Shown piece after piece: positions 1 through 64,000 of a stretch of 64,000 nt of DNA. The notes under the pieces were generated by a model. It saw only the letters and a list, made by a program, of their open reading frames with translations. It was not told the origin of the DNA and did not search any database. The position numbers were made by a program, and so were the translations under genes. The stretch's first letter is position 1. The number at the start of each line of letters is the position of its first letter. Source of the stretch: Bdellovibrio sp. ArHS (GTDB lineage: Bacteria; Bdellovibrionota; Bdellovibrionia; Bdellovibrionales; Bdellovibrionaceae); NCBI RefSeq assembly GCF_000786105.1, contig NZ_JTEV01000018.1, positions 1-64,000 on the forward strand, written 5' to 3'.

Positions 1-1467
1 CAGTGCCACGATTGCTTTCACGATCACATGCAGCTCGACTTGCAAAGCAAATCGTGCAACAGCAGCTCCGGCCAAGGCTGATAAAATCGCGGCCACCCAC
101 ACTTTAATTTGGAAGCGAATTTTCAGTCCGGTGTGACCAATCTTTTTATTCAAAGATTTGCGAAGAAAGTAAAATTCAATCCAACCCGCAAGACCTGCAG
201 ACACCGTCAAACCGGCTGTTCCCCATTTGCGATCAAAGCCTAAAACATCGGGTAAATAAAATGCGAAAATCACACCCAAAATAGTCGTAAAAATCACACG
301 AATGATCGCAAACTGCAAAGGTGTGCGCGTGTCTTTAAGGGAATAAAATGTCGAAGAATAAAGACGGCCCAATGTAGATGCGAGAAGTCCCACCGAGTAA
401 CCCGCCAAAACCATCCACACGAAATCCGTATTTTCTTTTTGGAATTCACCCGTCTGAAAAACCGCGCCAACAATAAGATCACCCAAAAATAAAAAGGCCA
501 CGGCGGACGGAATCACGAAGAAGGCAATTTGTTCAAGTCCCCGATTCAATCTTTTTTGCAGGTACTCGCGCACCTCTAGTTCGGAACCTGTCGCCTGAGA
601 CATGGCCGGAAGTTCTGCCACCGACACACTCATACCAAAAAGACTCACCGGTAACAGATAAAGCGTCTGCGCATAGGCCAAAGCGGAAACCGCGCCCGTA
701 GGTAAAAGACTGGCCAGCATGTTGTCGATGTAGGCACTGATTTGCACGACCCCTCTTGAAACCACCACTGGTGCAAAATTTTTTGTTATCGAGCGCACAC
801 TGCCTAACTTTAGATCCAACGACGGAAAAATCTTTTTCCCCAGGCGCAGGGCCGAGGGCAGTTGAATGGCAAATTGCAAAAAGCTGCCAGCCACAAGTCC
901 CCAAGAGACTGTCACGGCCAGGTCATACTGCCCCTGACGACTGCCCCACATCACCAAGGTGAAAATAATCGCTAGATTCCAGACCACGGGAGCGACATAA
1001 GAAAGAAAAAACTTGCGATGTGAATTTAAGATCCCCAAACACCATGCCGACATAACCAGAAAGCCGGTGCCAGGAAAAAGAATCTGCACAATCTGAATGG
1101 TCAAGGCGCGTTTTTCCCCTTGAAATCCGGGCGCGATAACATCAATTAAAAAAGGCGTTGCGAAAACACCGACCAAAACCAGCGCGGAGGTCATTAAGAA
1201 TAAAAGGCTGCCAATGACCGAAGCCACCTTGGCCGCTTCTTCATCATGTTTTTTAGCTAGCAGCTGAGCGTAGACCGGAATAAAACTTGCGGAAAGAACA
1301 CCTTCACCGAAAAGATTTTGTAGAAAATTAGGAATTTTTAAGGCCGCCTTAAAGGCGTCCCCGGCATCGGAGTTGCCAAAAAAGTGCGCGAAAACTCTTT
1401 CACGAACCAGCCCTGCAATACGACTTAAGAAAATTCCCAAACCAACTAACAGGGCATGACTTTTCAC
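1..1467 (-). CDS. murJ: Lipid II flippase MurJ (MviN family), C-terminus cut by window edge
   Basis: Inner-membrane protein that moves the peptidoglycan precursor lipid II to the periplasmic face. The frame is open from a GTG at 1467 to position 1 (489 residues visible, stop outside the window). The N-terminus has the family pattern: GIFLSRIAGLVRERVFAHFF, then FLQNLFGEGVLSASFIPVYAQLL, followed by many hydrophobic segments. The GTG overlaps the uvrC stop codon by 4 bases (GTGA), so translation is probably coupled and murJ is the third gene of a uvrB-uvrC-murJ transcript. Most of the family's usual length of about 510 residues is present, so only a short tail is missing. Identity is firm from sequence pattern; the flippase role is family knowledge. 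Confidence 0.93.
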   Translation of the reverse strand, partial: MKSHALLVGLGIFLSRIAGLVRERVFAHFFGNSDAGDAFKAALKIPNFLQNLFGEGVLSASFIPVYAQLLAKKHDEEAAKVASVIGSLLFLMTSALVLVGVFATPFLIDVIAPGFQGEKRALTIQIVQILFPGTGFLVMSAWCLGILNSHRKFFLSYVAPVVWNLAIIFTLVMWGSRQGQYDLAVTVSWGLVAGSFLQFAIQLPSALRLGKKIFPSLDLKLGSVRSITKNFAPVVVSRGVVQISAYIDNMLASLLPTGAVSALAYAQTLYLLPVSLFGMSVSVAELPAMSQATGSELEVREYLQKRLNRGLEQIAFFVIPSAVAFLFLGDLIVGAVFQTGEFQKENTDFVWMVLAGYSVGLLASTLGRLYSSTFYSLKDTRTPLQFAIIRVIFTTILGVIFAFYLPDVLGFDRKWGTAGLTVSAGLAGWIEFYFLRKSLNKKIGHTGLKIRFQIKVWVAAILSALAGAAVARFALQVELHVIVKAIVAL

Positions 1468-3353
1468 TCTTCAACCTCGGCATCTTCATCATCTGGCTCA
1501 TTCAATTGAAGCAGAATGCGCTCCGCCAGTACGCGATTAAAGCCTTTAAGTGTGGCGATCTCTTCTGGTACGGCACCCTTGATTTCATCAATAGAGTTAA
1601 AGCGAGTCAAAAGAACTTTCTTTCTTTTTTCGCCTAATCCCACGACATAGTCTAATTCGCTTTCCAAAGAGCTGCTTTCGCGAAGTTTGCGATGGTACGT
1701 GATGGCGAAACGATGCGCCTCGTCCCGAATGCCCGTTAGAATATGCAAGGCCTCCGCATTGTGTTTAAAGATCACGGGATTTGATCTGTTAGGCAAAAAG
1801 AATCTTTCTTCCGTAGATTCTATTTCCTGCTTTTGGAAATCACTTTCGGTGCGAGCCTTGGCCAAACCGACCACAGGAATATCATTGCGGCCGATCTCTT
1901 GCAGGATTTTTATAGCCTGAGCCAACTGTCCCTTCCCACCGTCAATAACGATCAGTTGGGGATCCTCGTATTCCGTGTGCTTAAAGCGGCGACTCAAAAC
2001 CTCGTACATCGAGGCAAAATCATTGATTCCTTGAACCGTTTTAATCTTATAGCGACGATAGTGTTCCTTGGCGGGAACCCCATCTTCAAACACCACTTGT
2101 GAGGCCACCGTCTCAGCCCCTTGGAACGTCGAAATGTCATAACACTCAATACGGCGCGGAAGCTCTGGCAAAGAAAGCTTTTCTTTGATTTCATCCAAAC
2201 CACGAAGTTTTTCCTCGGATTTAGAGACGTATTTTAAAAAGTGGGCCTTGGCATTTTCATTCGCCATATCCACCAAATTGCGTCCTCGTTCATCCGTCGC
2301 AAAACGCACTCCCACTTTATTTCCAGAGCGCTCTTTCAGAACCTCACCCATAAGTTTCGTCAGGTCATTGCCAATATCAACGGCGAGCAAAACTTCGTCT
2401 GGAATGAAGTTGTCCTCGTAGTATTGATTCAGAAAATCCACGAGCCACTCGCGAGGATCCTCGGCCGGATCATTGGGATCAAAATGAGGCAAGAAGTGCG
2501 GACGCGTTCCGATCACCCGACCTGAACGCACGTGCACTGTTTCCACCAGACAGCCGCGATGATCCCCGAAGAAACCAACTGCATCCTGATCTTTTTCCGA
2601 AGTGTCATTGATGACCGCTTGTTTTTCCAAAATGGCTTTGATGGCCTGGACCGAATCACGCAAACGAGCCGCGACTTCGAATTTTTCTTCTTCGGCTGCC
2701 ACCATCATGCGCTCAGTGATGGTTTTGACGACCTTCTTGTTCTGACCTTTTAGAAAAAGTTTGGCGCCTTCAACCTCAGAACGATAGTCCTCTAGAGAAA
2801 TATAGTCCACGCAAGGAGCCGTACAGCGTCCGATTTGATAAGTCATACAAGGACGTGTGCGCGATTTAAAAACCGCATCGGTGCAGTCGCGGACTTTAAA
2901 AGTTCTATTTAAGAAACGAATCGTCCCCTGCACCGCCAGACCCGAGGTGTAGGGACCGAAATAAAGAGAACCATCTTTTTTGACCTTCCTCGCAACATAA
3001 AGTCGAGGATAGTCGTCAGCCCAGGTAAAACGAATATAGGGGTAGGCTTTATCATCGCGCAGTCGAATGTTGTATTTCGGGCGATGTTTTTTTATTAAGG
3101 ACGCTTCCAGCAAAAAAGCTTCGACTTCGGTCTTCGTCAAAATATATTCAACTTCATGAATATTCTGAACCAACAGACGCGTCTTAGGAGAGTGATCTTT
3201 GCTGTCAGTAAAATAGCTTCGCACCCGAGACCGCAAATTTTTTGCCTTACCGATATAGATAATCTTATCGGTTTGGCTTTTCATCAGATAGACTCCACTT
3301 TGGGTCGGGAATTCTCTGACTTTGTCGCGAACCTCTTCAAACCTTGAGTTCAT
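1464..3353 (-). CDS. uvrC: Excinuclease ABC subunit C
   Basis: 629 residues, the usual UvrC length. UvrC joins the UvrB-DNA complex and makes both incisions around a bulky lesion in nucleotide excision repair. Visible parts in order: N-terminal GIY-YIG nuclease (GVYLM and [10 protein letters not shown], residues about 20-45), a cluster of four cysteines around residues 145-170, a UVR helix-turn (about 200-240) for UvrB contact, the RNase H-like second nuclease (ECYDIS and VIDGGKGQL, about 400-480), and C-terminal tandem helix-hairpin-helix DNA binding (about 565-615). The ATG overlaps the uvrB stop (ATGA) and its own stop overlaps the murJ GTG, a tightly coupled operon. Acidic tail EDAEVEE. 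Confidence 0.97.
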
Positions 3354-5440
3354 TCAAGGCCCTCTTTCAAAACCTCAGCGCTTTTTTGCTCTACCTCACC
3401 ACTACGCAGTCCCAGATCAATAATTTGCAGACGTTTGATTTCGTCACGAACTTTGGCGGCTTCCTCAAATTCAAGTTCGGCAGAAAGTTTTTTCATCTTA
3501 GCGCGCAGTTTTTCGATCTCTTCCTGAAGTTTATCTGGCTGATGCGCAAACTTCGAAGTGACAGCCGCCGTTTTGTTTTCACCTTGCAGCGGCCCTCCGG
3601 CCAATGTGCCGTCAAAAACTTCGCCCAAGCCTTCTTTAATCCGCTTACGGATGGATTGCGGAGTGATGCCGTGGTCTTCATTATACTGTTGCTGGATACG
3701 CCGACGGCGTTCGGTTTCACCCATCGCTTTGGCCATGCTATCGGTGATTCTATCGCCGTACAGAATCACCTGACCGTTCAGATTCCGGGCCGCACGACCG
3801 ATGGTTTGAATCAGGGAACGCTCGGAACGCAAAAAACCTTCCTTATCTGCGTCCGTGATGCCGACTAAGCTCACCTCAGGAATATCCAAGCCTTCTCGCA
3901 ACAAGTTGATGCCGACAAGAACATCAAACACACCCAGACGCAAATCACGAAGAATTTCGGTTCGTTCTACGGTCTGCACTTCACTGTGCAGGTATTTCAC
4001 TTTAATTCCCAAGTTTTCGTAGTACTCAGTAAGGTCTTCAGCAGAACGCTTCGTCAGCGTTGTGATCAAAACCCGTTCGTTCTTCTTAATACGCTCACGA
4101 ATTTCTTTTAAAAGATCATCCACCTGATGCTTCACCGGTCGCACTTCAACAACCGGATCGATCAATCCCGTGGGACGAATGATCTGCTCAACAATAACAC
4201 CCTCGGATTTTTGCAGCTCGTAATTACCCGGAGTGGCGGATACGTAAACCACTTTATCCATCATCGCTTCAAACTCTTGAAAGTTTAAAGGTCGATTGTC
4301 CAAGGCTGAAGGCAAACGGAAACCGTGCTCTACCAAAGTCATCTTGCGCGCGCGATCCCCACGGTACATGCCACCGATTTGTGGAACCGTCACATGAGAC
4401 TCATCGATGAAGGTGACGAATTCTTTAGGGAAGTATTCAAGAAGCGTGGGCGGTGGTTCACCCGGCCCGCGCCCTGTCATATGCCGAGAATAGTTTTCGA
4501 TGCCCTGACAAAACCCCATCTGCTCCATCATCTCGATGTCGTAGTATGTTCTTTGTTCCAAACGTTGTGCTTCCAGAAACTTCATCTCTTTATTCAAGTC
4601 CACCAAGCGCTCTCGCAATTCATCTTGAATGGTGCGGATCGCTCGCTTGAGATTGTCATCACTGGTAACGTGATGACTGCCCGGATAAATGCCAATTTGA
4701 TCCAGCTCTTCCAAAACCTGTCCCGTTAAAGGATCAATCCAGGACAGTCTTTCAATAAAATCACCGAAGAATTCGACACGCACGGCCCGATCTTCTTCAT
4801 AAGAAGGAAAGATTTCGACATTGTCACCGCGCACGCGCACGGTTCCGCGCGAAAAATCTACGTTGTTACGTTGGTATTGAATACGAATCAGTTCACGGAT
4901 CAAATGATCCCGTTTCATTTCCGTATTCGACACGATTTGAATCATCATGCCTTCATAGGCTTCCGGCGAACCCAAACCATAAATACAAGAAACCGAACTT
5001 ACGATGATCACGTCGCGGCGATCAAACAAAGAACGCGTGGCCGAGTGGCGCATGCGATCGATCTGTTCATTGATCGCGGAATCCTTTTCGATATAAGTAT
5101 CCGTCGAAGGAATATAGGCTTCCGGCTGATAATAATCGTAATAACTGACAAAATACTCAACCGCATTGTGGGGGAAAAGCTCTTTGAACTCGGCATAGAG
5201 CTGCGCCGCCAGGGTTTTATTCGGAGCCAACACCAAAGCCGGTTGATTCAATTTTGCAATCGTGTGCGCCATCGAAAAAGTTTTTCCCGATCCGGTCACA
5301 CCCAAAAGTGTCTGATGTTTTAATCCCGCCTCAAAGTTTTCCATCATCTGCTGAATCGCACGCGGCTGATCCCCAGAAGGTTTATACTCAGAGACTAGTT
5401 GAAAGTTCTTTTTATAAGTAGAGGCCATCCCTTCGAGCAT
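3350..5440 (-). CDS. uvrB: Excinuclease ABC subunit B
   Basis: DNA-damage-verifying helicase-like ATPase of nucleotide excision repair. The Walker A is GVTGSGKT (about residue 48). The damage-probing beta-hairpin region is recognisable as [20 protein letters not shown]. The helicase motif [10 protein letters not shown] and the motif VI region QTIGRAARN follow, and the C-terminal UVR domain ([17 protein letters not shown], about 645-665) binds UvrC. The start is uncertain: ATG 5440 or ATG 5428 (protein beginning [11 protein letters not shown], which fits family N-termini better); neither has a well-spaced Shine-Dalgarno sequence. First gene of uvrB-uvrC-murJ. The gap to the divergent acylase gene is 134 bases, and I saw no clear LexA-type box in it. 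Confidence 0.97.
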
Positions 5441-5574
5441 AGCATAATTTCAGAGGCAACCTGCTTCCTTTTTTTGGGTCTACATTGCGTCAATCGAAAG
5501 TCCAGGCGAACCCTTTCTGCGTAGTGACATGATTTGCCCTTGATTCACACTGAGCTCCGGTCAAGAGTTTTACT

Positions 5575-7866
5575 ATGAAAAACCTAAAGCGAATTCTGCT
5601 CGTTCTTGTGATCTTCTTTAGCGCGGCTGCGTTCTTTGTTTATTTCTCGATGACAAGTGCCTTGGCCCCCCTCGATGGACAATTAAATCTTCAAGGACTT
5701 TCTGCACCTGTTAAAGTCACTCGCGACACGTTTGGAATTCCTCACATAAAAGCTGCAAATAAAATGGATGCCCTGCGCGCCCTGGGTTTTGTCATGGCCA
5801 GCGAAAGGCTTTTTCAAATGGAGCTATCTCGCCGGATGACCCAAGGGGAACTCAGCGAAGTTTTCGGTGAAATTGCTCTGAACAGCGATAAGCTTTATCG
5901 TAGTCTGATGATCAAACGCTCTGTTGAACGCATGCTTCAACATGAAAAGCAAAGTGGACTGTTTGACGAAAAAATGTGGGACGAGATGGCGGCCTATTTC
6001 GAGGGCGTCAATCAGTATATCGCCACACGCCCTTTACCGCTGGAAATGAAAGTCCTGGGCTTAAAACCACGACCCTTTTCTCCTTTAGACGCCTACATCA
6101 TGACCGGTCACATGGCCTATAGTTTTGGCATCGCTTTAAAGGCCGATCCCTTGATGTCAGAGCTTGCAAAAAAACTTTCGGAGGAGCAGTTTCAGGCTCT
6201 CAGAAACAACCCTTTGCCCGTCCCCTTCAAAATCGTCGACAACAACGCCGCTTTCCCGGTGTTAACGGAAGGCCTGTTTATTCCCGCTTTTGAAGGAAGC
6301 AACTCGTGGTTGATCTCACCTAAAAAATCCCTTTCAGGAAAAAGCATCTTCGCCAATGACCCCCACATCGGTTACTCACTTCCCGCCGTCTGGGTCGAAG
6401 CTCACATTCAAACACCGGAGTTTGCGCTTTACGGCCATTACCTGCCCTTGGTGCCTTTTGCGATTTTGGGACATAACAGACATCACGCCTGGGGCTTCAC
6501 CATGTCGATGACCGATGACATGGATTTGTACCGCGAGACTCTAGATCAAGAAAAGAAAACGGCGTTGTTCAATAAAAAACCCGAACCCTATCAGGAGTGG
6601 CAAGAGATCATCAAAGTCAAAGACCAGGAGGACGTCACGATCTCGATGATTGAAACCCGGCATGGGCCCTTGATGGATGCCCTTTTTTCACAGAAGAGTC
6701 TGGCTTTAAAGTGGGCCTTTCATCGCAAAGAAAATAATCCGATGAAAGCCTTAAAGCTGATGGCTGAAGCCCAAAGTCTGAACGAATTTGAATCCGCACT
6801 GAAGACCGCAACAGCCCCCGGCCTGAATGTCATGTACGCGGATGCCGAGAACATCGCGTGGTGGGTTTTTGGTGATATTGCTGTCAAAAAGAATCCTAAT
6901 TCCGACATGCTTTTAGATGGAGCCTCCGGCGATGACGAGTATCTGCGTTTATTAGAATGGAACGAAAAACCTCATTCCGTGAACCCTTCTTCCGGTTTCA
7001 TTGTCACGGCGAATTCGCGACCCGCGATGCTGCCTGCGCATATTCGTGGAGACTTCCAGGCAGATGATCGTTATGAAACTCTGGTTCAAGCTCTTTCAGA
7101 AAAAGATCTGTGGAGTGTAGAAGAGTTTAAAACTTTACAAACTGAAAACTACAACATCTTCACAAAAAGAATTCTCGACACATTACTGACGGAGCTACAG
7201 TTAACGCCTGAAGAAAACGCCAAATACGTGCGACCTTTGCAAGAATTAAAAGATTGGAACCTTCGCTCGGACATCTCTTCAACCGCAGCCAGCCTGTATC
7301 ATCAATGGAATAATGATAACATTCTGCTCATTCTTGCAGATTTGCCTGAGCAAGATCGTAAGGAATTTCTGAATACGCCTTATGCGTGGCAGTTTTATCG
7401 TCGCACGATTCTTAATGAAAACTCTCCGTGGTGGAAGGACCTTCGCCGCTCGGCTGTTGTCACCACCGGATTTAAGAATGCGGTTGAAAAAGTAAGACAA
7501 AAAACTTGGGGAGAGCTTCACACCGTCGAATACATCCATCCCCTTGGCCGCACTCCGCCACTCAACAAGGTTTTCAATCTCGGCCCCTACCCCATCCCTG
7601 GCGCCTATAATGAAATCAACAACAACAAAATGCGCGGAATGGGAGGCGACTTCAAGGTGGTAGCGGGCCCTTCCACTCGCCGGATTATTGACTTCGCCGA
7701 ACCTCAAAAAAGCTGGGGTATAAATCCCATCGGGATTTCGGGCCATATGCTTTCCCCGTTTTACAAAGACCAGGTTCATCTTTTTATTGAGGGAAAATAC
7801 CGCCAGCAGTGGATGGATGAAAAGGACATTGCGGGAGTCAAAACTCATGAGCTCACCCTGGAATAA
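5575..7866 (+). CDS. Penicillin acylase family Ntn-hydrolase (peptidase S45)
   Basis: 763 residues. An N-terminal hydrophobic segment (about 7-28) gives export or membrane anchoring. The S45 family is made as a precursor that self-cleaves so a serine becomes the N-terminal nucleophile. Here the cleavage motif is EGSNSW, predicting Ser242 as nucleophile and an alpha chain of about 241 residues. Downstream NDPHIGYSLPAVWVEAHI is the family's oxyanion/Asn block, and the C-terminal stretch with GPSTRRIIDF and SGHMLSPFYKDQ is typical. Members cleave amides of penicillins, glutaryl-cephalosporins or N-acyl homoserine lactones; substrate cannot be read from sequence. A monocistronic layout is likely: divergent from uvrB, with 143 bases before the next gene. 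Start supported by AAGAG eight bases upstream. Confidence 0.9.
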   Translation: MKNLKRILLVLVIFFSAAAFFVYFSMTSALAPLDGQLNLQGLSAPVKVTRDTFGIPHIKAANKMDALRALGFVMASERLFQMELSRRMTQGELSEVFGEIALNSDKLYRSLMIKRSVERMLQHEKQSGLFDEKMWDEMAAYFEGVNQYIATRPLPLEMKVLGLKPRPFSPLDAYIMTGHMAYSFGIALKADPLMSELAKKLSEEQFQALRNNPLPVPFKIVDNNAAFPVLTEGLFIPAFEGSNSWLISPKKSLSGKSIFANDPHIGYSLPAVWVEAHIQTPEFALYGHYLPLVPFAILGHNRHHAWGFTMSMTDDMDLYRETLDQEKKTALFNKKPEPYQEWQEIIKVKDQEDVTISMIETRHGPLMDALFSQKSLALKWAFHRKENNPMKALKLMAEAQSLNEFESALKTATAPGLNVMYADAENIAWWVFGDIAVKKNPNSDMLLDGASGDDEYLRLLEWNEKPHSVNPSSGFIVTANSRPAMLPAHIRGDFQADDRYETLVQALSEKDLWSVEEFKTLQTENYNIFTKRILDTLLTELQLTPEENAKYVRPLQELKDWNLRSDISSTAASLYHQWNNDNILLILADLPEQDRKEFLNTPYAWQFYRRTILNENSPWWKDLRRSAVVTTGFKNAVEKVRQKTWGELHTVEYIHPLGRTPPLNKVFNLGPYPIPGAYNEINNNKMRGMGGDFKVVAGPSTRRIIDFAEPQKSWGINPIGISGHMLSPFYKDQVHLFIEGKYRQQWMDEKDIAGVKTHELTLE

Positions 7867-8009
7867 TTTCCAAGACGTGAGCTTTCGCCCCCCCCGGAAA
7901 CTCACGGATCAGCATTGCTAAAATTTTTTTCAATCCGGCCCAATCTTAACAATCTATCGCCCCAACTTCTGCTATAAGAACGCCCAATAAACCAAAAGGA
8001 GAGTTTCTA

Positions 8010-8324
8010 ATGAAGTATCTTATGGGCGCTTTCGTAATGATGTTTTCTTCTTTCGCATTGGCGGCGGGCCCTTGTGAAAACTACGCCAAAGCCGCTGCTA
8101 TTCGCAAATACAAGGCGGACTCTGGTGTCATCCAGGGCTCGCAAGGCATTCAATATTGGGCGGTTCAAGAGGCAGGATGGAACAATCCCTATTTGTATAC
8201 TGTCACGATCGCTGACAACAACGAAGACGGTGAATTCTGGGAAGTGGATTACGAAGTGACGATTCAAGAAAACCACGGCCGCTGCAAAACAGTTTCCGTA
8301 AAAGAAGTGGCGAGCCGAGACTGA
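8010..8324 (+). CDS. Small exported protein, unrecognised
   Basis: 104 residues with a clear Sec signal peptide (MKYLMGAFVMMFSSFALAAG, cleavage likely after ALA or LAA). The mature part is about 85 residues with two cysteines (one in PCENYAK near its N-terminus, one in GRCKTV near its C-terminus) that could form a disulfide, and many aromatic and acidic residues in alternating pattern (YLYTVTIADNNEDGEFWEVD), suggesting beta structure. AAGGAG lies eight bases before the ATG. A strong terminator (8333-8364) follows at once, so it is likely a single-gene unit. I do not recognise the family. Confidence 0.8.
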   Translation: MKYLMGAFVMMFSSFALAAGPCENYAKAAAIRKYKADSGVIQGSQGIQYWAVQEAGWNNPYLYTVTIADNNEDGEFWEVDYEVTIQENHGRCKTVSVKEVASRD

Positions 8325-8332
8325 TTTCACAT

Positions 8333-8364
8333 AACAAGGGACTTTACCAGCGTCCCTTGTTTTT
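8333..8364 (+). terminator. Rho-independent terminator after the 104-residue exported protein
   Basis: Perfect 10-base stem AACAAGGGAC / GTCCCTTGTT with a 9-base loop, followed directly by a T run. It begins 9 bases after the stop at 8324. Confidence 0.85.
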
Positions 8365-8386
8365 CCCAAAGCCCCTTCTGTATAAT
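8357..8386 (+). promoter_or_regulatory. Sigma70-type promoter for the 165-residue exported protein
   Basis: TTGTTT (8357-8362), 18-base spacer, TATAAT (8381-8386) with a TG dinucleotide just before the -10. The -35 lies inside the 3' arm and T run of the preceding terminator. Start codon is 71 bases downstream of the -10. Confidence 0.65.
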
Positions 8387-8456
8387 TGCAAACGCTTGAA
8401 AGAATCCTTCCGCTAAAGCAAAACCATGTCATTCTGATTCCAACACAGGAGGCATG

Positions 8457-8954
8457 ATGAAACTTTTATTTCTTTCCGCTTTGGCGGTTTCTTCGTTCTC
8501 GCTGCATGCCTGGGCCTATCCCAGCGTGGGAGACAAAGTTCAATGGACCGGGACTGTTCAACAACGCGATGGCACCCAAAAATCGGTGCGTATTGTAAAA
8601 GAAGTCGTGAAGTTTAATAAGGACACCCAAAAGTGGACCGTGAAATACGAAGCCACCATGGGCGGCGACGTCTTTTCAGAAAACATCGAAGTCTCAGAAC
8701 TTTATTCTCCGGAACGTTACAAACAGATTCTGGCAAACTGTGTTACTAGTGGCGGTTCCATCGAAAAAGTCGAAGCCGCCCCCGGAACTTACGAGACCTG
8801 CAAGTTGACAACAAAAAACACCGACGGATCGATTGTCGAAAAATGGTGGGGCAATATTCCATTTGGAGTGGTTAGCAAAAATACAAAAGCCGTCGTCAAA
8901 GGCACAAAGTTAGCCGATATTCCGGACCTTCAATCCATCGTCGCGGGTCTTTAG
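8457..8954 (+). CDS. Exported protein, unrecognised
   Basis: 165 residues when started at the second of two adjacent ATGs (8454 and 8457). AGGAGG at 8447-8452 is 1 base from the first ATG but 4 from the second, so 8457 is chosen. Signal peptide MKLLFLSALAVSSFSLHAWA is followed by a mature domain with repeated charged beta-like segments (VGDKVQWTGTVQQRDG, KWTVKYEATMGGD) and one cysteine pair (ANCVTSGG and ETCKLTT) likely to form a disulfide. I do not recognise the family. It has its own promoter and shares a bidirectional terminator with the convergent cysS. Confidence 0.8.
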   Translation: MKLLFLSALAVSSFSLHAWAYPSVGDKVQWTGTVQQRDGTQKSVRIVKEVVKFNKDTQKWTVKYEATMGGDVFSENIEVSELYSPERYKQILANCVTSGGSIEKVEAAPGTYETCKLTTKNTDGSIVEKWWGNIPFGVVSKNTKAVVKGTKLADIPDLQSIVAGL

Positions 8955-8983
8955 CAAGTACACCCCCGACAACTTGTAAAAAA

Positions 8984-9010
8984 AACGCCAGACATCGCTG
9001 GCGTTTTTTT
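8984..9010. terminator. Bidirectional rho-independent terminator
   Basis: Stem AACGCCAG / CTGGCGTT with loop ACATCG, A run on the left and T run on the right, so it works on both strands. It sits between the convergent exported-protein gene (stop 8954) and cysS (stop 9011). Confidence 0.88.
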
Positions 9011-10459
9011 CTACTTCGTCACTTCCCAGAAACTCCCCGTCGGCGTATCGCTGACGGAAATCCCCATACCGGTCAACTTTGCGCGCAGTTCATCCGACTT
9101 GGCAAAGTCTTTGGCTTCACGGACTTGCGCGCGTTCTGCCACCAAGGCATCCACTTCCGCACGTTGCAAATTCATCTTAGCTAGCAACATATCGTCAAGC
9201 TGGATCAGGAAAGAACTTGCCGGCTCTTGGAATAAACTTAGAATGCGACTGAGCTTTGCCACGAACTGTTTAAAGGCAACGGCTTTCCCCTGTACCGCCG
9301 GATTTGTTTTCATGCCCCGTCGGACCTGAGCATTGAACTGACGAACCACTTCAAAAAGGGCCGCGAAAACTTCGGGAGTTCCGAAATCATCATTCAGAGC
9401 GGATTCACACTTTTTCCAAGCCTCTTGCGTGATTTTTTCAAATCCTGCGTCAGGGGAAACACCTTCAGCGACGTACTCATCCGCCAAGGAAAGTGCCGAA
9501 TAAATACGTGCCAACCCTGAGATCGCTCTTTCGACCGCCGCTTCACTAAAATCACTCATCGTGCGGTAGTGCACGGAAAGAACCATCCACTTATAAATTT
9601 CTGCGTTGTTGGTTTCCAGAAATTCCCGCATGGTCACAACATTACCTAAAGACTTCGACATCTTCTGGCCGCCGAAATTCAACATATTGTTGTGCATCCA
9701 GTATTTTACAAAATGTTTTCCGGTGCAGCCTTCACTCTGAGCAATTTCATTTTCATGGTGAGGGAAAATCAAATCCATCCCACCGCCGTGAATATCAATC
9801 TGATCACCGAAGATTTTTTTAATCATCGCGGAGCATTCGATATGCCAGCCCGGTCGGCCAGGCCCCCAAGGAGAAGGCCAGGAAACTTCACCCGCCTTGG
9901 CCGCTTTCCAAAGGGCGAAATCCATCGGATTGCGCTTTTTTTCATCCACGTCAACCCGAGCCCCCGCCTGCAGTTCTTCGGGATTGCGACCGCTTAACTT
10001 TCCGTAACCATCAAATGACTCGATCGAATACATCACATCGCCTTGAGTTTCATAGGCGATCTTCTTAGATACCAACGTCTGAACCATCTCAAGGATTTCA
10101 TCCATGTGTTCAGTCACCTTGGGATTGTGATCGTGTGGACGCAGCCCTAAAGACGCAAAATCCTTTTTATATTCAACGATGTACTTTTCCGACAAAGCCT
10201 GCGGATCCATCCCCAACTCATGAGCCCTATTGATAATCTTATCGTCCACGTCGGTGAAATTCAAAGCGTAGTCAACTTTATAACCAGAAGACTCCAACCA
10301 GTTGCGAACCAAGTTAAAGAACACAACCCCGCGGAAATTCCCGACATGAAGAAGGTTATACACCGTCGGACCACAGACATACATTTTCACCTGACCCGGA
10401 GTCAGAGGAACAAATTCTTCAAGCTGCTTAGACTGAGAGTTGTAAATCTTCAACGACAT
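9011..10459 (-). CDS. cysS: Cysteinyl-tRNA synthetase
   Basis: 482 residues, class I synthetase that charges tRNA-Cys. The zinc and cysteine-selecting residue is in MYVCGPTVYN, the HIGH-type signature is HVGNFRG, and the family block GRPGWHIECSAM with HGGGMDLIFPHHENEIAQSE gives the other zinc ligands. The KMSKS loop is KMSKSLGN. The C-terminal helical tRNA-binding part is complete. The ATG (10459) has AGG nine bases upstream. It lies 7 bases after the gltX stop, so the two synthetases form an operon gltX-cysS. Confidence 0.97.
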   Translation of the reverse strand: MSLKIYNSQSKQLEEFVPLTPGQVKMYVCGPTVYNLLHVGNFRGVVFFNLVRNWLESSGYKVDYALNFTDVDDKIINRAHELGMDPQALSEKYIVEYKKDFASLGLRPHDHNPKVTEHMDEILEMVQTLVSKKIAYETQGDVMYSIESFDGYGKLSGRNPEELQAGARVDVDEKKRNPMDFALWKAAKAGEVSWPSPWGPGRPGWHIECSAMIKKIFGDQIDIHGGGMDLIFPHHENEIAQSEGCTGKHFVKYWMHNNMLNFGGQKMSKSLGNVVTMREFLETNNAEIYKWMVLSVHYRTMSDFSEAAVERAISGLARIYSALSLADEYVAEGVSPDAGFEKITQEAWKKCESALNDDFGTPEVFAALFEVVRQFNAQVRRGMKTNPAVQGKAVAFKQFVAKLSRILSLFQEPASSFLIQLDDMLLAKMNLQRAEVDALVAERAQVREAKDFAKSDELRAKLTGMGISVSDTPTGSFWEVTK

Positions 10460-10466
10460 CTTTCAC

Positions 10467-11948
10467 CTATAGTTGTGCCAAAGCTTTTTCGGCGCGCGCG
10501 ACCAAAGAGTCTTTTTTAATTAGCGGCACCAGAATCTTTAATTCAGCGCCATGAGGTTTACCAATCACCGCCACACGAATCGGCATGAAAAGGTTCTTCC
10601 CCTTGGCTCCCGTCTGATTCTTCACTTCATCTTGTATTTTTAAGAACTCATCTTCCGACATATAGTCAGAGGTGTGAGCTTTGACCAGATCGCGCCATGC
10701 CGTCAAAACGGCCTTGGTGGCTTCCCACTTCATCGCCTCTTCCGCTTCCGGAAGGATCACATACGACTTATCATTCAGAGGTCTATAAAGCTCAATCGCG
10801 TCAGACAGGATTTCCATATAGGGCTTAAACACCGTGATGGATTTATCCTGCCACACAGGATCCTGGGGAAGTTCCATTTTTTCTCGGGCCAAGAACGGCT
10901 GAATCGCATTCCACAGTTCCATATTCGGAAGCGCTCGCAAATGTTGCGAATTCATCCATTTGAATTTCACACGGTCAAAGATCGCCCCGGATGGATTCAA
11001 ACGAGAAATATCAAACGCTTGAATCATGTCCTCCACGGACATGATCTCTTTACCCTCAGGATGCGACCATCCAAGAAGCGCGATGAAATTCAAAACTGCC
11101 GAAGCAAGGTAACCTTCCTCTTTCAAAAGACCACACGCCACAGCCCCTTTGCGTTTCGAAAGCTTTTGGCGATCTTCATCAAGAATCAAAGCCATGTGAC
11201 CAAATTCAGGAAGTGGCCAATTCAAACCTTCATAAATCATCATTTGCCGAAGTGTATTTGGCAGATGTTCTTCCGCACGGAAAACATGGGTGATCTTCAT
11301 CAAGTGATCATCGACCACGCAGCAGAAGTTATAGACGGGCATACCGTCAGAACGCAGAAGAACAAAGTCACCAACCATATCAGAAGGAAACTTCACTTCC
11401 CCACGAACCAAATCGTGAAGCGTGTAGTCCTTCGCCAAACCTTTGGTTTTAAAACGAACAACACCTTTATTGCCTTTTTTAATATGCTCTAAAGCTTTTT
11501 GCAGAGGCCATTCTTGATAAGGAGAATTCACATGCGGAGAACGTCCCGCCGCTTTGGCTTCTTCCCGTTGCTTTTCAATTTCTTCATCAGTCAAAAAGCA
11601 GTAATAGGCCTTGCCTTCATTTAATAGCTGGTCCGCATATTTTTTGTAAATATCCTGACGCTGACTTTGGCGATAAGGTCCTAACGGTCCCACATCTTGC
11701 AACGTTTTTGGATCGACACCTTCATCCCAAAGAAGATTCAGCCACACTAGATCGTCCACCACACCACGCAGAGACTCTTCCGTCGAACGCGCCTCATCAG
11801 TGTCTTCAATACGCAAGATAAACTCGCCGCCATTTTTCTTAGCAAAAAGATAGTTGTAAAGAGCCGTTCGGGCCCCCCCGACATGCAAATACCCTGTGGG
11901 AGACGGTGCAAAACGAACGCGCGGATGCGGTGAAATTTTTGAGGTCAT
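10467..11948 (-). CDS. gltX: Glutamyl-tRNA synthetase
   Basis: 493 residues from ATG 11948. The open frame runs nine codons further upstream, but GGAG lies 5 bases before 11948 and family proteins start just before RVRFAPSPTGYLHVGG, the HIGH block. The KMSKS-type loop is KLSKRKGA and the anticodon-binding C-terminal domain follows. It charges tRNA-Glu; whether this enzyme is discriminating or also charges tRNA-Gln cannot be decided by eye, and no gatCAB or glnS is in the window. It follows carD, from which it is separated by a terminator-like hairpin, and precedes cysS by 7 bases. Confidence 0.96.
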   Translation of the reverse strand: MTSKISPHPRVRFAPSPTGYLHVGGARTALYNYLFAKKNGGEFILRIEDTDEARSTEESLRGVVDDLVWLNLLWDEGVDPKTLQDVGPLGPYRQSQRQDIYKKYADQLLNEGKAYYCFLTDEEIEKQREEAKAAGRSPHVNSPYQEWPLQKALEHIKKGNKGVVRFKTKGLAKDYTLHDLVRGEVKFPSDMVGDFVLLRSDGMPVYNFCCVVDDHLMKITHVFRAEEHLPNTLRQMMIYEGLNWPLPEFGHMALILDEDRQKLSKRKGAVACGLLKEEGYLASAVLNFIALLGWSHPEGKEIMSVEDMIQAFDISRLNPSGAIFDRVKFKWMNSQHLRALPNMELWNAIQPFLAREKMELPQDPVWQDKSITVFKPYMEILSDAIELYRPLNDKSYVILPEAEEAMKWEATKAVLTAWRDLVKAHTSDYMSEDEFLKIQDEVKNQTGAKGKNLFMPIRVAVIGKPHGAELKILVPLIKKDSLVARAEKALAQL

Positions 11949-11976
11949 GAGAACTCCAAGTTGCCCGAGGCACAAA

Positions 11977-12005
11977 TAAAAAAGGCCTGGTTAGAAACCA
12001 AGCCT
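11977..12005 (-). terminator. Rho-independent terminator after carD
   Basis: Minus-strand stem AGGCTTGGTT / AACCAGGCCT (one G-T pair) with a 3-base loop followed by a T run. It lies between the carD stop (12058) and the gltX start (11948), so gltX either has its own promoter or depends on read-through. Confidence 0.8.
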
Positions 12006-12057
12006 AAAACTTATATTCTTTTTTTACCTAAGTCCACCACATCAAGGTGGGGGCCGA

Positions 12058-12552
12058 CTAGCCCGTGATTCCGAAGATGGCTTTCACTTCTTCTTCCATA
12101 AAAAGCTCTTCTTGGCTGGTCGCCAAAGTCAGCTCTTTCAAAAGAAGACTGCGCGCAGAATCAAGCATCTTGCGCTCGCCAAAAGAAAGCTCTTTGTCCG
12201 CTTTCAAGAGGAATAAATCGCGTAAAACTTCAGCAATTTCGAAAACGGAACCCGTTTTGATCTTTTCCATGTACTCGCGGTACCGGCGGTTCCAAGTTTG
12301 ATTGTCGATTTTGATGTCTTTTTCTTTAAGAATTCCAACGACCTTGTTGGCTTCATCCTTCGAAATGATCGGACGAAGCCCCGCAGATTTCACGTTCGTA
12401 GTAGGGATCATGATTTTTAAGCCAGTGTCGACCAGTTGCATGTTGTAGAATGTTGTTTTAGTTCCCAACATTTCTTTGATTTCAATAGAAACCACTTTCA
12501 CAACGCCATAGCCGGGATAAACAGCATTATCACCAACATTAAACGTCTGCAT
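12058..12552 (-). CDS. CarD/CdnL family RNA polymerase-binding regulator
   Basis: 164 residues. The N-terminal Tudor-like RNA-polymerase interaction domain starts MQTFNVGDNAVYPGYGVVKV (about 1-60); the remainder is the helical DNA-binding part (NRRYREYMEKIKTGSVFEIAEVLRDL). CarD proteins bind the polymerase beta subunit and stabilise the open complex at many promoters, including ribosomal ones. In deltaproteobacteria the small form is called CdnL, and this length fits that form. It has a strong ribosome binding site (GGGGGAGG, four bases before ATG). The 177-base gap upstream holds the convergent-side terminator 12670-12700 of the subtilase and presumably its promoter, which I could not fix with confidence. 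Confidence 0.92.
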   Translation of the reverse strand: MQTFNVGDNAVYPGYGVVKVVSIEIKEMLGTKTTFYNMQLVDTGLKIMIPTTNVKSAGLRPIISKDEANKVVGILKEKDIKIDNQTWNRRYREYMEKIKTGSVFEIAEVLRDLFLLKADKELSFGERKMLDSARSLLLKELTLATSQEELFMEEEVKAIFGITG

Positions 12553-12669
12553 TCGACCTCCCCCTTAGATTGGACAGAGTTTCAACCTCGTCTGTTCTAT
12601 CAAATCTGACGCAAGTTATCAAACGAGAGCGGGGTGTTAGGAAATATTTTCAGAGGGATCTTCAGAAGC

Positions 12670-12700
12670 AAAAAGGCCTGGGATAAACCAGGCCTTTTTT
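12670..12700 (-). terminator. Rho-independent terminator after the subtilase
   Basis: Perfect inverted repeat AAAAAGGCCTGG / CCAGGCCTTTTT, loop GATAAA, symmetrical for both strands. It begins 30 bases beyond the subtilase stop at 12730. Confidence 0.85.
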
Positions 12701-12729
12701 AAATAGTTTCAAATACTTAAACCATAAAA

Positions 12730-14871
12730 TTAGAGTTCAGTCGCGGTGTATACAAGAGCAAAAGCTTGCGAGCCATTCTTACCTTGCGGAACTTTAAAGC
12801 CTTTTACCGTGAGCTTATAAGATCCAGCCGGAAGGCCGGATTTTTCGATCATTTCAAGGTTGTTCACGTGATCATTCATGCTCAGCGTCTGACCGTTAGG
12901 AAGAGTCAAAACCAAGTCTAAGTCATTTACTAGAGCTTGCGCTGCATTTGCAGATCCCGGAGCATCCGTCCAAACAAGGTTCGCGTAGAGTTTACCTTCA
13001 CGAGACAGTGTAAAGTCGTAAGAAACTTCCTGACCTTGCGCAACGCCCTGGCGATTGTCGACGAACTGAGTTTTGGACCCCAAGTTTACGATATTCTGAA
13101 CGTCTACACGACCATAACCCTCGTCTGAATTTGGACGACGAGTCAAAATCTCTTGCCCACGCGAGGCCCCGATTTCACCGAACTGACCTGGATACATATC
13201 CACAGCCGTATGAATCATTGTCGCCTTCAACAATGCGGCTGAAGGTTTTTGAATGTTGAGCTTTTCAACCAACACCTGACGAGCCACAGCTGCAGCCCCC
13301 GCCGTCAGAGGTGTTGCCATTGAAGTGCCGCCAGACCAAACATAGTCTTTGTTGTAAGCGCCCCACAATTCCGAAGCGTCTTTTTGTTGAGACTTCACGC
13401 TTAAGATGTTTGTGCCTGGAGCCACGATATCTGGCTTCACACGACCGTCTGCCGTGGGCCCGCGAGACGAGAACATCGCCAGACCATTTTCGTTGTTAGA
13501 GATGTAATCGCTGTAGATGGGCTCTGCAGGCCATTCGTCCTTCGCGGCTCTCAACTTGCTGATAGGCACTTGAATACCACCGGTTGTAACGACGTTTTCA
13601 GAAGCCCCTACCGTCAAAACGTTCTTAGCTGTGCCAGGAGAAGCCATGGAGTTTGCATCGATACGACCGTCTTTATTCTTGTCCGCGCCACTGTTTCCAG
13701 CCGCGAAAAGAACCAGCATATCCGGATTGTCGTATAACCAAGTATCTACTTGAACCGCGAAATTATCGTAGGCACCAAACGTACGTGCTCCCCCCCAAGA
13801 GTTAGTGTGGATGCTGGCGCCGTCAGCTTGAGCTTTAGCAAACAAATCTCCCAACTTGGATGGAACACTTAGATTTTTAAGCATCGGTGACCACATACCT
13901 TCAGCCACCATTTTTGCTTCATAAGCTCCGCCCTTTAGCAGACCATTTGAAGCCGTGCCGCGCCCCATGACGGAACCGGCAACGTGCGTCCCATGTCCCA
14001 TCGGATCATCCCAAGTTTTTGACCAAAGACCGAAGGGGTAACCAGAGATCACACCACCGGCGAAATCAGCATGGATGGCGCTAGCACTGCCTGAATCCAA
14101 ACCCGTGTCGGCCATAGAAACGATCTGATTACGGCCGGTAAAGCCCTGAGCCCACGCCGCTTGGAACTTCATGACACGAGTTCCTGGTTCGTCGCCCGTT
14201 AAATCAGAATAGTCCCCGGCTGCCGTCGCATGGACATCTGCAGCTAAATCCTGATCCATCACGAAATGGAAAGACTCAATTTCTGGAGTTGGTTGCACGT
14301 GTTCGACTCCTGATAAAGCCGCAACCTGGGAAACAAGGCCACGCGGAAGCAAAGCCATCACAGAGTTTCCATCAACAACTTGAAGTTCTACTTGAGGACT
14401 TAAGGCCGTCATTTTTGCAGCAACAAACTCTGCATCTGATGCTTTAAATGTGGTTACAAGGACAGACTGAACAGCGTCTTTATTGAAAATGCTGGCAACA
14501 TCAAAAGTGTTGCTGATCTTATAGGAAGCAGAATATCTAACCACAGCTTGAATTTCAGGATGAGAGTTTTTGAAACTCAAAAGCTTGGCATAAGTTCCAC
14601 GCACCACCAAAGCGTCGTCTGGAAGGTAACCGAAAACTTCAAACTGCGATTTCATTTTGGCTTTATCAGCCTCTGTAATCGCTTTTTTGAATTGCACGAT
14701 GTACTCAGTCGGCTGAACTTCCATCATCCAAGATGCTGCGTAGTTGTTCGAGATTTTTGTAGTGTCAACGGCACCACTGTTCAACTTCAAAACAGTTCCG
14801 GCACTAGCGGCGCTTGCAGCCATCGCTGCCATCACCGTGGTTGTTGTGATGCTTTTCACAAGACGATTCAT
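12730..14871 (-). CDS. Secreted subtilisin-like serine protease (S8)
   Basis: 713 residues from ATG 14871. The frame is open five codons further up, but GAGGGGG sits 6 bases before 14871 and the signal peptide begins there (MNRLVKSITTTTVMAAMAAS). A propeptide (about 45-200) with inhibitor-I9-like features EYIVQFKKAI precedes the catalytic domain. Catalytic triad: Asp255 (MADTGLDSG), His293 (MGHGTHVAG), Ser517 (SGGTSMATP); oxyanion Asn393 (AAGNSG). A beta-rich C-terminal domain (about 580-713) with LVWTDAPG and NDLDLVLTLPNG resembles the jelly-roll domains appended to many subtilases. Likely an exported protease used on proteins outside the cell, plausibly prey. Has its own terminator (12670-12700). 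A C7 run lies in the coding sequence near 13795. Confidence 0.94.
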   Translation of the reverse strand: MNRLVKSITTTTVMAAMAASAASAGTVLKLNSGAVDTTKISNNYAASWMMEVQPTEYIVQFKKAITEADKAKMKSQFEVFGYLPDDALVVRGTYAKLLSFKNSHPEIQAVVRYSASYKISNTFDVASIFNKDAVQSVLVTTFKASDAEFVAAKMTALSPQVELQVVDGNSVMALLPRGLVSQVAALSGVEHVQPTPEIESFHFVMDQDLAADVHATAAGDYSDLTGDEPGTRVMKFQAAWAQGFTGRNQIVSMADTGLDSGSASAIHADFAGGVISGYPFGLWSKTWDDPMGHGTHVAGSVMGRGTASNGLLKGGAYEAKMVAEGMWSPMLKNLSVPSKLGDLFAKAQADGASIHTNSWGGARTFGAYDNFAVQVDTWLYDNPDMLVLFAAGNSGADKNKDGRIDANSMASPGTAKNVLTVGASENVVTTGGIQVPISKLRAAKDEWPAEPIYSDYISNNENGLAMFSSRGPTADGRVKPDIVAPGTNILSVKSQQKDASELWGAYNKDYVWSGGTSMATPLTAGAAAVARQVLVEKLNIQKPSAALLKATMIHTAVDMYPGQFGEIGASRGQEILTRRPNSDEGYGRVDVQNIVNLGSKTQFVDNRQGVAQGQEVSYDFTLSREGKLYANLVWTDAPGSANAAQALVNDLDLVLTLPNGQTLSMNDHVNNLEMIEKSGLPAGSYKLTVKGFKVPQGKNGSQAFALVYTATEL

Positions 14872-14950
14872 CTGATACCCCCTCATAGGGAAAAATCACA
14901 CCACGACCGAGGTCGAGTATCAAATGGAATATTTATGTCGCACTGAGTGA

Positions 14951-14977
14951 AAACTCTAAGACTTGCGCTTAGAGTTT
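14951..14977 (-). terminator. Terminator hairpin overlapping a stop codon
   Basis: Perfect 10-base stem AAACTCTAAG / CTTAGAGTTT, 7-base loop. On the minus strand it contains the TAA of the 135-residue gene and is followed by TTTTCACTC, a short T run. Confidence 0.6.
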
Positions 14978-15376
14978 GTGAGCCATAACGGCTAAAGACA
15001 GATTTCCCGCCATCTTTCCCTTGGAGTTCATGCCGAACTCCATTTCCTGGTTTTCGGGAGCGAAAATTTGCGCGCGTTCGGTGACTTTCGACTGCCCTTT
15101 CACACGCTTCGTAACAAGGACATCCATGTAAAGACCGTCTTTGTTTTTCACCTGAGACTTTTTGGCGAAGACTTCCACCAGAGTTTCGGTTTGTCCGTCA
15201 TCAGAAAACTGACTGACGAAACTTTTTTTGCCGGACTTAGCCACCGTGTTTACAGAAATTGGTGACTGACCTTTGATGCCGACTCGCATACTGACTTTAT
15301 AAGAAGAAGGAGCTGCCAAAGCTGATAAAGAAATGAAAGCTGATGCCGTAACTATGCTGAAAAATCTTTTTGTCAT
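14969..15376 (-). CDS. Small exported protein, unrecognised
   Basis: 135 residues. Signal peptide MTKRFFSIVTASAFISLSALAA, cleavage probably after ALA. The mature protein is cysteine-free, basic and likely all-beta (YKVSMRVGIKGQSPISVNTVAKSGKKSFVSQF). AAGGATG lies 7 bases before the ATG. The C-terminal stop codon is inside a hairpin terminator. It lies between recG and the subtilase on the same strand but with its own terminator, so it may be a separate unit. No function can be proposed from sequence. Confidence 0.78.
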   Translation of the reverse strand: MTKRFFSIVTASAFISLSALAAPSSYKVSMRVGIKGQSPISVNTVAKSGKKSFVSQFSDDGQTETLVEVFAKKSQVKNKDGLYMDVLVTKRVKGQSKVTERAQIFAPENQEMEFGMNSKGKMAGNLSLAVMAHKL

Positions 15377-15518
15377 ATGAACACATCCTTGTGATCTCTT
15401 TCAGGATGACTCAAAAAAAAAGTCTTCGCAACTTTATTTTTAAAAACTGTGATCGAGGCAAACACACTTCTTGCTTAAAAGCTGAGACAATAAAAACTGC
15501 GTTGTGAAGAAATCGGCG

Positions 15519-17606
15519 TTACGCAATTCCAGCAAGAGCCGCAGGCCCGTGCTCACGCAAAAGTTCTTCGCGTAATTTTTGATTCTCCAGATATGCTAAT
15601 TTTGGATCTTTCTTCAACACCTCAAAGGCGGCTTCGCGGGCCTGCTGCAGGATGGCCATGTCACGAACAAGATTAGCCAGCTTAAACCCCGAAAGCCCTG
15701 ATTGACGAGTCCCCATGAACTCTCCAGGCCCACGCATTTCCAAGTCAAATTCGGCGATTTTGAAGCCATCTGAGGTCTTTTCCATCATTTCTGTGCGTTG
15801 ACGACCTTCTTCGGAAACTGCGTACCCCATAATCAAAATACAAAAGCTTTTGAACTCGCCCCGCCCCACACGCCCCCGCAACTGATGAAGCTGGGAAAGA
15901 CCAAAACGTTCTGCATGTTCGATGATCATGATATTGGCATTTGGCACATCCACACCAACCTCGATGACGGTTGTTGAAACCAAGACCTGAATTTCCTGAT
16001 TACGAAACTGTGTCATGACCTGATCTTTTTCATCCGGCTTCATCTTTCCATGCAGAAGCCCGAAGCGCACCTCGGGGAACTGGGTTTTCAGTTTTTCGTA
16101 TTCAGACACCGCATCTTTAAGATCGATTTTTTCACTCTCCTCCACCAGAGGATAAACGATGTACGCTTGTCGCCCTTTTTTTAATTGGTCGAGCATAAAT
16201 TGCAAAGCCTGGGGGCGCTTACTTTCGTAGGTTACACGGGTTTGAATGGGACTTCGCCCCGCTGGCATTTCGTCAATAATGGAAACATCCAAGTCTCCAT
16301 ACACTGTCATAGCTAAGGTGCGTGGGATAGGAGTGGCCGTCATCACCAGAAAATGCGGCGACTTGCCTTTGTTTTTTAAAATGCCTCTTTGTTCGACGCC
16401 GAAGCGATGTTGCTCGTCGATGATGACCAGCCCAAGGTTTGCAAACTGTACTTCGTCCTCGATCAAGGCGTGCGTGCCGATAATTAAGTCCACCTCGCCC
16501 GCTTGTAACGCCGCGAGCACCTGTTTTCTTTCAGAAGCTTTGGACTTTCCTACTAACAAGGCTAAACGCACCCCCAAAGGTTCAAGAGCCTTTCGAGCAT
16601 TTTTATAATGCTGCTCTGCCAAGATTTCTGTCGGTGCCATCAAACAGGATTGAAAACCACTTTCCATGGCATAAAGTGCCGCCATAAAGCTGACCAGAGT
16701 TTTACCGCTCCCCACATCCCCTTGCACCATCCGATGCATAGGGTGAGTCTTTTCCATGTCGGCCTTGATCTCCGCAAAAACCCGCTTTTGCGCATTGGTC
16801 ATGGCAAAGGGCAACGAAGCTTCCAAGTCTTTAAGTTTTTCCGCTTTATTTTTTATCTGAGGCGCGCCCTCTTTCTGAAAACCCGTTTTGCGTGAAGCAA
16901 GATAAAGCTCCAACCAAAAGAATTCGTCAAAAATAATTCTTCTTTGAGCTGCACTTTTAAACTCGGCATACTGCTGGGCTCGTGCCGGATCGGGAAAATG
17001 AATTTCTTTGATCGCATCCTGCCGCTTGATCAATTGATATTTTTCAAGAATCCATTTTGGCAAAGCCTCGTCCGGCCACTCACCCATTTGCGCAAAAGCG
17101 GCGCGCACGAGCTTCATGATTTTTGCCGTCGCCAGACCCTCGATCTCGGTGTAAAGAGGGATCAAGGCATCCTGAGTTTCTTCGTCGGGTTCGATGTCTT
17201 TGATGTCAGGATGATGAAACTCGATACGTCCGCGATACTCGATGACCTTTCCCACCACGCGCACTTCCGTGAAAGGTTTAAACCTTTCAAAATATCCTTT
17301 GTAAGGAACGCGGAAATATTTGCAATGAATTTGTCCCGATGAATCTCTGACCACCACATCGTACATTTTGCGGGTGGAACGTCCCATATTGATACTATGA
17401 ACCGTTACAACTTGAGCCTTGATGCTGACGATGTCTCCTGGTTTGAGACTGGAAATGTTCCGAGCGGCCCTCTGATCCTCATAGGCTCGAGGATAGAACT
17501 CAAAAAGGTCCCCCAGAGTCTTTAATCCTTTGCGAGAGAAGAGATCTCCGAGCTTGGGTCCGACTCCTTTAAGGTACTGTATTTGTGTGTCTAGACGAAG
17601 GGCCAT
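15519..17606 (-). CDS. recG: ATP-dependent DNA helicase RecG
   Basis: 695 residues, the normal length. RecG remodels stalled replication forks and branch-migrates Holliday junctions. The N-terminal wedge/OB domain (about 1-240) starts with LKGVGPKLGDLFSRKGL. The helicase core follows: Walker A GDVGSGKT, DEQH box (IIDEQHRFG), MTATPIPRTLA (motif III), VSTTVIEVGVDVPNA and QLRGRVGRG (motifs V and VI), then the TRG-type motif near MRGPGEFMGTRQSG. The start MALRLD at 17606 is 59 bases from the divergent HD-GYP gene, so the two genes must share a short promoter region. Confidence 0.97.
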   Translation of the reverse strand: MALRLDTQIQYLKGVGPKLGDLFSRKGLKTLGDLFEFYPRAYEDQRAARNISSLKPGDIVSIKAQVVTVHSINMGRSTRKMYDVVVRDSSGQIHCKYFRVPYKGYFERFKPFTEVRVVGKVIEYRGRIEFHHPDIKDIEPDEETQDALIPLYTEIEGLATAKIMKLVRAAFAQMGEWPDEALPKWILEKYQLIKRQDAIKEIHFPDPARAQQYAEFKSAAQRRIIFDEFFWLELYLASRKTGFQKEGAPQIKNKAEKLKDLEASLPFAMTNAQKRVFAEIKADMEKTHPMHRMVQGDVGSGKTLVSFMAALYAMESGFQSCLMAPTEILAEQHYKNARKALEPLGVRLALLVGKSKASERKQVLAALQAGEVDLIIGTHALIEDEVQFANLGLVIIDEQHRFGVEQRGILKNKGKSPHFLVMTATPIPRTLAMTVYGDLDVSIIDEMPAGRSPIQTRVTYESKRPQALQFMLDQLKKGRQAYIVYPLVEESEKIDLKDAVSEYEKLKTQFPEVRFGLLHGKMKPDEKDQVMTQFRNQEIQVLVSTTVIEVGVDVPNANIMIIEHAERFGLSQLHQLRGRVGRGEFKSFCILIMGYAVSEEGRQRTEMMEKTSDGFKIAEFDLEMRGPGEFMGTRQSGLSGFKLANLVRDMAILQQAREAAFEVLKKDPKLAYLENQKLREELLREHGPAALAGIA

Positions 17607-17665
17607 CGCCTTCGATTATTCAGGATTTTCTATCTAAGTCAATGTATCCATGGCAGAATTTTCAT

Positions 17666-18613
17666 ATGACGACGCCATCTTATTTTCGTATCCGCTTAAG
17701 CACCATCCGGCCTGATAAAGTGACCTCGTTCGACATCTACGTATTAGTGGATCAAAAGTACATTCTCTATCTTCGCGCAGGCGATCGCTTGTCTGACGGA
17801 AAGATTAAAAATCTGCACCGCAAAGACACCGGTGATTCTTTCTTCGTTCTTTTGGAAGACAAACAAAAATATCGCGACTGGGTTCGTGAAGAAATGAACT
17901 CCAGCCTGATTGATCCTTTTGAAAAAGCCGCCATTTTGCGTGAGTCCTCTGTTGCCTTGATGGAAGATCTTTTTGAAAATCCAGATGTCAACCGCGCCTT
18001 GGATGATTCACGTCCCATCATCAAAGACTTTATTGATCTGATGGAAAATGCCCCGGAAGCCATGGGCTTTATGATCTCTTTATCAGGGCATGATTTTTAT
18101 ACTTACAACCACTCTTTGGATGTCAGCATTTATTCACTCGGCCTGGGAAAAGCTCTGGGCTATGATGCTAAAACCTTGGAAGAGCTTGGCGTTGGCGCTC
18201 TTTTCCATGATATCGGCAAGCGCAATGTCAGCCTGGATATTCTTTGCAAGAAAGGCGGCCTGACCGACGCTGAGTGGGAGCAGATGAAAATGCACCCTCA
18301 ATATGGATTGGTGATTTTAAATAATCATCCGAACATCAGCGATGCCGTGAAAGCCGCCTGCTTTGAACATCACGAATCTTGGTCTGGCAACGGTTATCCT
18401 CAACAAATCGCGGGCGAAGAAATTCATCCTTTTGCGCGCATTGTGGCGATCACCGACACATATGATGCCATGACCACCCAACGTTCTTACAACGTGCCGA
18501 TGACTCCTTTGGATGCCGTGAGCATGATGAAGGAAAAACTGGCGGGTCGCTATGACCCCGACATGTTGAAAGCCATGTATTCAGTTCTCTTTAAAATCAA
18601 GGTCGCCTCATGA
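17666..18613 (+). CDS. HD-GYP domain protein (putative cyclic-di-GMP phosphodiesterase)
   Basis: 315 residues from ATG 17666; ATG 17642 is also possible and neither has a clear ribosome binding site. The N-terminal ~100 residues (RIRLSTIRPDKVTSFDIYVLVDQ) form a small beta-rich domain common before HD-GYP modules in this group. The HD-GYP domain (about 120-300) has all signature parts: HD of ALFHDIGKRN, MHPQYG, HHESWSGNGYP, and ITDTYDAMTTQR. The GYP triad predicts hydrolysis of cyclic-di-GMP to GMP. Bdellovibrio uses cyclic-di-GMP in the switch between predatory and host-independent life, so a regulatory role is plausible but inferred. Its stop overlaps the next gene (ATGA). Confidence 0.9.
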   Translation: MTTPSYFRIRLSTIRPDKVTSFDIYVLVDQKYILYLRAGDRLSDGKIKNLHRKDTGDSFFVLLEDKQKYRDWVREEMNSSLIDPFEKAAILRESSVALMEDLFENPDVNRALDDSRPIIKDFIDLMENAPEAMGFMISLSGHDFYTYNHSLDVSIYSLGLGKALGYDAKTLEELGVGALFHDIGKRNVSLDILCKKGGLTDAEWEQMKMHPQYGLVILNNHPNISDAVKAACFEHHESWSGNGYPQQIAGEEIHPFARIVAITDTYDAMTTQRSYNVPMTPLDAVSMMKEKLAGRYDPDMLKAMYSVLFKIKVAS

Positions 18614-19005
18614 GTCTTTTCGCGAAGTCTTTGCTTCTGATTGCAGGCATTCCCCTTTTGTCTTTAGCCATTGAACCCACCAACCCTGAAGGTATTTGCG
18701 GTCGCTTTATCGGCGAAAAAGACATGGAGATATGTCGTCAACGCACGCAAAAAGAAGATATCGACTGGTACGCCCTGTCCGCCTGCAATTTGCAAAAAGA
18801 GGACTCTGCTTTTTGGAACTGCTGGGACCGCGTAAAAGGAAAAAGCTTTGACCCTCGATCCTTGACTGTTTGTACGGAGTCCGAGGATATGAGTGATGAC
18901 TCAAGACAAGCGTGCATTAACGGCGCCTTGGCGAACAGAAAGCCGGCTTCTCAAGGTCACCACTCCCCCTTTCAAAAGATCGAGATTAAAAAACGAGGGC
19001 GATAG
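18610..19005 (+). CDS. Cysteine-rich exported protein, unrecognised
   Basis: 131 residues, translationally coupled to the HD-GYP gene by a 4-base overlap. Signal peptide MSLFAKSLLLIAGIPLLSLA. The mature part carries six cysteines (GICGRF, MEICRQ, LSACNLQ, FWNCWD, TVCTES, QACING), an even number compatible with three disulfides in the periplasm, and then a basic tail (KKRGR). I do not recognise the family. Coupling to a cytoplasmic HD-GYP protein suggests a periplasmic partner, but that is only positional. Confidence 0.75.
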   Translation: MSLFAKSLLLIAGIPLLSLAIEPTNPEGICGRFIGEKDMEICRQRTQKEDIDWYALSACNLQKEDSAFWNCWDRVKGKSFDPRSLTVCTESEDMSDDSRQACINGALANRKPASQGHHSPFQKIEIKKRGR

Positions 19006-19096
19006 CCCGCTTGCTCTTTGGACATTCGGGAATTTATTTCCTGAGGCCCCCATAGAACCCCACAACCTCGACAAAGTTTGATAAAAATCCAGCCTT

Positions 19097-19843
19097 ATGA
19101 AAAAGGCCGTTCTTATTATTATGAGTGCATTCATGGGTCTAAGTTTAACCGGCTGCAGTTATGCGCTGGAAGAGCTTGGTGTCTTTAAAACGGATGGATC
19201 AGGGATTCCCCGCGTGGGATCTTTTGAAGCCTTCCGCGATCAACCCATCTCTTTTGAAGTTGTGAAGTCCACCTCTTTGCGCACTTGTCAGGAATGCCAT
19301 GCCAGTGGCAATCGCGCGATGGATACGGCCGACAAGGTCCTCGCGCAAAAAGATTCAATTCTCGCAGCTGTTCATAAAGAAAGTATGCCTCCTCGTTCAG
19401 CGGGTTATAAACCTTTAGATGCCTGTGAAAAGCAGATTCTGGAAACCTGGGTGGATGATCAAATGCACGAGCGTACAGAGGTGCAAAAAGTGAAAGATCT
19501 TGCCACTTGCGCCAACGCTCAGGCGCCGCGGGAAAAACCACCGACAGATTTCAAAACCCTGGAGCTAAGCTTTGAAAACCTGAAGACCGAAATCTTTAAC
19601 GCCAAATGCTTGGTCTGCCATTCAAAGGAAACTGCCAGACGCACCGTCTTGGATGATCTGGACCTGATCAAAGCCAAAGGCTTAATTAAAGAAAGTGCCA
19701 CAGAAAGTATTCTTTATCAGATCGTGGTTCCGGGAATGTACAAACGGTTTATGCCGCCACAAAATGGCAAAACAAGTATCAAGCCTTTGACTGCCGAAGA
19801 AACCGACTACTTAAAACGCTGGATTGAAGCCGGCGCTCTCTAG
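19097..19843 (+). CDS. Dihaem c-type cytochrome lipoprotein
   Basis: 248 residues. Lipobox LTGC with Cys20 gives a lipid-anchored periplasmic protein. Two covalent haem sites are visible: C64-x-x-C67-H68 (CQECH) and C171-x-x-C174-H175 (CLVCH). Each is followed by an MPP motif (around residues 97 and 219) that would supply the sixth iron ligand. The two halves are thus an internal duplication of a cytochrome-c-like unit of about 105 residues. Role: periplasmic electron carrier; the partner oxidase or peroxidase is not in the window. No good ribosome binding site is visible; it is 91 bases after the previous gene. Confidence 0.85.
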   Translation: MKKAVLIIMSAFMGLSLTGCSYALEELGVFKTDGSGIPRVGSFEAFRDQPISFEVVKSTSLRTCQECHASGNRAMDTADKVLAQKDSILAAVHKESMPPRSAGYKPLDACEKQILETWVDDQMHERTEVQKVKDLATCANAQAPREKPPTDFKTLELSFENLKTEIFNAKCLVCHSKETARRTVLDDLDLIKAKGLIKESATESILYQIVVPGMYKRFMPPQNGKTSIKPLTAEETDYLKRWIEAGAL

Positions 19844-19931
19844 ACTGTCGAAGTTTTTGACAGATTAAATTTTTTTCCTAAAGACCGGCAACAGGGCGAA
19901 GCCTCGCTCTGTTTTTGGTATATTCCGACCT

Positions 19932-20414
19932 ATGAAATCGATGCTCTTTTTTTTGATTTTCACAGCTTTTTTGCCCTTACTTTCCTTCGCCAAGAATCCC
20001 GCGTGCCTGGATAAAAAAGAGCGCATGGATTTCAACGAAAGCCGTCTTTTGGTTTACCGGGATGAAATGGAAAAGAAGTTCACGGCCCGCGCCTTTATTC
20101 AGGGTCTGATCGTCGGCGTTATGGAGGATCGCCAAAAACACGTTCATTTCGAAGTCGATTTGGACGAGAATTTCGCAACCACTGATGATCGCATCGAAGT
20201 GATCTACAATACCAAGTTCGGTCCCCTGCCTGACTTCAGCGCGGGTGATGTTCTGGTGGCTTGTGGGGATTTTGTAGTGGACCCGTACTCTCCTTTTAAA
20301 GCGGTGGTGCACTGGCTGCACATGAGCCCCAATTTGAAAACCCACGAGCACGGCTACCTTTCCATCAATGGTGTCGTCACCGGCTTGATCAACCCGAAGG
20401 CGGAGAAACCATGA
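19932..20414 (+). CDS. Exported protein resembling DUF3465
   Basis: 160 residues with signal peptide MKSMLFFLIFTAFLPLLSFA. The mature domain has the layout of a small OB-like fold: ARAFIQGLIVGVMEDRQKHVHFEVDL, then LPDFSAGDVLVACGDF, then AVVHWLHMSPN and HEHGYLSINGVVTG. This order (HxxF, a GDxV strand, VHW-H, GY/W-NG) matches my memory of DUF3465 proteins, whose function is unknown. The stop overlaps the trypsin-like gene (ATGA), so the two are probably co-expressed and both go to the envelope. Confidence 0.72.
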   Translation: MKSMLFFLIFTAFLPLLSFAKNPACLDKKERMDFNESRLLVYRDEMEKKFTARAFIQGLIVGVMEDRQKHVHFEVDLDENFATTDDRIEVIYNTKFGPLPDFSAGDVLVACGDFVVDPYSPFKAVVHWLHMSPNLKTHEHGYLSINGVVTGLINPKAEKP

Positions 20415-21289
20415 GACTCTTCCTGTTGTTACCCTTATTTCTTCTGGCTTGTGGACCGCAACCTTCGCAACAGGTGGTTGCTGGCCTGTCAGATTCTCAC
20501 GGGGTTATTTATGGCGAAGACACACGTCGCGAAGTGATTTCCTCAGGAGATGTCGCTCAGATCGCGCAAGCCACGGCTATGCTCATTCAAAAATTCAATC
20601 TAACAAAACAGGACAACGCATGGACACCACGTCTTTCGACTCTGGGAAAAAGCTGGCCACTTTGTGAAGACGAAAAATTCCTAGATCAGCCATTGTTAGG
20701 ATTTTGCAGCGGAGTTCTGATTGCACCCGATCAAGTTCTGACCGCCGCACATTGCGTGGATAAGAAGGACAGCTGTTCAGATACGAAATTTGTTTTTAAC
20801 TGGACGGCGAATAAATCCTTACAGCCCTTCAAAAACGAGGACGTGTTTCATTGCCAAAACATTGTGAAAATAGAGCACAGTCTTTCTCGGGGAACAGACT
20901 ACGCCATTATTCAACTGGATCGTCCTGTTCCAAACACCAAACCTGTCCAGTTCGCAAAGCACTCTTTAGCAAAAGGCGAGAAGGTTCTAAGTCTTTCTTA
21001 TCCCCTGGGTCTGCCAATGAAACAGGATGTCGGTGTGGTCAGTGATAACTCTGTAGAAAAGCAAACTTTCAAAGTCGAAGTGGACACTTTTGCGGGAAGT
21101 TCGGGATCTCCCCTTTTTGATCGCCAAGGTTTTCTTGTGGGCATCTTAAGTCGAGGTCAGGAAGACTTTCTGGAAGACGAGATTTATCGAGTGCGCACCA
21201 AAGGCGGCTGCATTCGCTTCAATCGTTGCGCCAGCGGGTCTTGTTTCGGTGGCGAAACGTTTCTGAAATCTTCGGCTATTGACCTTTAG
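20411..21289 (+). CDS. Trypsin-like serine protease lipoprotein (S1 family)
   Basis: 292 residues. Lipobox LLAC (Cys14) gives a lipid-anchored protease. Chymotrypsin-fold triad: His in LTAAHCVD, Asp in GTDYAIIQLD, Ser in TFAGSSGSPLFD. Cysteines around the active histidine (TAAHC, DSCSD) fit the usual disulfide. The domain is about 200 residues, with an N-terminal spacer of about 85. Overlaps the upstream DUF3465-like gene by 4 bases. Likely acts at the cell surface or in the periplasm; substrate unknown. Confidence 0.88.
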   Translation: MRLFLLLPLFLLACGPQPSQQVVAGLSDSHGVIYGEDTRREVISSGDVAQIAQATAMLIQKFNLTKQDNAWTPRLSTLGKSWPLCEDEKFLDQPLLGFCSGVLIAPDQVLTAAHCVDKKDSCSDTKFVFNWTANKSLQPFKNEDVFHCQNIVKIEHSLSRGTDYAIIQLDRPVPNTKPVQFAKHSLAKGEKVLSLSYPLGLPMKQDVGVVSDNSVEKQTFKVEVDTFAGSSGSPLFDRQGFLVGILSRGQEDFLEDEIYRVRTKGGCIRFNRCASGSCFGGETFLKSSAIDL

Positions 21290-21344
21290 CACATTATGCA
21301 GTCCTTCTTGGTCAGTATTTCCCTGTTCATCCTAGAATAGAGGC

Positions 21345-23486
21345 ATGAATAAAAAAAGACTGCCTTGGTGGACATGGGTATTTCCCTTTGCCGTCCTTGC
21401 TTTAGGAACATGGGCAAGTCTTCCCTTTACGTCTATTCAAGGCATCTATTGGATTTATTTTCCGATCAATCTGGCTATACCGATGATTTTGTGGTGGGGT
21501 CCCCGAGTCCTGATTGCCGTTTTTTTAAATGGTCTTTTAGCAGCTCCTCTTTTGGATTTACCACGGCCCGTCCTTTATCCTTTGTACGCTGTTCCGGAAA
21601 CACTGGAAGTTTTCATGGCGTGGATGCTTTTAAAAGAGCGCTTCAAAACATTTTCGACCTGGAAACCCAGTCCCAAAAACATCACCCTGTATTCGGTCTA
21701 TGGAATTTTGATTCCTTCCGTTGTGGCCTCGGCCTTGATTCAAGCCATCTTCGTTTTCACCAAGTTCAGTTCCGCTGAAGCATTTCTTTGGAACACTTTA
21801 GTCACGGCAATTGGCGATATGACAGGCGCAGTACTGCTCACCTTGCCCGCAATTATTTTGGCAACGCCGTTTTTGTATCGACGGGGACTTTCCCTCTTTC
21901 CGATCGACAGCCATCCGCCTTTACGTCTGTCCTATTTGACAAAAAAAGAACGTCTTGTCTGGCTTGCGGGACTTACTGGCTCTGTTTTTTTAGGCCTGTC
22001 TATGCCGTTTACTCAGACCTGGTACGTGTTTGGTATCACGCTGCTATTATCTGCCGCCTGGTATGGAATTTACGCCGCTTTGCTGATGAATACTTTGGTC
22101 ACGATGCTGGCCGTTCCGCTGCCAAAAATTCTGGGGCTGCCGTGGGCAAATGATCCATTTCTTTTGCAGACTCCTGCAACACTTTTGACTCTGTGCTACT
22201 GCTCATTACTGACAGGCTCGGCCATTACAACTTTAACCGATAAGCTTGTCAAATTGCGTGAAACCGAAAGTGAGTTGAAAGCCGCGCGAGATCAGGCCGA
22301 AGATGCGTCACAAGCCAAATCCGAATTTTTGGCGCGCATGAGCCACGAGATTCGCACGCCCCTAAATTCGGTTCTAGGAATGCTGGAGCTTTTAAAAGAA
22401 ACCCAACTTTCCAAAGACCAGGCCAGATATTTGACCTTATTCAGTCACGCTGGTGAAAACCTGAAAGCCTTGATCAATGACCTTTTGGATTTCTCAAAGA
22501 TCGAGGCCAAAGCTTTGAGTGTCGAAAATGTCAGTTATAATCTTCATGCCACCGTCCGTAGCGTTTTTGAGATTCTGCAAATCAAGGCCGAAGAAAAAGG
22601 TCTCCATTTTGAATTGCAGTTTGATGACAATGTTCCCCTGCAACAGTGGGGTGACCCAACGCGCTTACGCCAGGTTCTTTTTAATCTGATCGGAAATGCG
22701 CTGAAGTTCACCTCGGAAGGTACTGTCAAAGTTACAGTGAAGATCGTCAATGAAACCGGCGAAAAAATATCGCTTGAAGTACAAGACACCGGCATCGGCA
22801 TCCCCCGGGAAAAACAGGCAAAACTATTTTCTCCATTCTTTCAGGCCGACGTGGGAATTTCCCGAAAATACGGTGGTACAGGCTTGGGGCTTGTGATTTC
22901 TAAAAATCTTGTAGAAATCATGGGAGGCACCTTAGAAATGAAGAGCCTGGCCGGGCGCGGAACCACCTTTCGAATTCTTCTGCCCCACCGTCCCGACACC
23001 ACGACACATCTTGAAAAGAAGCCCTCGCCTTCGGCGGCCTGGAACACGCGATTTCCGAATAAGCGCTTCAATATACTTTTGGTTGACGACTCCGAAGACA
23101 ATCGCGTGCTGATCATTCACTATCTAAAGAACCTCCCCTTCGACTGCGACGAAGCCGTCAATGGCCAAGAAGCCGTGGAAAAGTTTAAACAAAAACGCTA
23201 TGACTTGATCTTTATGGATATGCAAATGCCGATCATGACCGGTTACAAGGCCACGGAAACCATTCGTCATTGGGAATCCGAGAGGAAATGGTCTCACACC
23301 CCGATTATCGCTTTGACGGCAACCGCGGTCGTGGAAGATTTGAAACGCACGCTGGCTTCGGGATGCGATGCCTATGTGGTGAAGCCAGTAAAAAAAGCCG
23401 AGATCGTGCAAATCCTGGCTCAGAGTTTAACGACAAAGTCTCCCTTTAAAGAAGACTTCAGTGAGCCACCGGCCCCCACGATGTGA
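21345..23486 (+). CDS. Hybrid sensor histidine kinase, multi-pass membrane sensor
   Basis: 713 residues. N-terminal membrane part (about 8-290) with eight or so hydrophobic segments resembles a MASE1-type sensor. A short coiled linker follows, then HisKA (H-box SHEIRTPLNS, His334), HATPase_c (N-box NLIGNALKFT, G1 DTGIGIP, G2 GGTGLGLVIS), and a C-terminal receiver (VDDSEDNR acidic pair, phospho-acceptor Asp625 in IFMDMQMPIMTG, Thr in ALTATA, Lys in VVKPVKK). No Hpt domain or separate regulator is nearby, so the output partner is unknown. GAGG just before ATG. The last 67 bases overlap the convergent thioesterase gene. Confidence 0.93.
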   Translation: MNKKRLPWWTWVFPFAVLALGTWASLPFTSIQGIYWIYFPINLAIPMILWWGPRVLIAVFLNGLLAAPLLDLPRPVLYPLYAVPETLEVFMAWMLLKERFKTFSTWKPSPKNITLYSVYGILIPSVVASALIQAIFVFTKFSSAEAFLWNTLVTAIGDMTGAVLLTLPAIILATPFLYRRGLSLFPIDSHPPLRLSYLTKKERLVWLAGLTGSVFLGLSMPFTQTWYVFGITLLLSAAWYGIYAALLMNTLVTMLAVPLPKILGLPWANDPFLLQTPATLLTLCYCSLLTGSAITTLTDKLVKLRETESELKAARDQAEDASQAKSEFLARMSHEIRTPLNSVLGMLELLKETQLSKDQARYLTLFSHAGENLKALINDLLDFSKIEAKALSVENVSYNLHATVRSVFEILQIKAEEKGLHFELQFDDNVPLQQWGDPTRLRQVLFNLIGNALKFTSEGTVKVTVKIVNETGEKISLEVQDTGIGIPREKQAKLFSPFFQADVGISRKYGGTGLGLVISKNLVEIMGGTLEMKSLAGRGTTFRILLPHRPDTTTHLEKKPSPSAAWNTRFPNKRFNILLVDDSEDNRVLIIHYLKNLPFDCDEAVNGQEAVEKFKQKRYDLIFMDMQMPIMTGYKATETIRHWESERKWSHTPIIALTATAVVEDLKRTLASGCDAYVVKPVKKAEIVQILAQSLTTKSPFKEDFSEPPAPTM

Positions 23487-23872
23487 GATTCAATAAGCCC
23501 GCGCACTTTCCCCGACGACTGCAGAACTTTATAAAACTCCTCTTCCGCTTCGGGTGAAGGGAATTTACAAATAACTTCAAAATCAGTCTCTACAGGACGG
23601 AAATATTGGATTTCACCTTTTGCGATAACAATGTTTTCTGTTGGAATGTTTCGTTCCTTTAACCCCGCCAAGACCAAAGCGTAGGCAGCTAACACCGCCA
23701 CCGCATACTGACTGCCACCAAAGGCCGTTCCTTTATGGTTTTTGTTCTTTGCCAAGGCCACTTTAAAGTGCACCTCGTGAGAGCGAAAAGTGATAAATTC
23801 AATTCCGAGGTGCTCGTAAAGAGTGATCTTATCTTTAAGAATATGAATGAGTTCTTGGGAGTCTACTTCCAC
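23420..23872 (-). CDS. Hotdog-fold thioesterase, YiiD C-terminal type
   Basis: 150 residues from a GTG start at 23872 with GGAGG nine bases upstream. The hotdog core is seen in KVALAKNKNHKGTAFGGSQYAVAVLAAYALVL (HKGTAFGG is the family signature, long helix after it) and GEIQYFRPVETDFEVICKF. This is the domain found at the C-terminus of E. coli YiiD, a putative acyl-CoA or acyl-ACP thioesterase. It overlaps the rhodanese gene by 10 bases, so the two form an operon. Its 3' end overlaps the 3' end of the histidine kinase on the other strand by 67 bases. Confidence 0.82.
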   Translation of the reverse strand: MEVDSQELIHILKDKITLYEHLGIEFITFRSHEVHFKVALAKNKNHKGTAFGGSQYAVAVLAAYALVLAGLKERNIPTENIVIAKGEIQYFRPVETDFEVICKFPSPEAEEEFYKVLQSSGKVRGLIESHIVGAGGSLKSSLKGDFVVKL

Positions 23873-24708
23873 TGCTCATAACCTCCGGCAAAGTTCGCTG
23901 TCTTTTTATAGCCCAGATACTGAAGAGCATAAGTCACCGCACCTGAACGAACACCGTGGTTGCTCAGAACTAAAATACGCGTGTCTTTACTGATATTCTG
24001 CTCTGAAAGAACTCGTTCTGCTTTTTTTGCTGGAAGTCCCTTGTCATCGAAAAACTCGGTCCAATGCACGTTGAGCACGGGGGTTTTGATTTCTTGATCC
24101 TGGCCAAGATTGCGCAAAGCAAACTCCTGACTAGACCGCACATCAAGAATCACCAAGGCATTTCCACCAGAAAGAGCCTGATTTTTGAAAGTTTTAAAAT
24201 CCACCGCCAATTGCTCTTGCACCTGCGGCTTCCAATACGGTTTGTTCTGCACCGGTGGTACTTCCCGCGTCGTATTCATTTCTCGATAAGAAGTGTGCAA
24301 AACCGTGTAGACTTCTTTCACACCCAGTACTTTCAACGTCCACGCGATACGGCCCTCTTCGCCCATTCCTTGAGTCCCTTTACCTAAGACCAAGACTTTG
24401 GTGTCAGGATCAACTCCGATCAGTGAAAGGCGACGGGCCAACGCAAAAAGATCGCCCTGAAGAAGACCGCGAGATTTGGGACTTTGCGAGGAGAAATCCT
24501 CCCACCGAACATTGATGGCACCGGGCACGTGCATAAGATTGAATTCAAAAGGAGGTCGCGCATCCAGAAGAACCGGATTTCCTTTAATCAACTTTTCTGC
24601 CGTAAGAGTTTCGCCCACAACGGGCTCTTCCGAAACCACCTTCGTGGGTTTTTGTTGGCAGCCTCCGAAAAGAATAACGGCCGCGAATAACAAGAAAATG
24701 TTTTTCAT
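23863..24708 (-). CDS. Tandem rhodanese-domain lipoprotein without catalytic cysteine
   Basis: 281 residues. Lipobox FGGC (Cys17) predicts a lipid-anchored periplasmic protein. Two rhodanese folds: the first about 35-140 (VLLDARPPFEFNLMHVPGAINV), the second about 165-280 (VILDVRSSQEFALRN, NFAGGYEQWK). The active-site loops read LGKGTQGMGEEGR and LSNHGVRSG, where active sulfurtransferases have Cys in first position (CxxGxR). Only the lipobox cysteine remains, so it is probably not a sulfurtransferase and may be a binding or structural protein. GAGGA nine bases before ATG. Operon with the downstream thioesterase. Confidence 0.85.
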   Translation of the reverse strand: MKNIFLLFAAVILFGGCQQKPTKVVSEEPVVGETLTAEKLIKGNPVLLDARPPFEFNLMHVPGAINVRWEDFSSQSPKSRGLLQGDLFALARRLSLIGVDPDTKVLVLGKGTQGMGEEGRIAWTLKVLGVKEVYTVLHTSYREMNTTREVPPVQNKPYWKPQVQEQLAVDFKTFKNQALSGGNALVILDVRSSQEFALRNLGQDQEIKTPVLNVHWTEFFDDKGLPAKKAERVLSEQNISKDTRILVLSNHGVRSGAVTYALQYLGYKKTANFAGGYEQWK

Positions 24709-24730
24709 CTATGAACGTCCTCTAAAAGTC

Positions 24731-24755
24731 AAAAGGGAGCTTTCGCTCCCTTTTT
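24731..24755 (-). terminator. Rho-independent terminator after lysS
   Basis: Perfect stem AAAAGGGAGC / GCTCCCTTTT with loop TTTC, 8 bases past the lysS stop; T runs on both strands. Confidence 0.85.
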
Positions 24756-24762
24756 GCAAATC

Positions 24763-26241
24763 TTATTTCGTAATTCTCATCGTCGGGAAGAAGATGATAT
24801 CACGAATACTTGGACGATCTGTCATGATCATCACGATGCGCTCAATACCAATTCCCACACCACCCGTCGGCGGCATACCGGCGTCAATGGCCAACAAGAA
24901 ATCCTCATCCATAGGGTGCGCCTCTTCATCATTCGCGCGGTTGGCTTCTTGTTCTTTCAAACGCGCCAACTGATCCTCAGGATCATTCAGTTCGGAATAG
25001 GCGTTGCCGATTTCCATGCAGGCAGCAAACGGCTCAAAACGCTCAACCAAACGACCATCGCGACGATGAATTTTCGTCAACGGAGAAATCTCAACCGGAT
25101 GATCCATCACGAACGTCGGCTGCCACAAGTGCTGTTCTGCCGTCAGTTCGAAAAGCTCCATGATCATTTCGCCTTTTTTACCCGGCTTTTCGATATCGCC
25201 ACCGTGTTTGCGGATGGCTTGGAACAACTCTTCTTCGCTCGCCTTATCGGGATCAATACCCGCGTATTCGCGAACACCATCAAAAACCGTCAAACGGCGC
25301 CAAGGTGGCGTGAAATCAATTTCTTTACCTTGATAGCTCACCTTCATGCTGCCTGTGATCTTCAACGCCAACTGCGAGATCAGCTCTTCAAACTGTCTCA
25401 TTTGATAATTGTAGTCGGTATAAGCTTCGTAGAACTCAAGCAATGCGAACTCAGGATTGTGCGTACGATCGATACCTTCGTTACGGAAGTTCTTAGAGAT
25501 CTCGTAGACTTTCTCAAAACCTCCGACGATCAGGCGCTTCAAATAAAGTTCCGGCGAAATTCGCATGTAAAGCTTCATATCCAAAGCTTTATGATGAGTG
25601 GTAAATGGTGTCGCTGCAGCTCCCCCGTAAACCGGCTGCAGCGTTGGCGTTTCCACTTCCATGAACCCGCGGTCATCCAAAAAACGACGGATTTCTTTGA
25701 TGATCTTTGAGCGAGTTTCGAAAACTTTGCGAGATTCCGCATCCGAGATCAAATCCAAATGACGGTGACGATATTTGATTTCGATATCTTGAACCCCGTG
25801 GAACTTTTCTGGCAAAGGCTCAATCGACTTCGTCAAAATTTGGAAGCTCTTTACGTAGATTGAAAACTCGCCTTTTTGAGATTTGAAAACATAACCTTCA
25901 ATACCAACGATATCGCCCAAGTCGACAAGATTGAAAGCTTCGCGGTCTTTTTCAGAAAGCTCTTCGGTTTTAACGTAAACTTGCACGGTGCCCGTTTGGT
26001 CTTGCACGTTGAAGAAAGAGGCCTTTCCCATCATCCGCAAAGTCATCAAGCGGCCCGCGATACGGTAAGAAAACTCAGGCTTCTTTTCTCCAGCTTGCAA
26101 AGTTGCCGCGTGTTCAGCGACAACTTCGGCGATCTTCGCTTTATTTTCAAATACGTACGGATAAGGGTTGATCCCTTTTTCGCGAAGTGCGTGAAGTTTT
26201 TTACGTTTTTCCGCTCTGAGCGGATTTTCATGAATCGACAT
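24763..26241 (-). CDS. lysS: Lysyl-tRNA synthetase (class II)
   Basis: 492 residues from ATG 26241 (GGAG nine bases upstream). The frame is open 16 codons more, but those codons translate the inverted repeat 26264-26286 and are unlikely to be protein. N-terminal OB-fold anticodon domain (about 55-160), then class II motifs: motif 1 near FLDDRGFMEVETPTLQ, motif 2 FRNEGIDRTHNPEFALLE, motif 3 GIGIERIVMIMTD. Charges tRNA-Lys. Lies 79 bases downstream of the aldolase gene, separated by a palindromic terminator-like element. Confidence 0.97.
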   Translation of the reverse strand: MSIHENPLRAEKRKKLHALREKGINPYPYVFENKAKIAEVVAEHAATLQAGEKKPEFSYRIAGRLMTLRMMGKASFFNVQDQTGTVQVYVKTEELSEKDREAFNLVDLGDIVGIEGYVFKSQKGEFSIYVKSFQILTKSIEPLPEKFHGVQDIEIKYRHRHLDLISDAESRKVFETRSKIIKEIRRFLDDRGFMEVETPTLQPVYGGAAATPFTTHHKALDMKLYMRISPELYLKRLIVGGFEKVYEISKNFRNEGIDRTHNPEFALLEFYEAYTDYNYQMRQFEELISQLALKITGSMKVSYQGKEIDFTPPWRRLTVFDGVREYAGIDPDKASEEELFQAIRKHGGDIEKPGKKGEMIMELFELTAEQHLWQPTFVMDHPVEISPLTKIHRRDGRLVERFEPFAACMEIGNAYSELNDPEDQLARLKEQEANRANDEEAHPMDEDFLLAIDAGMPPTGGVGIGIERIVMIMTDRPSIRDIIFFPTMRITK

Positions 26242-26263
26242 TAAAGTAAGCTCCAAATTGGGG

Positions 26264-26286
26264 AAAAAGGTACCTGGTACCTTTTT
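26264..26286 (-). terminator. Perfect palindromic hairpin between aldolase and lysS, terminator-like
   Basis: AAAAAGGTACC, one base, GGTACCTTTTT: an 11-base perfect inverted repeat with flanking A and T runs that would end transcription of the aldolase gene on the minus strand. A third GGTACC lies at 26302-26307. The single-base centre means the real loop must open a few pairs. Confidence 0.6.
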
Positions 26287-26319
26287 CACACGAAGGGAAG
26301 CAGGTACCTTGGGTACTGC

Positions 26320-27246
26320 TTAGTTAATTTTTTTACCGGCGAAGGCTTCCATTACGTTATGAAGAAGTTCGATGGCTTCTTTCTTCGGACGTTGGAAAGC
26401 GTTGCGGCCCATGATGGAGCCGAAACCGCCACCTTGAGCTAGGTCTGAAACCTCTTTCAAAATTTCTTCTGTGCCTTTAGCTTCTCCACCCGAGAAGATC
26501 ACGATGCGTTTACCGGCAAAGCAAGATTGCACAACGTGACGAGCACGGTCTGCCAAAGAGGCGACTTTGATGCCTTGCTCTTGATAAACTTTCGCCGCTG
26601 CCGCTTGTTCGATGTGCGCTGTAGGTGGTTTTACTTTGATGATATGCGCGCCTAATTGCGCTGCGATGTGCGCTGAGTAAGCGATTACGTCGATAGCAGT
26701 CTCACCCTCTTTAGAGATCTGTTCGCCACGAGCGTATGACCAGATCACCACCACAAGACCCGCCGCTTTGGCTTCACGCGCCGCTTGCGCGATCTCTTCG
26801 TATTGCCCTTTGCGTTCGGCTGACCCGGGGTAAATTGTGAAACCAATACCGACACAACCCAATCTCAAGGCATCGTCGATATACGATGTCAGTGCCGAAT
26901 GCGGGCGCTTATCCGTGTAAAGAGTGTCAGAATTGTTGATTTTAAGAATCAAAGGAATTTCACCGGCGAAATCACGAGCCACCGCTTCGATCGCTCCTAA
27001 TGGAGCTGCATAAGCGTTACAGCCGGATTCAATCGCCAATTGAATGTGATAAGCAGGATCGTAACCATCTGGATTTTTCGCGAAAGAGCGCGCCGGACCA
27101 TGTTCAAAACCTTGGTCTACCGGCAAGATCACCATTTTACCCGTGCCCGCAAGTTTACCGTGGTTCATAATGCGAGCCATATTAGCCAGCACTCCCGGAT
27201 TATCAGCTCCATACCAACTCAAAATCTCTCTAACTCTAGGTGTCAT
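26320..27246 (-). CDS. Class I fructose-bisphosphate aldolase (DhnA/FbaB type)
   Basis: 308 residues. TIM-barrel aldolase of the archaeal/bacterial DhnA type, which splits fructose 1,6-bisphosphate through a Schiff base. VILPVDQGFEHGP is the N-terminal family block. The Schiff-base lysine is expected in HIIKVKPPT, and phosphate binding is in IFSGGEAKG and GSIMGRNAFQRP. AAGGAAG lies before the ATG. An upstream TTGCAG/TTTAGA pair with a 17-base spacer is a possible but weak promoter. Followed by a palindromic terminator-like element and lysS. Confidence 0.93.
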   Translation of the reverse strand: MTPRVREILSWYGADNPGVLANMARIMNHGKLAGTGKMVILPVDQGFEHGPARSFAKNPDGYDPAYHIQLAIESGCNAYAAPLGAIEAVARDFAGEIPLILKINNSDTLYTDKRPHSALTSYIDDALRLGCVGIGFTIYPGSAERKGQYEEIAQAAREAKAAGLVVVIWSYARGEQISKEGETAIDVIAYSAHIAAQLGAHIIKVKPPTAHIEQAAAAKVYQEQGIKVASLADRARHVVQSCFAGKRIVIFSGGEAKGTEEILKEVSDLAQGGGFGSIMGRNAFQRPKKEAIELLHNVMEAFAGKKIN

Positions 27247-27389
27247 GTCTGCTTCCTTTTTGATTAATCAGCGTAACTTCTAAATAAAGCTCACAAATAA
27301 ACTGCAAAACCGCGCAAAATCGGGCTTAAGCCGAGATAAGTTAGTAATATTTTTTGAGATAATCAAGCGCGTCTCATGGATTAACACGC

Positions 27390-27416
27390 TTGGCAGAAAA
27401 CACTCTGTGATATACT
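27390..27416 (+). promoter_or_regulatory. Possible promoter for the Nfu-MATE pair
   Basis: TTGGCA (27390-27395), 15-base spacer (short), TATACT (27411-27416), 28 bases before the nfu ATG. The two hexamers are good but the spacing is below the usual 16-18. Confidence 0.4.
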
Positions 27417-27444
27417 GTGAGCCCTGTCCGCAAAGAGGTCTGTT

Positions 27445-27990
27445 ATGCATAAAGTGACGTTCGAAAATACACCCAATCCTGCCACCATGAAGTTTCTTTT
27501 GGGAAAACAAGTGACCTCGCAAGGATTTGATTGCCCCTCGGCGGAGGACGCCGAACGCTCACCGCTAGCCGCGAAAATCTTTGGCTTTCCTTGGACAAGT
27601 TCCGTTTTTGTGGGACCTGATTTTATCACCGTCACAAAGCAAGACTGGGTGGATTGGGAACTTCTTGCTCAACCTTTAAGCGGCCTTATTCAGGAGCACC
27701 TGGATCGAGATGAGCCCGTGGTGGTCGAATTCGTGTCTGCCCCCGAAGACGACACCAATGATCTTCCTATTGTTCGCAATATCAAGTCTGTGCTCAACCG
27801 CGAGATTCGACCGGTTGTAGCTTTGGATGGAGGCGACATTGTTTTTTATAAATATGAAAACAATGTTCTTTATATCCGCATGAAAGGCGCATGCTCCGGT
27901 TGCCCTAGCTCGCAGATCACACTGAAGGACGGCATCGAGACGCGAATGAAAGAGTTGTTCCCGGAAATTGAAGAAGTTGTCGCAGTCTAA
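27445..27990 (+). CDS. Nfu-type iron-sulfur cluster scaffold protein
   Basis: 181 residues. N-terminal Nfu_N domain (about 1-88) with the family start FENTPNPATMKFLLG, and C-terminal NifU-like domain (about 105-181) with the cluster-binding CxxC in GACSGCPSSQITLKDGIE. Such proteins hold and pass 4Fe-4S clusters to target enzymes in the cytoplasm. This domain order matches the eukaryotic and alphaproteobacterial Nfu rather than E. coli NfuA, whose N-terminal domain is A-type-like. AGAGG six bases before ATG. The MATE gene starts 5 bases after the stop. Confidence 0.92.
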   Translation: MHKVTFENTPNPATMKFLLGKQVTSQGFDCPSAEDAERSPLAAKIFGFPWTSSVFVGPDFITVTKQDWVDWELLAQPLSGLIQEHLDRDEPVVVEFVSAPEDDTNDLPIVRNIKSVLNREIRPVVALDGGDIVFYKYENNVLYIRMKGACSGCPSSQITLKDGIETRMKELFPEIEEVVAV

Positions 27991-27995
27991 AATTC

Positions 27996-29336
27996 ATGAC
28001 TTCTAAGTTTTTTCACGAAAGTAAACTCCTGGCGAAGCTGTCAGGCCCTATCGTTGTCGGTCAGGTCGGCCAAAATCTGATCACCTTGGCAGACACCATT
28101 ATGGTGGGAGCCTTGGGACCGTTGGCCTTAAGCGCCTCTGCCTTTGCTGGCAGCGTTTTCATTGTCTTTTTGATTTTTGGTATTGGCATGCTGTCTCCGA
28201 TCACCGCACTTTTTGCGCGCATGCAAGGTCAAGAAAACTATCCCTATGGGGGCGTTCTTCTTCGCCACAGTGTTTTTGTCGCCCTGGGTGTGAGCGCCTT
28301 CACCATCGGTCTATTGTACCTGCTGACCCCGCAGTTGCATCGCTTCGGGCAAACCCATGAAGTCTTGGCCATGGGGAGTAGTTTTTTTAAGATCATCACG
28401 TGGTCCATTTTGCCCAGCCTGATCTATCAAACCTACAAGCAGTTCACCGATGGGATTGGCAAAACCAAAGTAGCCATGTATGTGATGATCTTCGGGGTTG
28501 TCTTTAATATCGTCGGCAACTACGTTTTAATTCACGGTCTTTATGGCTTTCCAAAGTTAGGACTGAACGGATCTGCGTGGGCAACGCTGATGGCGCGCAC
28601 GCTGATGGCCTTGGCGCTCGTCTTCTATGTGCATCTTCATCCGCACTTTAAACACTACTTACAAGAACGCTGGACTCACCGCTTCGACCATCATCTTCTC
28701 AAAAATCTGATTCGTCTGGGCATTCCCAATGGGCTAACGTACATCTTTGAGGTGGGAGCTTTTTCATCGGCAGCCGTGATGATGGGATGGTTCGGAGCCA
28801 TGCCTTTGGCCGCGCATCAGATCACCATCAGTCTTGCCAGCACCAGCTTTCTTATCACTCTGGGAATTGGCATCGCCGCCAGCATTCGGGTGGGCTATGA
28901 GTTAGGACGCGGCGATTATTCTTTGGCGCGATTTGCAGGCTTCACCGCCATCAAATTGGGCGGCGCCTACATGAGCCTTTGTGCTCTGGGATTTTTCTTT
29001 TTACGACATTGGTTTCCGACTTTCTATGTTACTGACGGTGATGTCATCGCCTGGGCTGCGAAGTTTTTTATCGTGGTCGCGATCTTTGAGATTTTTGACG
29101 GCGTTCAGGCCGTTGCGATCGGAGCTCTGCGTGGCATGAGTGATACCCAGTGGCCCAGTCTGATTGCTTTTTTCGCTTACTGGATCATGGGCCTTCCCCT
29201 CGGCTATCTTCTCGCCTTCCATTTGGGCGTCGGACCTGTTGGAATTTGGATCGGGCTTTTAATTGGACTTATCTTTGCGGCAATTCTACTGACGTGGAGA
29301 TTTCATGTCCTCAGCAAAAGATTTCTTAAAAATTGA
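27996..29336 (+). CDS. MATE family efflux transporter
   Basis: 446 residues with 12 hydrophobic segments. The opening LAKLSGPIVVGQVGQNLITLADTIMVG is the NorM/MdtK-type first helix, and the second half repeats the pattern (LIRLGIPNGLTYIFEVGAFSSAAVMMGWFG), as expected for the duplicated MATE fold. It exports cationic drugs or toxic metabolites in exchange for Na+ or H+. No ribosome binding site of its own is seen and it starts 5 bases after the Nfu gene, so translation is probably coupled. Confidence 0.93.
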   Translation: MTSKFFHESKLLAKLSGPIVVGQVGQNLITLADTIMVGALGPLALSASAFAGSVFIVFLIFGIGMLSPITALFARMQGQENYPYGGVLLRHSVFVALGVSAFTIGLLYLLTPQLHRFGQTHEVLAMGSSFFKIITWSILPSLIYQTYKQFTDGIGKTKVAMYVMIFGVVFNIVGNYVLIHGLYGFPKLGLNGSAWATLMARTLMALALVFYVHLHPHFKHYLQERWTHRFDHHLLKNLIRLGIPNGLTYIFEVGAFSSAAVMMGWFGAMPLAAHQITISLASTSFLITLGIGIAASIRVGYELGRGDYSLARFAGFTAIKLGGAYMSLCALGFFFLRHWFPTFYVTDGDVIAWAAKFFIVVAIFEIFDGVQAVAIGALRGMSDTQWPSLIAFFAYWIMGLPLGYLLAFHLGVGPVGIWIGLLIGLIFAAILLTWRFHVLSKRFLKN

Positions 29337-29362
29337 CGACCTGTTCCTCTTTCGATTCGCTT

Positions 29363-32098
29363 TTAGAGTTCGTAGATACAGCGGAAGCCGGAGCCCATTA
29401 TTGCGGTTGCCGAGTCTCCACTTCGAAGCGCGGAAAACACACCGACTGATTCAGAAGCCCCCACCGAGCTGCCGCCCCTCCAGATCGCGCTGGCGCTGAC
29501 CGAAAGATCGATTTTTCCGAAGCCGCAATGATCAATGCCCGTAGGATAAGTACAGGTCATTGTCGTCCCGTATTTCGTTTTCACAAATCCCGCCGCCAAA
29601 GTTGAAACATAGTCCAGATTCGGATTGTAGATGGAGGCGTCCGTATCATAGACAATCTCCGCCGCATTTCCCGAAAAATCCCAGATCGACTGATTATGGG
29701 GCAACACATGCTTACGGCGATTCCCATTACTTTCACAAAGTACCAAGTCAGAGATGGGCCAACACGGATCTGATTCCAAAACGGATGATATGGATATGAC
29801 TTGATTATTTCCTCTATGCAGTAGCCCTGTTGTGCCGACAACGCCGTTTGTCCAATTCCCAGCTTGATTGGCGATGAGGTTTGCAACCGCGTTCCACTTG
29901 GAGTTCGTAATCAGAGAATACCCCGCTCCTAAAGACGTACAACCGGGAACCGCCTGCATCAGGTTCGCGCTGACCGGATCCCCAGAAGCAACGAACTGCG
30001 GAGTCGCAGCACTGACCTTCGCTTCAAAGCGGGCCACACAGAAAGGATCTGCTTCAATGGCAGGATTGTAGATGTAAGCGAAGTTGGTCGGACATGCCGT
30101 CGAGATGTAACTCTGAGAAACAATGCCGCTGGTGTTTCCGTATGGATCGCGCACCTGGATCTCCACGCGGTAAGTGACTCCAGGCTCAACGGCCGCGCCT
30201 AAAGAAAGTCCCGTGGACGTTGTCGCGACCTGAGTCCATCCTAAAATTTGCAGACCATCACTATGCCGAGAGACTTTCAACCAATAAGTCAAAGGATCAG
30301 GGTCAGCCGGTGGCGTGAAGGCGATCGTGGGCGTGATATCAATGCGCGCCGGGATTGCGGTGATATTTATTCCGGAAACGTCGCCGGGATTCAAAGAATC
30401 GATGCCAATGTTTCTCGCGCTTAAACGGTTTGCAGTCAACGTCGGTAAAGCTAAATCCGCGTTCGTGTTATTCGCCTGATCACGAATAGTGCCACCATTT
30501 AAAGTCACGCTTGTGACATCCAAGGGACTAATATCGATCCCCGGATCGGGCACGTAATTCATTTTTACAATCGTATTTCCAGATCCAGCCAAGAAAGAAG
30601 AAGAGGAAAACGATAAAACTCGTCCCGTATTTAAAATCATCTGCGGCGATCCGGTGATGACAACGGGCCGGGAGAACTGCATATAAAGAGCGATGTCTTC
30701 TCCCGCACGATATGTGACATTGGAAAGATCCCCATAGAGGCTCGTGATTTGGGGCATAGGCAGTTGTACAAGGAACGAAAAACCATTATTAAGCGCTGCC
30801 GTTGGTCTGTTTAAACTGTCTTTGGCTGTGGCAAAAATTTTATAAGAAATTCCGTTGGTAAGAATACAGGAACTAAAAACCGCATACCCCGTGGAGACAT
30901 TCTGAGTGGGACACACCACCGCCCCACCGGTATCCCGCACCTGGACATCATAAGAAGCCGCATCAGCAGAGCTTGAAAAATCAACGCGCAGGATGCTGCC
31001 CTTCAGCAGATTATCAATTGTCGAATCATCGACGGTGGACTGAACTCCGGTGATGGTAAAATCACCAGGCCCTGAAGTGTCCTTCGTGACCGTGATGTCG
31101 ACAGAAGATTCATTTCCCACAGCATCACTTTGGTATGCCGTCAAAGTCGAGACCCCTTCCGGCAAAACGACCTCGCCGGAAAAACTCTTAGCTACGGTAC
31201 AGGTGAAAGTTTCCGTTAACACGCCGTTAACTTTAATTTCCACCGGCATCAGATCTTCACTACAGGTTCCCTGAACCAGGAAGGAAGTTCCCGTAGAATA
31301 ATCCAAATCCGTAAGCACCGCCCCGGCTACAGGCGTCGTGATATGCAGCTCTGGTGCATCCAGATCCACATTCACGGTCATCTGCACCTCCGCATAGGCA
31401 TGACTGGAGGCCGTGCTCGCATGTTTCACTTTGAAAGTCACAGGTCCAGAGCTTAACGGAGACTTCAACGCTGCGGTCGCACTATAAATTCCACCGACAC
31501 AACTGACGGAATGAACATCTTCAAAAACGCCCGAGATTTCAATCACACCCGGTGTCTGTGAACAGGTTCCCGAAACAGTATAACCACCGCTCACCTGATG
31601 AGGACCGATCACGCCAGAGGTTGCCGTCACCGTGGGGGCACGAAAAAGCGCACTCAACGTTTTGTAGTAGAAGGAGACTTCCCCGTCTTGATTTTTCACG
31701 GACCAGCGAATTTGAAAAGGCTGACGAAAATCCCCACCCTCCGTCGCCATCGCGGGGGCCGCATGGGAAAGCGGAATGCTGAAGAAAATTTTGCCGTCAT
31801 CGGCGCAATCGGAATCGCCGCCGGCAATCAAATCTGTGCTTTTCGCCCAGGTCTTCGTCACCGGGTTTTGAACTTCAACGGACTGCACATTCGCGCTGCA
31901 TTCCGCGGTCAATAACAGTGAAGACTCCGTTGCGTCGGCCGCAAGGTCGCCATTATCTTCATTCGTCACCTTGAATTCGGATTTATTGAGAATCGAGGGA
32001 TTCAGGAAGGCCATTTCCAATGAGCGCTCGGTGCATGCTGATAAAAGCATGCAAATTATGACATAAAGAAATAGCTGGATTGGCGCCCCTGCCCGCAT
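29363..32098 (-). CDS. Large surface lipoprotein with Ig-like repeats and an FGE/SUMF-like C-terminal domain
   Basis: 911 residues. Lipobox LLSAC (Cys22). Residues about 130-690 consist of beta-sandwich modules: two bacterial Ig-like repeats (LKVKHAS-type and ITTPVAGAVLTDLDYS, TAYQSDAVGNESSVDITVTKD), a fibronectin-like module, and SLYGDLSNVTYRAGEDIALYM typical of cell-surface repeat domains. The C-terminus (about 690-911) resembles the formylglycine-generating-enzyme/C-type-lectin-like fold: WDFSGNAAEIV, WRGGSS and a closing SGFRCIYEL. It may act as an adhesin or binding protein. No good ribosome binding site is seen before the ATG; GAGGGG is about 20 bases upstream. Convergent with the MATE gene (26-base gap). 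Confidence 0.82.
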   Translation of the reverse strand: MRAGAPIQLFLYVIICMLLSACTERSLEMAFLNPSILNKSEFKVTNEDNGDLAADATESSLLLTAECSANVQSVEVQNPVTKTWAKSTDLIAGGDSDCADDGKIFFSIPLSHAAPAMATEGGDFRQPFQIRWSVKNQDGEVSFYYKTLSALFRAPTVTATSGVIGPHQVSGGYTVSGTCSQTPGVIEISGVFEDVHSVSCVGGIYSATAALKSPLSSGPVTFKVKHASTASSHAYAEVQMTVNVDLDAPELHITTPVAGAVLTDLDYSTGTSFLVQGTCSEDLMPVEIKVNGVLTETFTCTVAKSFSGEVVLPEGVSTLTAYQSDAVGNESSVDITVTKDTSGPGDFTITGVQSTVDDSTIDNLLKGSILRVDFSSSADAASYDVQVRDTGGAVVCPTQNVSTGYAVFSSCILTNGISYKIFATAKDSLNRPTAALNNGFSFLVQLPMPQITSLYGDLSNVTYRAGEDIALYMQFSRPVVITGSPQMILNTGRVLSFSSSSFLAGSGNTIVKMNYVPDPGIDISPLDVTSVTLNGGTIRDQANNTNADLALPTLTANRLSARNIGIDSLNPGDVSGINITAIPARIDITPTIAFTPPADPDPLTYWLKVSRHSDGLQILGWTQVATTSTGLSLGAAVEPGVTYRVEIQVRDPYGNTSGIVSQSYISTACPTNFAYIYNPAIEADPFCVARFEAKVSAATPQFVASGDPVSANLMQAVPGCTSLGAGYSLITNSKWNAVANLIANQAGNWTNGVVGTTGLLHRGNNQVISISSVLESDPCWPISDLVLCESNGNRRKHVLPHNQSIWDFSGNAAEIVYDTDASIYNPNLDYVSTLAAGFVKTKYGTTMTCTYPTGIDHCGFGKIDLSVSASAIWRGGSSVGASESVGVFSALRSGDSATAIMGSGFRCIYEL

Positions 32099-32173
32099 AC
32101 TAGACTTATCGGAGCGCCCCTCGTGAAACTGAGATTCAAAATGAGAATCAGCAGCTTATTTATTAAAATTTGT

Positions 32174-33568
32174 TTACGTGCGCGTGTTCCCACTTTGAGA
32201 CGACGTCACCGAATGCCAACGCACACTGCGATCCTCTTTTATGTAGAGGCTGCCAATGATGAATGTCATCAAAGCGATACAGATCGGATAAATCAATCCC
32301 GCAAAATGGTTTCCTGTTGCCGCCACCATCGCAGTCCCAATAAAGGGCACCAAACCACCAAAAACACCGTTACCAATGTGATACGGAAGCGACATCGAGG
32401 TGTAACGAATCTGCACGGGGAACAGCTCCACGAGAAAAGCTGCAATCGGACCGTAAACCATCGTCACATAGATCACCTGGATAAAGACAAGCACGGTCAG
32501 CATGAATATGTTGGGATTTATGGCCGTCGCGGCCGGATTCACTGGGTCCCACCCCGAATACGCTTCCATGGCTCGGTAAATAGGATAGTAAGTCAGGGCT
32601 GCAATCAAACAACCGGTCATCATGATTTTTTTACGACCTATCTTGTCGGACATCGCACCGAAAACGATGAAGAAGGGCGTGGCTAAAAGCAGCGCGGTGG
32701 CGATGATCTGATTGGCCTTCACAAAGTCCACTTTCAAAACCGTTTGCAAGTAATAGAGCGCATAAAACTGCCCCGTGTACCACACCACCCCCTGTCCTGC
32801 TGTGGCGCCCAGCAAGGCCAGAATCACCATGCGCCGATTTTCAGGGTGCAGAAAACTTTCGCGTAAGGGGCTTTTTGAAGTTTTACCCTCGGACTTCATT
32901 TGCACGAAGACTGGAGACTCTTCCATACGACGACGAATCAAGTAAGAAACGATCACTAAAATAACTGATAGCAAAAAGGGAATACGCCAGCCCCAACTTG
33001 CGAACTCCTCTTCACCTAAAATAAGACGAGTCACCAGAATGACGCCTAAGGAAACAAAGAGTCCCAACGTCGCCGTCGTCTGGATGAAGCTGGTATAAAA
33101 GCCGCGCTTTCCATCGGGGCTGTGTTCGGCGACATAGGTGGCTGCGCCGCCGTACTCCCCACCCAAAGCCAAACCTTGCAAAAGACGCAAAATTAAAAGA
33201 AGTAACGGCGCAAAAAAACCAATGCTTTCATAACTGGGAAGAACACCAATCAGCGTGGTCGCTAGTCCCATAATCAGCAGGGTGATCATAAAGGCGTATT
33301 TACGGCCGACAACATCGCCGACTCTTCCAAACACCAGGGCGCCAAAAGGCCGGACGATAAAGCCGGTCGCAAAGGTCGCTAAAGTCCCCAGCAAGGCGAC
33401 GGTCTCGTTACCTTTTGGGAAAAATTGTGCCGAAATGATCGTCGCTAAACTGCCGAATATATAGAAGTCATACCACTCGATGAGCGTGCCCGCGCTGGAC
33501 GCCGCAATGACGGTCCAAATATTTCGCGATTCTGTCACACTCAGTGTCGCATCCGCAGACGAAGCCAT
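32174..33568 (-). CDS. MFS transporter, metabolite:H+ symporter (MHS) type
   Basis: 464 residues, 12 membrane segments. The start IAASSAGTLIEWYDFYIFGSLA is diagnostic for the MHS family (ProP, ShiA, KgtP relatives), as is the loop GRVGDVVGRKYAF between helices 2 and 3 and LGGEYGGAATYVAEHSP. Substrates of relatives include proline/betaine, shikimate, citrate and alpha-ketoglutarate; this one cannot be assigned. The ATG is preceded by A7-G9-CCCTTT, so the G tract itself serves as the ribosome binding site. The 75-base gap to the Ig lipoprotein start holds no gene. Confidence 0.92.
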   Translation of the reverse strand: MASSADATLSVTESRNIWTVIAASSAGTLIEWYDFYIFGSLATIISAQFFPKGNETVALLGTLATFATGFIVRPFGALVFGRVGDVVGRKYAFMITLLIMGLATTLIGVLPSYESIGFFAPLLLLILRLLQGLALGGEYGGAATYVAEHSPDGKRGFYTSFIQTTATLGLFVSLGVILVTRLILGEEEFASWGWRIPFLLSVILVIVSYLIRRRMEESPVFVQMKSEGKTSKSPLRESFLHPENRRMVILALLGATAGQGVVWYTGQFYALYYLQTVLKVDFVKANQIIATALLLATPFFIVFGAMSDKIGRKKIMMTGCLIAALTYYPIYRAMEAYSGWDPVNPAATAINPNIFMLTVLVFIQVIYVTMVYGPIAAFLVELFPVQIRYTSMSLPYHIGNGVFGGLVPFIGTAMVAATGNHFAGLIYPICIALMTFIIGSLYIKEDRSVRWHSVTSSQSGNTRT

Positions 33569-33574
33569 AAAGGG

Positions 33575-33590
33575 CCCCCCCCCTTTTTTT
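33575..33590 (-). repeat. Homopolymer tracts G9-A7 at the MFS ribosome binding site
   Basis: On the minus strand A7 (33590-33584) is followed by G9 (33583-33575), then six bases and the ATG at 33568. The G tract occupies the Shine-Dalgarno position. Confidence 0.9.
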
Positions 33591-33673
33591 CTCCATTGTG
33601 GAGAGCGGCAGGCCCAGCAACAATCTTTTATTTTACGGATTACTTACTCTTAATTTAGTTCGCTAAAGATGGC

Positions 33674-35755
33674 TTAAAGAAAAACACCCTCACAACGCAA
33701 GCTGATTGCGGGAACGACGGTGGCGGGTTTGTCTTTGGCGCCAAAAAGAAGAGTTTTCATTTCTCCCCAACCCAGTTTCACCAAGTCGGCGCGAGACATT
33801 TTTTCTTCGATCACAAGTTTTTGGTAAACCATCGCAGGATGTGCAATTGCATAACTTTTCATCATACTGGTTACTGTCAAAGTACTGCCGGCGTCAGCCA
33901 AAAGCTTATTCACAATCACGATACCGCGATTGAGACTGACAAACTCGTAAGGCAGCTTAAGGCCATTATCCATGGCAAAAGCCGTCCAGTGCTCTAAGGA
34001 GGTATTGGCTTCCGCACCCGCTTTGATTCGGCGAATACGTTCCGTCACCAAGCTTTGCAGTTGCGTCTGGTTGACCGCATTTCTTTCTTTGTCGCTCAGA
34101 TTCCAGAAAGCACGGGCGATCAGCTCGGCATTTAAAAGTTCCGTACCCGCCCCCAAAACCATCACCTGCCGCTGCATGGACTCGGCAATCACACCGCCCA
34201 TACCGAAATCAAGAATGTGCAAACGAATCTTGGGGTCGGTCACATTCATCATGAAATTGCCCTGATGAAGATCCGAATGATAGAAGCCGCCACCGAACAT
34301 CACTTCGTTGGCCCATAACTTCGCCATGTTTTCGATCACCGCTTTTTTCATCTCCGGAGCGACTTCCTTGTACAAAGCCACTTCTTTATCAAGTTTTCTA
34401 CCAATCACCATCTCCTGCACCATCAGATTGGATTCGCCGGTGGGTTCGTAAATCCGCGGCACATTGAATTCGATGAAGTTTTTGTAGTCGCGGGTTTTCA
34501 TCAGGACCGTGCTGTCATAACGGGTCTTCGCCAGTTTTTGACGGCGAATGGTGTCTTCCTGGCTTAGTTCTGCGGTCACCGTTGATGTGATGTCCTCGAT
34601 GATGGGTGTCAGCTTCGGAGCACCGGTTTTACGAAACTCCGGATTCGCATCCAGGATCTTCGCCACTTCCGTCAGAATCAGTTTGTCTTCCTGCACACGG
34701 TCGACAATTCCTGGTTTGATAAAACGAACGACGACATCATGACGTTTGCCATCCAAAAGGATTTTTGCACGATGCACTTGCGCCATCGTACCGACGCCCA
34801 ATGCTTTTCTTTCAAAATAAATGAATTTATAGTTGCCGTGCTCTTTATTGACGATTTGTTCGACCTGCACCCAAGGCACCGGACGAACCGAGTTTTCCAA
34901 AGCTCGAAAAACCTCTAACATTTCAGGTCCTAGATCCGCCTGCCGAGCAACCACCTGCAAAAGTTTCTGCAATTGGGGACCACTGTTTTGCACCATGATC
35001 TCAAATTTTTTCATATCAGAGATCAAAAGATCGCCGCCCAGGTAAGAGGACACGATAAGTTTTTTTGAAGCCGGCGTTAAGCGAGAGTAGTACTCACTGA
35101 ACATCGTCTCCATAAAGATTCTCATGGTCGCATCCTGCTGTTGCGCGAAACCGTTTTGCGCGATTTTTTCACCGACGCGATCCAATTCTTTCATGCGATC
35201 AGCTAACAAGGCTTCACTTTCCTGCAAGGCCCAATTCTCAGCAATTTTTTGCGCCTCGGGATTCTGCAATAAGGCCAGGGCCTGTCCCGCCATTTTCTCG
35301 ATGTCAACGGGTTCACCACCACTCTGTTTTTCCGCCATGGACTTCAACTGTTCTTGTTGCCACTCCAAATACTGATCAATCTGCTTTTGCACACGCGGAC
35401 TTTCCGACACAAAAATCTTCATCGCCTGAGGCCCTTGCTTTTCAATAAGCTCGACGTCGAGGGCGACACTGTGAGTGCTGGGCCAAGACCCTTTATGAAG
35501 ACGCAAAAACTCGTCAAAGTTTTTGACCTTCACTTCTTGCACCTCTTGCTTATAGACATCTTGAAAATAGGCTTTCGCGCGTTCTAATATTTCGTGTTTA
35601 TTTTCGGACGATTCCCCTTGGGCTAAAAGCGCATAAGTCAAAGCCAGCCTTTGTTCAAAAGACAAATGCAAACCCACTGACGCCGGCGCGGCCGCCCAAG
35701 CAAACTTCGCGACAAAAACGTACAAAAGAAGTGAGAATTTAAAGACCTTCAACAT
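33674..35755 (-). CDS. ABC1/UbiB-type atypical kinase with a signal peptide
   Basis: 693 residues from ATG 35755 (AAGG seven bases upstream; the frame is open 21 codons more). The protein starts with a convincing signal peptide (MLKVFKFSLLLYVFVAKFAWAA, cleavage near AAA). A long helical N-terminal part (about 25-250) is followed by an ABC1-kinase domain (about 255-560). The KxGQ block reads SGPQLQKLLQVV, the A-rich loop reads GVGTMAQVHRA (322-328), the strand with the ATP lysine reads VVVRFIKPG (Arg344 in place of Lys). The catalytic loop HSDLHQGN (493-500) and DFG (516-518) are kept. Known UbiB/ABC1 proteins act in ubiquinone biosynthesis in the cytoplasm or mitochondria; export makes that unlikely here. 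Confidence 0.83.
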   Translation of the reverse strand: MLKVFKFSLLLYVFVAKFAWAAAPASVGLHLSFEQRLALTYALLAQGESSENKHEILERAKAYFQDVYKQEVQEVKVKNFDEFLRLHKGSWPSTHSVALDVELIEKQGPQAMKIFVSESPRVQKQIDQYLEWQQEQLKSMAEKQSGGEPVDIEKMAGQALALLQNPEAQKIAENWALQESEALLADRMKELDRVGEKIAQNGFAQQQDATMRIFMETMFSEYYSRLTPASKKLIVSSYLGGDLLISDMKKFEIMVQNSGPQLQKLLQVVARQADLGPEMLEVFRALENSVRPVPWVQVEQIVNKEHGNYKFIYFERKALGVGTMAQVHRAKILLDGKRHDVVVRFIKPGIVDRVQEDKLILTEVAKILDANPEFRKTGAPKLTPIIEDITSTVTAELSQEDTIRRQKLAKTRYDSTVLMKTRDYKNFIEFNVPRIYEPTGESNLMVQEMVIGRKLDKEVALYKEVAPEMKKAVIENMAKLWANEVMFGGGFYHSDLHQGNFMMNVTDPKIRLHILDFGMGGVIAESMQRQVMVLGAGTELLNAELIARAFWNLSDKERNAVNQTQLQSLVTERIRRIKAGAEANTSLEHWTAFAMDNGLKLPYEFVSLNRGIVIVNKLLADAGSTLTVTSMMKSYAIAHPAMVYQKLVIEEKMSRADLVKLGWGEMKTLLFGAKDKPATVVPAISLRCEGVFL

Positions 35756-35911
35756 GCCACAACCTTGGAAAAAATATCCATGATAGGCTTTGCACGGAAT
35801 AGGCCGACATAGGCTCATTCAGAGAACATTCTGAGCTGACGAAAATTTAGACAGAGCCCCTTTTTGGGCAGATTTTAGAAAGACGAGGTCTTGGCGAAAG
35901 CAGAAATAAAG

Positions 35912-35938
35912 ACGCCCTCGTGAAGGTCACTGAGGGCT
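35912..35938 (-). terminator. Terminator-like hairpin after the 37-residue membrane protein
   Basis: Minus-strand GCCCTC-A-GTGA / TCAC-GAGGGC with a CCT loop, followed by GTCTTTATTT. It is 36 bases beyond the stop at 35973. Confidence 0.6.
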
Positions 35939-35972
35939 TCAAAAATGAGTGCGGTGCATAGATCAGCTACTT

Positions 35973-36086
35973 TTATGTTAAAAGCTTATCCAAGATATCA
36001 GGCTTGAACATCACAACCGCGCCAATCACCAACATGAAACCAAGAAATCCCAAACCAATGATCCACACAAAATCCAAACTTTCCAT
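35973..36086 (-). CDS. 37-residue single-span membrane protein
   Basis: Short reading frame MESLDFVWIIGLGFLGFMLV... ending DILDKLLT: a short polar N-terminus, one hydrophobic span (about residues 7-27) and a small charged tail. Support is from expression signals: GAGGAGG five bases before the ATG, a promoter pair TTGAAC / TATTCT (36115-36142) ending 28 bases upstream, and a terminator-like hairpin at 35912-35938. It thus looks like a complete single-gene unit between the ABC1-like gene and the patatin gene. No family recognised; small membrane proteins of this kind often modulate larger membrane complexes. Confidence 0.72.
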   Translation of the reverse strand: MESLDFVWIIGLGFLGFMLVIGAVVMFKPDILDKLLT

Positions 36087-36114
36087 AGATGCCTCCTCAC
36101 ACGGGAATGTCTTC

Positions 36115-36142
36115 AGAATACCTTCGTCTTTTCAGTGTTCAA
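36115..36142 (-). promoter_or_regulatory. Promoter of the 37-residue membrane protein gene
   Basis: Minus strand TTGAAC (36142-36137), 16-base spacer, TATTCT (36120-36115). The -10 is 28 bases from the ATG. Confidence 0.55.
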
Positions 36143-36219
36143 TGCCTGGATGAAAAAATGTATTAAAATCCATGTGGGTTGGATAAAAATGAGCCTAAAA
36201 AAATGCCGTTTTTCCTCTT

Positions 36220-36260
36220 ATTAAATGGGCTCCCATTGTGTTGGGAGGATTTCATTTAAT
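36220..36260. repeat. Interrupted palindrome
   Basis: ATTAAATG (36220-36227) pairs with CATTTAAT (36253-36260), enclosing CTCCCA / TGGGAG with a 6-base loop. This is part of the 250-base gene-free stretch between the patatin stop and the small membrane protein gene. No long T run follows on either strand. Confidence 0.6.
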
Positions 36261-36275
36261 GAACCGACTAATAAC

Positions 36276-36298
36276 AGCACCACTAGGCAAGTGGTGCT
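36276..36298 (-). terminator. Hairpin downstream of the patatin gene, possible terminator
   Basis: Perfect 9-base stem AGCACCACT / AGTGGTGCT with a 5-base loop, 40 bases past the patatin stop. The minus-strand sequence after it is GTTATTAG, a poor T run, so termination is uncertain. Confidence 0.45.
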
Positions 36299-36337
36299 GC
36301 TCAAGACCAAGCGCTGATGTTCGGGAGTTTCAACCGC

Positions 36338-37474
36338 CTACTTCAAAAGAAATGCGATCAATTCATCTTTCTGAGCCATCCCATCCTTGTAACCAATTTC
36401 AATCAGATCGGAACAAAAACCGGGATCAAAAAGCAGATAGCTAATGATCTCACTGGCGTCTTCTAACGAGCCAAGTCCCTTTAACAGATAGCGAACCACG
36501 CCGGGCAGCTTGCGCGCTTTCTGCACGGCCATCTCTCCGATATCGGCGGAAGGTGAAATAAACAGATAATCCAAAGGACGCAAACTGATTTTCTGCTGTT
36601 GATCCGAAGGAATTGCCAGCGCATATTCATTCAGGCGGCGCAGACGATCAATGTCCTGCTCAATCGCATCAAGCAAGACGCCATTTAAAATCGTGTTGAT
36701 GACCCGGGCGACATTCGGGGATTTTGTGGTCTGTTGCGCCCGCTCTTCATAGGCAATTCCGGCCTGCCGCCGAACTCCAATCACCAGAAGTTTTTCCGCG
36801 CCAAGATAGATCACTGGACTGCAAGGCGCATGATTTCGTACAGCTCCGTCACCAAAAAAGCGATCGTCGACCTGAACCGGAGGAAACAGCAGAGGAATCG
36901 CCGATGACGCCATGATGTGATCGGTCGAAATGATGGTTCTTTCGCTGTATTTTCTTCCTTTATTCCAGGAAGGCAACTGATCTTGTCCTTGAATGAAAGT
37001 GACCGTGGCAGACGTGGCATAATTGATTGCGGTGATCGCCAAGGCTTTTAAGTGACCGTCTTTAAAGTTTTGCGCCACTTTATCATAGTTCATATTGTCA
37101 TGAATCAACGTGCGCAAAGGCGAAGTTTCCAAGAGAGCTCGGCCAGGGGTTGTGCCGGTCAAAGAGCCCAGTGACAATTCACTCATCCACTGAAAACCGA
37201 TTTTACCCATGGTTAAGGCGTCGGTGGAAAACACCCGATCGACGGTAACTTCGCTCCATAATTTGACCAGAGTCTCTGAGGCATTTTTAAAGTTCTCGCA
37301 GTTTGCCGCCAAAGAACTGGCATTGATGGCGCCGGCACTGACACCAGAAAGATATTCAAACCGCGGCAGTATTCCCGATGTCTCGCTGATCTTTTGTACG
37401 GCGGCGAGGACCCCGACCTGATATGCGCCGCGAGCGCCCCCACCCGAAAGAACCAAACCCATTTTTTTCGCCAT
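36338..37474 (-). CDS. Patatin-like phospholipase
   Basis: 378 residues from ATG 37474 (AAGGG eight bases upstream). A TTG 13 codons higher is in frame but lies in a hairpin stem. Patatin Ser-Asp dyad lipase: oxyanion loop LSGGGARGAYQ at the N-terminus, nucleophile Ser46 in GVSAG, and catalytic Asp209 in FFGDGAVRN. No signal peptide. Bacterial patatins release fatty acids from membrane phospholipids and some are secreted effectors; in a predator an attack on prey or own membranes is conceivable but inferred. The C-terminal third (about 260-378) is helical. Follows the TonB receptor by 94 bases. Confidence 0.92.
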   Translation of the reverse strand: MAKKMGLVLSGGGARGAYQVGVLAAVQKISETSGILPRFEYLSGVSAGAINASSLAANCENFKNASETLVKLWSEVTVDRVFSTDALTMGKIGFQWMSELSLGSLTGTTPGRALLETSPLRTLIHDNMNYDKVAQNFKDGHLKALAITAINYATSATVTFIQGQDQLPSWNKGRKYSERTIISTDHIMASSAIPLLFPPVQVDDRFFGDGAVRNHAPCSPVIYLGAEKLLVIGVRRQAGIAYEERAQQTTKSPNVARVINTILNGVLLDAIEQDIDRLRRLNEYALAIPSDQQQKISLRPLDYLFISPSADIGEMAVQKARKLPGVVRYLLKGLGSLEDASEIISYLLFDPGFCSDLIEIGYKDGMAQKDELIAFLLK

Positions 37475-37484
37475 CGTGACCGCC

Positions 37485-37515
37485 CTTTGAGCGAGAGAAA
37501 TCCTCTCACTCAAAG
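37485..37515 (-). promoter_or_regulatory. Hairpin in the patatin leader touching the ribosome binding site
   Basis: Stem CTTTGAGCGAGAG / CTCTCACTCAAAG (plus-strand view, one mismatch), loop AAATC. On the minus strand the 3' arm runs into the AAGGG Shine-Dalgarno at 37487-37483, so folding could limit patatin translation. On the plus strand it is followed by TTTTT and could equally stop antisense transcription. Confidence 0.5.
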
Positions 37516-37568
37516 TTTTTCACTGTTGGGTCCTTTTTGCCAGTACAAAAAAGAAGTCTATCGCTGGA

Positions 37569-39668
37569 CTACAAGTCGTAGTTCAAGCCCACCACAAAGG
37601 ACCGACCTTTCCCGGCCACAGGGGATTTTCCGTTTAAAATATCTTTACCTCCCAAGGGCAGATCGTATTGAGTATCGAACACATTAAGGACCTGCAAAGA
37701 CGTCGTGAAGGCAGTCCCCCATTTGTATTCAGTCCCCAAGTCCGCGGTCGCATAGGCGCCGGTTTTATGCTCGTTTCTGATCCCCGAGACATCTTCTTTC
37801 GCGGCCACCATGTGCACTTCCGCTCTGTTTTTCCACTTGGAGGTTTCCTGATTTAGAATCAACTTACCATTCCAAGGCATCTGATTGTATAAGTCCGACA
37901 CGCCATCCTTGCGATAGCCGCGAGTAAAACTGGTAAGAGCTTTGATATTGAAAGCACCATAGCTTTCTGTTTGCAGGAAATCCCAAGAGACTGAAGCCTC
38001 TGTTCCAAAAATGATCGCATCATGATTTGCAAACTGTAAATAGCGAACGCCCGTATCACTTCCCGTTGTCGAGATGTATTTTAAATCCGCGTCGATGTAA
38101 TCTTGAATTTCAGAGTAATAAGGAGTGATCTCGATGTGTGCTCCTTGTGCGGACTGATAAAAGTAGCTGGCGCTAAGGATGTGCGAGACTTCAGGTCGCA
38201 AATTTATATTTCCGACATAACCATTCCCATCACCAAACCAGTTAATCATTCGCATGTCCATACGTACGGGATTGGACGTCGCCAGTGTCGACTGTAAGCC
38301 CGCCCACGTATAACGTTCATACAGATTCGGAGAGCGGGACTTACGACCCAGCCCCAGGACTATCTTTTGTGATTCTGAAATCTGATACGCGTTCAACCAC
38401 GTCATATCGTAATTCACATCCGTTTTATTTCGTTCCAGACTGTTGAAGTAGGCCTCATCGGCTGGCGCATTGCTGGTATTGTTATATCCCTGAACACGGC
38501 CCGTATCCATACTCACCACATCGACCCGCGCCCCTATATTCGTACTGTACGAAGAGTTCCACTGGGTTTCATTCTCGACAAAAAAGGCATATCTGTCGCG
38601 ATGGCCATCATTGATATTTACGAAGTTATTCGGCGACATGCCGCCCATCCCCGAAACCGGCGTCCACCAGTCATTCAGGGAGTAAAAATTCACCTCCACG
38701 CCTGCGGAAGTGTCAGAGGTCTGCGATGAAATAAGATGAGATTTTGCAAGCAAGTTGGTCTCTTTAGAGTCCGTATACATCGGCATTTGACCCGAGCTAT
38801 AATCACGAAGCTTATCCATATAGTGATCGACGTTTTGATGGCTTAACGAGACGTCACTCTTTAGCGTGCCAAGAAGCCCCCGGTATTTTACATTGTACTT
38901 CATCGCCGTGTTTTCAAGCATGTCCATGTATTGATTGACGAAGCCCTGCTTGGGCACCGCCGTTCGCCCGACCCGAAACGAGAGCGTCCCGTCGGCTAAC
39001 TTACGCGCATAAACCAGACTGTGGTTGTTTTGTTCATAGGCGGTTCTTTTAACGATATCGCTTTTTCCGTTTTTGTAGTCTCGGGCCTTTTCATCCGTTC
39101 CATAGTAGCCCACGGAATTGCTCAGATCAGCAAACCCCACATGCGCTGATAAATTTAAATAATCTTCATTGGAGCCATAAATCGAGGAAAACTGCCCAGA
39201 GTATCGCGACTCACCGGATGTGAAGCCGGGATGTTGAGTATTCACCAAAATACTTCCCCCCAGACTGTCTCCACCTAAAGACACTGGCGTAATTCCTGGA
39301 ATGGCGGTGATCGCTTCCACTTGAAAAGAAGATATATAACTTAAAGCAGGATTCATGTGATTAGGACAAGAGGCCGTCACTCCGACTCCATCAACCTTCA
39401 CATTCACCCGGTCCGAAGACACCCCGTGCATTACCGGAAGCGACGAAATGCCCCCGCCTGTCTGCATTTGCACGGACGGTTCTTCATCAAGAGCTTTGAG
39501 CGAATCCCCTTGCGTCCGTGTTCGTCGTTCAAGATGCCCGGTTTTATTTGAATCCTGAATGGTCACGGTCGGCAGTGTGTCTGCCGACCCCTCTGCGAAG
39601 ACGACTCCGGAATAAACCGCCATTAAAACGTATAAAGACAACCCGCACACCTTTGATTTATTCATCAT
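37569..39668 (-). CDS. TonB-dependent outer-membrane receptor, OprC/NosA copper-receptor type
   Basis: 699 residues with signal peptide (MMNKSKVCGLSLYVLMAVYS..., cleavage near VFA). Plug domain about 45-150, then a 22-strand-type barrel closing with VVGLNYDL. The plug has the block CPNHMNPALSYI followed by PGITPVSLGGDSLGGSI, which I associate with OprC/NosA copper receptors. The CxxxM copper motif is present as Cys101/Met105, and an HxM candidate as His282/Met284 (VDHYMDK). Likely imports copper or a copper complex with TonB energy. No copper enzyme gene is adjacent. AGGGGGG before ATG. The TonB box is unclear; LPTVTIQDS at 32-40 is a candidate. Confidence 0.87.
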   Translation of the reverse strand: MMNKSKVCGLSLYVLMAVYSGVVFAEGSADTLPTVTIQDSNKTGHLERRTRTQGDSLKALDEEPSVQMQTGGGISSLPVMHGVSSDRVNVKVDGVGVTASCPNHMNPALSYISSFQVEAITAIPGITPVSLGGDSLGGSILVNTQHPGFTSGESRYSGQFSSIYGSNEDYLNLSAHVGFADLSNSVGYYGTDEKARDYKNGKSDIVKRTAYEQNNHSLVYARKLADGTLSFRVGRTAVPKQGFVNQYMDMLENTAMKYNVKYRGLLGTLKSDVSLSHQNVDHYMDKLRDYSSGQMPMYTDSKETNLLAKSHLISSQTSDTSAGVEVNFYSLNDWWTPVSGMGGMSPNNFVNINDGHRDRYAFFVENETQWNSSYSTNIGARVDVVSMDTGRVQGYNNTSNAPADEAYFNSLERNKTDVNYDMTWLNAYQISESQKIVLGLGRKSRSPNLYERYTWAGLQSTLATSNPVRMDMRMINWFGDGNGYVGNINLRPEVSHILSASYFYQSAQGAHIEITPYYSEIQDYIDADLKYISTTGSDTGVRYLQFANHDAIIFGTEASVSWDFLQTESYGAFNIKALTSFTRGYRKDGVSDLYNQMPWNGKLILNQETSKWKNRAEVHMVAAKEDVSGIRNEHKTGAYATADLGTEYKWGTAFTTSLQVLNVFDTQYDLPLGGKDILNGKSPVAGKGRSFVVGLNYDL

Positions 39669-39851
39669 CCCCCCTATGAACTAAGGAAAGATTATTGCTA
39701 TTTTTCATCCCCCTGAGCAGGCAGCAAATCGTAGCGGGGGCAAAAGTCGAGAGGTCATTTGTAGGATGTGGCGTATAAAAGTGCCTGATTCTTGTGCTTT
39801 TTATTTGCAAAGAGCTCATCCAAATCAGAATATCCTCGCGCGGAGGTACCT

Positions 39852-40376
39852 ATGAAGTTGCTAATTTCGTCTATCCTGAGCCTGATTTTTTTGGGAGCCA
39901 TTCCTGCGGAGGCACAACTGCGTGAAACAGCTTCGGAAGTCAGTTTTGAGCTGACCCATCCCAAAGAAGCTCGCGCCATCTATCAGTATTTGGCTTTGCC
40001 TGTTCAGTGGGGCGATAAGGTCACCGGAAAACCTCATCAATATAAATTCTACGCAGACAAAGCAGGTGCCATGAACCTTTACTGTGATCTGGTGGCTGGA
40101 AATCCTCGTTGTATCCTAACTTTAAAAAAGATCCTCAGCACGGATATGACAGAAGTGCATAACGACGATCAGCAAATCCAAGTGGCTCTTTTTGATCCTC
40201 AAGATGCCGAGCCGCTATTTAAGTCTTTGCTAATCAAAGGCATCGAACATGGTGGTTACGAGATCCGCGCTCTGATGGACGAAGCTATGAACTTTTCTAT
40301 TTCCTGCATGAAGGACGTCGCCAATTATACGGGAACGTCCTGTCAGATTTATATTTTTAAAGGAAATAAAATCTAA
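39852..40376 (+). CDS. Exported protein, unrecognised
   Basis: 174 residues from ATG 39852 (GGAGG five bases upstream; 20 upstream in-frame codons rejected). Signal peptide MKLLISSILSLIFLGAIPAEA. The mature part has four cysteines (YCDLV, PRCILT, ISCMKD, TSCQIY), likely two disulfides, with mixed alpha/beta character. Divergent from the copper receptor with a shared 183-base intergenic region, so joint regulation is possible. No family recognised. Confidence 0.78.
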   Translation: MKLLISSILSLIFLGAIPAEAQLRETASEVSFELTHPKEARAIYQYLALPVQWGDKVTGKPHQYKFYADKAGAMNLYCDLVAGNPRCILTLKKILSTDMTEVHNDDQQIQVALFDPQDAEPLFKSLLIKGIEHGGYEIRALMDEAMNFSISCMKDVANYTGTSCQIYIFKGNKI

Positions 40377-40416
40377 AAAGTGATTCAGCAGCCCGGTTTC
40401 CAGGCAAGTAGTGTAC

Positions 40417-41208
40417 TTATAAAATCTCAATGGGATCGTTGCTTCGGATGATCCCCTCGTTTTCAGGAATCCAGAGTGCACCGAACACAACTCCTCTTTC
40501 TTCTTTGCGATAAGTCGATAAAGTCTTAAGAGGTTCAGGTCCGGTCTTTTCGCCGGTCTTCTGATCAATAGTAATGATCGAACAGCGCGTGCACTTTTTA
40601 GGTTGAGAAAAAATCACTTCACCAATGCGTATGCGACTCCATTGGTCTTCGACAAAAGCCTGCGGACCGCTGAAAACAATATTCGCACGAAAACGATCCA
40701 AAGGGACCGGCTCTGCCAATCTGGCATTAAGGTCTTCCAAACTTTTTAAATTAAGCAGGGACAAAGGACGTCCGTCGGCAAAACGCACCTCGGGTTGCCA
40801 GGACTCTTCATTGACAGAACGCACTCGACGCTGCGAAAAAGGCGCGTATCGAACCAGCCTACAGTTCACGCCCAAGTACTGAGAAATTCCCTGCGAGTAT
40901 AAATCCGGCTCCAGTGCCGCTTCAAAACTGTCATTCCAAACTTGAACGGTGATTCTTCTTTGCCAAGAATTCTTCTTGGAAATTTTAAAAAACATCTTCT
41001 GAAAACCTACGGTCAAAGAAGTCTCGTCCTGAAAAACCTCAATGGTCGCCAGCTTCGGAACCGTTCTTTGTGATAAGAACTTGCCATTTTCATCCACCAA
41101 CATCCACTGGCGGTCCCCCTCCGGCCCTTCCGACGTGATTTTCATTTCTTTCACACTTTGTGCCCGGGCGGATTTAATGGGATAAATAAAAAGCTCTTCG
41201 ATTTTCAT
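40417..41208 (-). CDS. MOSC domain protein (YcbX/mARC type)
   Basis: 263 residues from ATG 41208; ATG/ATT codons 6-12 residues upstream (MQQKES...) are alternatives since no start has a good ribosome binding site. N-terminal MOSC_N beta-barrel (MKIEELFIYPIKSARAQSV, EGPEGDRQWMLVD) about 1-115, then MOSC (about 120-263) with DGRPLSLLN, RFRANIV and the molybdenum-cofactor cysteine in PKKCTRCSIITIDQKTG. E. coli YcbX reduces N-hydroxylated bases with molybdenum cofactor; the same activity is expected but no reductase partner domain (2Fe-2S) is present here. Confidence 0.88.
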   Translation of the reverse strand: MKIEELFIYPIKSARAQSVKEMKITSEGPEGDRQWMLVDENGKFLSQRTVPKLATIEVFQDETSLTVGFQKMFFKISKKNSWQRRITVQVWNDSFEAALEPDLYSQGISQYLGVNCRLVRYAPFSQRRVRSVNEESWQPEVRFADGRPLSLLNLKSLEDLNARLAEPVPLDRFRANIVFSGPQAFVEDQWSRIRIGEVIFSQPKKCTRCSIITIDQKTGEKTGPEPLKTLSTYRKEERGVVFGALWIPENEGIIRSNDPIEIL

Positions 41209-41273
41209 ACCTAAGATGCTTTCTTTTTGTTGCATTAAAATCAAGCCTAAACTGCCGGTGTTGCATTCGGAGC

Positions 41274-41301
41274 TTGCATTTCTATATTGAATTTATATAC
41301 T
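41274..41301 (+). promoter_or_regulatory. Possible promoter upstream of the XRE regulator
   Basis: TTGCAT (41274-41279), 16-base spacer rich in A and T, TATACT (41296-41301). It would give a leader of about 200 bases before the ATG at 41508, containing the inverted repeats at 41356-41383 and 41418-41443. The same AT-rich stretch may hold the MOSC promoter on the other strand. Confidence 0.45.
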
Positions 41302-41355
41302 AAATCTGCCAAACGGCTTTGAGGCTTGGTCTGTTGCCGAAATAGACATTCGTGG

Positions 41356-41383
41356 AGCTGATTTCTTTCCTTCGCAATCAGCT
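41356..41383. repeat. Inverted repeat in the XRE leader
   Basis: AGCTGATT (41356-41363) and AATCAGCT (41376-41383), perfect 8-base arms with a 12-base pyrimidine-rich loop. Confidence 0.6.
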
Positions 41384-41417
41384 TGATTAAGACACATCGA
41401 AAATAATTACCCGTTAA

Positions 41418-41443
41418 CGAGAACTTGTTCTCGCGAGCGAGAA
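41418..41443. promoter_or_regulatory. Candidate operator for the XRE regulator
   Basis: CGAGAACTTGTTCTCG is a perfect 16-base palindrome (41418-41433), and its right arm plus CGAG and CGAGAA forms a second overlapping palindrome ending at 41443. Thus three CGAGAA/TTCTCG half-sites alternate within 26 bases, 65 bases before the regulator gene. This is the usual appearance of a binding site for a dimeric helix-turn-helix protein. Confidence 0.55.
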
Positions 41444-41507
41444 TTTTGTACCTGATCCAAGAAAGTTTTTAAAAACTAAGATTGGTTTGGTCGAAAGGTC
41501 TTTTTCT

Positions 41508-41813
41508 ATGAGCCTGACTCAAAGTTTACGTCGCATCCTGGATGATCGAAAGATCACCGTAGCTCAATTGGCTCGCCAATCGGGAGTGCCCGCCAAAACA
41601 ATCTATCACTGGCTGGCAGGTCAGCAGCCGCGCAAGATAGAGCATCTTTTTCGTATTTGCGACACGCTTCATCTGACGATGGAAGAGCTTTATGGACGCA
41701 CCAAGAAAGATCCGCCTCTACACCTAAGCTCGGCGCGCCTGAACGAACAAATCAATGCGGGAATATTTGAAGTCATTCTACGCCCCTATGGAAAGTGCCA
41801 GGATGATGCATGA
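41508..41813 (+). CDS. XRE-family helix-turn-helix regulator
   Basis: 101 residues from ATG 41508 (AAAGG nine bases upstream). The HTH_3 domain covers about 3-62: LRRILDDRKITVAQLARQSGVPAKTIYHWLAG with the recognition helix around PAKTIYHWL. The C-terminal 40 residues (LNEQINAGIFEVILRPYGK) have no recognised domain. It is preceded by a palindromic site and overlaps the next gene by 4 bases (ATGA), so it probably controls itself and its membrane partner. Confidence 0.88.
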   Translation: MSLTQSLRRILDDRKITVAQLARQSGVPAKTIYHWLAGQQPRKIEHLFRICDTLHLTMEELYGRTKKDPPLHLSSARLNEQINAGIFEVILRPYGKCQDDA

Positions 41814-42328
41814 CCGAGTCCTTGCGCCTTTCAATGACGGCCCTAATCCTAGTTCTGGGTCTTTTGCTTTTAGCCGAAGCAAATACACCTCACTCCTTTC
41901 TGTGGCATGAGGCTTCGGAAAGATATCGATTCTATCAAGTCGCCGAAAAATTTCAGATCACAACACAGGACTTATTGGAAAACCCTCAGGCCTGTGCCCT
42001 GTTTTTATTGCGCGGGAAAAAAGATATTATCTACGAAGGCGCGACCCCCAAAAACTCGGCGGTCACCCTGGAGCTAACGACCGAGATGCTTCACCGAATT
42101 CCTCCACCACTACAGGTCCGCAAGCTGTGGTTGGAGGCATACCAGCACAAAAAGGACATTCGCAAAATCGACGGAAAACTTTATAGACAACTTACAACTC
42201 GGCTGAACTTCATCTTAGGGCTCACAACCAGCCCCTGGATTGAAGCTAAGAAGATCTCCATTCCTGTGACTATCAACACCAATGAAGAAGGCAAAATACT
42301 AGACTGTGCGGCCCAGACAGACCTCTAG
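41810..42328 (+). CDS. Exported or membrane-anchored protein coupled to the XRE regulator
   Basis: 172 residues. Hydrophobic segment LSMTALILVLGLLLLAEA near the N-terminus is either a signal peptide or an anchor. The remainder is soluble: two cysteines (PQACALF, LDCAAQ) and a central stretch LWLEAYQHKKDIRKIDGKLYRQL of helical character. Translation is coupled to the regulator gene by a 4-base overlap. I do not recognise the family. The pairing of a small DNA-binding protein with an envelope protein suggests a sensing pair, but this is inference. Confidence 0.75.
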   Translation: MTESLRLSMTALILVLGLLLLAEANTPHSFLWHEASERYRFYQVAEKFQITTQDLLENPQACALFLLRGKKDIIYEGATPKNSAVTLELTTEMLHRIPPPLQVRKLWLEAYQHKKDIRKIDGKLYRQLTTRLNFILGLTTSPWIEAKKISIPVTINTNEEGKILDCAAQTDL

Positions 42329-42335
42329 AAATAAA

Positions 42336-42400
42336 AAAGGCCCCGCTCTTGAAAACTGACCGTCACAGTGACAGTCAGTCTATCCTTAGCCAAGGCCTTT
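42336..42400. terminator. Branched inverted repeat between convergent genes, terminator-like
   Basis: Outer arms AAAGGCC (42336-42342) and GGCCTTT (42394-42400) enclose a second hairpin ACTGACCGTCAC / GTGACAGTCAGT (42355-42379, one mismatch). A T6 run follows on the minus strand, so it best suits the deoxyhypusine-synthase-like gene (stop 42422), but it could serve both directions. Confidence 0.55.
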
Positions 42401-42421
42401 GGTGGAACATTCAAAATCAGA

Positions 42422-43393
42422 TTACCAACCTAATACGTAACCGAAAATCAACGGCGCACAGATTGTGGCGTCAGATTCAACGATGTAGCTCGGTGTTGTC
42501 GGAGCCAATTTACCCCAAGTGATTTTTTCATTGGGAATAGCACCGGAATAAGAACCGTAAGAAGTTGTCGAGTCAGAGATCTGACAGAAGTAGCTCCACA
42601 AAGGAACATCTTCGTGTCCTAAATCCTGCTCAAGCATCGGCACCACGCAGATCGGGAAATCGCCTGCAATACCGCCACCGATTTGGAAGAAGCCTACAGG
42701 AGCCGCCTTTGAAGCACCCATGTACCACTCAGCCCAAGTTTTCATGTACTCAATACCACCTTTGACTGTGGTGGATTTTTTCACGTCGCCTTTAATGCAG
42801 TGACCAGCAAAGATGTTGCCCAATGTAGAGTCTTCCCAACCTGGAACAACCATCGGAAGATTCTTTTCCGCCGCCGCCAACAACCAAGAATTTTTCGGAT
42901 CAATCTGGTAGTACTGTTCAAGTTTTCCAGAAAGAAGAATTTTGTACATGAACTCGTGCGGGAAATAAGACTCGCCTTTTTTATCAGCGTCTTGCCAATA
43001 TTCCAAAACAACGTTTTCAATACGGCGAATCGCCTCTTCTTCAGGAATGCAAGTGTCAGTCACGCGATTTAAATGCTTTTCCAAAAGCTTTTGTTCATCT
43101 TGAGGAGTCAAGTCGCGGTAGTTCGGAATACGCTCGTAGTGATTATGCGCAACCAAGTTGAATACATCTTCTTCAAGGTTGGCACCTGTGCAAGAGATAG
43201 CGTGAACTTTTCCTTGGCGGATCATTTCAGCCAAAGAAAGACCCAATTCTGCCGTCGACATAGCGCCCGCAAGTGTCACCAGCATTTGGCCTTTGTTATC
43301 GATGTGCTTTTTGTAACCTTTAGCAGCGTCTTTAAGTGCCGCCGCATTGAAGTGGCGATAATGATGATCGATAAACTGAGTAATTGGTCCCAT
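42422..43393 (-). CDS. Deoxyhypusine synthase family protein
   Basis: 323 residues, full domain. The eukaryotic enzyme transfers the aminobutyl group of spermidine to a lysine of eIF5A. Family blocks seen: QMLVTLAGAMSTAELG (NAD-binding), ISCTGANLEEDVFNL, SYFPHEFMYKIL, GGGIAGDFPICVVPM, and TWGKLAPTTPSYIVESDATICAPL, where the active-site lysine is kept. Bacteria lack eIF5A; their homologues have been linked to polyamine metabolism such as homospermidine-type reactions, so the substrate here is open. AAGGAG six bases before ATG. No other polyamine gene is nearby. Confidence 0.88.
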   Translation of the reverse strand: MGPITQFIDHHYRHFNAAALKDAAKGYKKHIDNKGQMLVTLAGAMSTAELGLSLAEMIRQGKVHAISCTGANLEEDVFNLVAHNHYERIPNYRDLTPQDEQKLLEKHLNRVTDTCIPEEEAIRRIENVVLEYWQDADKKGESYFPHEFMYKILLSGKLEQYYQIDPKNSWLLAAAEKNLPMVVPGWEDSTLGNIFAGHCIKGDVKKSTTVKGGIEYMKTWAEWYMGASKAAPVGFFQIGGGIAGDFPICVVPMLEQDLGHEDVPLWSYFCQISDSTTSYGSYSGAIPNEKITWGKLAPTTPSYIVESDATICAPLIFGYVLGW

Positions 43394-43505
43394 TTCTAGC
43401 TCCTTATGTATTTAATGAAAGCTGAAAGGCTTCACCCATGTGAAAACCGTTAAAGACTTCTAGCTGCCATCAAAGCACCAGAAGGTAGCACTTTTACTGC
43501 AAAAC

Positions 43506-44561
43506 TCAAGCAGAGAATGGCTTTTGCGCGACAACGGCTTTGGCAAAAAAACCCTGATCTTTGCGGATTTTCTCAAAGCCCTGATAGGACAACAAACCCT
43601 CCATGGGATTCACCGTGTAGTTCTTGTAAAAAGGTTCATGAAAATCCACAGGGAATTGCTCTAAGGCCCAATCGAAATCCTTGGCGTCTTCTTTTTGCAC
43701 AGAGTCGACAAAACCACAGACACCACCCTCTTTTAAAACTCGATAAGCTTCTGCAATGGCTTGTCGACGAATTTCCAAAGGCAACTCGTGAAAAAGAAAA
43801 CAAGAATAAACCAGATCAAACTTGCCCGCTTGAAACGGCAAGTCCTCGGCGGCCCCTTGCACGAAATCCACCCGAGCAAAATCATGTAAATTGTCTTGGG
43901 CCTTTTTCAAATAGGGATAACTTAAATCCAAGACGGTGATTCGCGCCTTTGGAAACGCCAGTTTCATAAAGCGAGTCAGGCGCCCCGTCCCCGCAGCCAC
44001 TTCCAGAAAATGCAACCCTTCCCCTTGTCCCGGATAGATGTCTTTCACCAGAGGTATAATCAATCGGCGCATGGCATCGGCCGCGCCAGAAAAAAGAATT
44101 TCCACCTGATGTTCGTAAAGGTCTGCGGATTGTTTGGTCAGATAACCGCCGGTTTGAAAGTGAAAATTACGCTGGTAGTATTCCGGCAGCTCTTTCAGGA
44201 ATTCATTGGCTTCGTCACCAAAGTCCTTATTTCTTTTGTCTGTGCGACGCTTCGCAATTTGATAGCCATCCATGATGATTCGCGGATAACGGCGAAAATG
44301 TTCGGTCAAATTTTCTGGTTTTAGTACGTCAATGGGATAGTAACCGTGTTGAATATTGTCGGCGTCTTTTTTTAACAACTGATAAAGTTCCGCATATGCC
44401 CGTTTCATTTTCGCCAATTCTAAAGACTGTGGATGCCTTCTTTTGCCAGTCGTCAGAAATTCAAAAATCGGCAGTGAAAACTGCTGGGCCGCAAAGTGAG
44501 CGGACCGAGCCAAAGAATATCCCAGAGTGATTTTATCCTGGTATGGAATCTTGAGCTTCAT
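43506..44561 (-). CDS. SAM-dependent methyltransferase, class I
   Basis: 351 residues from ATG 44561 (GAGG seven bases upstream). The N-terminal ~170 residues are helical and unrecognised. The Rossmann methyltransferase domain covers about 180-330: motif I FLEVAAGTGRLTRFM, motif II acidic residue ITVLDLSYPYLKKA, FVQGAAEDLPF, motif IV FDLVYSCFLFHELP, and AYRVLKEGGVCGFVDSVQ. This pattern is Methyltransf_11 (small molecule, UbiE-like). The fused N-terminal domain with DNIQHGYYPIDVLKPE recalls proteins annotated only as methyltransferases. Substrate unknown. Confidence 0.87.
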   Translation of the reverse strand: MKLKIPYQDKITLGYSLARSAHFAAQQFSLPIFEFLTTGKRRHPQSLELAKMKRAYAELYQLLKKDADNIQHGYYPIDVLKPENLTEHFRRYPRIIMDGYQIAKRRTDKRNKDFGDEANEFLKELPEYYQRNFHFQTGGYLTKQSADLYEHQVEILFSGAADAMRRLIIPLVKDIYPGQGEGLHFLEVAAGTGRLTRFMKLAFPKARITVLDLSYPYLKKAQDNLHDFARVDFVQGAAEDLPFQAGKFDLVYSCFLFHELPLEIRRQAIAEAYRVLKEGGVCGFVDSVQKEDAKDFDWALEQFPVDFHEPFYKNYTVNPMEGLLSYQGFEKIRKDQGFFAKAVVAQKPFSA

Positions 44562-44627
44562 GGCGGCACCTCTTTCGCAATTCAGGTTACTGCGAACTGA
44601 GGCGCAACTCAAGCGAGCACTGCGGTG

Positions 44628-44753
44628 TTATTTTGCTTTAGGAGGTTGCGCTAACTTCTTCTGCTGATACCAGTGCCGAAAAGTCAGACCCAACATTACA
44701 AAGCCCGTCAAAATCACCAATGCAACAAGCGTGAACCAAGCAGCAACGATCAT
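44628..44753 (-). CDS. 41-residue single-span membrane protein coupled to tcdA
   Basis: Short frame MIVAAWFTLVALVILTGFVM... ending QPPKAK: one hydrophobic span (about 2-24) followed by a basic tail HWYQQKK. The ATG overlaps the tcdA stop (ATGA, 44750-44753), the same 4-base overlap that joins tcdA to tatD, so the three genes look like one transcript with coupled translation. Short size means chance ORFs must be considered; the overlap and the membrane-helix/positive-tail pattern support it. No family recognised. Confidence 0.6.
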   Translation of the reverse strand: MIVAAWFTLVALVILTGFVMLGLTFRHWYQQKKLAQPPKAK

Positions 44754-45622
44754 GGCTGCACCTCTGGATTTTTCACGGACGCATAAATCTCATTCACGAT
44801 ATACGACGCCATCGCAAGTCCAAAAGAACCTGTCACGAAGCTGGCCGTGCCATGAATGATGTTACGATTGTCACACCCATGCAGACTGCTTTTTGTCGGA
44901 CAAACGCATTTAAAGCCCTGGCCATTGTCATACTTCAATTCTTCAGGCAGACGTGGAATTTCATCCGAAAAAACGCAAGGAATGCCGAACTTCTTCTTAT
45001 CCGGGAAATTATACTTCTGACGCAAAATCTTGCGAATCGAAGCGGCCATGGGGTCCGCATAAGTTTCCCCTAAATCTTTCAGCTTGATTCGAAGTGGATC
45101 CATTTTTGCGGCCGAACCACCCGAAGTGATAATTTTAATTCCGCGCTCTTTGCACGTTGCCAAAAGATGTGCTTTCGCAGTCATATTATCGATCGCATCC
45201 ACGATATAGTCAGGCTTGCACGACAACATCATTTCCGAGTTCTCTTCATTGTAAAACTCCGGAATGACGTTCACAGTGTTCTGAGGATTGATTTTGCGAA
45301 GGCGTTCGCCCATAACCTCGGCCTTCTTCTTGCCCACCAGACCTTGCAAGGCGTGCAACTGACGATTGGCGTTGGTGATACAAACTTCATCAAAATCCAC
45401 CACCGTAAGCTTACCAACACCTGAGCGCGCCAAAGATTCCGCGGCCCAAGAACCTACACCACCCAAACCGATGACCATCACGTGCGTGTTGAAAAGCTTC
45501 TTCATCACCTCATCACCCACCAAGCGTCCCATCCGGTCAAAGCGACGGTGCAGAACATATTCTGTTTCCTGAGGTTGTGGCAGATTCGTTTGTAGGTTTT
45601 GTTGGTCAGGAGTTTGGTTCAT
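44750..45622 (-). CDS. tcdA: tRNA threonylcarbamoyladenosine dehydratase (TcdA/CsdL)
   Basis: 290 residues. ThiF/E1-like adenylating enzyme that dehydrates t6A37 in tRNA to its cyclic form. Nucleotide binding GLGGVGSWAAESLARSGVGKLTVVDFDEV, then NRQLHALQG, DAIDNMTAKAHLL, and the family C-terminal block YADPMAASIRKILR and IHGTASFVTGSFGLAMASYIVN. There is a 25-residue polar N-terminal extension (MNQTPDQQNLQTNLPQPQE) compared with E. coli CsdL. Its ATG overlaps the tatD stop by 4 bases, as does its own stop with the next small gene. Confidence 0.93.
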   Translation of the reverse strand: MNQTPDQQNLQTNLPQPQETEYVLHRRFDRMGRLVGDEVMKKLFNTHVMVIGLGGVGSWAAESLARSGVGKLTVVDFDEVCITNANRQLHALQGLVGKKKAEVMGERLRKINPQNTVNVIPEFYNEENSEMMLSCKPDYIVDAIDNMTAKAHLLATCKERGIKIITSGGSAAKMDPLRIKLKDLGETYADPMAASIRKILRQKYNFPDKKKFGIPCVFSDEIPRLPEELKYDNGQGFKCVCPTKSSLHGCDNRNIIHGTASFVTGSFGLAMASYIVNEIYASVKNPEVQP

Positions 45623-46428
45623 GGAGTCTCCGTTTGTTTCCCTATCAGTCTGTGAAAATTACCCGTAGTGATATCTAATATTTCCAGAGGATCAAGTGAT
45701 TTTAACTCCCCTATAGTTCTTGCCACCTCCCAAATGCTTTCCGGAGGATTCAAACCGTCTTTATAGGCCGGAGGAGGTTGATCGGGGCTGTCACTTTCAA
45801 TCAGAAGATATTCCAGGGGCATTTCTTTCACGGCCTGATGCAATTTCTTGTTATCAGGACGGCACACCGGCCCGCCGATGGAAAGATACAGGCCTCTGTT
45901 TAGAAAATCCCGCGCCTTCGCCGCACTGCCATTGAAAGAATGTACCATACCTTTTTGTTGGGGTACGCCATACAGGTCTAGAAGTTTTAAACTTTCCTCG
46001 TGGGCCTGTACTAAGTGAAGAACCATCGGTTTTTGCGAAAAATGCGCCAGTTCAATCTGCTGCGCGAAGACATCAAGCTGTCGCTCCCGCGACTCTTTCA
46101 TAATATGAGGTCTGAAATCCAGTCCCATTTCCCCTAAGGCCAAAGCCTCTGGCAAGGCCACCGCAAGCTGATTAAGAGCCTCTTCACAGGCGTCTTCATC
46201 ATGCTCCGCCACCCAATAAGGGTGCAGTCCGAAGCACAGGCCGATATGACGGGGATGACGTTTCTTAAGTTCTTGCTGGCGAACCCAGTCTTCAGGCCCC
46301 ACACCTCCTTGCATAAAGAAGTGAATGCCTTTGCCCCGCGCTTCTTCTATCAGCGCGTCTTGCAGGCCCGCCCACCGGGGGTCCGCAAGGTGTCCATGTG
46401 CATCGATCCAAAATCCAAAACCAACCAT
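45619..46428 (-). CDS. TatD family metal-dependent hydrolase
   Basis: 269 residues from ATG 46428 (AGGA right upstream). Amidohydrolase TIM barrel with metal ligands in IDAHGHLAD (residues about 8-13), the catalytic Glu in ALGEMGLDF, His in MVLHLVQAHEE, and Asp in LIESDSP. TatD proteins are 3'-5' exonucleases on single-stranded DNA and RNA involved in quality control. Beginning of tatD-tcdA-small membrane protein. Its N-terminus begins one helix earlier than usual (MVGFGFW). The divergent unknown gene starts 116 bases away. Confidence 0.9.
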   Translation of the reverse strand: MVGFGFWIDAHGHLADPRWAGLQDALIEEARGKGIHFFMQGGVGPEDWVRQQELKKRHPRHIGLCFGLHPYWVAEHDEDACEEALNQLAVALPEALALGEMGLDFRPHIMKESRERQLDVFAQQIELAHFSQKPMVLHLVQAHEESLKLLDLYGVPQQKGMVHSFNGSAAKARDFLNRGLYLSIGGPVCRPDNKKLHQAVKEMPLEYLLIESDSPDQPPPAYKDGLNPPESIWEVARTIGELKSLDPLEILDITTGNFHRLIGKQTETP

Positions 46429-46544
46429 AGGTCCTGGTTGTACCTTAAAAAGCAGGACTCGAACAAGATTCAATTTCCGCCGATAGGAAAGAAGCCTGAT
46501 TCTTTGCGCTCGTAAAGAAGCAGATGCCTTTGAAGGAGTCTTCC

Positions 46545-47603
46545 ATGAAGCATAAAAGCTTGCGTTTGGGTTTTGAGTTAACAATGGATAAAGGAGCCAC
46601 GTGGCGTCCTTTAAAAGTGCAATTCTGGAATCAGGAAGAAAATTATAAAAAATTTTCGCCCACAGCTCCGTTTAAATATCATGCGGATGCTTTGACCGGA
46701 TTGTCATTGGTCAAACTCAATCACTATATTAAAAGTCCCATCGCCACTCCTCATCTGGATTACTCTTTCGCGGTGGAAGCTTGGAAGGCTTTAGATCCCC
46801 ATTCAGAACTTTATGAACGCTGTCAAAAGCGCGTGCGCGCCCTGCAATCACACTTAGCCGTCGTGAATCCAGAAGTCTGCGCGGAGTTTGAAGACCAATT
46901 CCAAGAACACTTTGAAATGGCGATCAAGCCGTGGGGCGTGGACCTGACAGCCTTGTGGCCTCTTTTAGATTCCTTTGCTTCTTTCGAAAACAAGATTGGC
47001 GCCCCTTTGCTTTATAATTTCGGTTTGAATTTTTCAAAAAACTTCACTGAAAAATTGCAGGCGCTTTACTCATTCCTTTATCATCTGCGCAGTCTTGTGG
47101 CGATTGATCACAACGCGCACGTGGAAGATGCCTCACACGAAGGTGTAAAAGTCGATGCGATCACCGACTATTTGCCGCGTGCGGAATACGTTGTTAACGA
47201 CGCTCTTCTGTATTGGAACTTCAAGAAGTTCTCGCAACCATTTTCAGGCCCCAGAACTCCGGACCCCCGCGTAGAAAAGCTTTTCGTAAATCCTATGGAA
47301 AAGGCCTTCCATAAGTACTCGCACAATGCTTGTCACCTCGTGGACAATCTTCCTCCCTCTTTTGTTTCTTCCCTAAACCCTGTGGAACTGGAAGAGGCTT
47401 TCTATTTGGTGCAAATGGACTGGTTGTTGGGTTCACCAGCAGGATTGCTGTTTAAAATTCGGGAAGAAATTTTCGGCTTACAAAGTGGCTATGAAAAGAT
47501 TTTTTGGAAAGATGTTGAACCCGTGTCGCATACAAAACCCGTCACCCTGCACTTATGCTGCGAGGTGAACGACGAAACGGTTTACGGTAAAAAAGCCGGT
47601 TAA
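46545..47603 (+). CDS. Unrecognised cytoplasmic protein, 352 residues
   Basis: From ATG 46545 (AAGGAG seven bases upstream). There is no signal peptide, membrane segment, or motif that I recognise. The sequence is rich in aromatic residues and His, predominantly helical (LYSFLYHLRSLVAIDHNAHVEDASHEGVKV), with several conserved-looking motifs (IDHNAH, YSHNACH) that might bind metal. The C-terminus VTLHLCCEVNDETVYGKKAG is a beta strand with two adjacent cysteines. Single gene with its own terminator. What it does cannot be said from this sequence. Confidence 0.75.
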   Translation: MKHKSLRLGFELTMDKGATWRPLKVQFWNQEENYKKFSPTAPFKYHADALTGLSLVKLNHYIKSPIATPHLDYSFAVEAWKALDPHSELYERCQKRVRALQSHLAVVNPEVCAEFEDQFQEHFEMAIKPWGVDLTALWPLLDSFASFENKIGAPLLYNFGLNFSKNFTEKLQALYSFLYHLRSLVAIDHNAHVEDASHEGVKVDAITDYLPRAEYVVNDALLYWNFKKFSQPFSGPRTPDPRVEKLFVNPMEKAFHKYSHNACHLVDNLPPSFVSSLNPVELEEAFYLVQMDWLLGSPAGLLFKIREEIFGLQSGYEKIFWKDVEPVSHTKPVTLHLCCEVNDETVYGKKAG

Positions 47604-47613
47604 ACCAAAAAAG

Positions 47614-47639
47614 AAAAGGGCCTGAAGGGGCCCTTTTTT
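47614..47639. terminator. Bidirectional rho-independent terminator
   Basis: Stem AAAAGGGCC / GGCCCTTTT, 6-base loop, T6 on the plus strand and A-run matched on the minus. Lies between the 352-residue gene and the convergent DedA gene. Confidence 0.85.
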
Positions 47640-47643
47640 ATTT

Positions 47644-48360
47644 CTATCCATTGTTTTCAGCGGCACGCTGCAACCACTTGGCTCGCAGTTTTCTTGCGAC
47701 AAAATAAACAATCAACAATCCGATGATGGCAAAAACGACCAGCTTAAATTGACGAAGATATTTAAGAATAGGTTCGCCGTAATGGGCCAAAAGATAGATC
47801 TGCGTGGGCACGCTGATCAAAGCCGCCACACCATCGATCACGATGAACTTCCACGCGGGATAACGAAGCATACCGCAGGCAAGGTGCCCCGGGAAACGAA
47901 GGCCGGGTGTAAAGCGGAAAATCCCACAGGCATAAGCACCGTATTTATGTGTCCACTCTTCCACACGCTTCATCATGTGCTCAGGAAAAAACTTACGCAC
48001 CCGTGGGTGATAAAGCATCTTTCGTCCGAAGACCCGCCCTATCAGATAAATAATGAAATCGGCGGCCACCACGGCGGTGAAAGCAATAATCGAAGCGGTA
48101 TGAACATTGACAACCGGAGCGCCAGGAAACGGCGGCGGAAAATGTTGAGGATGCGCCCCCATGAAGGCCAAAATCCCTACACTGATCAGGGTCACTTCTT
48201 CCGGCAAAGGAAAACCCACAGCCGAAAGCATCATCATACCAACTAATGCCGCGTAAACCGTACCGGGTTGGTAGGCGAATTGCGACATCCATTGAAATAT
48301 GGGCTCGTTAGCAAATTCCAAATCCTGTTCTCCTAAGGCACCCACTATGCGGGAAAGCAT
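47644..48360 (-). CDS. DedA family membrane protein
   Basis: 238 residues from ATG 48360; no candidate start has a good ribosome binding site and a GTG five codons upstream is possible. DedA/SNARE-associated (PF09335) pattern: re-entrant loop LSAVGFPLPEEVTLISVGILAFMG with the conserved glutamates, then FIIYLIGRVFGRKML, and the arginine pair in FRFTPGLRFPGHLACGM. DedA proteins flip undecaprenyl phosphate or other lipids and are driven by proton motive force. Divergent from the RluA-type gene with only 58 bases between. Confidence 0.9.
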   Translation of the reverse strand: MLSRIVGALGEQDLEFANEPIFQWMSQFAYQPGTVYAALVGMMMLSAVGFPLPEEVTLISVGILAFMGAHPQHFPPPFPGAPVVNVHTASIIAFTAVVAADFIIYLIGRVFGRKMLYHPRVRKFFPEHMMKRVEEWTHKYGAYACGIFRFTPGLRFPGHLACGMLRYPAWKFIVIDGVAALISVPTQIYLLAHYGEPILKYLRQFKLVVFAIIGLLIVYFVARKLRAKWLQRAAENNG

Positions 48361-48418
48361 CGCACTTGAACACACTTGCTACACCGTGCTATGTGTAGTT
48401 TCTTCGTTAAGGAATAGT

Positions 48419-49270
48419 ATGCAGAGTGCCAGAGGTTTTGAATATGGAGTAAGACACATAATAAGTCCTCAGTCGGGAGGACTTATTGATGTTTTATTAA
48501 GCACTTTGCACCTCGACCGGACTGAGATCGAATTTTTGCTGGGTCTTGGATCTATTTACTTGAACCACAAACGAGTTAAAGAAAATTCCTCGGTTTCTGC
48601 TGGCGACTATCTGCGCGTGCACACCAAGCCTCGCCGTTTTCCAGTCGCGAATCTGCGCTGGCAAGAACGCGTGATCTTTGATGACGAAAATTTTTTAGTG
48701 GCTAATAAAATCTCAGGCATTCCGGTTCACGCCAGCGTCGACAACGATCAAGAACATCTGCAAAACTATCTGAGTCAGGCGCTGGGATACGAGCTCTTTG
48801 TCACTCATCGGCTGGACGTACCGACACGAGGTTTGATCGTCTTCGCCAAGAATCTGCACTTTCAAAGCGAATTCAACAAACTGCTCGTGCAGCGCGAGAT
48901 GACCAAAATCTATAAAGCGGTCGTCGAGGGCCAGAGTCTGCAAACGGGAATTCTGACTCATTATATGGAGCCTTCTCCCCGCGCCCCCAAAACGGTGTCG
49001 CGGCAGTTCCAACCTGGCTGGCAAGACTGTGTTCTGGAAATTCTGAATATGGATGTGCTTGCCGACAACCGCAGTGAACTTAAAATTCATTTACTTACGG
49101 GACGAACACATCAGATTCGGGCCCAATTGGGCTGCGAAAAACATCCGATTGTAGGCGATCACACCTATGGGGCTGCAAAAATCAGTACAGAAGAAAAAAT
49201 CGAACTGGAAGCCCATGAGCTTGCGTTCACCAATCCCCTGACTCTGCAAAAGCATTCTTTCACATTATAA
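48419..49270 (+). CDS. RluA-family pseudouridine synthase
   Basis: 283 residues from ATG 48419 (AAGGA five bases upstream, one of the clearest start signals here; the frame is open 40 codons more). An S4-like RNA-binding part (about 25-70, LLGLGSIYLNHKRVKENS) precedes the catalytic domain. The catalytic Asp is in THRLDVPTRGLIVFAKN, and the C-terminal block LLTGRTHQIRAQLG and HPIVGDHTYG is standard. It modifies uridines in rRNA or tRNA; which position cannot be told. Terminator-like hairpin at 49303-49327 follows. Confidence 0.92.
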   Translation: MQSARGFEYGVRHIISPQSGGLIDVLLSTLHLDRTEIEFLLGLGSIYLNHKRVKENSSVSAGDYLRVHTKPRRFPVANLRWQERVIFDDENFLVANKISGIPVHASVDNDQEHLQNYLSQALGYELFVTHRLDVPTRGLIVFAKNLHFQSEFNKLLVQREMTKIYKAVVEGQSLQTGILTHYMEPSPRAPKTVSRQFQPGWQDCVLEILNMDVLADNRSELKIHLLTGRTHQIRAQLGCEKHPIVGDHTYGAAKISTEEKIELEAHELAFTNPLTLQKHSFTL

Positions 49271-49302
49271 TAAGAAATATTTTTTGACTGAAAGACATAG
49301 CG

Positions 49303-49327
49303 AGGGAGTGGCTAAATCCAACTCCCT
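49303..49327. terminator. Hairpin between convergent genes, weak terminator
   Basis: AGGGAGT / ACTCCCT with partial extension GG/CC and a bulged base. No T run worth the name follows on either strand, so it is only suggestive. Confidence 0.35.
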
Positions 49328-49348
49328 GTTAAGATCGATCGAAGAAAA

Positions 49349-50275
49349 CTAGAAGATCCAGGCGTTCGTCATCAAAGAATACTGGGTATTCTGAGGTTCG
49401 GCGAAAGCGATGTCTTTGCCGCGGTAGCTATTTAACATCGTGTCGTTGCTAACACCCAAGGTGAAGGAAAGACCACGCATAGGGCGAATCCACAAGTTTG
49501 CACCCAAGCGCAGAGCTGTGACATGGTTCCCTTCAAGATCTTCCACGTTCGACGTGTGATACCAGCTTTCGTTGAAACCGGATTTTGTCGTAATACTGAA
49601 CATCGAGTTGATGTCCCATTGGAATTGCAGAAAGTGTTCTATACCAAACTGTTTTGTTGTCTGACGAGGATCGTAGACGTAACCACCATCATCAAACTGT
49701 GGCACATCCTGATTGAAAGAGGCTGTCTGACTTTGCAAATAAATATCGGGCTTCGCGACATAAGCCACCAAAATAGAGCGCGACAAAGAATAATCCGCAT
49801 AACCTTCAAGACGGATCTTGCTGATGGTCTTTTGATTTTGCGAAACACGGCTTGTCGGCAAATACCATTTCACTTTTCCCGAAAGATCCACATCACCGAT
49901 GTAACCTAAGTCGTAGTTTGAATAAACGAAGTGAATGTCGTTCAAAGAAAAATCCGAAGTCACTTCGTCGCCATATTCATTTTGACCTTGAGTGGTGAAA
50001 TTGAAAGGGACACGCAAAGAAGCGCGGCTGTTGGAATCCAGCTTGTAGTTCAAAGAAAGATAGCTGTAGGTGTCCATAGAACGCGTGTCTGTCGCCTTTT
50101 TGCCCGGCTTCATATTTTGCACAGACGCGATCGAGAAGAACGACATATTCCAGTCATTGAAACGCCCCGCGGAAGTGGAAATCTGCCCGAAATCCTCACC
50201 ATCTAGAACCGCCGCCAACGAAGGGGACGCCACGAAAAGGCAGGAAAGGGCTAAAGCGAGCGATTTTCTCAACAT
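49349..50275 (-). CDS. Outer-membrane beta-barrel protein, unrecognised
   Basis: 308 residues, signal peptide MLRKSLALALSCLFVASPSLA, start supported by GAGGAG five bases upstream. The mature part alternates aromatic and polar residues in short strands (DTYSYLSLNYKLDSNSRASLRVPFNF, LRLGANLWIRPMRGLSFTLGVSND) and ends with a terminal phenylalanine (NAWIF), the recognition signal for barrel assembly. About 12 strands can be guessed. No ligand motif. Divergent from the EEP-family lipoprotein, with three palindromes in between. Confidence 0.83.
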   Translation of the reverse strand: MLRKSLALALSCLFVASPSLAAVLDGEDFGQISTSAGRFNDWNMSFFSIASVQNMKPGKKATDTRSMDTYSYLSLNYKLDSNSRASLRVPFNFTTQGQNEYGDEVTSDFSLNDIHFVYSNYDLGYIGDVDLSGKVKWYLPTSRVSQNQKTISKIRLEGYADYSLSRSILVAYVAKPDIYLQSQTASFNQDVPQFDDGGYVYDPRQTTKQFGIEHFLQFQWDINSMFSITTKSGFNESWYHTSNVEDLEGNHVTALRLGANLWIRPMRGLSFTLGVSNDTMLNSYRGKDIAFAEPQNTQYSLMTNAWIF

Positions 50276-50316
50276 ACGTACTCCTCAAGTTCCAGACTGG
50301 ATCGAGGTGTTTATGC

Positions 50317-50364
50317 CATAGCGCTATGCATTGCGCAATATCCAAAGTTTAGACATAGTATGTC
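50317..50364. promoter_or_regulatory. Three palindromes in a divergent promoter region
   Basis: CATAGCGCTATG (50317-50328), TTGCGCAA (50331-50338) and GACATAGTATGTC (50352-50364) occur within 48 bases between the divergent barrel and EEP-lipoprotein genes. CATA/TATG half-sites recur. They could bind a regulator acting on one or both genes. Confidence 0.45.
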
Positions 50365-50426
50365 TCAACGTAATCCTAAAACTCTTTCGACTTGAGATGA
50401 GTCCACAAACCCCTTAGTGTGACGTC

Positions 50427-51611
50427 ATGAAAAATTTACGACTTATTCAAAAACTCATCCTTTGCATCGCGCTTTTAACCCTGGCGGGTTGCGCAGTTTC
50501 CTTTAAAAAAGAAAAATGGGACCTTCCGCCCAAAGCTGCTGACGAAGTGAGCGTGATGTCCTTCAACGTCGAAAACCTTTTCGACACAGTCAAAACCCCT
50601 GGTCACAATGATGAGACCTATATGCCGCTTTCGGCGAAAAACGCCGACCCTAAACTGCGCGAGGCCTGTGTCAAAAACAATGACAGTTCCTATCGCCGTA
50701 ACGAGTGTTTGGGAACCGACTGGAGCGAAGCAGCCCTCAATAAAAAACTAGCTAACGTCGCCAAAGTGATTTTAGGTGTCGACGGTAAGGGACCTGATGC
50801 GCTGATGATCATGGAAATCGAAAGTGACGTGGTCCTGCATAAACTAAACACGGAATATCTTAAGGACGCCGGCTATACCACAGAAGTGATTATCGATGGG
50901 CCGGATAAACGCGGTATCAATCTGGCGTTTTTGTCCCGTATGCCTGTTGTCGGTAAACCGGTTTTGCATCCCATCCCCTGGAAACCAAAAGAAGAAAAGG
51001 ATCGTGAATGGATGGAGCGTTCGCGCCGCATCCTGGAAGTCACGGTCAAAGCCCCTAATGGCGATCCCATTACATTTATGGCGGCCCACTTCCCTTCTCA
51101 AGCCAACCCCACTTACTGGCGCCAGCAAATCGCCACTTTCGCTGTGGAGCTGATGAAAGCCAAAGGGCCCGATGCCATGGTGGTATTCGGAGGTGACTTG
51201 AATATCACTCACGAAGAAGAAGAAAAGAATCACATCTTCCGCGATATCTTCCAACAAGGCGGCGCGGTTTCTCACTTCGTCGGCTGTAAAGAATGTCCCG
51301 GAACACACAACTATCGTAAATCATGGTCCTTCCTAGATGCGCACATTTATAGCAAAGCTCTCCTTGCCGATGGCAAAGGCAGCTACCAAATGCTTCCGAA
51401 TACCATCGATGTGATTCGCTACGATGATGTGCATCTTTCCAAAGGAAAATACCCCAAGCGCTGGGACTACGACAAAATGGAAGGCGTGGCCGATCACTTC
51501 CCTCTTTATGTTCGTTTGAAACAACGAAGTGAGGCCAAAAACCCGGTGCAAGAAGAAGTTCCCGCGAAGACCCCTGCCAAGGAGTCAAAGAAAGCCAAGG
51601 GTAAAAAGTAA
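50427..51611 (+). CDS. Endonuclease/exonuclease/phosphatase-family lipoprotein
   Basis: 394 residues. Lipobox LAGC (Cys22) anchors it in a membrane. The EEP (DNase I-like) domain spans about 40-365: MSFNVENLFD (N motif), LMIMEIESD (metal-binding Glu), FLSRMPV, FMAAHFPSQ, FGGDLNI (Asp, Asn), and ADHFPLYV (catalytic His). All catalytic signatures are there, so the enzyme is likely active on DNA, RNA or phospholipid-type phosphodiesters; which is not readable. Two cysteines pair around CVGCKECPG. The tail (about 365-394) is a lysine-rich, alternating stretch with VPAKTPAKESKKAKGKK. Bdellovibrio degrades prey DNA in the periplasm, so a role there is conceivable. Confidence 0.88.
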   Translation: MKNLRLIQKLILCIALLTLAGCAVSFKKEKWDLPPKAADEVSVMSFNVENLFDTVKTPGHNDETYMPLSAKNADPKLREACVKNNDSSYRRNECLGTDWSEAALNKKLANVAKVILGVDGKGPDALMIMEIESDVVLHKLNTEYLKDAGYTTEVIIDGPDKRGINLAFLSRMPVVGKPVLHPIPWKPKEEKDREWMERSRRILEVTVKAPNGDPITFMAAHFPSQANPTYWRQQIATFAVELMKAKGPDAMVVFGGDLNITHEEEEKNHIFRDIFQQGGAVSHFVGCKECPGTHNYRKSWSFLDAHIYSKALLADGKGSYQMLPNTIDVIRYDDVHLSKGKYPKRWDYDKMEGVADHFPLYVRLKQRSEAKNPVQEEVPAKTPAKESKKAKGKK

Positions 51612-51627
51612 GCCCTCTTTAAAAATA

Positions 51628-51657
51628 AAAAAGCCGCGAAGTTCGCGGCTTTTTTTC
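51628..51657. terminator. Bidirectional rho-independent terminator
   Basis: Perfect stem AGCCGCGAA / TTCGCGGCT with a 1-base centre, A run before and T7 after. Sits between the EEP-family lipoprotein gene and the convergent 316-residue lipoprotein gene. Confidence 0.88.
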
Positions 51658-51676
51658 GTCTTTATTTTTTAAAAAC

Positions 51677-52627
51677 TTACCAGACAAACAAGCGACTGAA
51701 ATCGACTGTCGGACTTTTACCACACGTGGCTGTCGTCATTTTAAATTTTGTTCCTTCCACCACGATGCCGGTTTTGGAAAGAATCATGTTCTTAGGGTTG
51801 GAACCACCTAAGGTCAACTTACCTTGAGCTGTATGACAGAAGCCTTCAAGATCCACAGTCAGCTCTCCCTTGGCAGAGCTTGTATTCGGCTTGGTGGTGT
51901 CTTTTTTCGTGAAAACGAATTTGCCGTCAAACTTCGTAAGGGTCGCCTTTCCGGATTCTAAACCCGCACCGTCCACTAGAAAGCTGACCGATGTGTCCAT
52001 GCTGCCGGTGTTAGCCGCTTTATTCAAACGACCATTTACCGAGCCTTTTGATTCCAAAGACACTTTGTAGGAATCAGAGCCTTCCACCGCTGCTAAAACA
52101 AGTTTGATCTCATTTTCCGCGACATTCAGGAAGGTCACGCCTTTTTCTTTATCGATCGTTGTTTTGGCCTTTTCCGCAACCGCCGTCACAGATTGAATTT
52201 TACCTGCCGCCGTGCTCACCGTCACATTCCATCTTTTGCTCAAAGTGGACTTGTATTCGACACCGTCGACGTCATAAGACAACACATCATTGGCCGCATT
52301 CAAAACAACGGAATAACCTTCGCCATCCTTGAGCGCCGTTTTTTCTGACACTTTATATTGAGATTTTTCAGTTTTTTCTTCAGAAGTCGCCAGACGAATC
52401 ACTTCTAAAGCTTCAATCGCCCGATCCGCCAAAAGAGCTGATCCTGAATATCCACCGATCTTAAAGTCAGCACCGCCAGCAACAGGTTTTCCTGTTTTAC
52501 GGGCATTCTGAGCCTGGATTTTTGCGCGCGTGTCTTTATCTGTCACAGAGACATCACGAGGGGTGCAGGCCGTTGTTAAGAGGGCAGAAGAAACAAATAA
52601 AGCGGATAAAATGGCGGATGTTTTCAT
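51677..52627 (-). CDS. Lipoprotein, unrecognised
   Basis: 316 residues from ATG 52627 (24 in-frame upstream codons rejected because a signal peptide starts here). Lipobox TTAC (Cys21). The mature part is rich in lysine and small residues, with repeated beta-like segments (GDSDSYKVSLESKGSVNGR, GSMDTSVSFLVDGAGLESGKATLTKFDG) and two cysteines in the last 55 residues (EGFCHTAQG, TATCGKS). No family recognised. Lies 83 bases after the RlmL-type gene on the same strand, possibly the last gene of that cluster. Confidence 0.78.
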   Translation of the reverse strand: MKTSAILSALFVSSALLTTACTPRDVSVTDKDTRAKIQAQNARKTGKPVAGGADFKIGGYSGSALLADRAIEALEVIRLATSEEKTEKSQYKVSEKTALKDGEGYSVVLNAANDVLSYDVDGVEYKSTLSKRWNVTVSTAAGKIQSVTAVAEKAKTTIDKEKGVTFLNVAENEIKLVLAAVEGSDSYKVSLESKGSVNGRLNKAANTGSMDTSVSFLVDGAGLESGKATLTKFDGKFVFTKKDTTKPNTSSAKGELTVDLEGFCHTAQGKLTLGGSNPKNMILSKTGIVVEGTKFKMTTATCGKSPTVDFSRLFVW

Positions 52628-52710
52628 GGCTCGGAAATCTATCCTGAAAAAGCACAAGATTCTAGTGGAACCTCGGTCCTTTCCCGCAAATCTAACCAAT
52701 TCCTAAAAAT

Positions 52711-53898
52711 TTACAGACGTGTCAAAATCGTAAACAGGCAGCGCAGCCCCCCGTTATTGATTTTAAGCTCCTTAGACACTTTATAGCCCGCCGGAGGACT
52801 CTGCACTCGCTCCTTTTCAGGATATAAAATCCCCAGGCGTTGTGGGCTGTATTGACGGCAAAGAACCTCGCAAAGCCCCTTCAGGCCCCCTTTTATGGCC
52901 GTCGGCAAGCGCTCCCCATAAGGTGGGTTGGAGACCAACCAAAGAGGGCCTTCCGCGCCCGCGTAGCTTCCCTCCAGCGCATCCTGGGCCCTAAATTCGG
53001 CGGGAACCGCCTTAAACTGTCCTTTTTGCACGGATTGCAGCTGACGCTCCACTTCGGCAAAGTTTTTTTCTGCCGCCGGAATCATCTCTTCTTTAATGTC
53101 AAAGCCGACAAACTTTTTAAAACCATAAGCGGCCGGTATTTCATAATTAAGCGCAAAGCTCGGGGAAAGAAAAAGCTTTGGCGCCTTCTTCCACTTTTGA
53201 AAAGCAAAGGGTCGTGCAAATTGCCCGCTGCCTAAGGCCCGCGCCTCGCTGAGCAAGGTTCCCGACCCCATCATTGGATCTAGCAAAGTCACCTGCGACA
53301 ATTCCGCTGGGGTCAAGTCGCTCATCATTTCTTTCAGAAGAAATGCGGCGATGGTTTCACGCAGTGGCGCTTCACCTTTTAAAACCGACCAGCCCCGCTT
53401 ATGCAAGTGTTCTCCGGTGCTATCCAAACTGATCGTGCACAAATCATCATCCATGCGGATGTAAATCGAACCACACAGCTCGCCCGCAGGCATACCTTTG
53501 AAAAGCTCTTGCAAGGCGGATTCCGCACTGTCTTGCAGTCGTTTTTCATTATTCAAACGACTTTTTTGCGCGGCCACTTCCCATTCGACGTTGGCAGAAG
53601 CCAGGTATTCGCGCCAGGGAAGAGCTTTCATTTTCTGATAAAACTTCGGTAAATCACGGGCCTTGAAAGAGGCCATCCGCAAAAGAACACGATTGGCCGT
53701 CTTCAAAAAGAAATTCAGTTGTAAGCCTGCGAACAAATCCGTGTCAAACTCCAGCCCTCCTTGGACGACATCCACTTCGGGAAAAGGCAACGCGTGGGTT
53801 TTCGCGTCCTTCCCTAGCAGATAGGGCCAGATCTCTTTCATTTCGGCCAAAGTGCGCTCTTCATAATCCAAAGGAGTTGAAACGAAAAAACGATTCAC
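52711..53898 (-). CDS. THUMP-domain RNA methyltransferase (RlmL N-terminal type)
   Basis: 395 residues from a GTG at 53898 with GGAG six bases upstream. N-terminal ferredoxin/THUMP part (about 40-160, RMASFKARDLPKFYQKMKALPW), then the methyltransferase: ISLDSTGEHLHKRGW and LKGEAPLRETIAAFLL typical of this family, motif I LLDPMMGSGTLLSEA, and active-site VSNPPYGERLP. It makes N2-methylguanine in RNA, probably 23S rRNA at the position equivalent to G2445. The upstream barrel's TAG overlaps the GTG by one base, so an RNA-modification gene is embedded in an envelope operon. Confidence 0.91.
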   Translation of the reverse strand: MNRFFVSTPLDYEERTLAEMKEIWPYLLGKDAKTHALPFPEVDVVQGGLEFDTDLFAGLQLNFFLKTANRVLLRMASFKARDLPKFYQKMKALPWREYLASANVEWEVAAQKSRLNNEKRLQDSAESALQELFKGMPAGELCGSIYIRMDDDLCTISLDSTGEHLHKRGWSVLKGEAPLRETIAAFLLKEMMSDLTPAELSQVTLLDPMMGSGTLLSEARALGSGQFARPFAFQKWKKAPKLFLSPSFALNYEIPAAYGFKKFVGFDIKEEMIPAAEKNFAEVERQLQSVQKGQFKAVPAEFRAQDALEGSYAGAEGPLWLVSNPPYGERLPTAIKGGLKGLCEVLCRQYSPQRLGILYPEKERVQSPPAGYKVSKELKINNGGLRCLFTILTRL

Positions 53899-54959
53899 TA
53901 GAATCTCCAGTAGGCGTCAAACAGCGCGTAGTATCCGTCCGTCGGTGACAGCTTGAAAGAAGTGATGTTGGTAGAGTTGATCGAAAAACTGAGATGGAAC
54001 TTATCCCAGATTTTAAGATAGGTCAGATAACCCCCGACGGCCTTTTTTTCGAAGTTATACGAGGGGCCCAGAAGAACACGATCCCAATTGCCCAGGATAA
54101 ATTCATAACCGGACTGCAAAGAGCTTGTTCCCAAAGACTTGATAGCCGTCGCATCTGCCGCATCCTCGAAACTAAAAAGAGCCAAGGTCAAAAGAGTGTG
54201 CGAAACCACGGTTTCAGAGGAAATCGAATCCCAATAAATATTTAAATTCAGAGTGCTGCGGCTTTCGCTCGGGATTTTGGCGAAGTTCACCCCTGTTGAA
54301 AGCACGTTCGAATAGGATTTATAAATATTTGCTTTGGCCGCCGCATTGGGAGCGCCAATAAAATTCGCCGGAACAATGGTGTTGACCGTCAACCACTCTT
54401 GAACACCGTAGCTTAATTGTCCGAACCAGGTGACCAGAAACTCGCCTTCCCACAGCGTTTCGGCAGTTTCGCCGACAGCCAGGCCTTGAGTGAAAAGAGG
54501 TTTGTACTTCGAAGAAATACTTTTATCGGATTCTTTGACAATGAGATCCGTAGAGCCTTTGTATTTTTCGTTTTCCGTGCTGAGATCCAGATGCATCAAC
54601 TGGTCTCCCACCTGCACGAAGTTAAGACGAGATTGGCGCAAAAGTTCGCAGGTCAGCTCGTAGGTGCCATCCTGTTTGTTCTCAATGCCTGAAACTTCGA
54701 CAAAGCCGATGACGCCTATTGAAGGCGTGTGCGACTCAAGCGCGAGGACTTCTCCGACATGCCAGTCGTTGAAGGTGGTTTCGGCCTTTAAGGTTTTGTG
54801 ATCAATAATGCTTTGAATGCGGGCTCGCGCCTCGGGACGATAATTGCGAGACCCTTCTGCCGCCGGACCGCGCAGAATAATAGGAACTTCCTCATCCATC
54901 GATGAATGCGCCTGAGCGGTCGTCACAAGAAGTAAACAAAGAAGAACCCTTAAGATCAT
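53898..54959 (-). CDS. Envelope beta-barrel-like protein, unrecognised
   Basis: 353 residues. Signal peptide MILRVLLCLLLVTTAQAHSS. The first third (about 25-150) is soluble-like (DWHVGEVLALESHTPSIGVIGFVEVSG); the rest is amphipathic strands ending in DAYWRF, with a terminal Phe as in outer-membrane barrels. Start has AAGG seven bases upstream. It follows the EF-hand lipoprotein by 14 bases and overlaps the RlmL-type gene by one base. No family recognised. Confidence 0.8.
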   Translation of the reverse strand: MILRVLLCLLLVTTAQAHSSMDEEVPIILRGPAAEGSRNYRPEARARIQSIIDHKTLKAETTFNDWHVGEVLALESHTPSIGVIGFVEVSGIENKQDGTYELTCELLRQSRLNFVQVGDQLMHLDLSTENEKYKGSTDLIVKESDKSISSKYKPLFTQGLAVGETAETLWEGEFLVTWFGQLSYGVQEWLTVNTIVPANFIGAPNAAAKANIYKSYSNVLSTGVNFAKIPSESRSTLNLNIYWDSISSETVVSHTLLTLALFSFEDAADATAIKSLGTSSLQSGYEFILGNWDRVLLGPSYNFEKKAVGGYLTYLKIWDKFHLSFSINSTNITSFKLSPTDGYYALFDAYWRF

Positions 54960-54973
54960 GACCTGACCTTATC

Positions 54974-57274
54974 TTACTTTTTGGGCTTGTTCAATTGATC
55001 CTTCAAGGTTCCAAAGATACGCGCGATCTCCATGCGTTGGGCGTCTTCAACACCCCACATTTTATCCCACTGGAAGCCCGCCAGCGCTCCCGCACCGGGG
55101 ATTGAGCCTCTAAACACGAGATAAGCGAAGCCCTCTTTTAAAAGAGTCTCGGATTTTGTATCCGTGACGGTTTTAAAGAACGACATAAAGCGCGGTGACG
55201 CCGCATAAATCTCGTCTAAAGAAAGTGTGCTGCTGCCATCAGCATCGTACATCACCATCATCCCTTCGATGTAGTGAAGAATTGTGACCAGGGTGCGAAT
55301 GTTCGCCGTTTCAATCAGGCCGGGCTTCTGCCCCGGCGCTTCGGCGGCAACCGCCAAATGACGGTAGAACTGCTCCCAGTCGGCGACACTAAGACTTTGT
55401 ACGTATTGCACCATACCGGGAAGATTATTGAAGTAGTAATGAAAGTGCTTATGCAGCTTATCTCGGAAACAACCCTGATTGATATAGGGATTGCCAAACA
55501 CATCTTTTTCCTTCACCTCACAACCCGCAAGCGCCATATGATTCTGAAGAGCTTGCGCCGACGATAGACCGGCCGCCACTAAGGTACTGACGAACTCATA
55601 GGTTTCACTTTGATCCATCGCCTGATCCCCATTACCGCTGAAGGTAAAGAAATTGGCCTCGAGGAAACTGCGACCGCCCGAGTTGGCCGACCGCGGATCA
55701 AAAGCTTTCAAGTCACGACCGATCTCTTGAAAATCATCGTACCAGTTGATCAAACCTTGTTGGGAAATAAAGGCCGACGTCATGCGGCCCGTGGCATTCT
55801 CGCCCCAGCCAATTGTTAACAGACGCGCTAAAGCCCGGATCAAATTGGCCTTCGTCAACGACTTCCACGTCTGCTTCAATTGATTCGCATTGCGGGTAAT
55901 AAGCAATCGACCCTCATCATTAAAGCTGACCGGGATATTTTTCTGCAAAATTTCGCCAAAGTCCTGCCATGCCAGCTCCAAGGCCTGCTGCTCGAAAGCG
56001 TCGTCGACCAGGCCTTTTTCAATCACAAAAGTACGATTGAATTTCTTGTAGGCTTCAAAAAGTTCGCTTTGCGTGTACCCGCCTTCTTTTTCTTCGAACT
56101 GCAAACTATCAATAAAGCTTTGATGCAGACGCCAGATGTTGAATTCGCGAGAAATCGTCGCCAAATGTTTGCGTTCAAGACCTTGCAAATCCCGCGTGTC
56201 AGCCTTTCTTTCCGGATCAAGAACTTTGATCAAAACCGCCCGATAGGTTTTTTTCAGGGCTTTTTCACTGGCGGTGCTAGGGAACTTGGTGGTCAACTGT
56301 AAGATCAGATTGTCGATGTCCTTGATCGCGATGCGCCCGGTGGTTTTCATAGTGTGCGAGTTCTGAAGAAGCTGCAAAGCCTGTCCCATAAACTGACTGA
56401 CCTGGCGCAACTTACTGCGATCTTCAAAGCGCAGATCACTCAATGAGTAGTGATACTTCAACGCCAACTCGTAAAGATTAATCAGGGTATCAAGGCTGTC
56501 GCTCCACTGCTGTTGACTGGTGAATTGCGCGCGTTCGCCCATCAGGACATTTTTAACCGCCTCGACCACAGGAATCCATTCACCGTATTGATCATACGGC
56601 GCAAACGGTGTTTCCCCGCGAATAAATTCCGAGAAACCCGCCAAAGCTTTTTTGGCATCTTCAAAACTGTACTCTGATTTTGACACTTGAGTTTTTTCTA
56701 AAAGACGCTGCAAAGCCCGACGCAATTGATCGGTCGCCTGACTGATCTGTTCCCATTCCGCTGTGTTTTGAGTTTTTTGATTCAAGAGAATCTTGATATG
56801 CGGCGCCAGAAGAACCGCCTCATCACGCACGACCTTCATGATCTCGACAATATGCACGATCTCTTCTTTGGTGATATATGTCGTTGAGCCCCCTAAAAGA
56901 GCCCGTTTGATCTTCATCAGTTCTGCGGCAAATTGCGGACTGACGTTATTTTCTTTCAAAAAATACTTTCCAAAAAACTTACGCATTTCTTCAACAGTGT
57001 AAGCATTCGGAAGTGAACCAAAGGTGCGCTTATTGAAATAAAGCAGAGCTTCCGTCATACAATCCGCACCATCGCGGATGTCCTGTTCTTGCGCTTCTCC
57101 GACTGAAAATTTTTGCAGTTGCTGAGGCAGGCTTTGCAGACACTTAAAACGAGCGTCGGAAAGTTCCATGACCTGGGGTTCGGCCTTTTTGCCATTTAAG
57201 AATTCACTGCAACCGGCCGACGTCAGCGCCACCGTGACAGACGTGAGGATGCGGAAGGTGTTTTTAAAAAACAT
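54974..57274 (-). CDS. Large EF-hand lipoprotein, unrecognised
   Basis: 766 residues. Lipobox SAGC (Cys22). The protein is mostly helical with no known enzyme motif. One calcium-binding EF-hand loop is clear near the C-terminus, residues 677-688 (DADGSSTLSLDE: Asp677, Asp679, Ser681, Thr683, Glu688). A second loop is not obvious. The start has GGGAG six bases upstream, located inside the preceding barrel gene, which it overlaps by 11 bases. It is the middle of a barrel-lipoprotein-barrel operon and probably sits at the periplasmic face of the outer membrane. No family recognised; calcium dependence is inferred from the loop. Confidence 0.8.
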   Translation of the reverse strand: MFFKNTFRILTSVTVALTSAGCSEFLNGKKAEPQVMELSDARFKCLQSLPQQLQKFSVGEAQEQDIRDGADCMTEALLYFNKRTFGSLPNAYTVEEMRKFFGKYFLKENNVSPQFAAELMKIKRALLGGSTTYITKEEIVHIVEIMKVVRDEAVLLAPHIKILLNQKTQNTAEWEQISQATDQLRRALQRLLEKTQVSKSEYSFEDAKKALAGFSEFIRGETPFAPYDQYGEWIPVVEAVKNVLMGERAQFTSQQQWSDSLDTLINLYELALKYHYSLSDLRFEDRSKLRQVSQFMGQALQLLQNSHTMKTTGRIAIKDIDNLILQLTTKFPSTASEKALKKTYRAVLIKVLDPERKADTRDLQGLERKHLATISREFNIWRLHQSFIDSLQFEEKEGGYTQSELFEAYKKFNRTFVIEKGLVDDAFEQQALELAWQDFGEILQKNIPVSFNDEGRLLITRNANQLKQTWKSLTKANLIRALARLLTIGWGENATGRMTSAFISQQGLINWYDDFQEIGRDLKAFDPRSANSGGRSFLEANFFTFSGNGDQAMDQSETYEFVSTLVAAGLSSAQALQNHMALAGCEVKEKDVFGNPYINQGCFRDKLHKHFHYYFNNLPGMVQYVQSLSVADWEQFYRHLAVAAEAPGQKPGLIETANIRTLVTILHYIEGMMVMYDADGSSTLSLDEIYAASPRFMSFFKTVTDTKSETLLKEGFAYLVFRGSIPGAGALAGFQWDKMWGVEDAQRMEIARIFGTLKDQLNKPKK

Positions 57275-58622
57275 ATGCGGCTCCCAACATCAAACGGTCA
57301 TTATTCACAAATTGCGCAATCTCATTCTGGTTAGAAGCGGTCAATTCCCCGGCTTTCACCATCTGCATCTCGCCCACCAAAGACCAGATGCCTGACAGTC
57401 GGAAACGCGCACTCAAACGGATCAAATCAAACTGATTTTTATCTGAATGGGTGAAACTCAGCTTGCCGATCAGACGGCGGTTTTTACCAAACGCATAGTT
57501 CGTCAAAAGGGAAATTTGCTGGGCCTGTTTATAAGGATACCGAGTCATCAAAGCGGCACGATTGGGATTGGCAAGCTCGCCTTCCTCACGCACATCACCG
57601 CCGAAAATATCCAGGTGTTGAAGATTCACGCCCCAGCGGCCATTCGTCCATTCAATAAAAGGACTGAGTAAAACGGCATCTTCAAAAACCGGATGAGTCC
57701 ACTGCTCTTCGAAGATCTTATCTTTATTAGGACGGTCAAACATGCCACTGACCCCCATGCGCACTTGATCCACCTTATAGGTGACATCCAGGCCCGCCAA
57801 AGAATGATAGAAGACCTGCGGTTGTAACTCGACCGCACCTTTTAATTGGGCCATATCTAAATTTCCATCGTAACCGATGGCCAATTGGTTTGCCGGTTTA
57901 TAGGTATAACTCATTTGCGCTCGCAGACTTTGTGGATCGCCAAAGGACACCTTGGCTCCGAATGAGTTCTGCAAAACCACCTGGGTTTCATTGGGACGAT
58001 CGAAGTTATAATCAATCGCCGTGGCCTCGCTGAAGATTTTAATACTTTCAGGGGGACGACGGAACCAGGGATTTCCCTTCACGAAGCTGCCATTTTCAAT
58101 TTCAAAACTGGGCCCCTGATCTGGCAAAAACAATGGCGAGGCAAAAAGAACCAAGGTGTAGTACGGCTTATCCACTTGATAGAAGATACCAATCAGTCCC
58201 TGCCGCTCTGGCTGCAAAGGGTTCCACTTAAAAAGAGGCTCCCACACACCCAAATCCCAACGGGCATCCAACTCGTTCCATAACAGGCGCTTACGGCCAA
58301 TATAATACGTCTCGTTTTCGTTCTGACGGCTTTGCACGTAGAACTCTGAGATATTCAGATAATTCAGTAACGGCTCTCCCATCGCCACACCTCCGGCGAC
58401 ATCCATTTTCAGTGGATCTTCGGCAAAGACGTCTGTTTTTAGCTGGGCACCGACAAACTGATAATTGGTCTTTTGCGTGGCTTCAAAAGTCGGGCTGATA
58501 AACGAATCCGAGAAGAGTCGCATCTCTGTTTGGACCTGGGCATAGGCCGCCCTTGGGGTGCCGATGCACCCTAACAAAGATAGTAAAATGGCCCCTAAAA
58601 TGGGTCGGACTCTGAAAGCCAT
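57264..58622 (-). CDS. Outer-membrane beta-barrel protein, unrecognised
   Basis: 452 residues with signal peptide ending AAYAQ. Strands with alternating pattern run through the mature part (YIGRKRLLWNELDARWDLGVWEPLF, YTYKPANQLAIGYDG), and it ends AAYVF with a terminal Phe. AAGGAGG is three bases before the ATG. The 11-base overlap with the EF-hand lipoprotein gene indicates coupling. It begins the four-gene cluster going down to 52711. No family recognised; size fits a 16-18 strand barrel. Confidence 0.82.
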   Translation of the reverse strand: MAFRVRPILGAILLSLLGCIGTPRAAYAQVQTEMRLFSDSFISPTFEATQKTNYQFVGAQLKTDVFAEDPLKMDVAGGVAMGEPLLNYLNISEFYVQSRQNENETYYIGRKRLLWNELDARWDLGVWEPLFKWNPLQPERQGLIGIFYQVDKPYYTLVLFASPLFLPDQGPSFEIENGSFVKGNPWFRRPPESIKIFSEATAIDYNFDRPNETQVVLQNSFGAKVSFGDPQSLRAQMSYTYKPANQLAIGYDGNLDMAQLKGAVELQPQVFYHSLAGLDVTYKVDQVRMGVSGMFDRPNKDKIFEEQWTHPVFEDAVLLSPFIEWTNGRWGVNLQHLDIFGGDVREEGELANPNRAALMTRYPYKQAQQISLLTNYAFGKNRRLIGKLSFTHSDKNQFDLIRLSARFRLSGIWSLVGEMQMVKAGELTASNQNEIAQFVNNDRLMLGAAYVF

Positions 58623-58743
58623 GGGCCTCCTTCTGATCCTTATAGATCAAAGCCTGTGCCCGGCGAGGCCCACTTTATGAACTCTCCTTTTATAAACTTT
58701 TAAACAAGTGACCTTTTTCGGCGGCTTTGCTAGGATTTGTGGG

Positions 58744-59787
58744 ATGTTAATACGGGATCCTAAAAGTGCTAAATTTTTAATCATTCGCTTTTCCAGCTTT
58801 GGCGACGTCGTACAAACGCTCAGTGTTCCCGCGGCCATTAAAAAGACTTACCCGGAGGCCCAAGTTCATTGGGTTACTCGCAAAGACATGGCGCCGTTAC
58901 TGTTCAATCATCCTGCGATTGATCGTATCTGGGAGTTCGACCGTAAAGCCGGACTCAAGGGCTTGCTTCACCTTTGCCTGCAAATGCGCCAAGAAGGTTT
59001 CACCCATATCTATGACGCCCACAACAACACCCGCTCGCGAGTGATCAGTTTTGTCCTTCGTCCTTGGGGTTTCTTGGGTCTGGGACCCGCTTTTATTCGC
59101 CGCTCTATTCGCCGCTGGAAACGCTTTTTACTTTTCCGTCTGCGCATCAACACCTTTGAAATGCCGTTCTCAGGACAACGCGATTTACTGGAGCCCTTGT
59201 TGCCTTGGGGTATTTCGAAGTATGCGCCGCCCGCGCCACAGATTTTCCCCAGCGAAGAAAGTCATCGCAAGGCCCACGAGATTTTAGGTGAGTTTGCGGG
59301 CAGTGTCGCCTTGGCACCTTCTTCTGCACATTTTTTAAAGCGCTGGCCAAAAGAGTATTGGAAAGAGTTGATTCTGCTTTGCCCCGGCCAGAAGTTCGTT
59401 CTTTTGGGCGGCCCTGAGGATTCTTTCATTGAAGACATTCATGATGTCGCCCCGGACCGAACTTTAAATCTGGCAGGCAAATGCTCGTTGCAAGTCAGTT
59501 CTGCGGTGGTGGCGCAGTCCGCAGCCTTGGTCAGCGCGGATACCGGCCTTCTGCATGTCGCCGAACAACTGGGGAAAAAGGCCATCGCGATGATGGGCCC
59601 CGCCCCTTTTGGCTTTCCTTCCCGCCCTTCAACACGCATTATGGAAATTCCTCTTTCTTGCCGCCCTTGCAGCAAACATGGGCAGGGACCTTGTGTGAAT
59701 AAAGAGAAGTTTCATCAGTGCATGGTGGACATCACTCCTCAACAAATCGCGACGGAGCTGAAGCTGTTATTGGGACGTTCTGTATGA
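58744..59787 (+). CDS. Glycosyltransferase family 9 (heptosyltransferase type)
   Basis: 347 residues from ATG 58744 (AGGA nine bases upstream). GT-B fold: FLIIRFSSFGDVVQTLSVPAAIKKTYP is the family N-terminus, HWVTRKDMAPLLFNHP follows, and the donor site is VALAPSSAHFLKRWPKEYW, FVLLGGPED and SADTGLLHVAEQLGKKAIAMMGP. Such enzymes add ADP-heptose to the lipopolysaccharide core. A cysteine-rich region SCRPCSKHGQGPCVNKEKFHQC near the C-terminus (four cysteines) is unlike E. coli WaaC/WaaF but is seen in many GT9 proteins. It overlaps waaA by 4 bases, consistent with core biosynthesis. Confidence 0.9.
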   Translation: MLIRDPKSAKFLIIRFSSFGDVVQTLSVPAAIKKTYPEAQVHWVTRKDMAPLLFNHPAIDRIWEFDRKAGLKGLLHLCLQMRQEGFTHIYDAHNNTRSRVISFVLRPWGFLGLGPAFIRRSIRRWKRFLLFRLRINTFEMPFSGQRDLLEPLLPWGISKYAPPAPQIFPSEESHRKAHEILGEFAGSVALAPSSAHFLKRWPKEYWKELILLCPGQKFVLLGGPEDSFIEDIHDVAPDRTLNLAGKCSLQVSSAVVAQSAALVSADTGLLHVAEQLGKKAIAMMGPAPFGFPSRPSTRIMEIPLSCRPCSKHGQGPCVNKEKFHQCMVDITPQQIATELKLLLGRSV

Positions 59788-61070
59788 GTTCTTTGATGTT
59801 TTATTTTTATAAATTTATTCTGGTGCCCCTGGCCTTTTTACTGTTGCAGCTTTTCCGCCCTTTTCTCAAAGGAAAACTGCGGGAAATGATTGAAGACAAG
59901 AATCATGGATTTTATAAAATTAAAAAAACCGGTTCCGAACAAGACATCGCCCAAGCTCGGCCCTTTTGGATTCATGCTGCCAGTGGTGAAATTGAATATG
60001 CGCGCCCCGTGATTCGGGAGTTGAAAAAACAACATCCTCATACGCCTATTTTAGTGACATACTCGTCCCCTTCGGCCAAAAAGATTCTTGAAAGCCTGCA
60101 TGACGTCGATGTGTGGGCAGCTCTTCCCTGGGATTTGGATTTTGTCCTGGCCCGTTTTGTTGAAAAATGGAATCCCCGGGTTCTGCTTTTTTCACGCACG
60201 GATGTCTGGCCGGTTTTGGTTTCCGTCGTGAAAAAGAAAAACATTCCTGCCGCGCTTTTTTCTGCAACCTTTGCCGATAATTCTTCAAGACTGAAAGGAA
60301 TGACTCGGTATCTGACCCGCTATACTTTAAATCATCTCGCCGAGATTCACTGTGTTTCCGCGGAAGACATTCAAAATCTGGACGACTTGGGAATCGAGGT
60401 TCCTGTCGTTGCCAGTGGTGACACGCGCTTTGATCAAGTTTTTCATAGACTGGAAAATCCTAAAATTCTTAAGGGCGATCTTATTCCCAGCCCCGAAGAT
60501 TTTATTTTTATCGCAGGCTCTACCTGGGCCGAGGATGAAGCGGTTCTACTTCCCGCTTTGGCCCAACTTAAAAACGTGCATATTCGTGTGATCATCGCTC
60601 CGCATGAAACAACGCCTGCGCATCTGCACGCGTTGGAAAAGCAGATGACGGATTTGGGACTTGATTTCGTGCGCTACTCGACAACCACAACGTGGCCCGC
60701 GGGATCTATCTTGATCATTGATCAGGTCGGGATTTTGGCAGAGCTCTATACCTGGGCCGACATTGCCTTCATCGGCGGTTCCTTCAAAAAACAAGTTCAC
60801 AGCGTGATGGAGGCCTTGGCCGCGGGACTTCCCGTAATGGTCGGCCCGCAACATCGCAACAACCGCGAAGCTCTTTATTATCAAAAGAAAAACTTTTCTT
60901 CAGGAATGATTGTGCAGGTCGTGCATTCCTCTGCAGACATGGTCGTGCTTCTTCAGCGTATGAAAAAGCAACAGGCGCAAATACCGCATATCAAAGAAGA
61001 GATTCGGGCGGAAATTGGGAAGAATCGCAATTCGACTTTGCGGGTTCTTTCTGCCATTGAAAGGCTTTAA
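59784..61070 (+). CDS. waaA: 3-deoxy-D-manno-octulosonic acid transferase
   Basis: 428 residues from ATG 59784, overlapping the GT9 stop (ATGA); longer frame start rejected. One N-terminal membrane span (FILVPLAFLLLQLF) anchors it to the inner membrane. Kdo transferase blocks: FWIHAASGEIEYARPVIREL (the glutamate is the candidate catalytic base), TYSSPSAKKIL, VLLFSRTDVWPVLV, VASGDTRFDQV, AGSTWAEDEAVLLPAL and AFIGGSFKKQVHSVMEALAAGLPVMVGP. It adds Kdo to the lipid A precursor. Usual family text has ETDLWP where this protein has RTDVWP. Terminator hairpin follows. Confidence 0.94.
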   Translation: MSSLMFYFYKFILVPLAFLLLQLFRPFLKGKLREMIEDKNHGFYKIKKTGSEQDIAQARPFWIHAASGEIEYARPVIRELKKQHPHTPILVTYSSPSAKKILESLHDVDVWAALPWDLDFVLARFVEKWNPRVLLFSRTDVWPVLVSVVKKKNIPAALFSATFADNSSRLKGMTRYLTRYTLNHLAEIHCVSAEDIQNLDDLGIEVPVVASGDTRFDQVFHRLENPKILKGDLIPSPEDFIFIAGSTWAEDEAVLLPALAQLKNVHIRVIIAPHETTPAHLHALEKQMTDLGLDFVRYSTTTTWPAGSILIIDQVGILAELYTWADIAFIGGSFKKQVHSVMEALAAGLPVMVGPQHRNNREALYYQKKNFSSGMIVQVVHSSADMVVLLQRMKKQQAQIPHIKEEIRAEIGKNRNSTLRVLSAIERL

Positions 61071-61098
61071 AAAGTCGAGGGTCTTGGCGACTTTCTTA
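61071..61098 (+). terminator. Terminator-like hairpin after waaA
   Basis: AAAGTCG / CGACTTT with a 10-base loop, followed by CTTACTT. It begins immediately after the waaA stop codon and overlaps the stop of the convergent gene by a few bases. Confidence 0.5.
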
Positions 61099-61806
61099 CT
61101 TCGATCGTGCTGACTCAACCGAAAGAGGCGGCATCTCTAAAGTCAGACCGTCAATTTTCTTCTTTTTTTCTTTATTGAACTGATTAAAAGCAAAATAGAG
61201 GTTTTTATATTCGATCACTTTGGGGTTGATGGCAATCTTATCGGTATAAGGCGCAAACTGGTTTTGCAGATAGTATTCCGCCACCCGAAGATCCATCAAC
61301 ACGCCGTCCACCGCCCCTTCAACCAACTTGGTTAAAGTCGATTCTTCACTTAGAACCGTAAGAGTTTTAAAGTCGCCTTTCTTAACCAGAGCATTGAATT
61401 CTTCGGTGTTGCCGTAACCACGAGTGATCGCAAAGGTTTTACCCTTCAGATCTTTAAGCTGGTTCCACACCAAGGGACGATCTTTACGTTGCACGAAAAT
61501 GACCGGCGAAGAGAAAAGAATTTCCGATGCCGTAAATCCCGGAAGAACTTCTTCCTTCCATGCAGGGAAATAGCCGACGAATTTCTGTTTGCTGCCGTTT
61601 TTTTGGGCCTGAACCCAAGGGTAAAAAATAAACTCAACGACAATGCCCTCTTTCGCCAAAGCGCTGCGCAGCGCTTCCGCCGCGATTCCATTACGATGAC
61701 ATTTGGAGCATGTGTAAGGAGGCCAATCAAGAGTGGCCACCAGCCAGGTTTCCCGAGCCCAGGCCGAGGTGCTTATAAGAAGAGAAAGAAAAAACAGTTT
61801 CACCAT
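61096..61806 (-). CDS. Periplasmic solute-binding-like protein with a CxxCH motif
   Basis: 236 residues with signal peptide MVKLFFLSLLISTSAWA. Bacterial solute-binding protein family 3 (amino-acid type): WLVATLDWPPYTC, GKTFAITRGYGNTEEFNALV and LVEGAVDGVLMDLRVAEYYLQ match the two-lobe pattern. There is no transporter permease or ATPase nearby, so it is an orphan and may be a sensor or scavenger. The loop after WPPY holds C33-S-K-C36-H37, the motif for covalent haem c attachment; it could instead be a disulfide or metal site. No good ribosome binding site is visible. Confidence 0.82.
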   Translation of the reverse strand: MVKLFFLSLLISTSAWARETWLVATLDWPPYTCSKCHRNGIAAEALRSALAKEGIVVEFIFYPWVQAQKNGSKQKFVGYFPAWKEEVLPGFTASEILFSSPVIFVQRKDRPLVWNQLKDLKGKTFAITRGYGNTEEFNALVKKGDFKTLTVLSEESTLTKLVEGAVDGVLMDLRVAEYYLQNQFAPYTDKIAINPKVIEYKNLYFAFNQFNKEKKKKIDGLTLEMPPLSVESARSK

Positions 61807-61907
61807 TCAAACAACATACTCGTCAGCTCTCTTCGGAACAACAAAGCTCTCAAGTCCAGGACGATAAAGCACTGACAGGTTTGACTAGACCGCTGTCCGC
61901 AAATCTT

Positions 61908-61936
61908 GCGGCTCGCCTTCGCGACGAGCCGCTTTT
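61908..61936. terminator. Strong GC hairpin downstream of the 123-residue exported protein gene
   Basis: GCGGCTCG / CGAGCCGC perfect 8-base arms, 9-base loop that can pair further. A TTTT run follows on the plus strand only; on the minus strand, where the neighbouring gene ends 11 bases upstream, it is followed by AAGATTT. Likely a 3'-end structure. Confidence 0.55.
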
Positions 61937-61946
61937 ATAGGGAGCC

Positions 61947-62318
61947 TTATTTAACTTTTACGAAGTCCATTTCAAGCTCTGCATCATACAAAGAACTGTA
62001 AACAGGCGCTTTAAATGACTTCAGTGCTTTAACCTTGCTCAGATTAATCTTCTGAACAAAAACCAAGCCATTAGTGCAGGTTACTTCGCTGGTGAGCACC
62101 CTGTCGGCACCCAGATGAGCTTGCCCTTCGCATTGAATTCTTCCGTCAGGCGACGTCTCGATCAAAGTCACCGCTCCGTCAGAAGTCAAAGAAACCAGGT
62201 TGCTAATCGGAGCCATGTCCGTCGTAACTTTGTAAGTTCCTGCTAGCTGCTGCAATGACAAAGCATGAGCTTGTCTGGAGATGGCGAAAAGAGCGATGAT
62301 CATAATTAGTTTTTTCAT
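61947..62318 (-). CDS. Small exported protein, unrecognised
   Basis: 123 residues, signal peptide MKKLIMIIALFAISRQAHA, AAGGA seven bases before ATG. The mature part has lipocalin-like opening LQQLAGTYKVTTDMAPISNLVSLTSDGAVTLIE, a pattern of short strands, and two cysteines (IQCEGQ, VTCTNG). It and the neighbouring 155-residue exported protein share size, cysteine spacing and a strand-rich look and are probably paralogous in function only. No family recognised. The 54-base upstream gap is very AT-rich with a direct repeat. Confidence 0.77.
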   Translation of the reverse strand: MKKLIMIIALFAISRQAHALSLQQLAGTYKVTTDMAPISNLVSLTSDGAVTLIETSPDGRIQCEGQAHLGADRVLTSEVTCTNGLVFVQKINLSKVKALKSFKAPVYSSLYDAELEMDFVKVK

Positions 62319-62327
62319 AATTTTTCC

Positions 62328-62364
62328 TTTTTATAATTTATTAAGTATTGTTTTTTATAATTTA
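62328..62364. repeat. Direct repeat in an AT-rich spacer
   Basis: TTTTTATAATTTA occurs at 62328-62340 and, with one more T, at 62351-62364. On the minus strand TAAATTATAAAAAA is promoter-like (two TATAAA -10 candidates), so it may be a duplicated -10 region for the 123-residue gene. Confidence 0.5.
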
Positions 62365-62372
62365 AATGTTTT

Positions 62373-62840
62373 TTAGAAGAATGATTTGTTGCGCTTGATG
62401 ATCTTAAAGGGAATCCACTGATTCATCGTCGCAGCACTGCGAACCTGAACGTCGGCTCCTTTAGCCAAATCCTCTTTCGAAACTCCCGTCACATCAATCT
62501 GGAAACGGAGCGTTTCGCCCGCACTTTTACAATATACGGCGACATCTAAAATATTGTTTTTCAGTTTCATGCTGTCACCGACACAATTGTTATCAGCGGA
62601 AACATTGTCCATATTTGCATCTCTGAAAACAACGCGATCTCCGGCCTCGTTCACCTGAAACTGAACGACGTAATAAGGCCCTTCAATGGCCAGGCGGCCC
62701 ACAATATAGCTGCCACTAAAATCACTTTCGACCAGATTGTTAATGTTGCCAGAGCCGATTTGCCCCGTGCCTGACGTTTTCACGGCATGCGCTGATGACA
62801 TCAATCCGAAGATCAATGCACCAAGAACTACTTTCTTCAT
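62373..62840 (-). CDS. Small exported protein, unrecognised
   Basis: 155 residues from ATG 62840 (AAGAGG five bases upstream; 28 extra in-frame codons upstream rejected). Signal peptide MKKVVLGALIFGLMSSAHA. Mature domain: strand-rich, two cysteines (NNCVGD and VYCKSA) that could pair, and a basic C-terminus FKIIKRNKSFF. No family recognised. The upstream gap 62841-63004 is 164 bases and holds no gene I can support. Confidence 0.77.
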   Translation of the reverse strand: MKKVVLGALIFGLMSSAHAVKTSGTGQIGSGNINNLVESDFSGSYIVGRLAIEGPYYVVQFQVNEAGDRVVFRDANMDNVSADNNCVGDSMKLKNNILDVAVYCKSAGETLRFQIDVTGVSKEDLAKGADVQVRSAATMNQWIPFKIIKRNKSFF

Positions 62841-63004
62841 GGATACCTCTTGAATTTGAACTCTTAGTGCACGCGGTCGCGGAGGCCTCGAGTTGAATTT
62901 CCCAAAGACAAAAGCAAGGCGCATGCCACGAAAGAGCCAAAAGAGATTCCAGACACTTAGCGGTGCCGAGGAAATATAACTTTGTCCAAGTTGTTTACGT
63001 TATT

Positions 63005-63055
63005 AAAAAAAAGATCTTTTTTTTGTCTGATGAGAGCAGCGCGCTCTCGTCAGAC
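63005..63055 (-). terminator. Terminator with an unusually symmetric A8-GATC-T8 element
   Basis: Minus strand: stem GTCTGACGAGAGC / GCTCTCATCAGAC (one mismatch, 5-base loop, 63055-63025), then A8-GATC-T8 (63024-63005), a perfect 20-base palindrome. The regulator's TGA stop (63052-63050) lies inside the first hairpin. Confidence 0.75.
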
Positions 63056-63895
63056 ATCCAGTTCTGTGCTGACGGAAAATAGATTCATACTGACCTGAAA
63101 CAGACGCCGCCGTTCTTGGCTGGAAGTATCGAATCTATGCAGCTGTTCTTTGACGAAAGCGTCCATGTTTTTCAAGAATTGTTCAAACTCCGATGGAGCC
63201 AGCGCCAAAATAAAACTTTTATATCGACGCAACTCCGGCGGAAGCGAGCGGGCTTTGATCGCGTCCTGCAGATTGCTCTGATGATAATCCAGCAGAACCT
63301 GACTTCCCAGGTTATTGGGAATTTTAAAGCTGTTGACCGTGGCCTTGTAACCCGTTTCCGTTTTTTGGGCGAGTTGCAGACGAGTTAAAATCAAAAGCCC
63401 TTTTTCAATCTCGAATGAGTCGGCCTGCAAAAGCCGAGATAACTCCTGCAAGGAGCGGTGCTGATCTCCCAAACTCAAAAGAACCTGAAGCCGGGGGAAA
63501 AGAGGCGAACTTAAGAAATCCTCGGAAGGTTCCACTTCCATCTGCGCATAATTATCCTTAAGCATCTGCATCAACTGTTGTCCGAAAATCTCTCGTTCCT
63601 GCTGGCTACGGCTGCGGGAGTAATGGAACAAAATCATGAAATGCCTTTGTTCTTTCGGATCGGTAAAAAGACGATGAGCAATTTGCTGAGCTGTGGTTTC
63701 CGTCAAAGCCCTACGCCCAATAACCACCTGACGTAAAAAAGACCGATGTTGAAAATCAAGTTCAAAAGCCCAGGATTCGTAGGAAAAACTTTCTTCCGTT
63801 GCTTTGCGATAGTTGTAGAGATCTCGAAGATAAAAAGAAGCCTCTAGATAATCTCTTAACTGCGGCTTTTTCTGTAGACTGGAATTCACGTTCAT
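63050..63895 (-). CDS. TIGR02147/DUF4423-type regulator
   Basis: 281 residues. Matches the TIGR02147 layout seen in Bdellovibrio and Fibrobacter: an N-terminal helix-turn-helix-like part (DYLEASFYLRDLYNYRKATEESFSYESWAFELDFQHRSFLRQVVIGRRALTETTAQQIAHRLFTD) and a C-terminal DUF4423 part (SLGDQHRSLQELSRLLQADSFEIEKGLLILTRLQLAQKT). No membrane segment. Such genes are numerous in these predators and are thought to be transcription regulators; targets are unknown. GAGG two bases before ATG and GGAG ten bases before it. Followed by a strong terminator that contains its stop codon. Confidence 0.82.
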   Translation of the reverse strand: MNVNSSLQKKPQLRDYLEASFYLRDLYNYRKATEESFSYESWAFELDFQHRSFLRQVVIGRRALTETTAQQIAHRLFTDPKEQRHFMILFHYSRSRSQQEREIFGQQLMQMLKDNYAQMEVEPSEDFLSSPLFPRLQVLLSLGDQHRSLQELSRLLQADSFEIEKGLLILTRLQLAQKTETGYKATVNSFKIPNNLGSQVLLDYHQSNLQDAIKARSLPPELRRYKSFILALAPSEFEQFLKNMDAFVKEQLHRFDTSSQERRRLFQVSMNLFSVSTELDV

Positions 63896-63937
63896 AACCT
63901 CATTACTCCGTAACTTTTCAGATGTGTAAAGACAAAA

Positions 63938-63960
63938 TTTGAGAGCATATTGCTCTCAAA
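63938..63960. repeat. Perfect hairpin upstream of the TIGR02147-type gene
   Basis: TTTGAGAGCA / TGCTCTCAAA, 10-base arms with a TAT loop, 43 bases before the ATG at 63895. On the minus strand it is followed by TTTTG, so it may end a gene beyond the window, or it may be an operator. Confidence 0.6.
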
Positions 63961-64000
63961 ATGCGGAGCCCCGACATTAAAAACGAAATTCTATTTTTGG

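Follow-up and report, generated by a model that had tools for sequence, protein, structure and literature searches.

The window analysed here, a 64,000-nucleotide stretch of DNA from Bdellovibrio sp. ArHS, carries at 33674-35755 on the minus strand (stop codon included) the gene for a putatively exported ABC1/UbiB-like protein of 693 amino acids, which begins MLKVFKFSLLLYVFVAKFAWAAAP. Both ends of the open reading frame were exact on direct reading, with the ATG at 35753-35755 and the stop codon at 33674-33676. A second in-frame ATG lies upstream, at 35818, and several orthologues have a stop codon a few codons ahead of the methionine equivalent to that at 35755. Within the kinase region, a dN of 0.042 and a dS of 2.7 were obtained against the closest orthologue compared, the only pair to which the selection figures refer, many other dS values not being computable. 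With dS near saturation, the resulting ratio of 0.015 is a rough sign of strong constraint on the gene.

Promoter and terminator scans returned no more than was found in shuffled sequences. When the neighbours of 21 related loci were compared, flanking MFS, lipoprotein and MATE genes stayed near the kinase gene in only some members of the genus, while no gene travelled with it across genera. Guilt by association was thus rejected as a guide to function, as neither a conserved partner, nor a pointer to quinones or lipids, nor a secretion-system neighbour emerged from it. In the window, a patatin-like phospholipase gene and a TonB-dependent receptor gene (36338-39668, minus strand) lie directly upstream of the kinase gene; since, in most of the congeners examined, a gene matching window positions 40417-41244 is located much nearer to it instead, the two genes look like an insertion or rearrangement in this genome. 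A lipoprotein-like protein of 911 amino acids with a fast-diverging body, encoded at 29363-32098 (minus strand), is in synteny with the kinase gene in some members of the genus.

A Sec signal peptide was predicted by inspection and hydropathy at residues 1-21 (35693-35755; minus strand, as for all features below), with cleavage at AWA/AAP. The N-terminal MLKVFKFSLLLYVFVAKFAWA, followed by AAP, fits a Sec/SPI signal, and no other transmembrane (TM) segment was detected by hydropathy in the 693-residue protein. On reading their sequences, no such N-terminus was seen in the three other ABC1 genes of the same genome (L001-L003), of which the UbiB-like copy L001 has TM segments. The strongest 11-residue N-terminal hydropathy ranged from 1.66 to 3.8 (median 2.75) in 67 putatively exported homologues, as against 0.25 to 1.78 in 12 cytoplasmic copies, so that the ranges nearly separate but touch. 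L038 and L147 were left out of the 67 for their uncertain starts. Where several starts were possible, the one including the signal was chosen, and the statistic is accordingly not independent of that choice; in many members of the genus, a stop codon just upstream backs the signal-including start.

Orthologues beginning after the signal-like stretch would speak against export, and the opposite was observed: the signal is kept, with A-x-A-like cleavage sites or lipoboxes at the same place. A simple lipobox pattern gave 12 candidates, nine of which were accepted on inspection as having a lipobox in place of the SPI site (L099, L100, L102, L104, L105, L109, L110, L112 and L113), while L011, L017 and L034 were rejected as lipoproteins because they look like SPI signals. 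In line with the claim of the earlier note, the protein thus appears, from its N-terminus and those of its relatives, to be exported from the cytoplasm.

The mature part of the protein was divided into an N-terminal domain (residues 22-245; 35021-35692), as delimited in a structure model, and a UbiB/COQ8 kinase-like region (residues 246-640; 33836-35020), as delimited by Pfam and the modelled fold. Pfam ABC1 (PF03109) matched residues 286-532 with an E-value of 5.7e-29 and 101.4 bits against a cut-off of 22.9, and all 32 family members matched it at an E-value of 0.01. The UbiB equivalog TIGR01982 scored 99.2 bits, far under its cut-off of 487.55. In the model (mean pLDDT 83, with low confidence at residues 147-163 and 674-693), residues 249-643 came closest to human COQ8A (5i35; Z 17.8, rmsd 3.8, 340 aligned residues), which bears out the proposed membership of the UbiB family at the level of predicted structure. 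The second-best group of solved structures comprised the mycobacterial relatives Rv3197 and MSMEG_1954 (Z 13-15), followed by Rio kinases at about 12, with Rio and ePK rows below COQ8A. The N-terminal domain had been described as a long helical region; it is indeed mostly helical in the model, with the addition of two short strands. Modelled alone (pLDDT 82), it resembled no known fold in Foldseek (best E-value 2.0) or VIA-align (best Z 2.8), which is not proof of a new fold, and a weak Pfam match to ANKLE2_3rd (18.5 bits, under the cut-off of 27) was not accepted.

Along with the ABC1 domain and the modelled fold, the protein shares with COQ8A/ADCK3 and bacterial UbiB the Lys and Gln of KxxQ, the ExD Glu, the HxDxHxGN and DFG motifs and an Arg at the R611 position. 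By alignment, the KxGQ motif corresponds to KLLQ (residues 264-267; 34955-34966), and in 59 of 59 exported rows its Lys and Gln are kept and its Gly is replaced. The ExD Glu is Glu396 (34568-34570), at a position occupied by Glu or Asp in the branch to which the protein belongs (termed Arg-type below). Both the catalytic loop HSDLHQGN (residues 493-500; 34256-34279) and the DFG metal-binding motif (residues 516-518; 34202-34210) are intact in the sequence and the alignment, as had been read before. Arg610 (33926-33928), invariably Arg in the 59 rows, was taken, from its alignment position, as the UbiB-family R/K equivalent to COQ8A Arg611, the residue that forms a salt bridge with the catalytic Asp. 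K264, Q267, D495, G499, N500, D516 and G518 were also invariant in all 59.

This contrasted with the AAAS loop, the β3 Lys and the αC Glu of COQ8A and UbiB, all of which are replaced. The nucleotide loop reads LGVGT (residues 319-323; 34787-34801) instead of the Ala-rich AAAS; in the Arg-type branch GxGT takes its place, and G322 is found in 53 of the 59 exported rows. Therefore, the view that the KxGQ motif and the A-rich loop are degenerate holds for the Gly of KxGQ, but its Lys and Gln are fully conserved and the loop is a conserved GxGT. Arg344 (34724-34726), within VVVRFIKPG, occupies the β3 ATP-lysine position and aligns to Lys in all cytoplasmic paralogues compared, which agrees with the substitution first noticed there; across the 59 exported rows this residue is Arg in 53, Lys in five and Gly in one. 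Thr402 (34550-34552) stands at the position of the αC Glu that pairs with the β3 Lys, so that both members of the canonical pair are missing. Lys347 (34715-34717), R or Y in canonical relatives, switches together with Arg344, and Glu287 (34895-34897), specific to the Arg-type branch, is inferred to be a candidate new partner of Arg344.

In a search of 100 related genomes, 19 of 23 congeners had a strong match over the full length or nearly so; the copy in G008 was split over two contigs, and no strong match was obtained in three of the 23 (G004, G012 and G021). A single-protein contig search, which finds close relatives, matched only three Bdellovibrio MAGs, and a plasmid search returned only matches of 22-26% identity, all without the N-terminal domain. 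With a 32-row profile searched against 369 genomes of the window's phylum, the exported ABC1 family was found to span many families. A first exported group scored approximately 300-1040 bits and a second 150-195 bits, most ordinary UbiB/AarF proteins scoring below these; sequences from both exported groups were retrieved and inspected. The branch is thus found across the phylum and is not a one-off.

In a motif count of 68 rows, 51 combined R344, no αC Glu and E287, 11 combined Lys, an αC Glu and no E287, and six were mixed. Among the chimeric rows added for this count, L145 and L146 have more degenerate motifs. In a tree built with the switching motif columns left out, the Arg type (49 of 73 rows, SH-aLRT 98) and the exported rows of Lys type (12 rows, SH-aLRT 100) each fell to one side of a branch of their own, the joining of both exported groups being weakly supported (49) and dependent on the root. 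The Arg-type change set comprises β3 K to R, loss of the αC Glu, a new Glu at 287, R to K at 347 and AAAS to GxGT, while the 12-row exported branch retains the canonical Lys-Glu pair. The concerted nature of this switch, the invariant catalytic residues and the existence of an exported branch that keeps the pair argue, from the alignments, for an Arg-type site that is rewired but constrained, not decayed. L147, counted as Lys-type exported in the tree, has neither signal nor tail Cys, and its frame is perhaps truncated or mis-started. Proteins L146 and L144, of about 1270 amino acids, begin with a signal-like stretch, contain an ABC1-like segment and end in a C-terminal tail reading CEHAFNF or CEQAFSF. 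Two exported Lys-type copies each occur in G159 and G160 of family f12 (L114, L115, L149 and L150), and two exported Arg-type copies from different sub-branches in G053 (L039/L043), G040 (L033/L037) and G138 (L102/L110).

The only Cys of the window protein, Cys688 (33692-33694), lies near the C-terminus and is strongly conserved in the exported family; neither this residue nor the loss of the αC Glu featured in the earlier note. A Cys within 20 residues of the C-terminus was present in 61 of 67 exported homologues, compared to about 1.5% expected from the Cys frequency of the body. The six exceptions were L148 (21), L114 and L150 (29), L154 (35), L149 (46) and L009, which lies on a contig that stops early. 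For 47 of the 61, no Cys other than that of the tail followed residue 30. The idea that exported Bdellovibrio proteins generally share a C-terminal Cys sorting tail was rejected, since among 97 SPI-type proteins of a 464-kb sample, made up of the window and 20 G002 stretches of 20 kb each, only two had a lone tail Cys, both of them of the exported ABC1 family. As far as this sample shows, the tail Cys is a trait of that family and not of exported proteins generally. Residues 674-693 being of low confidence, the placing of the Cys is not given by the model.

The window protein is set apart from COQ8A and UbiB by its export signal, its extra N-terminal domain, its C-terminal Cys and the lack of a C-terminal TM pair. 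No description of an exported ABC1 protein was found in a full-text literature search whose coverage included few subscription journals and no preprints. For COQ8A, a review describes KxGQ and ExD motifs that pack into the active site and close off the substrate pocket, a contact between Arg611 and the catalytic Asp, and a loop in which replacing Ala by Gly inverts the preference for ADP and permits autophosphorylation (PMC4718504). The window protein has a Gly in this loop naturally, but without the Lys-Glu pair. Yeast Cqd1 and Cqd2 act on the intermembrane-space side in CoQ distribution and phospholipid homeostasis, and need their kinase-like residues (PMC8346625, PMC10214851). They resemble the window protein, as predicted, in that their UbiB-type domain is on the side of the membrane that corresponds to the periplasm, and differ in being mitochondrial inner-membrane proteins that depend on canonical kinase-like and UbiB residues; the likeness is drawn from published descriptions. 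WNK-type kinases also lack the β3 ATP lysine while keeping other catalytic residues (PMC4718504). They belong to a different family, however, in which a Lys from β2 is the substitute, in contrast with an Arg in β3 and the additional loss of the αC Glu here.

By analogy with Cqd1/Cqd2, we tentatively prefer to regard the protein as an envelope-side UbiB protein, probably serving quinone or lipid homeostasis. The Sec signal is strongly predicted to carry it across the inner membrane, after which it would stay periplasmic or, where a lipoprotein signal is present, membrane-anchored. Its modelled UbiB/COQ8 domain, preceded by the domain without a recognised fold, may bind a Mg-nucleotide or a phosphorylated ligand through the invariant Asp495, Asn500 and Asp516, with Arg344/Lys347 and possibly Glu287 standing in for the Lys-Glu pair. 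Binding or turnover of the ligand would then regulate or move membrane quinone or lipid from the periplasmic face, as proposed for other UbiB proteins, and the C-terminal Cys may couple the protein by a disulfide to a partner or a second copy. Since the catalytic Asp, the Asn and the DFG Asp are invariant over very divergent sequences, the alignment speaks for a site that still binds nucleotide or metal; activity as a protein kinase is unlikely. Against the quinone or lipid reading, the window protein has no TM anchor, unlike Cqd1, and no genomic neighbour points to quinones or lipids; the scarcity of periplasmic ATP and the missing Lys-Glu pair, taken up next, count against it too.

A less probable possibility, although one that ranks close behind, is an exported pseudokinase scaffold, in which the fold would hold a partner protein or a ligand, be it a nucleotide or another molecule, without phosphotransfer, the conserved residues keeping the ligand or the structure in place; genome context does not decide between the two readings. 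ATP is not normally available in the periplasm and is scarce outside the cytoplasm in general, which is in keeping with such a scaffold; an ATP uptake system has reportedly been published for Bdellovibrio. As both the β3 Lys and the αC Glu are lost in the Arg-type branch, phosphotransfer may indeed be absent. In the kinases tested, catalysis is described as depending on the β3 Lys, and there are pseudokinases that bind nucleotide but do not catalyse (PMC4718504). However, invariance of Asp495, Asn500, Asp516 and the KxxQ residues in 59 divergent proteins is not expected of a pure scaffold, and another exported branch keeps the canonical pair.

We consider it doubtful that these features combine into an exported UbiB subfamily, present throughout the phylum, in which the changes to the site arose as a unit for nucleotide- or phosphate-dependent chemistry in the envelope, with a Cys-coupled partner. 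An exported transferase of other chemistry, such as AMPylation or small-molecule phosphorylation, drawing nucleotide from lysing prey or the envelope, is unlikely. That the catalytic Asp, the Asn and the DFG are intact and that the loop is Gly-rich-like would suit it, as would the ATP preference and autophosphorylation allowed by restoring Gly in the COQ8A loop (PMC4718504), but the β3 Lys is gone, the KxxQ helix would be expected to keep protein substrates out, as it does in COQ8A (PMC4718504), and the neighbours of the 21 related loci indicate no substrate or partner.

Action in the prey, raised in the earlier note together with a link to life in the prey periplasm, has very little in its favour: a Bdellovibrio origin and an export signal are compatible with release, in the course of predation, into the periplasm or the cytoplasm of the prey, but the gene is spread over many families of the phylum, lacks a strong match in three congeners and has neither conserved nor secretion-system neighbours, and the lipoprotein-type signals of other families point to a protein kept in the producer's own envelope. 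Finally, a cytoplasmic protein or an uncleaved N-terminal anchor is the most improbable of all, for although the localisation was predicted from sequence features and L001 has TM segments, cleavage sites and lipoboxes coincide in relatives, and even an anchored form would have its domain outside the cytoplasm.

What UbiB proteins, an ancient family, do at the molecular level is still under debate. A bacterial branch predicted to lie on the side of the inner membrane that corresponds to the position of Cqd1/Cqd2 would give a simple genetic system for this question. The coupled Lys-Glu replacement, beside a canonical exported branch, constitutes a natural comparison of which UbiB residues matter, and the exported branch itself suggests that UbiB-like work takes place in the bacterial envelope.
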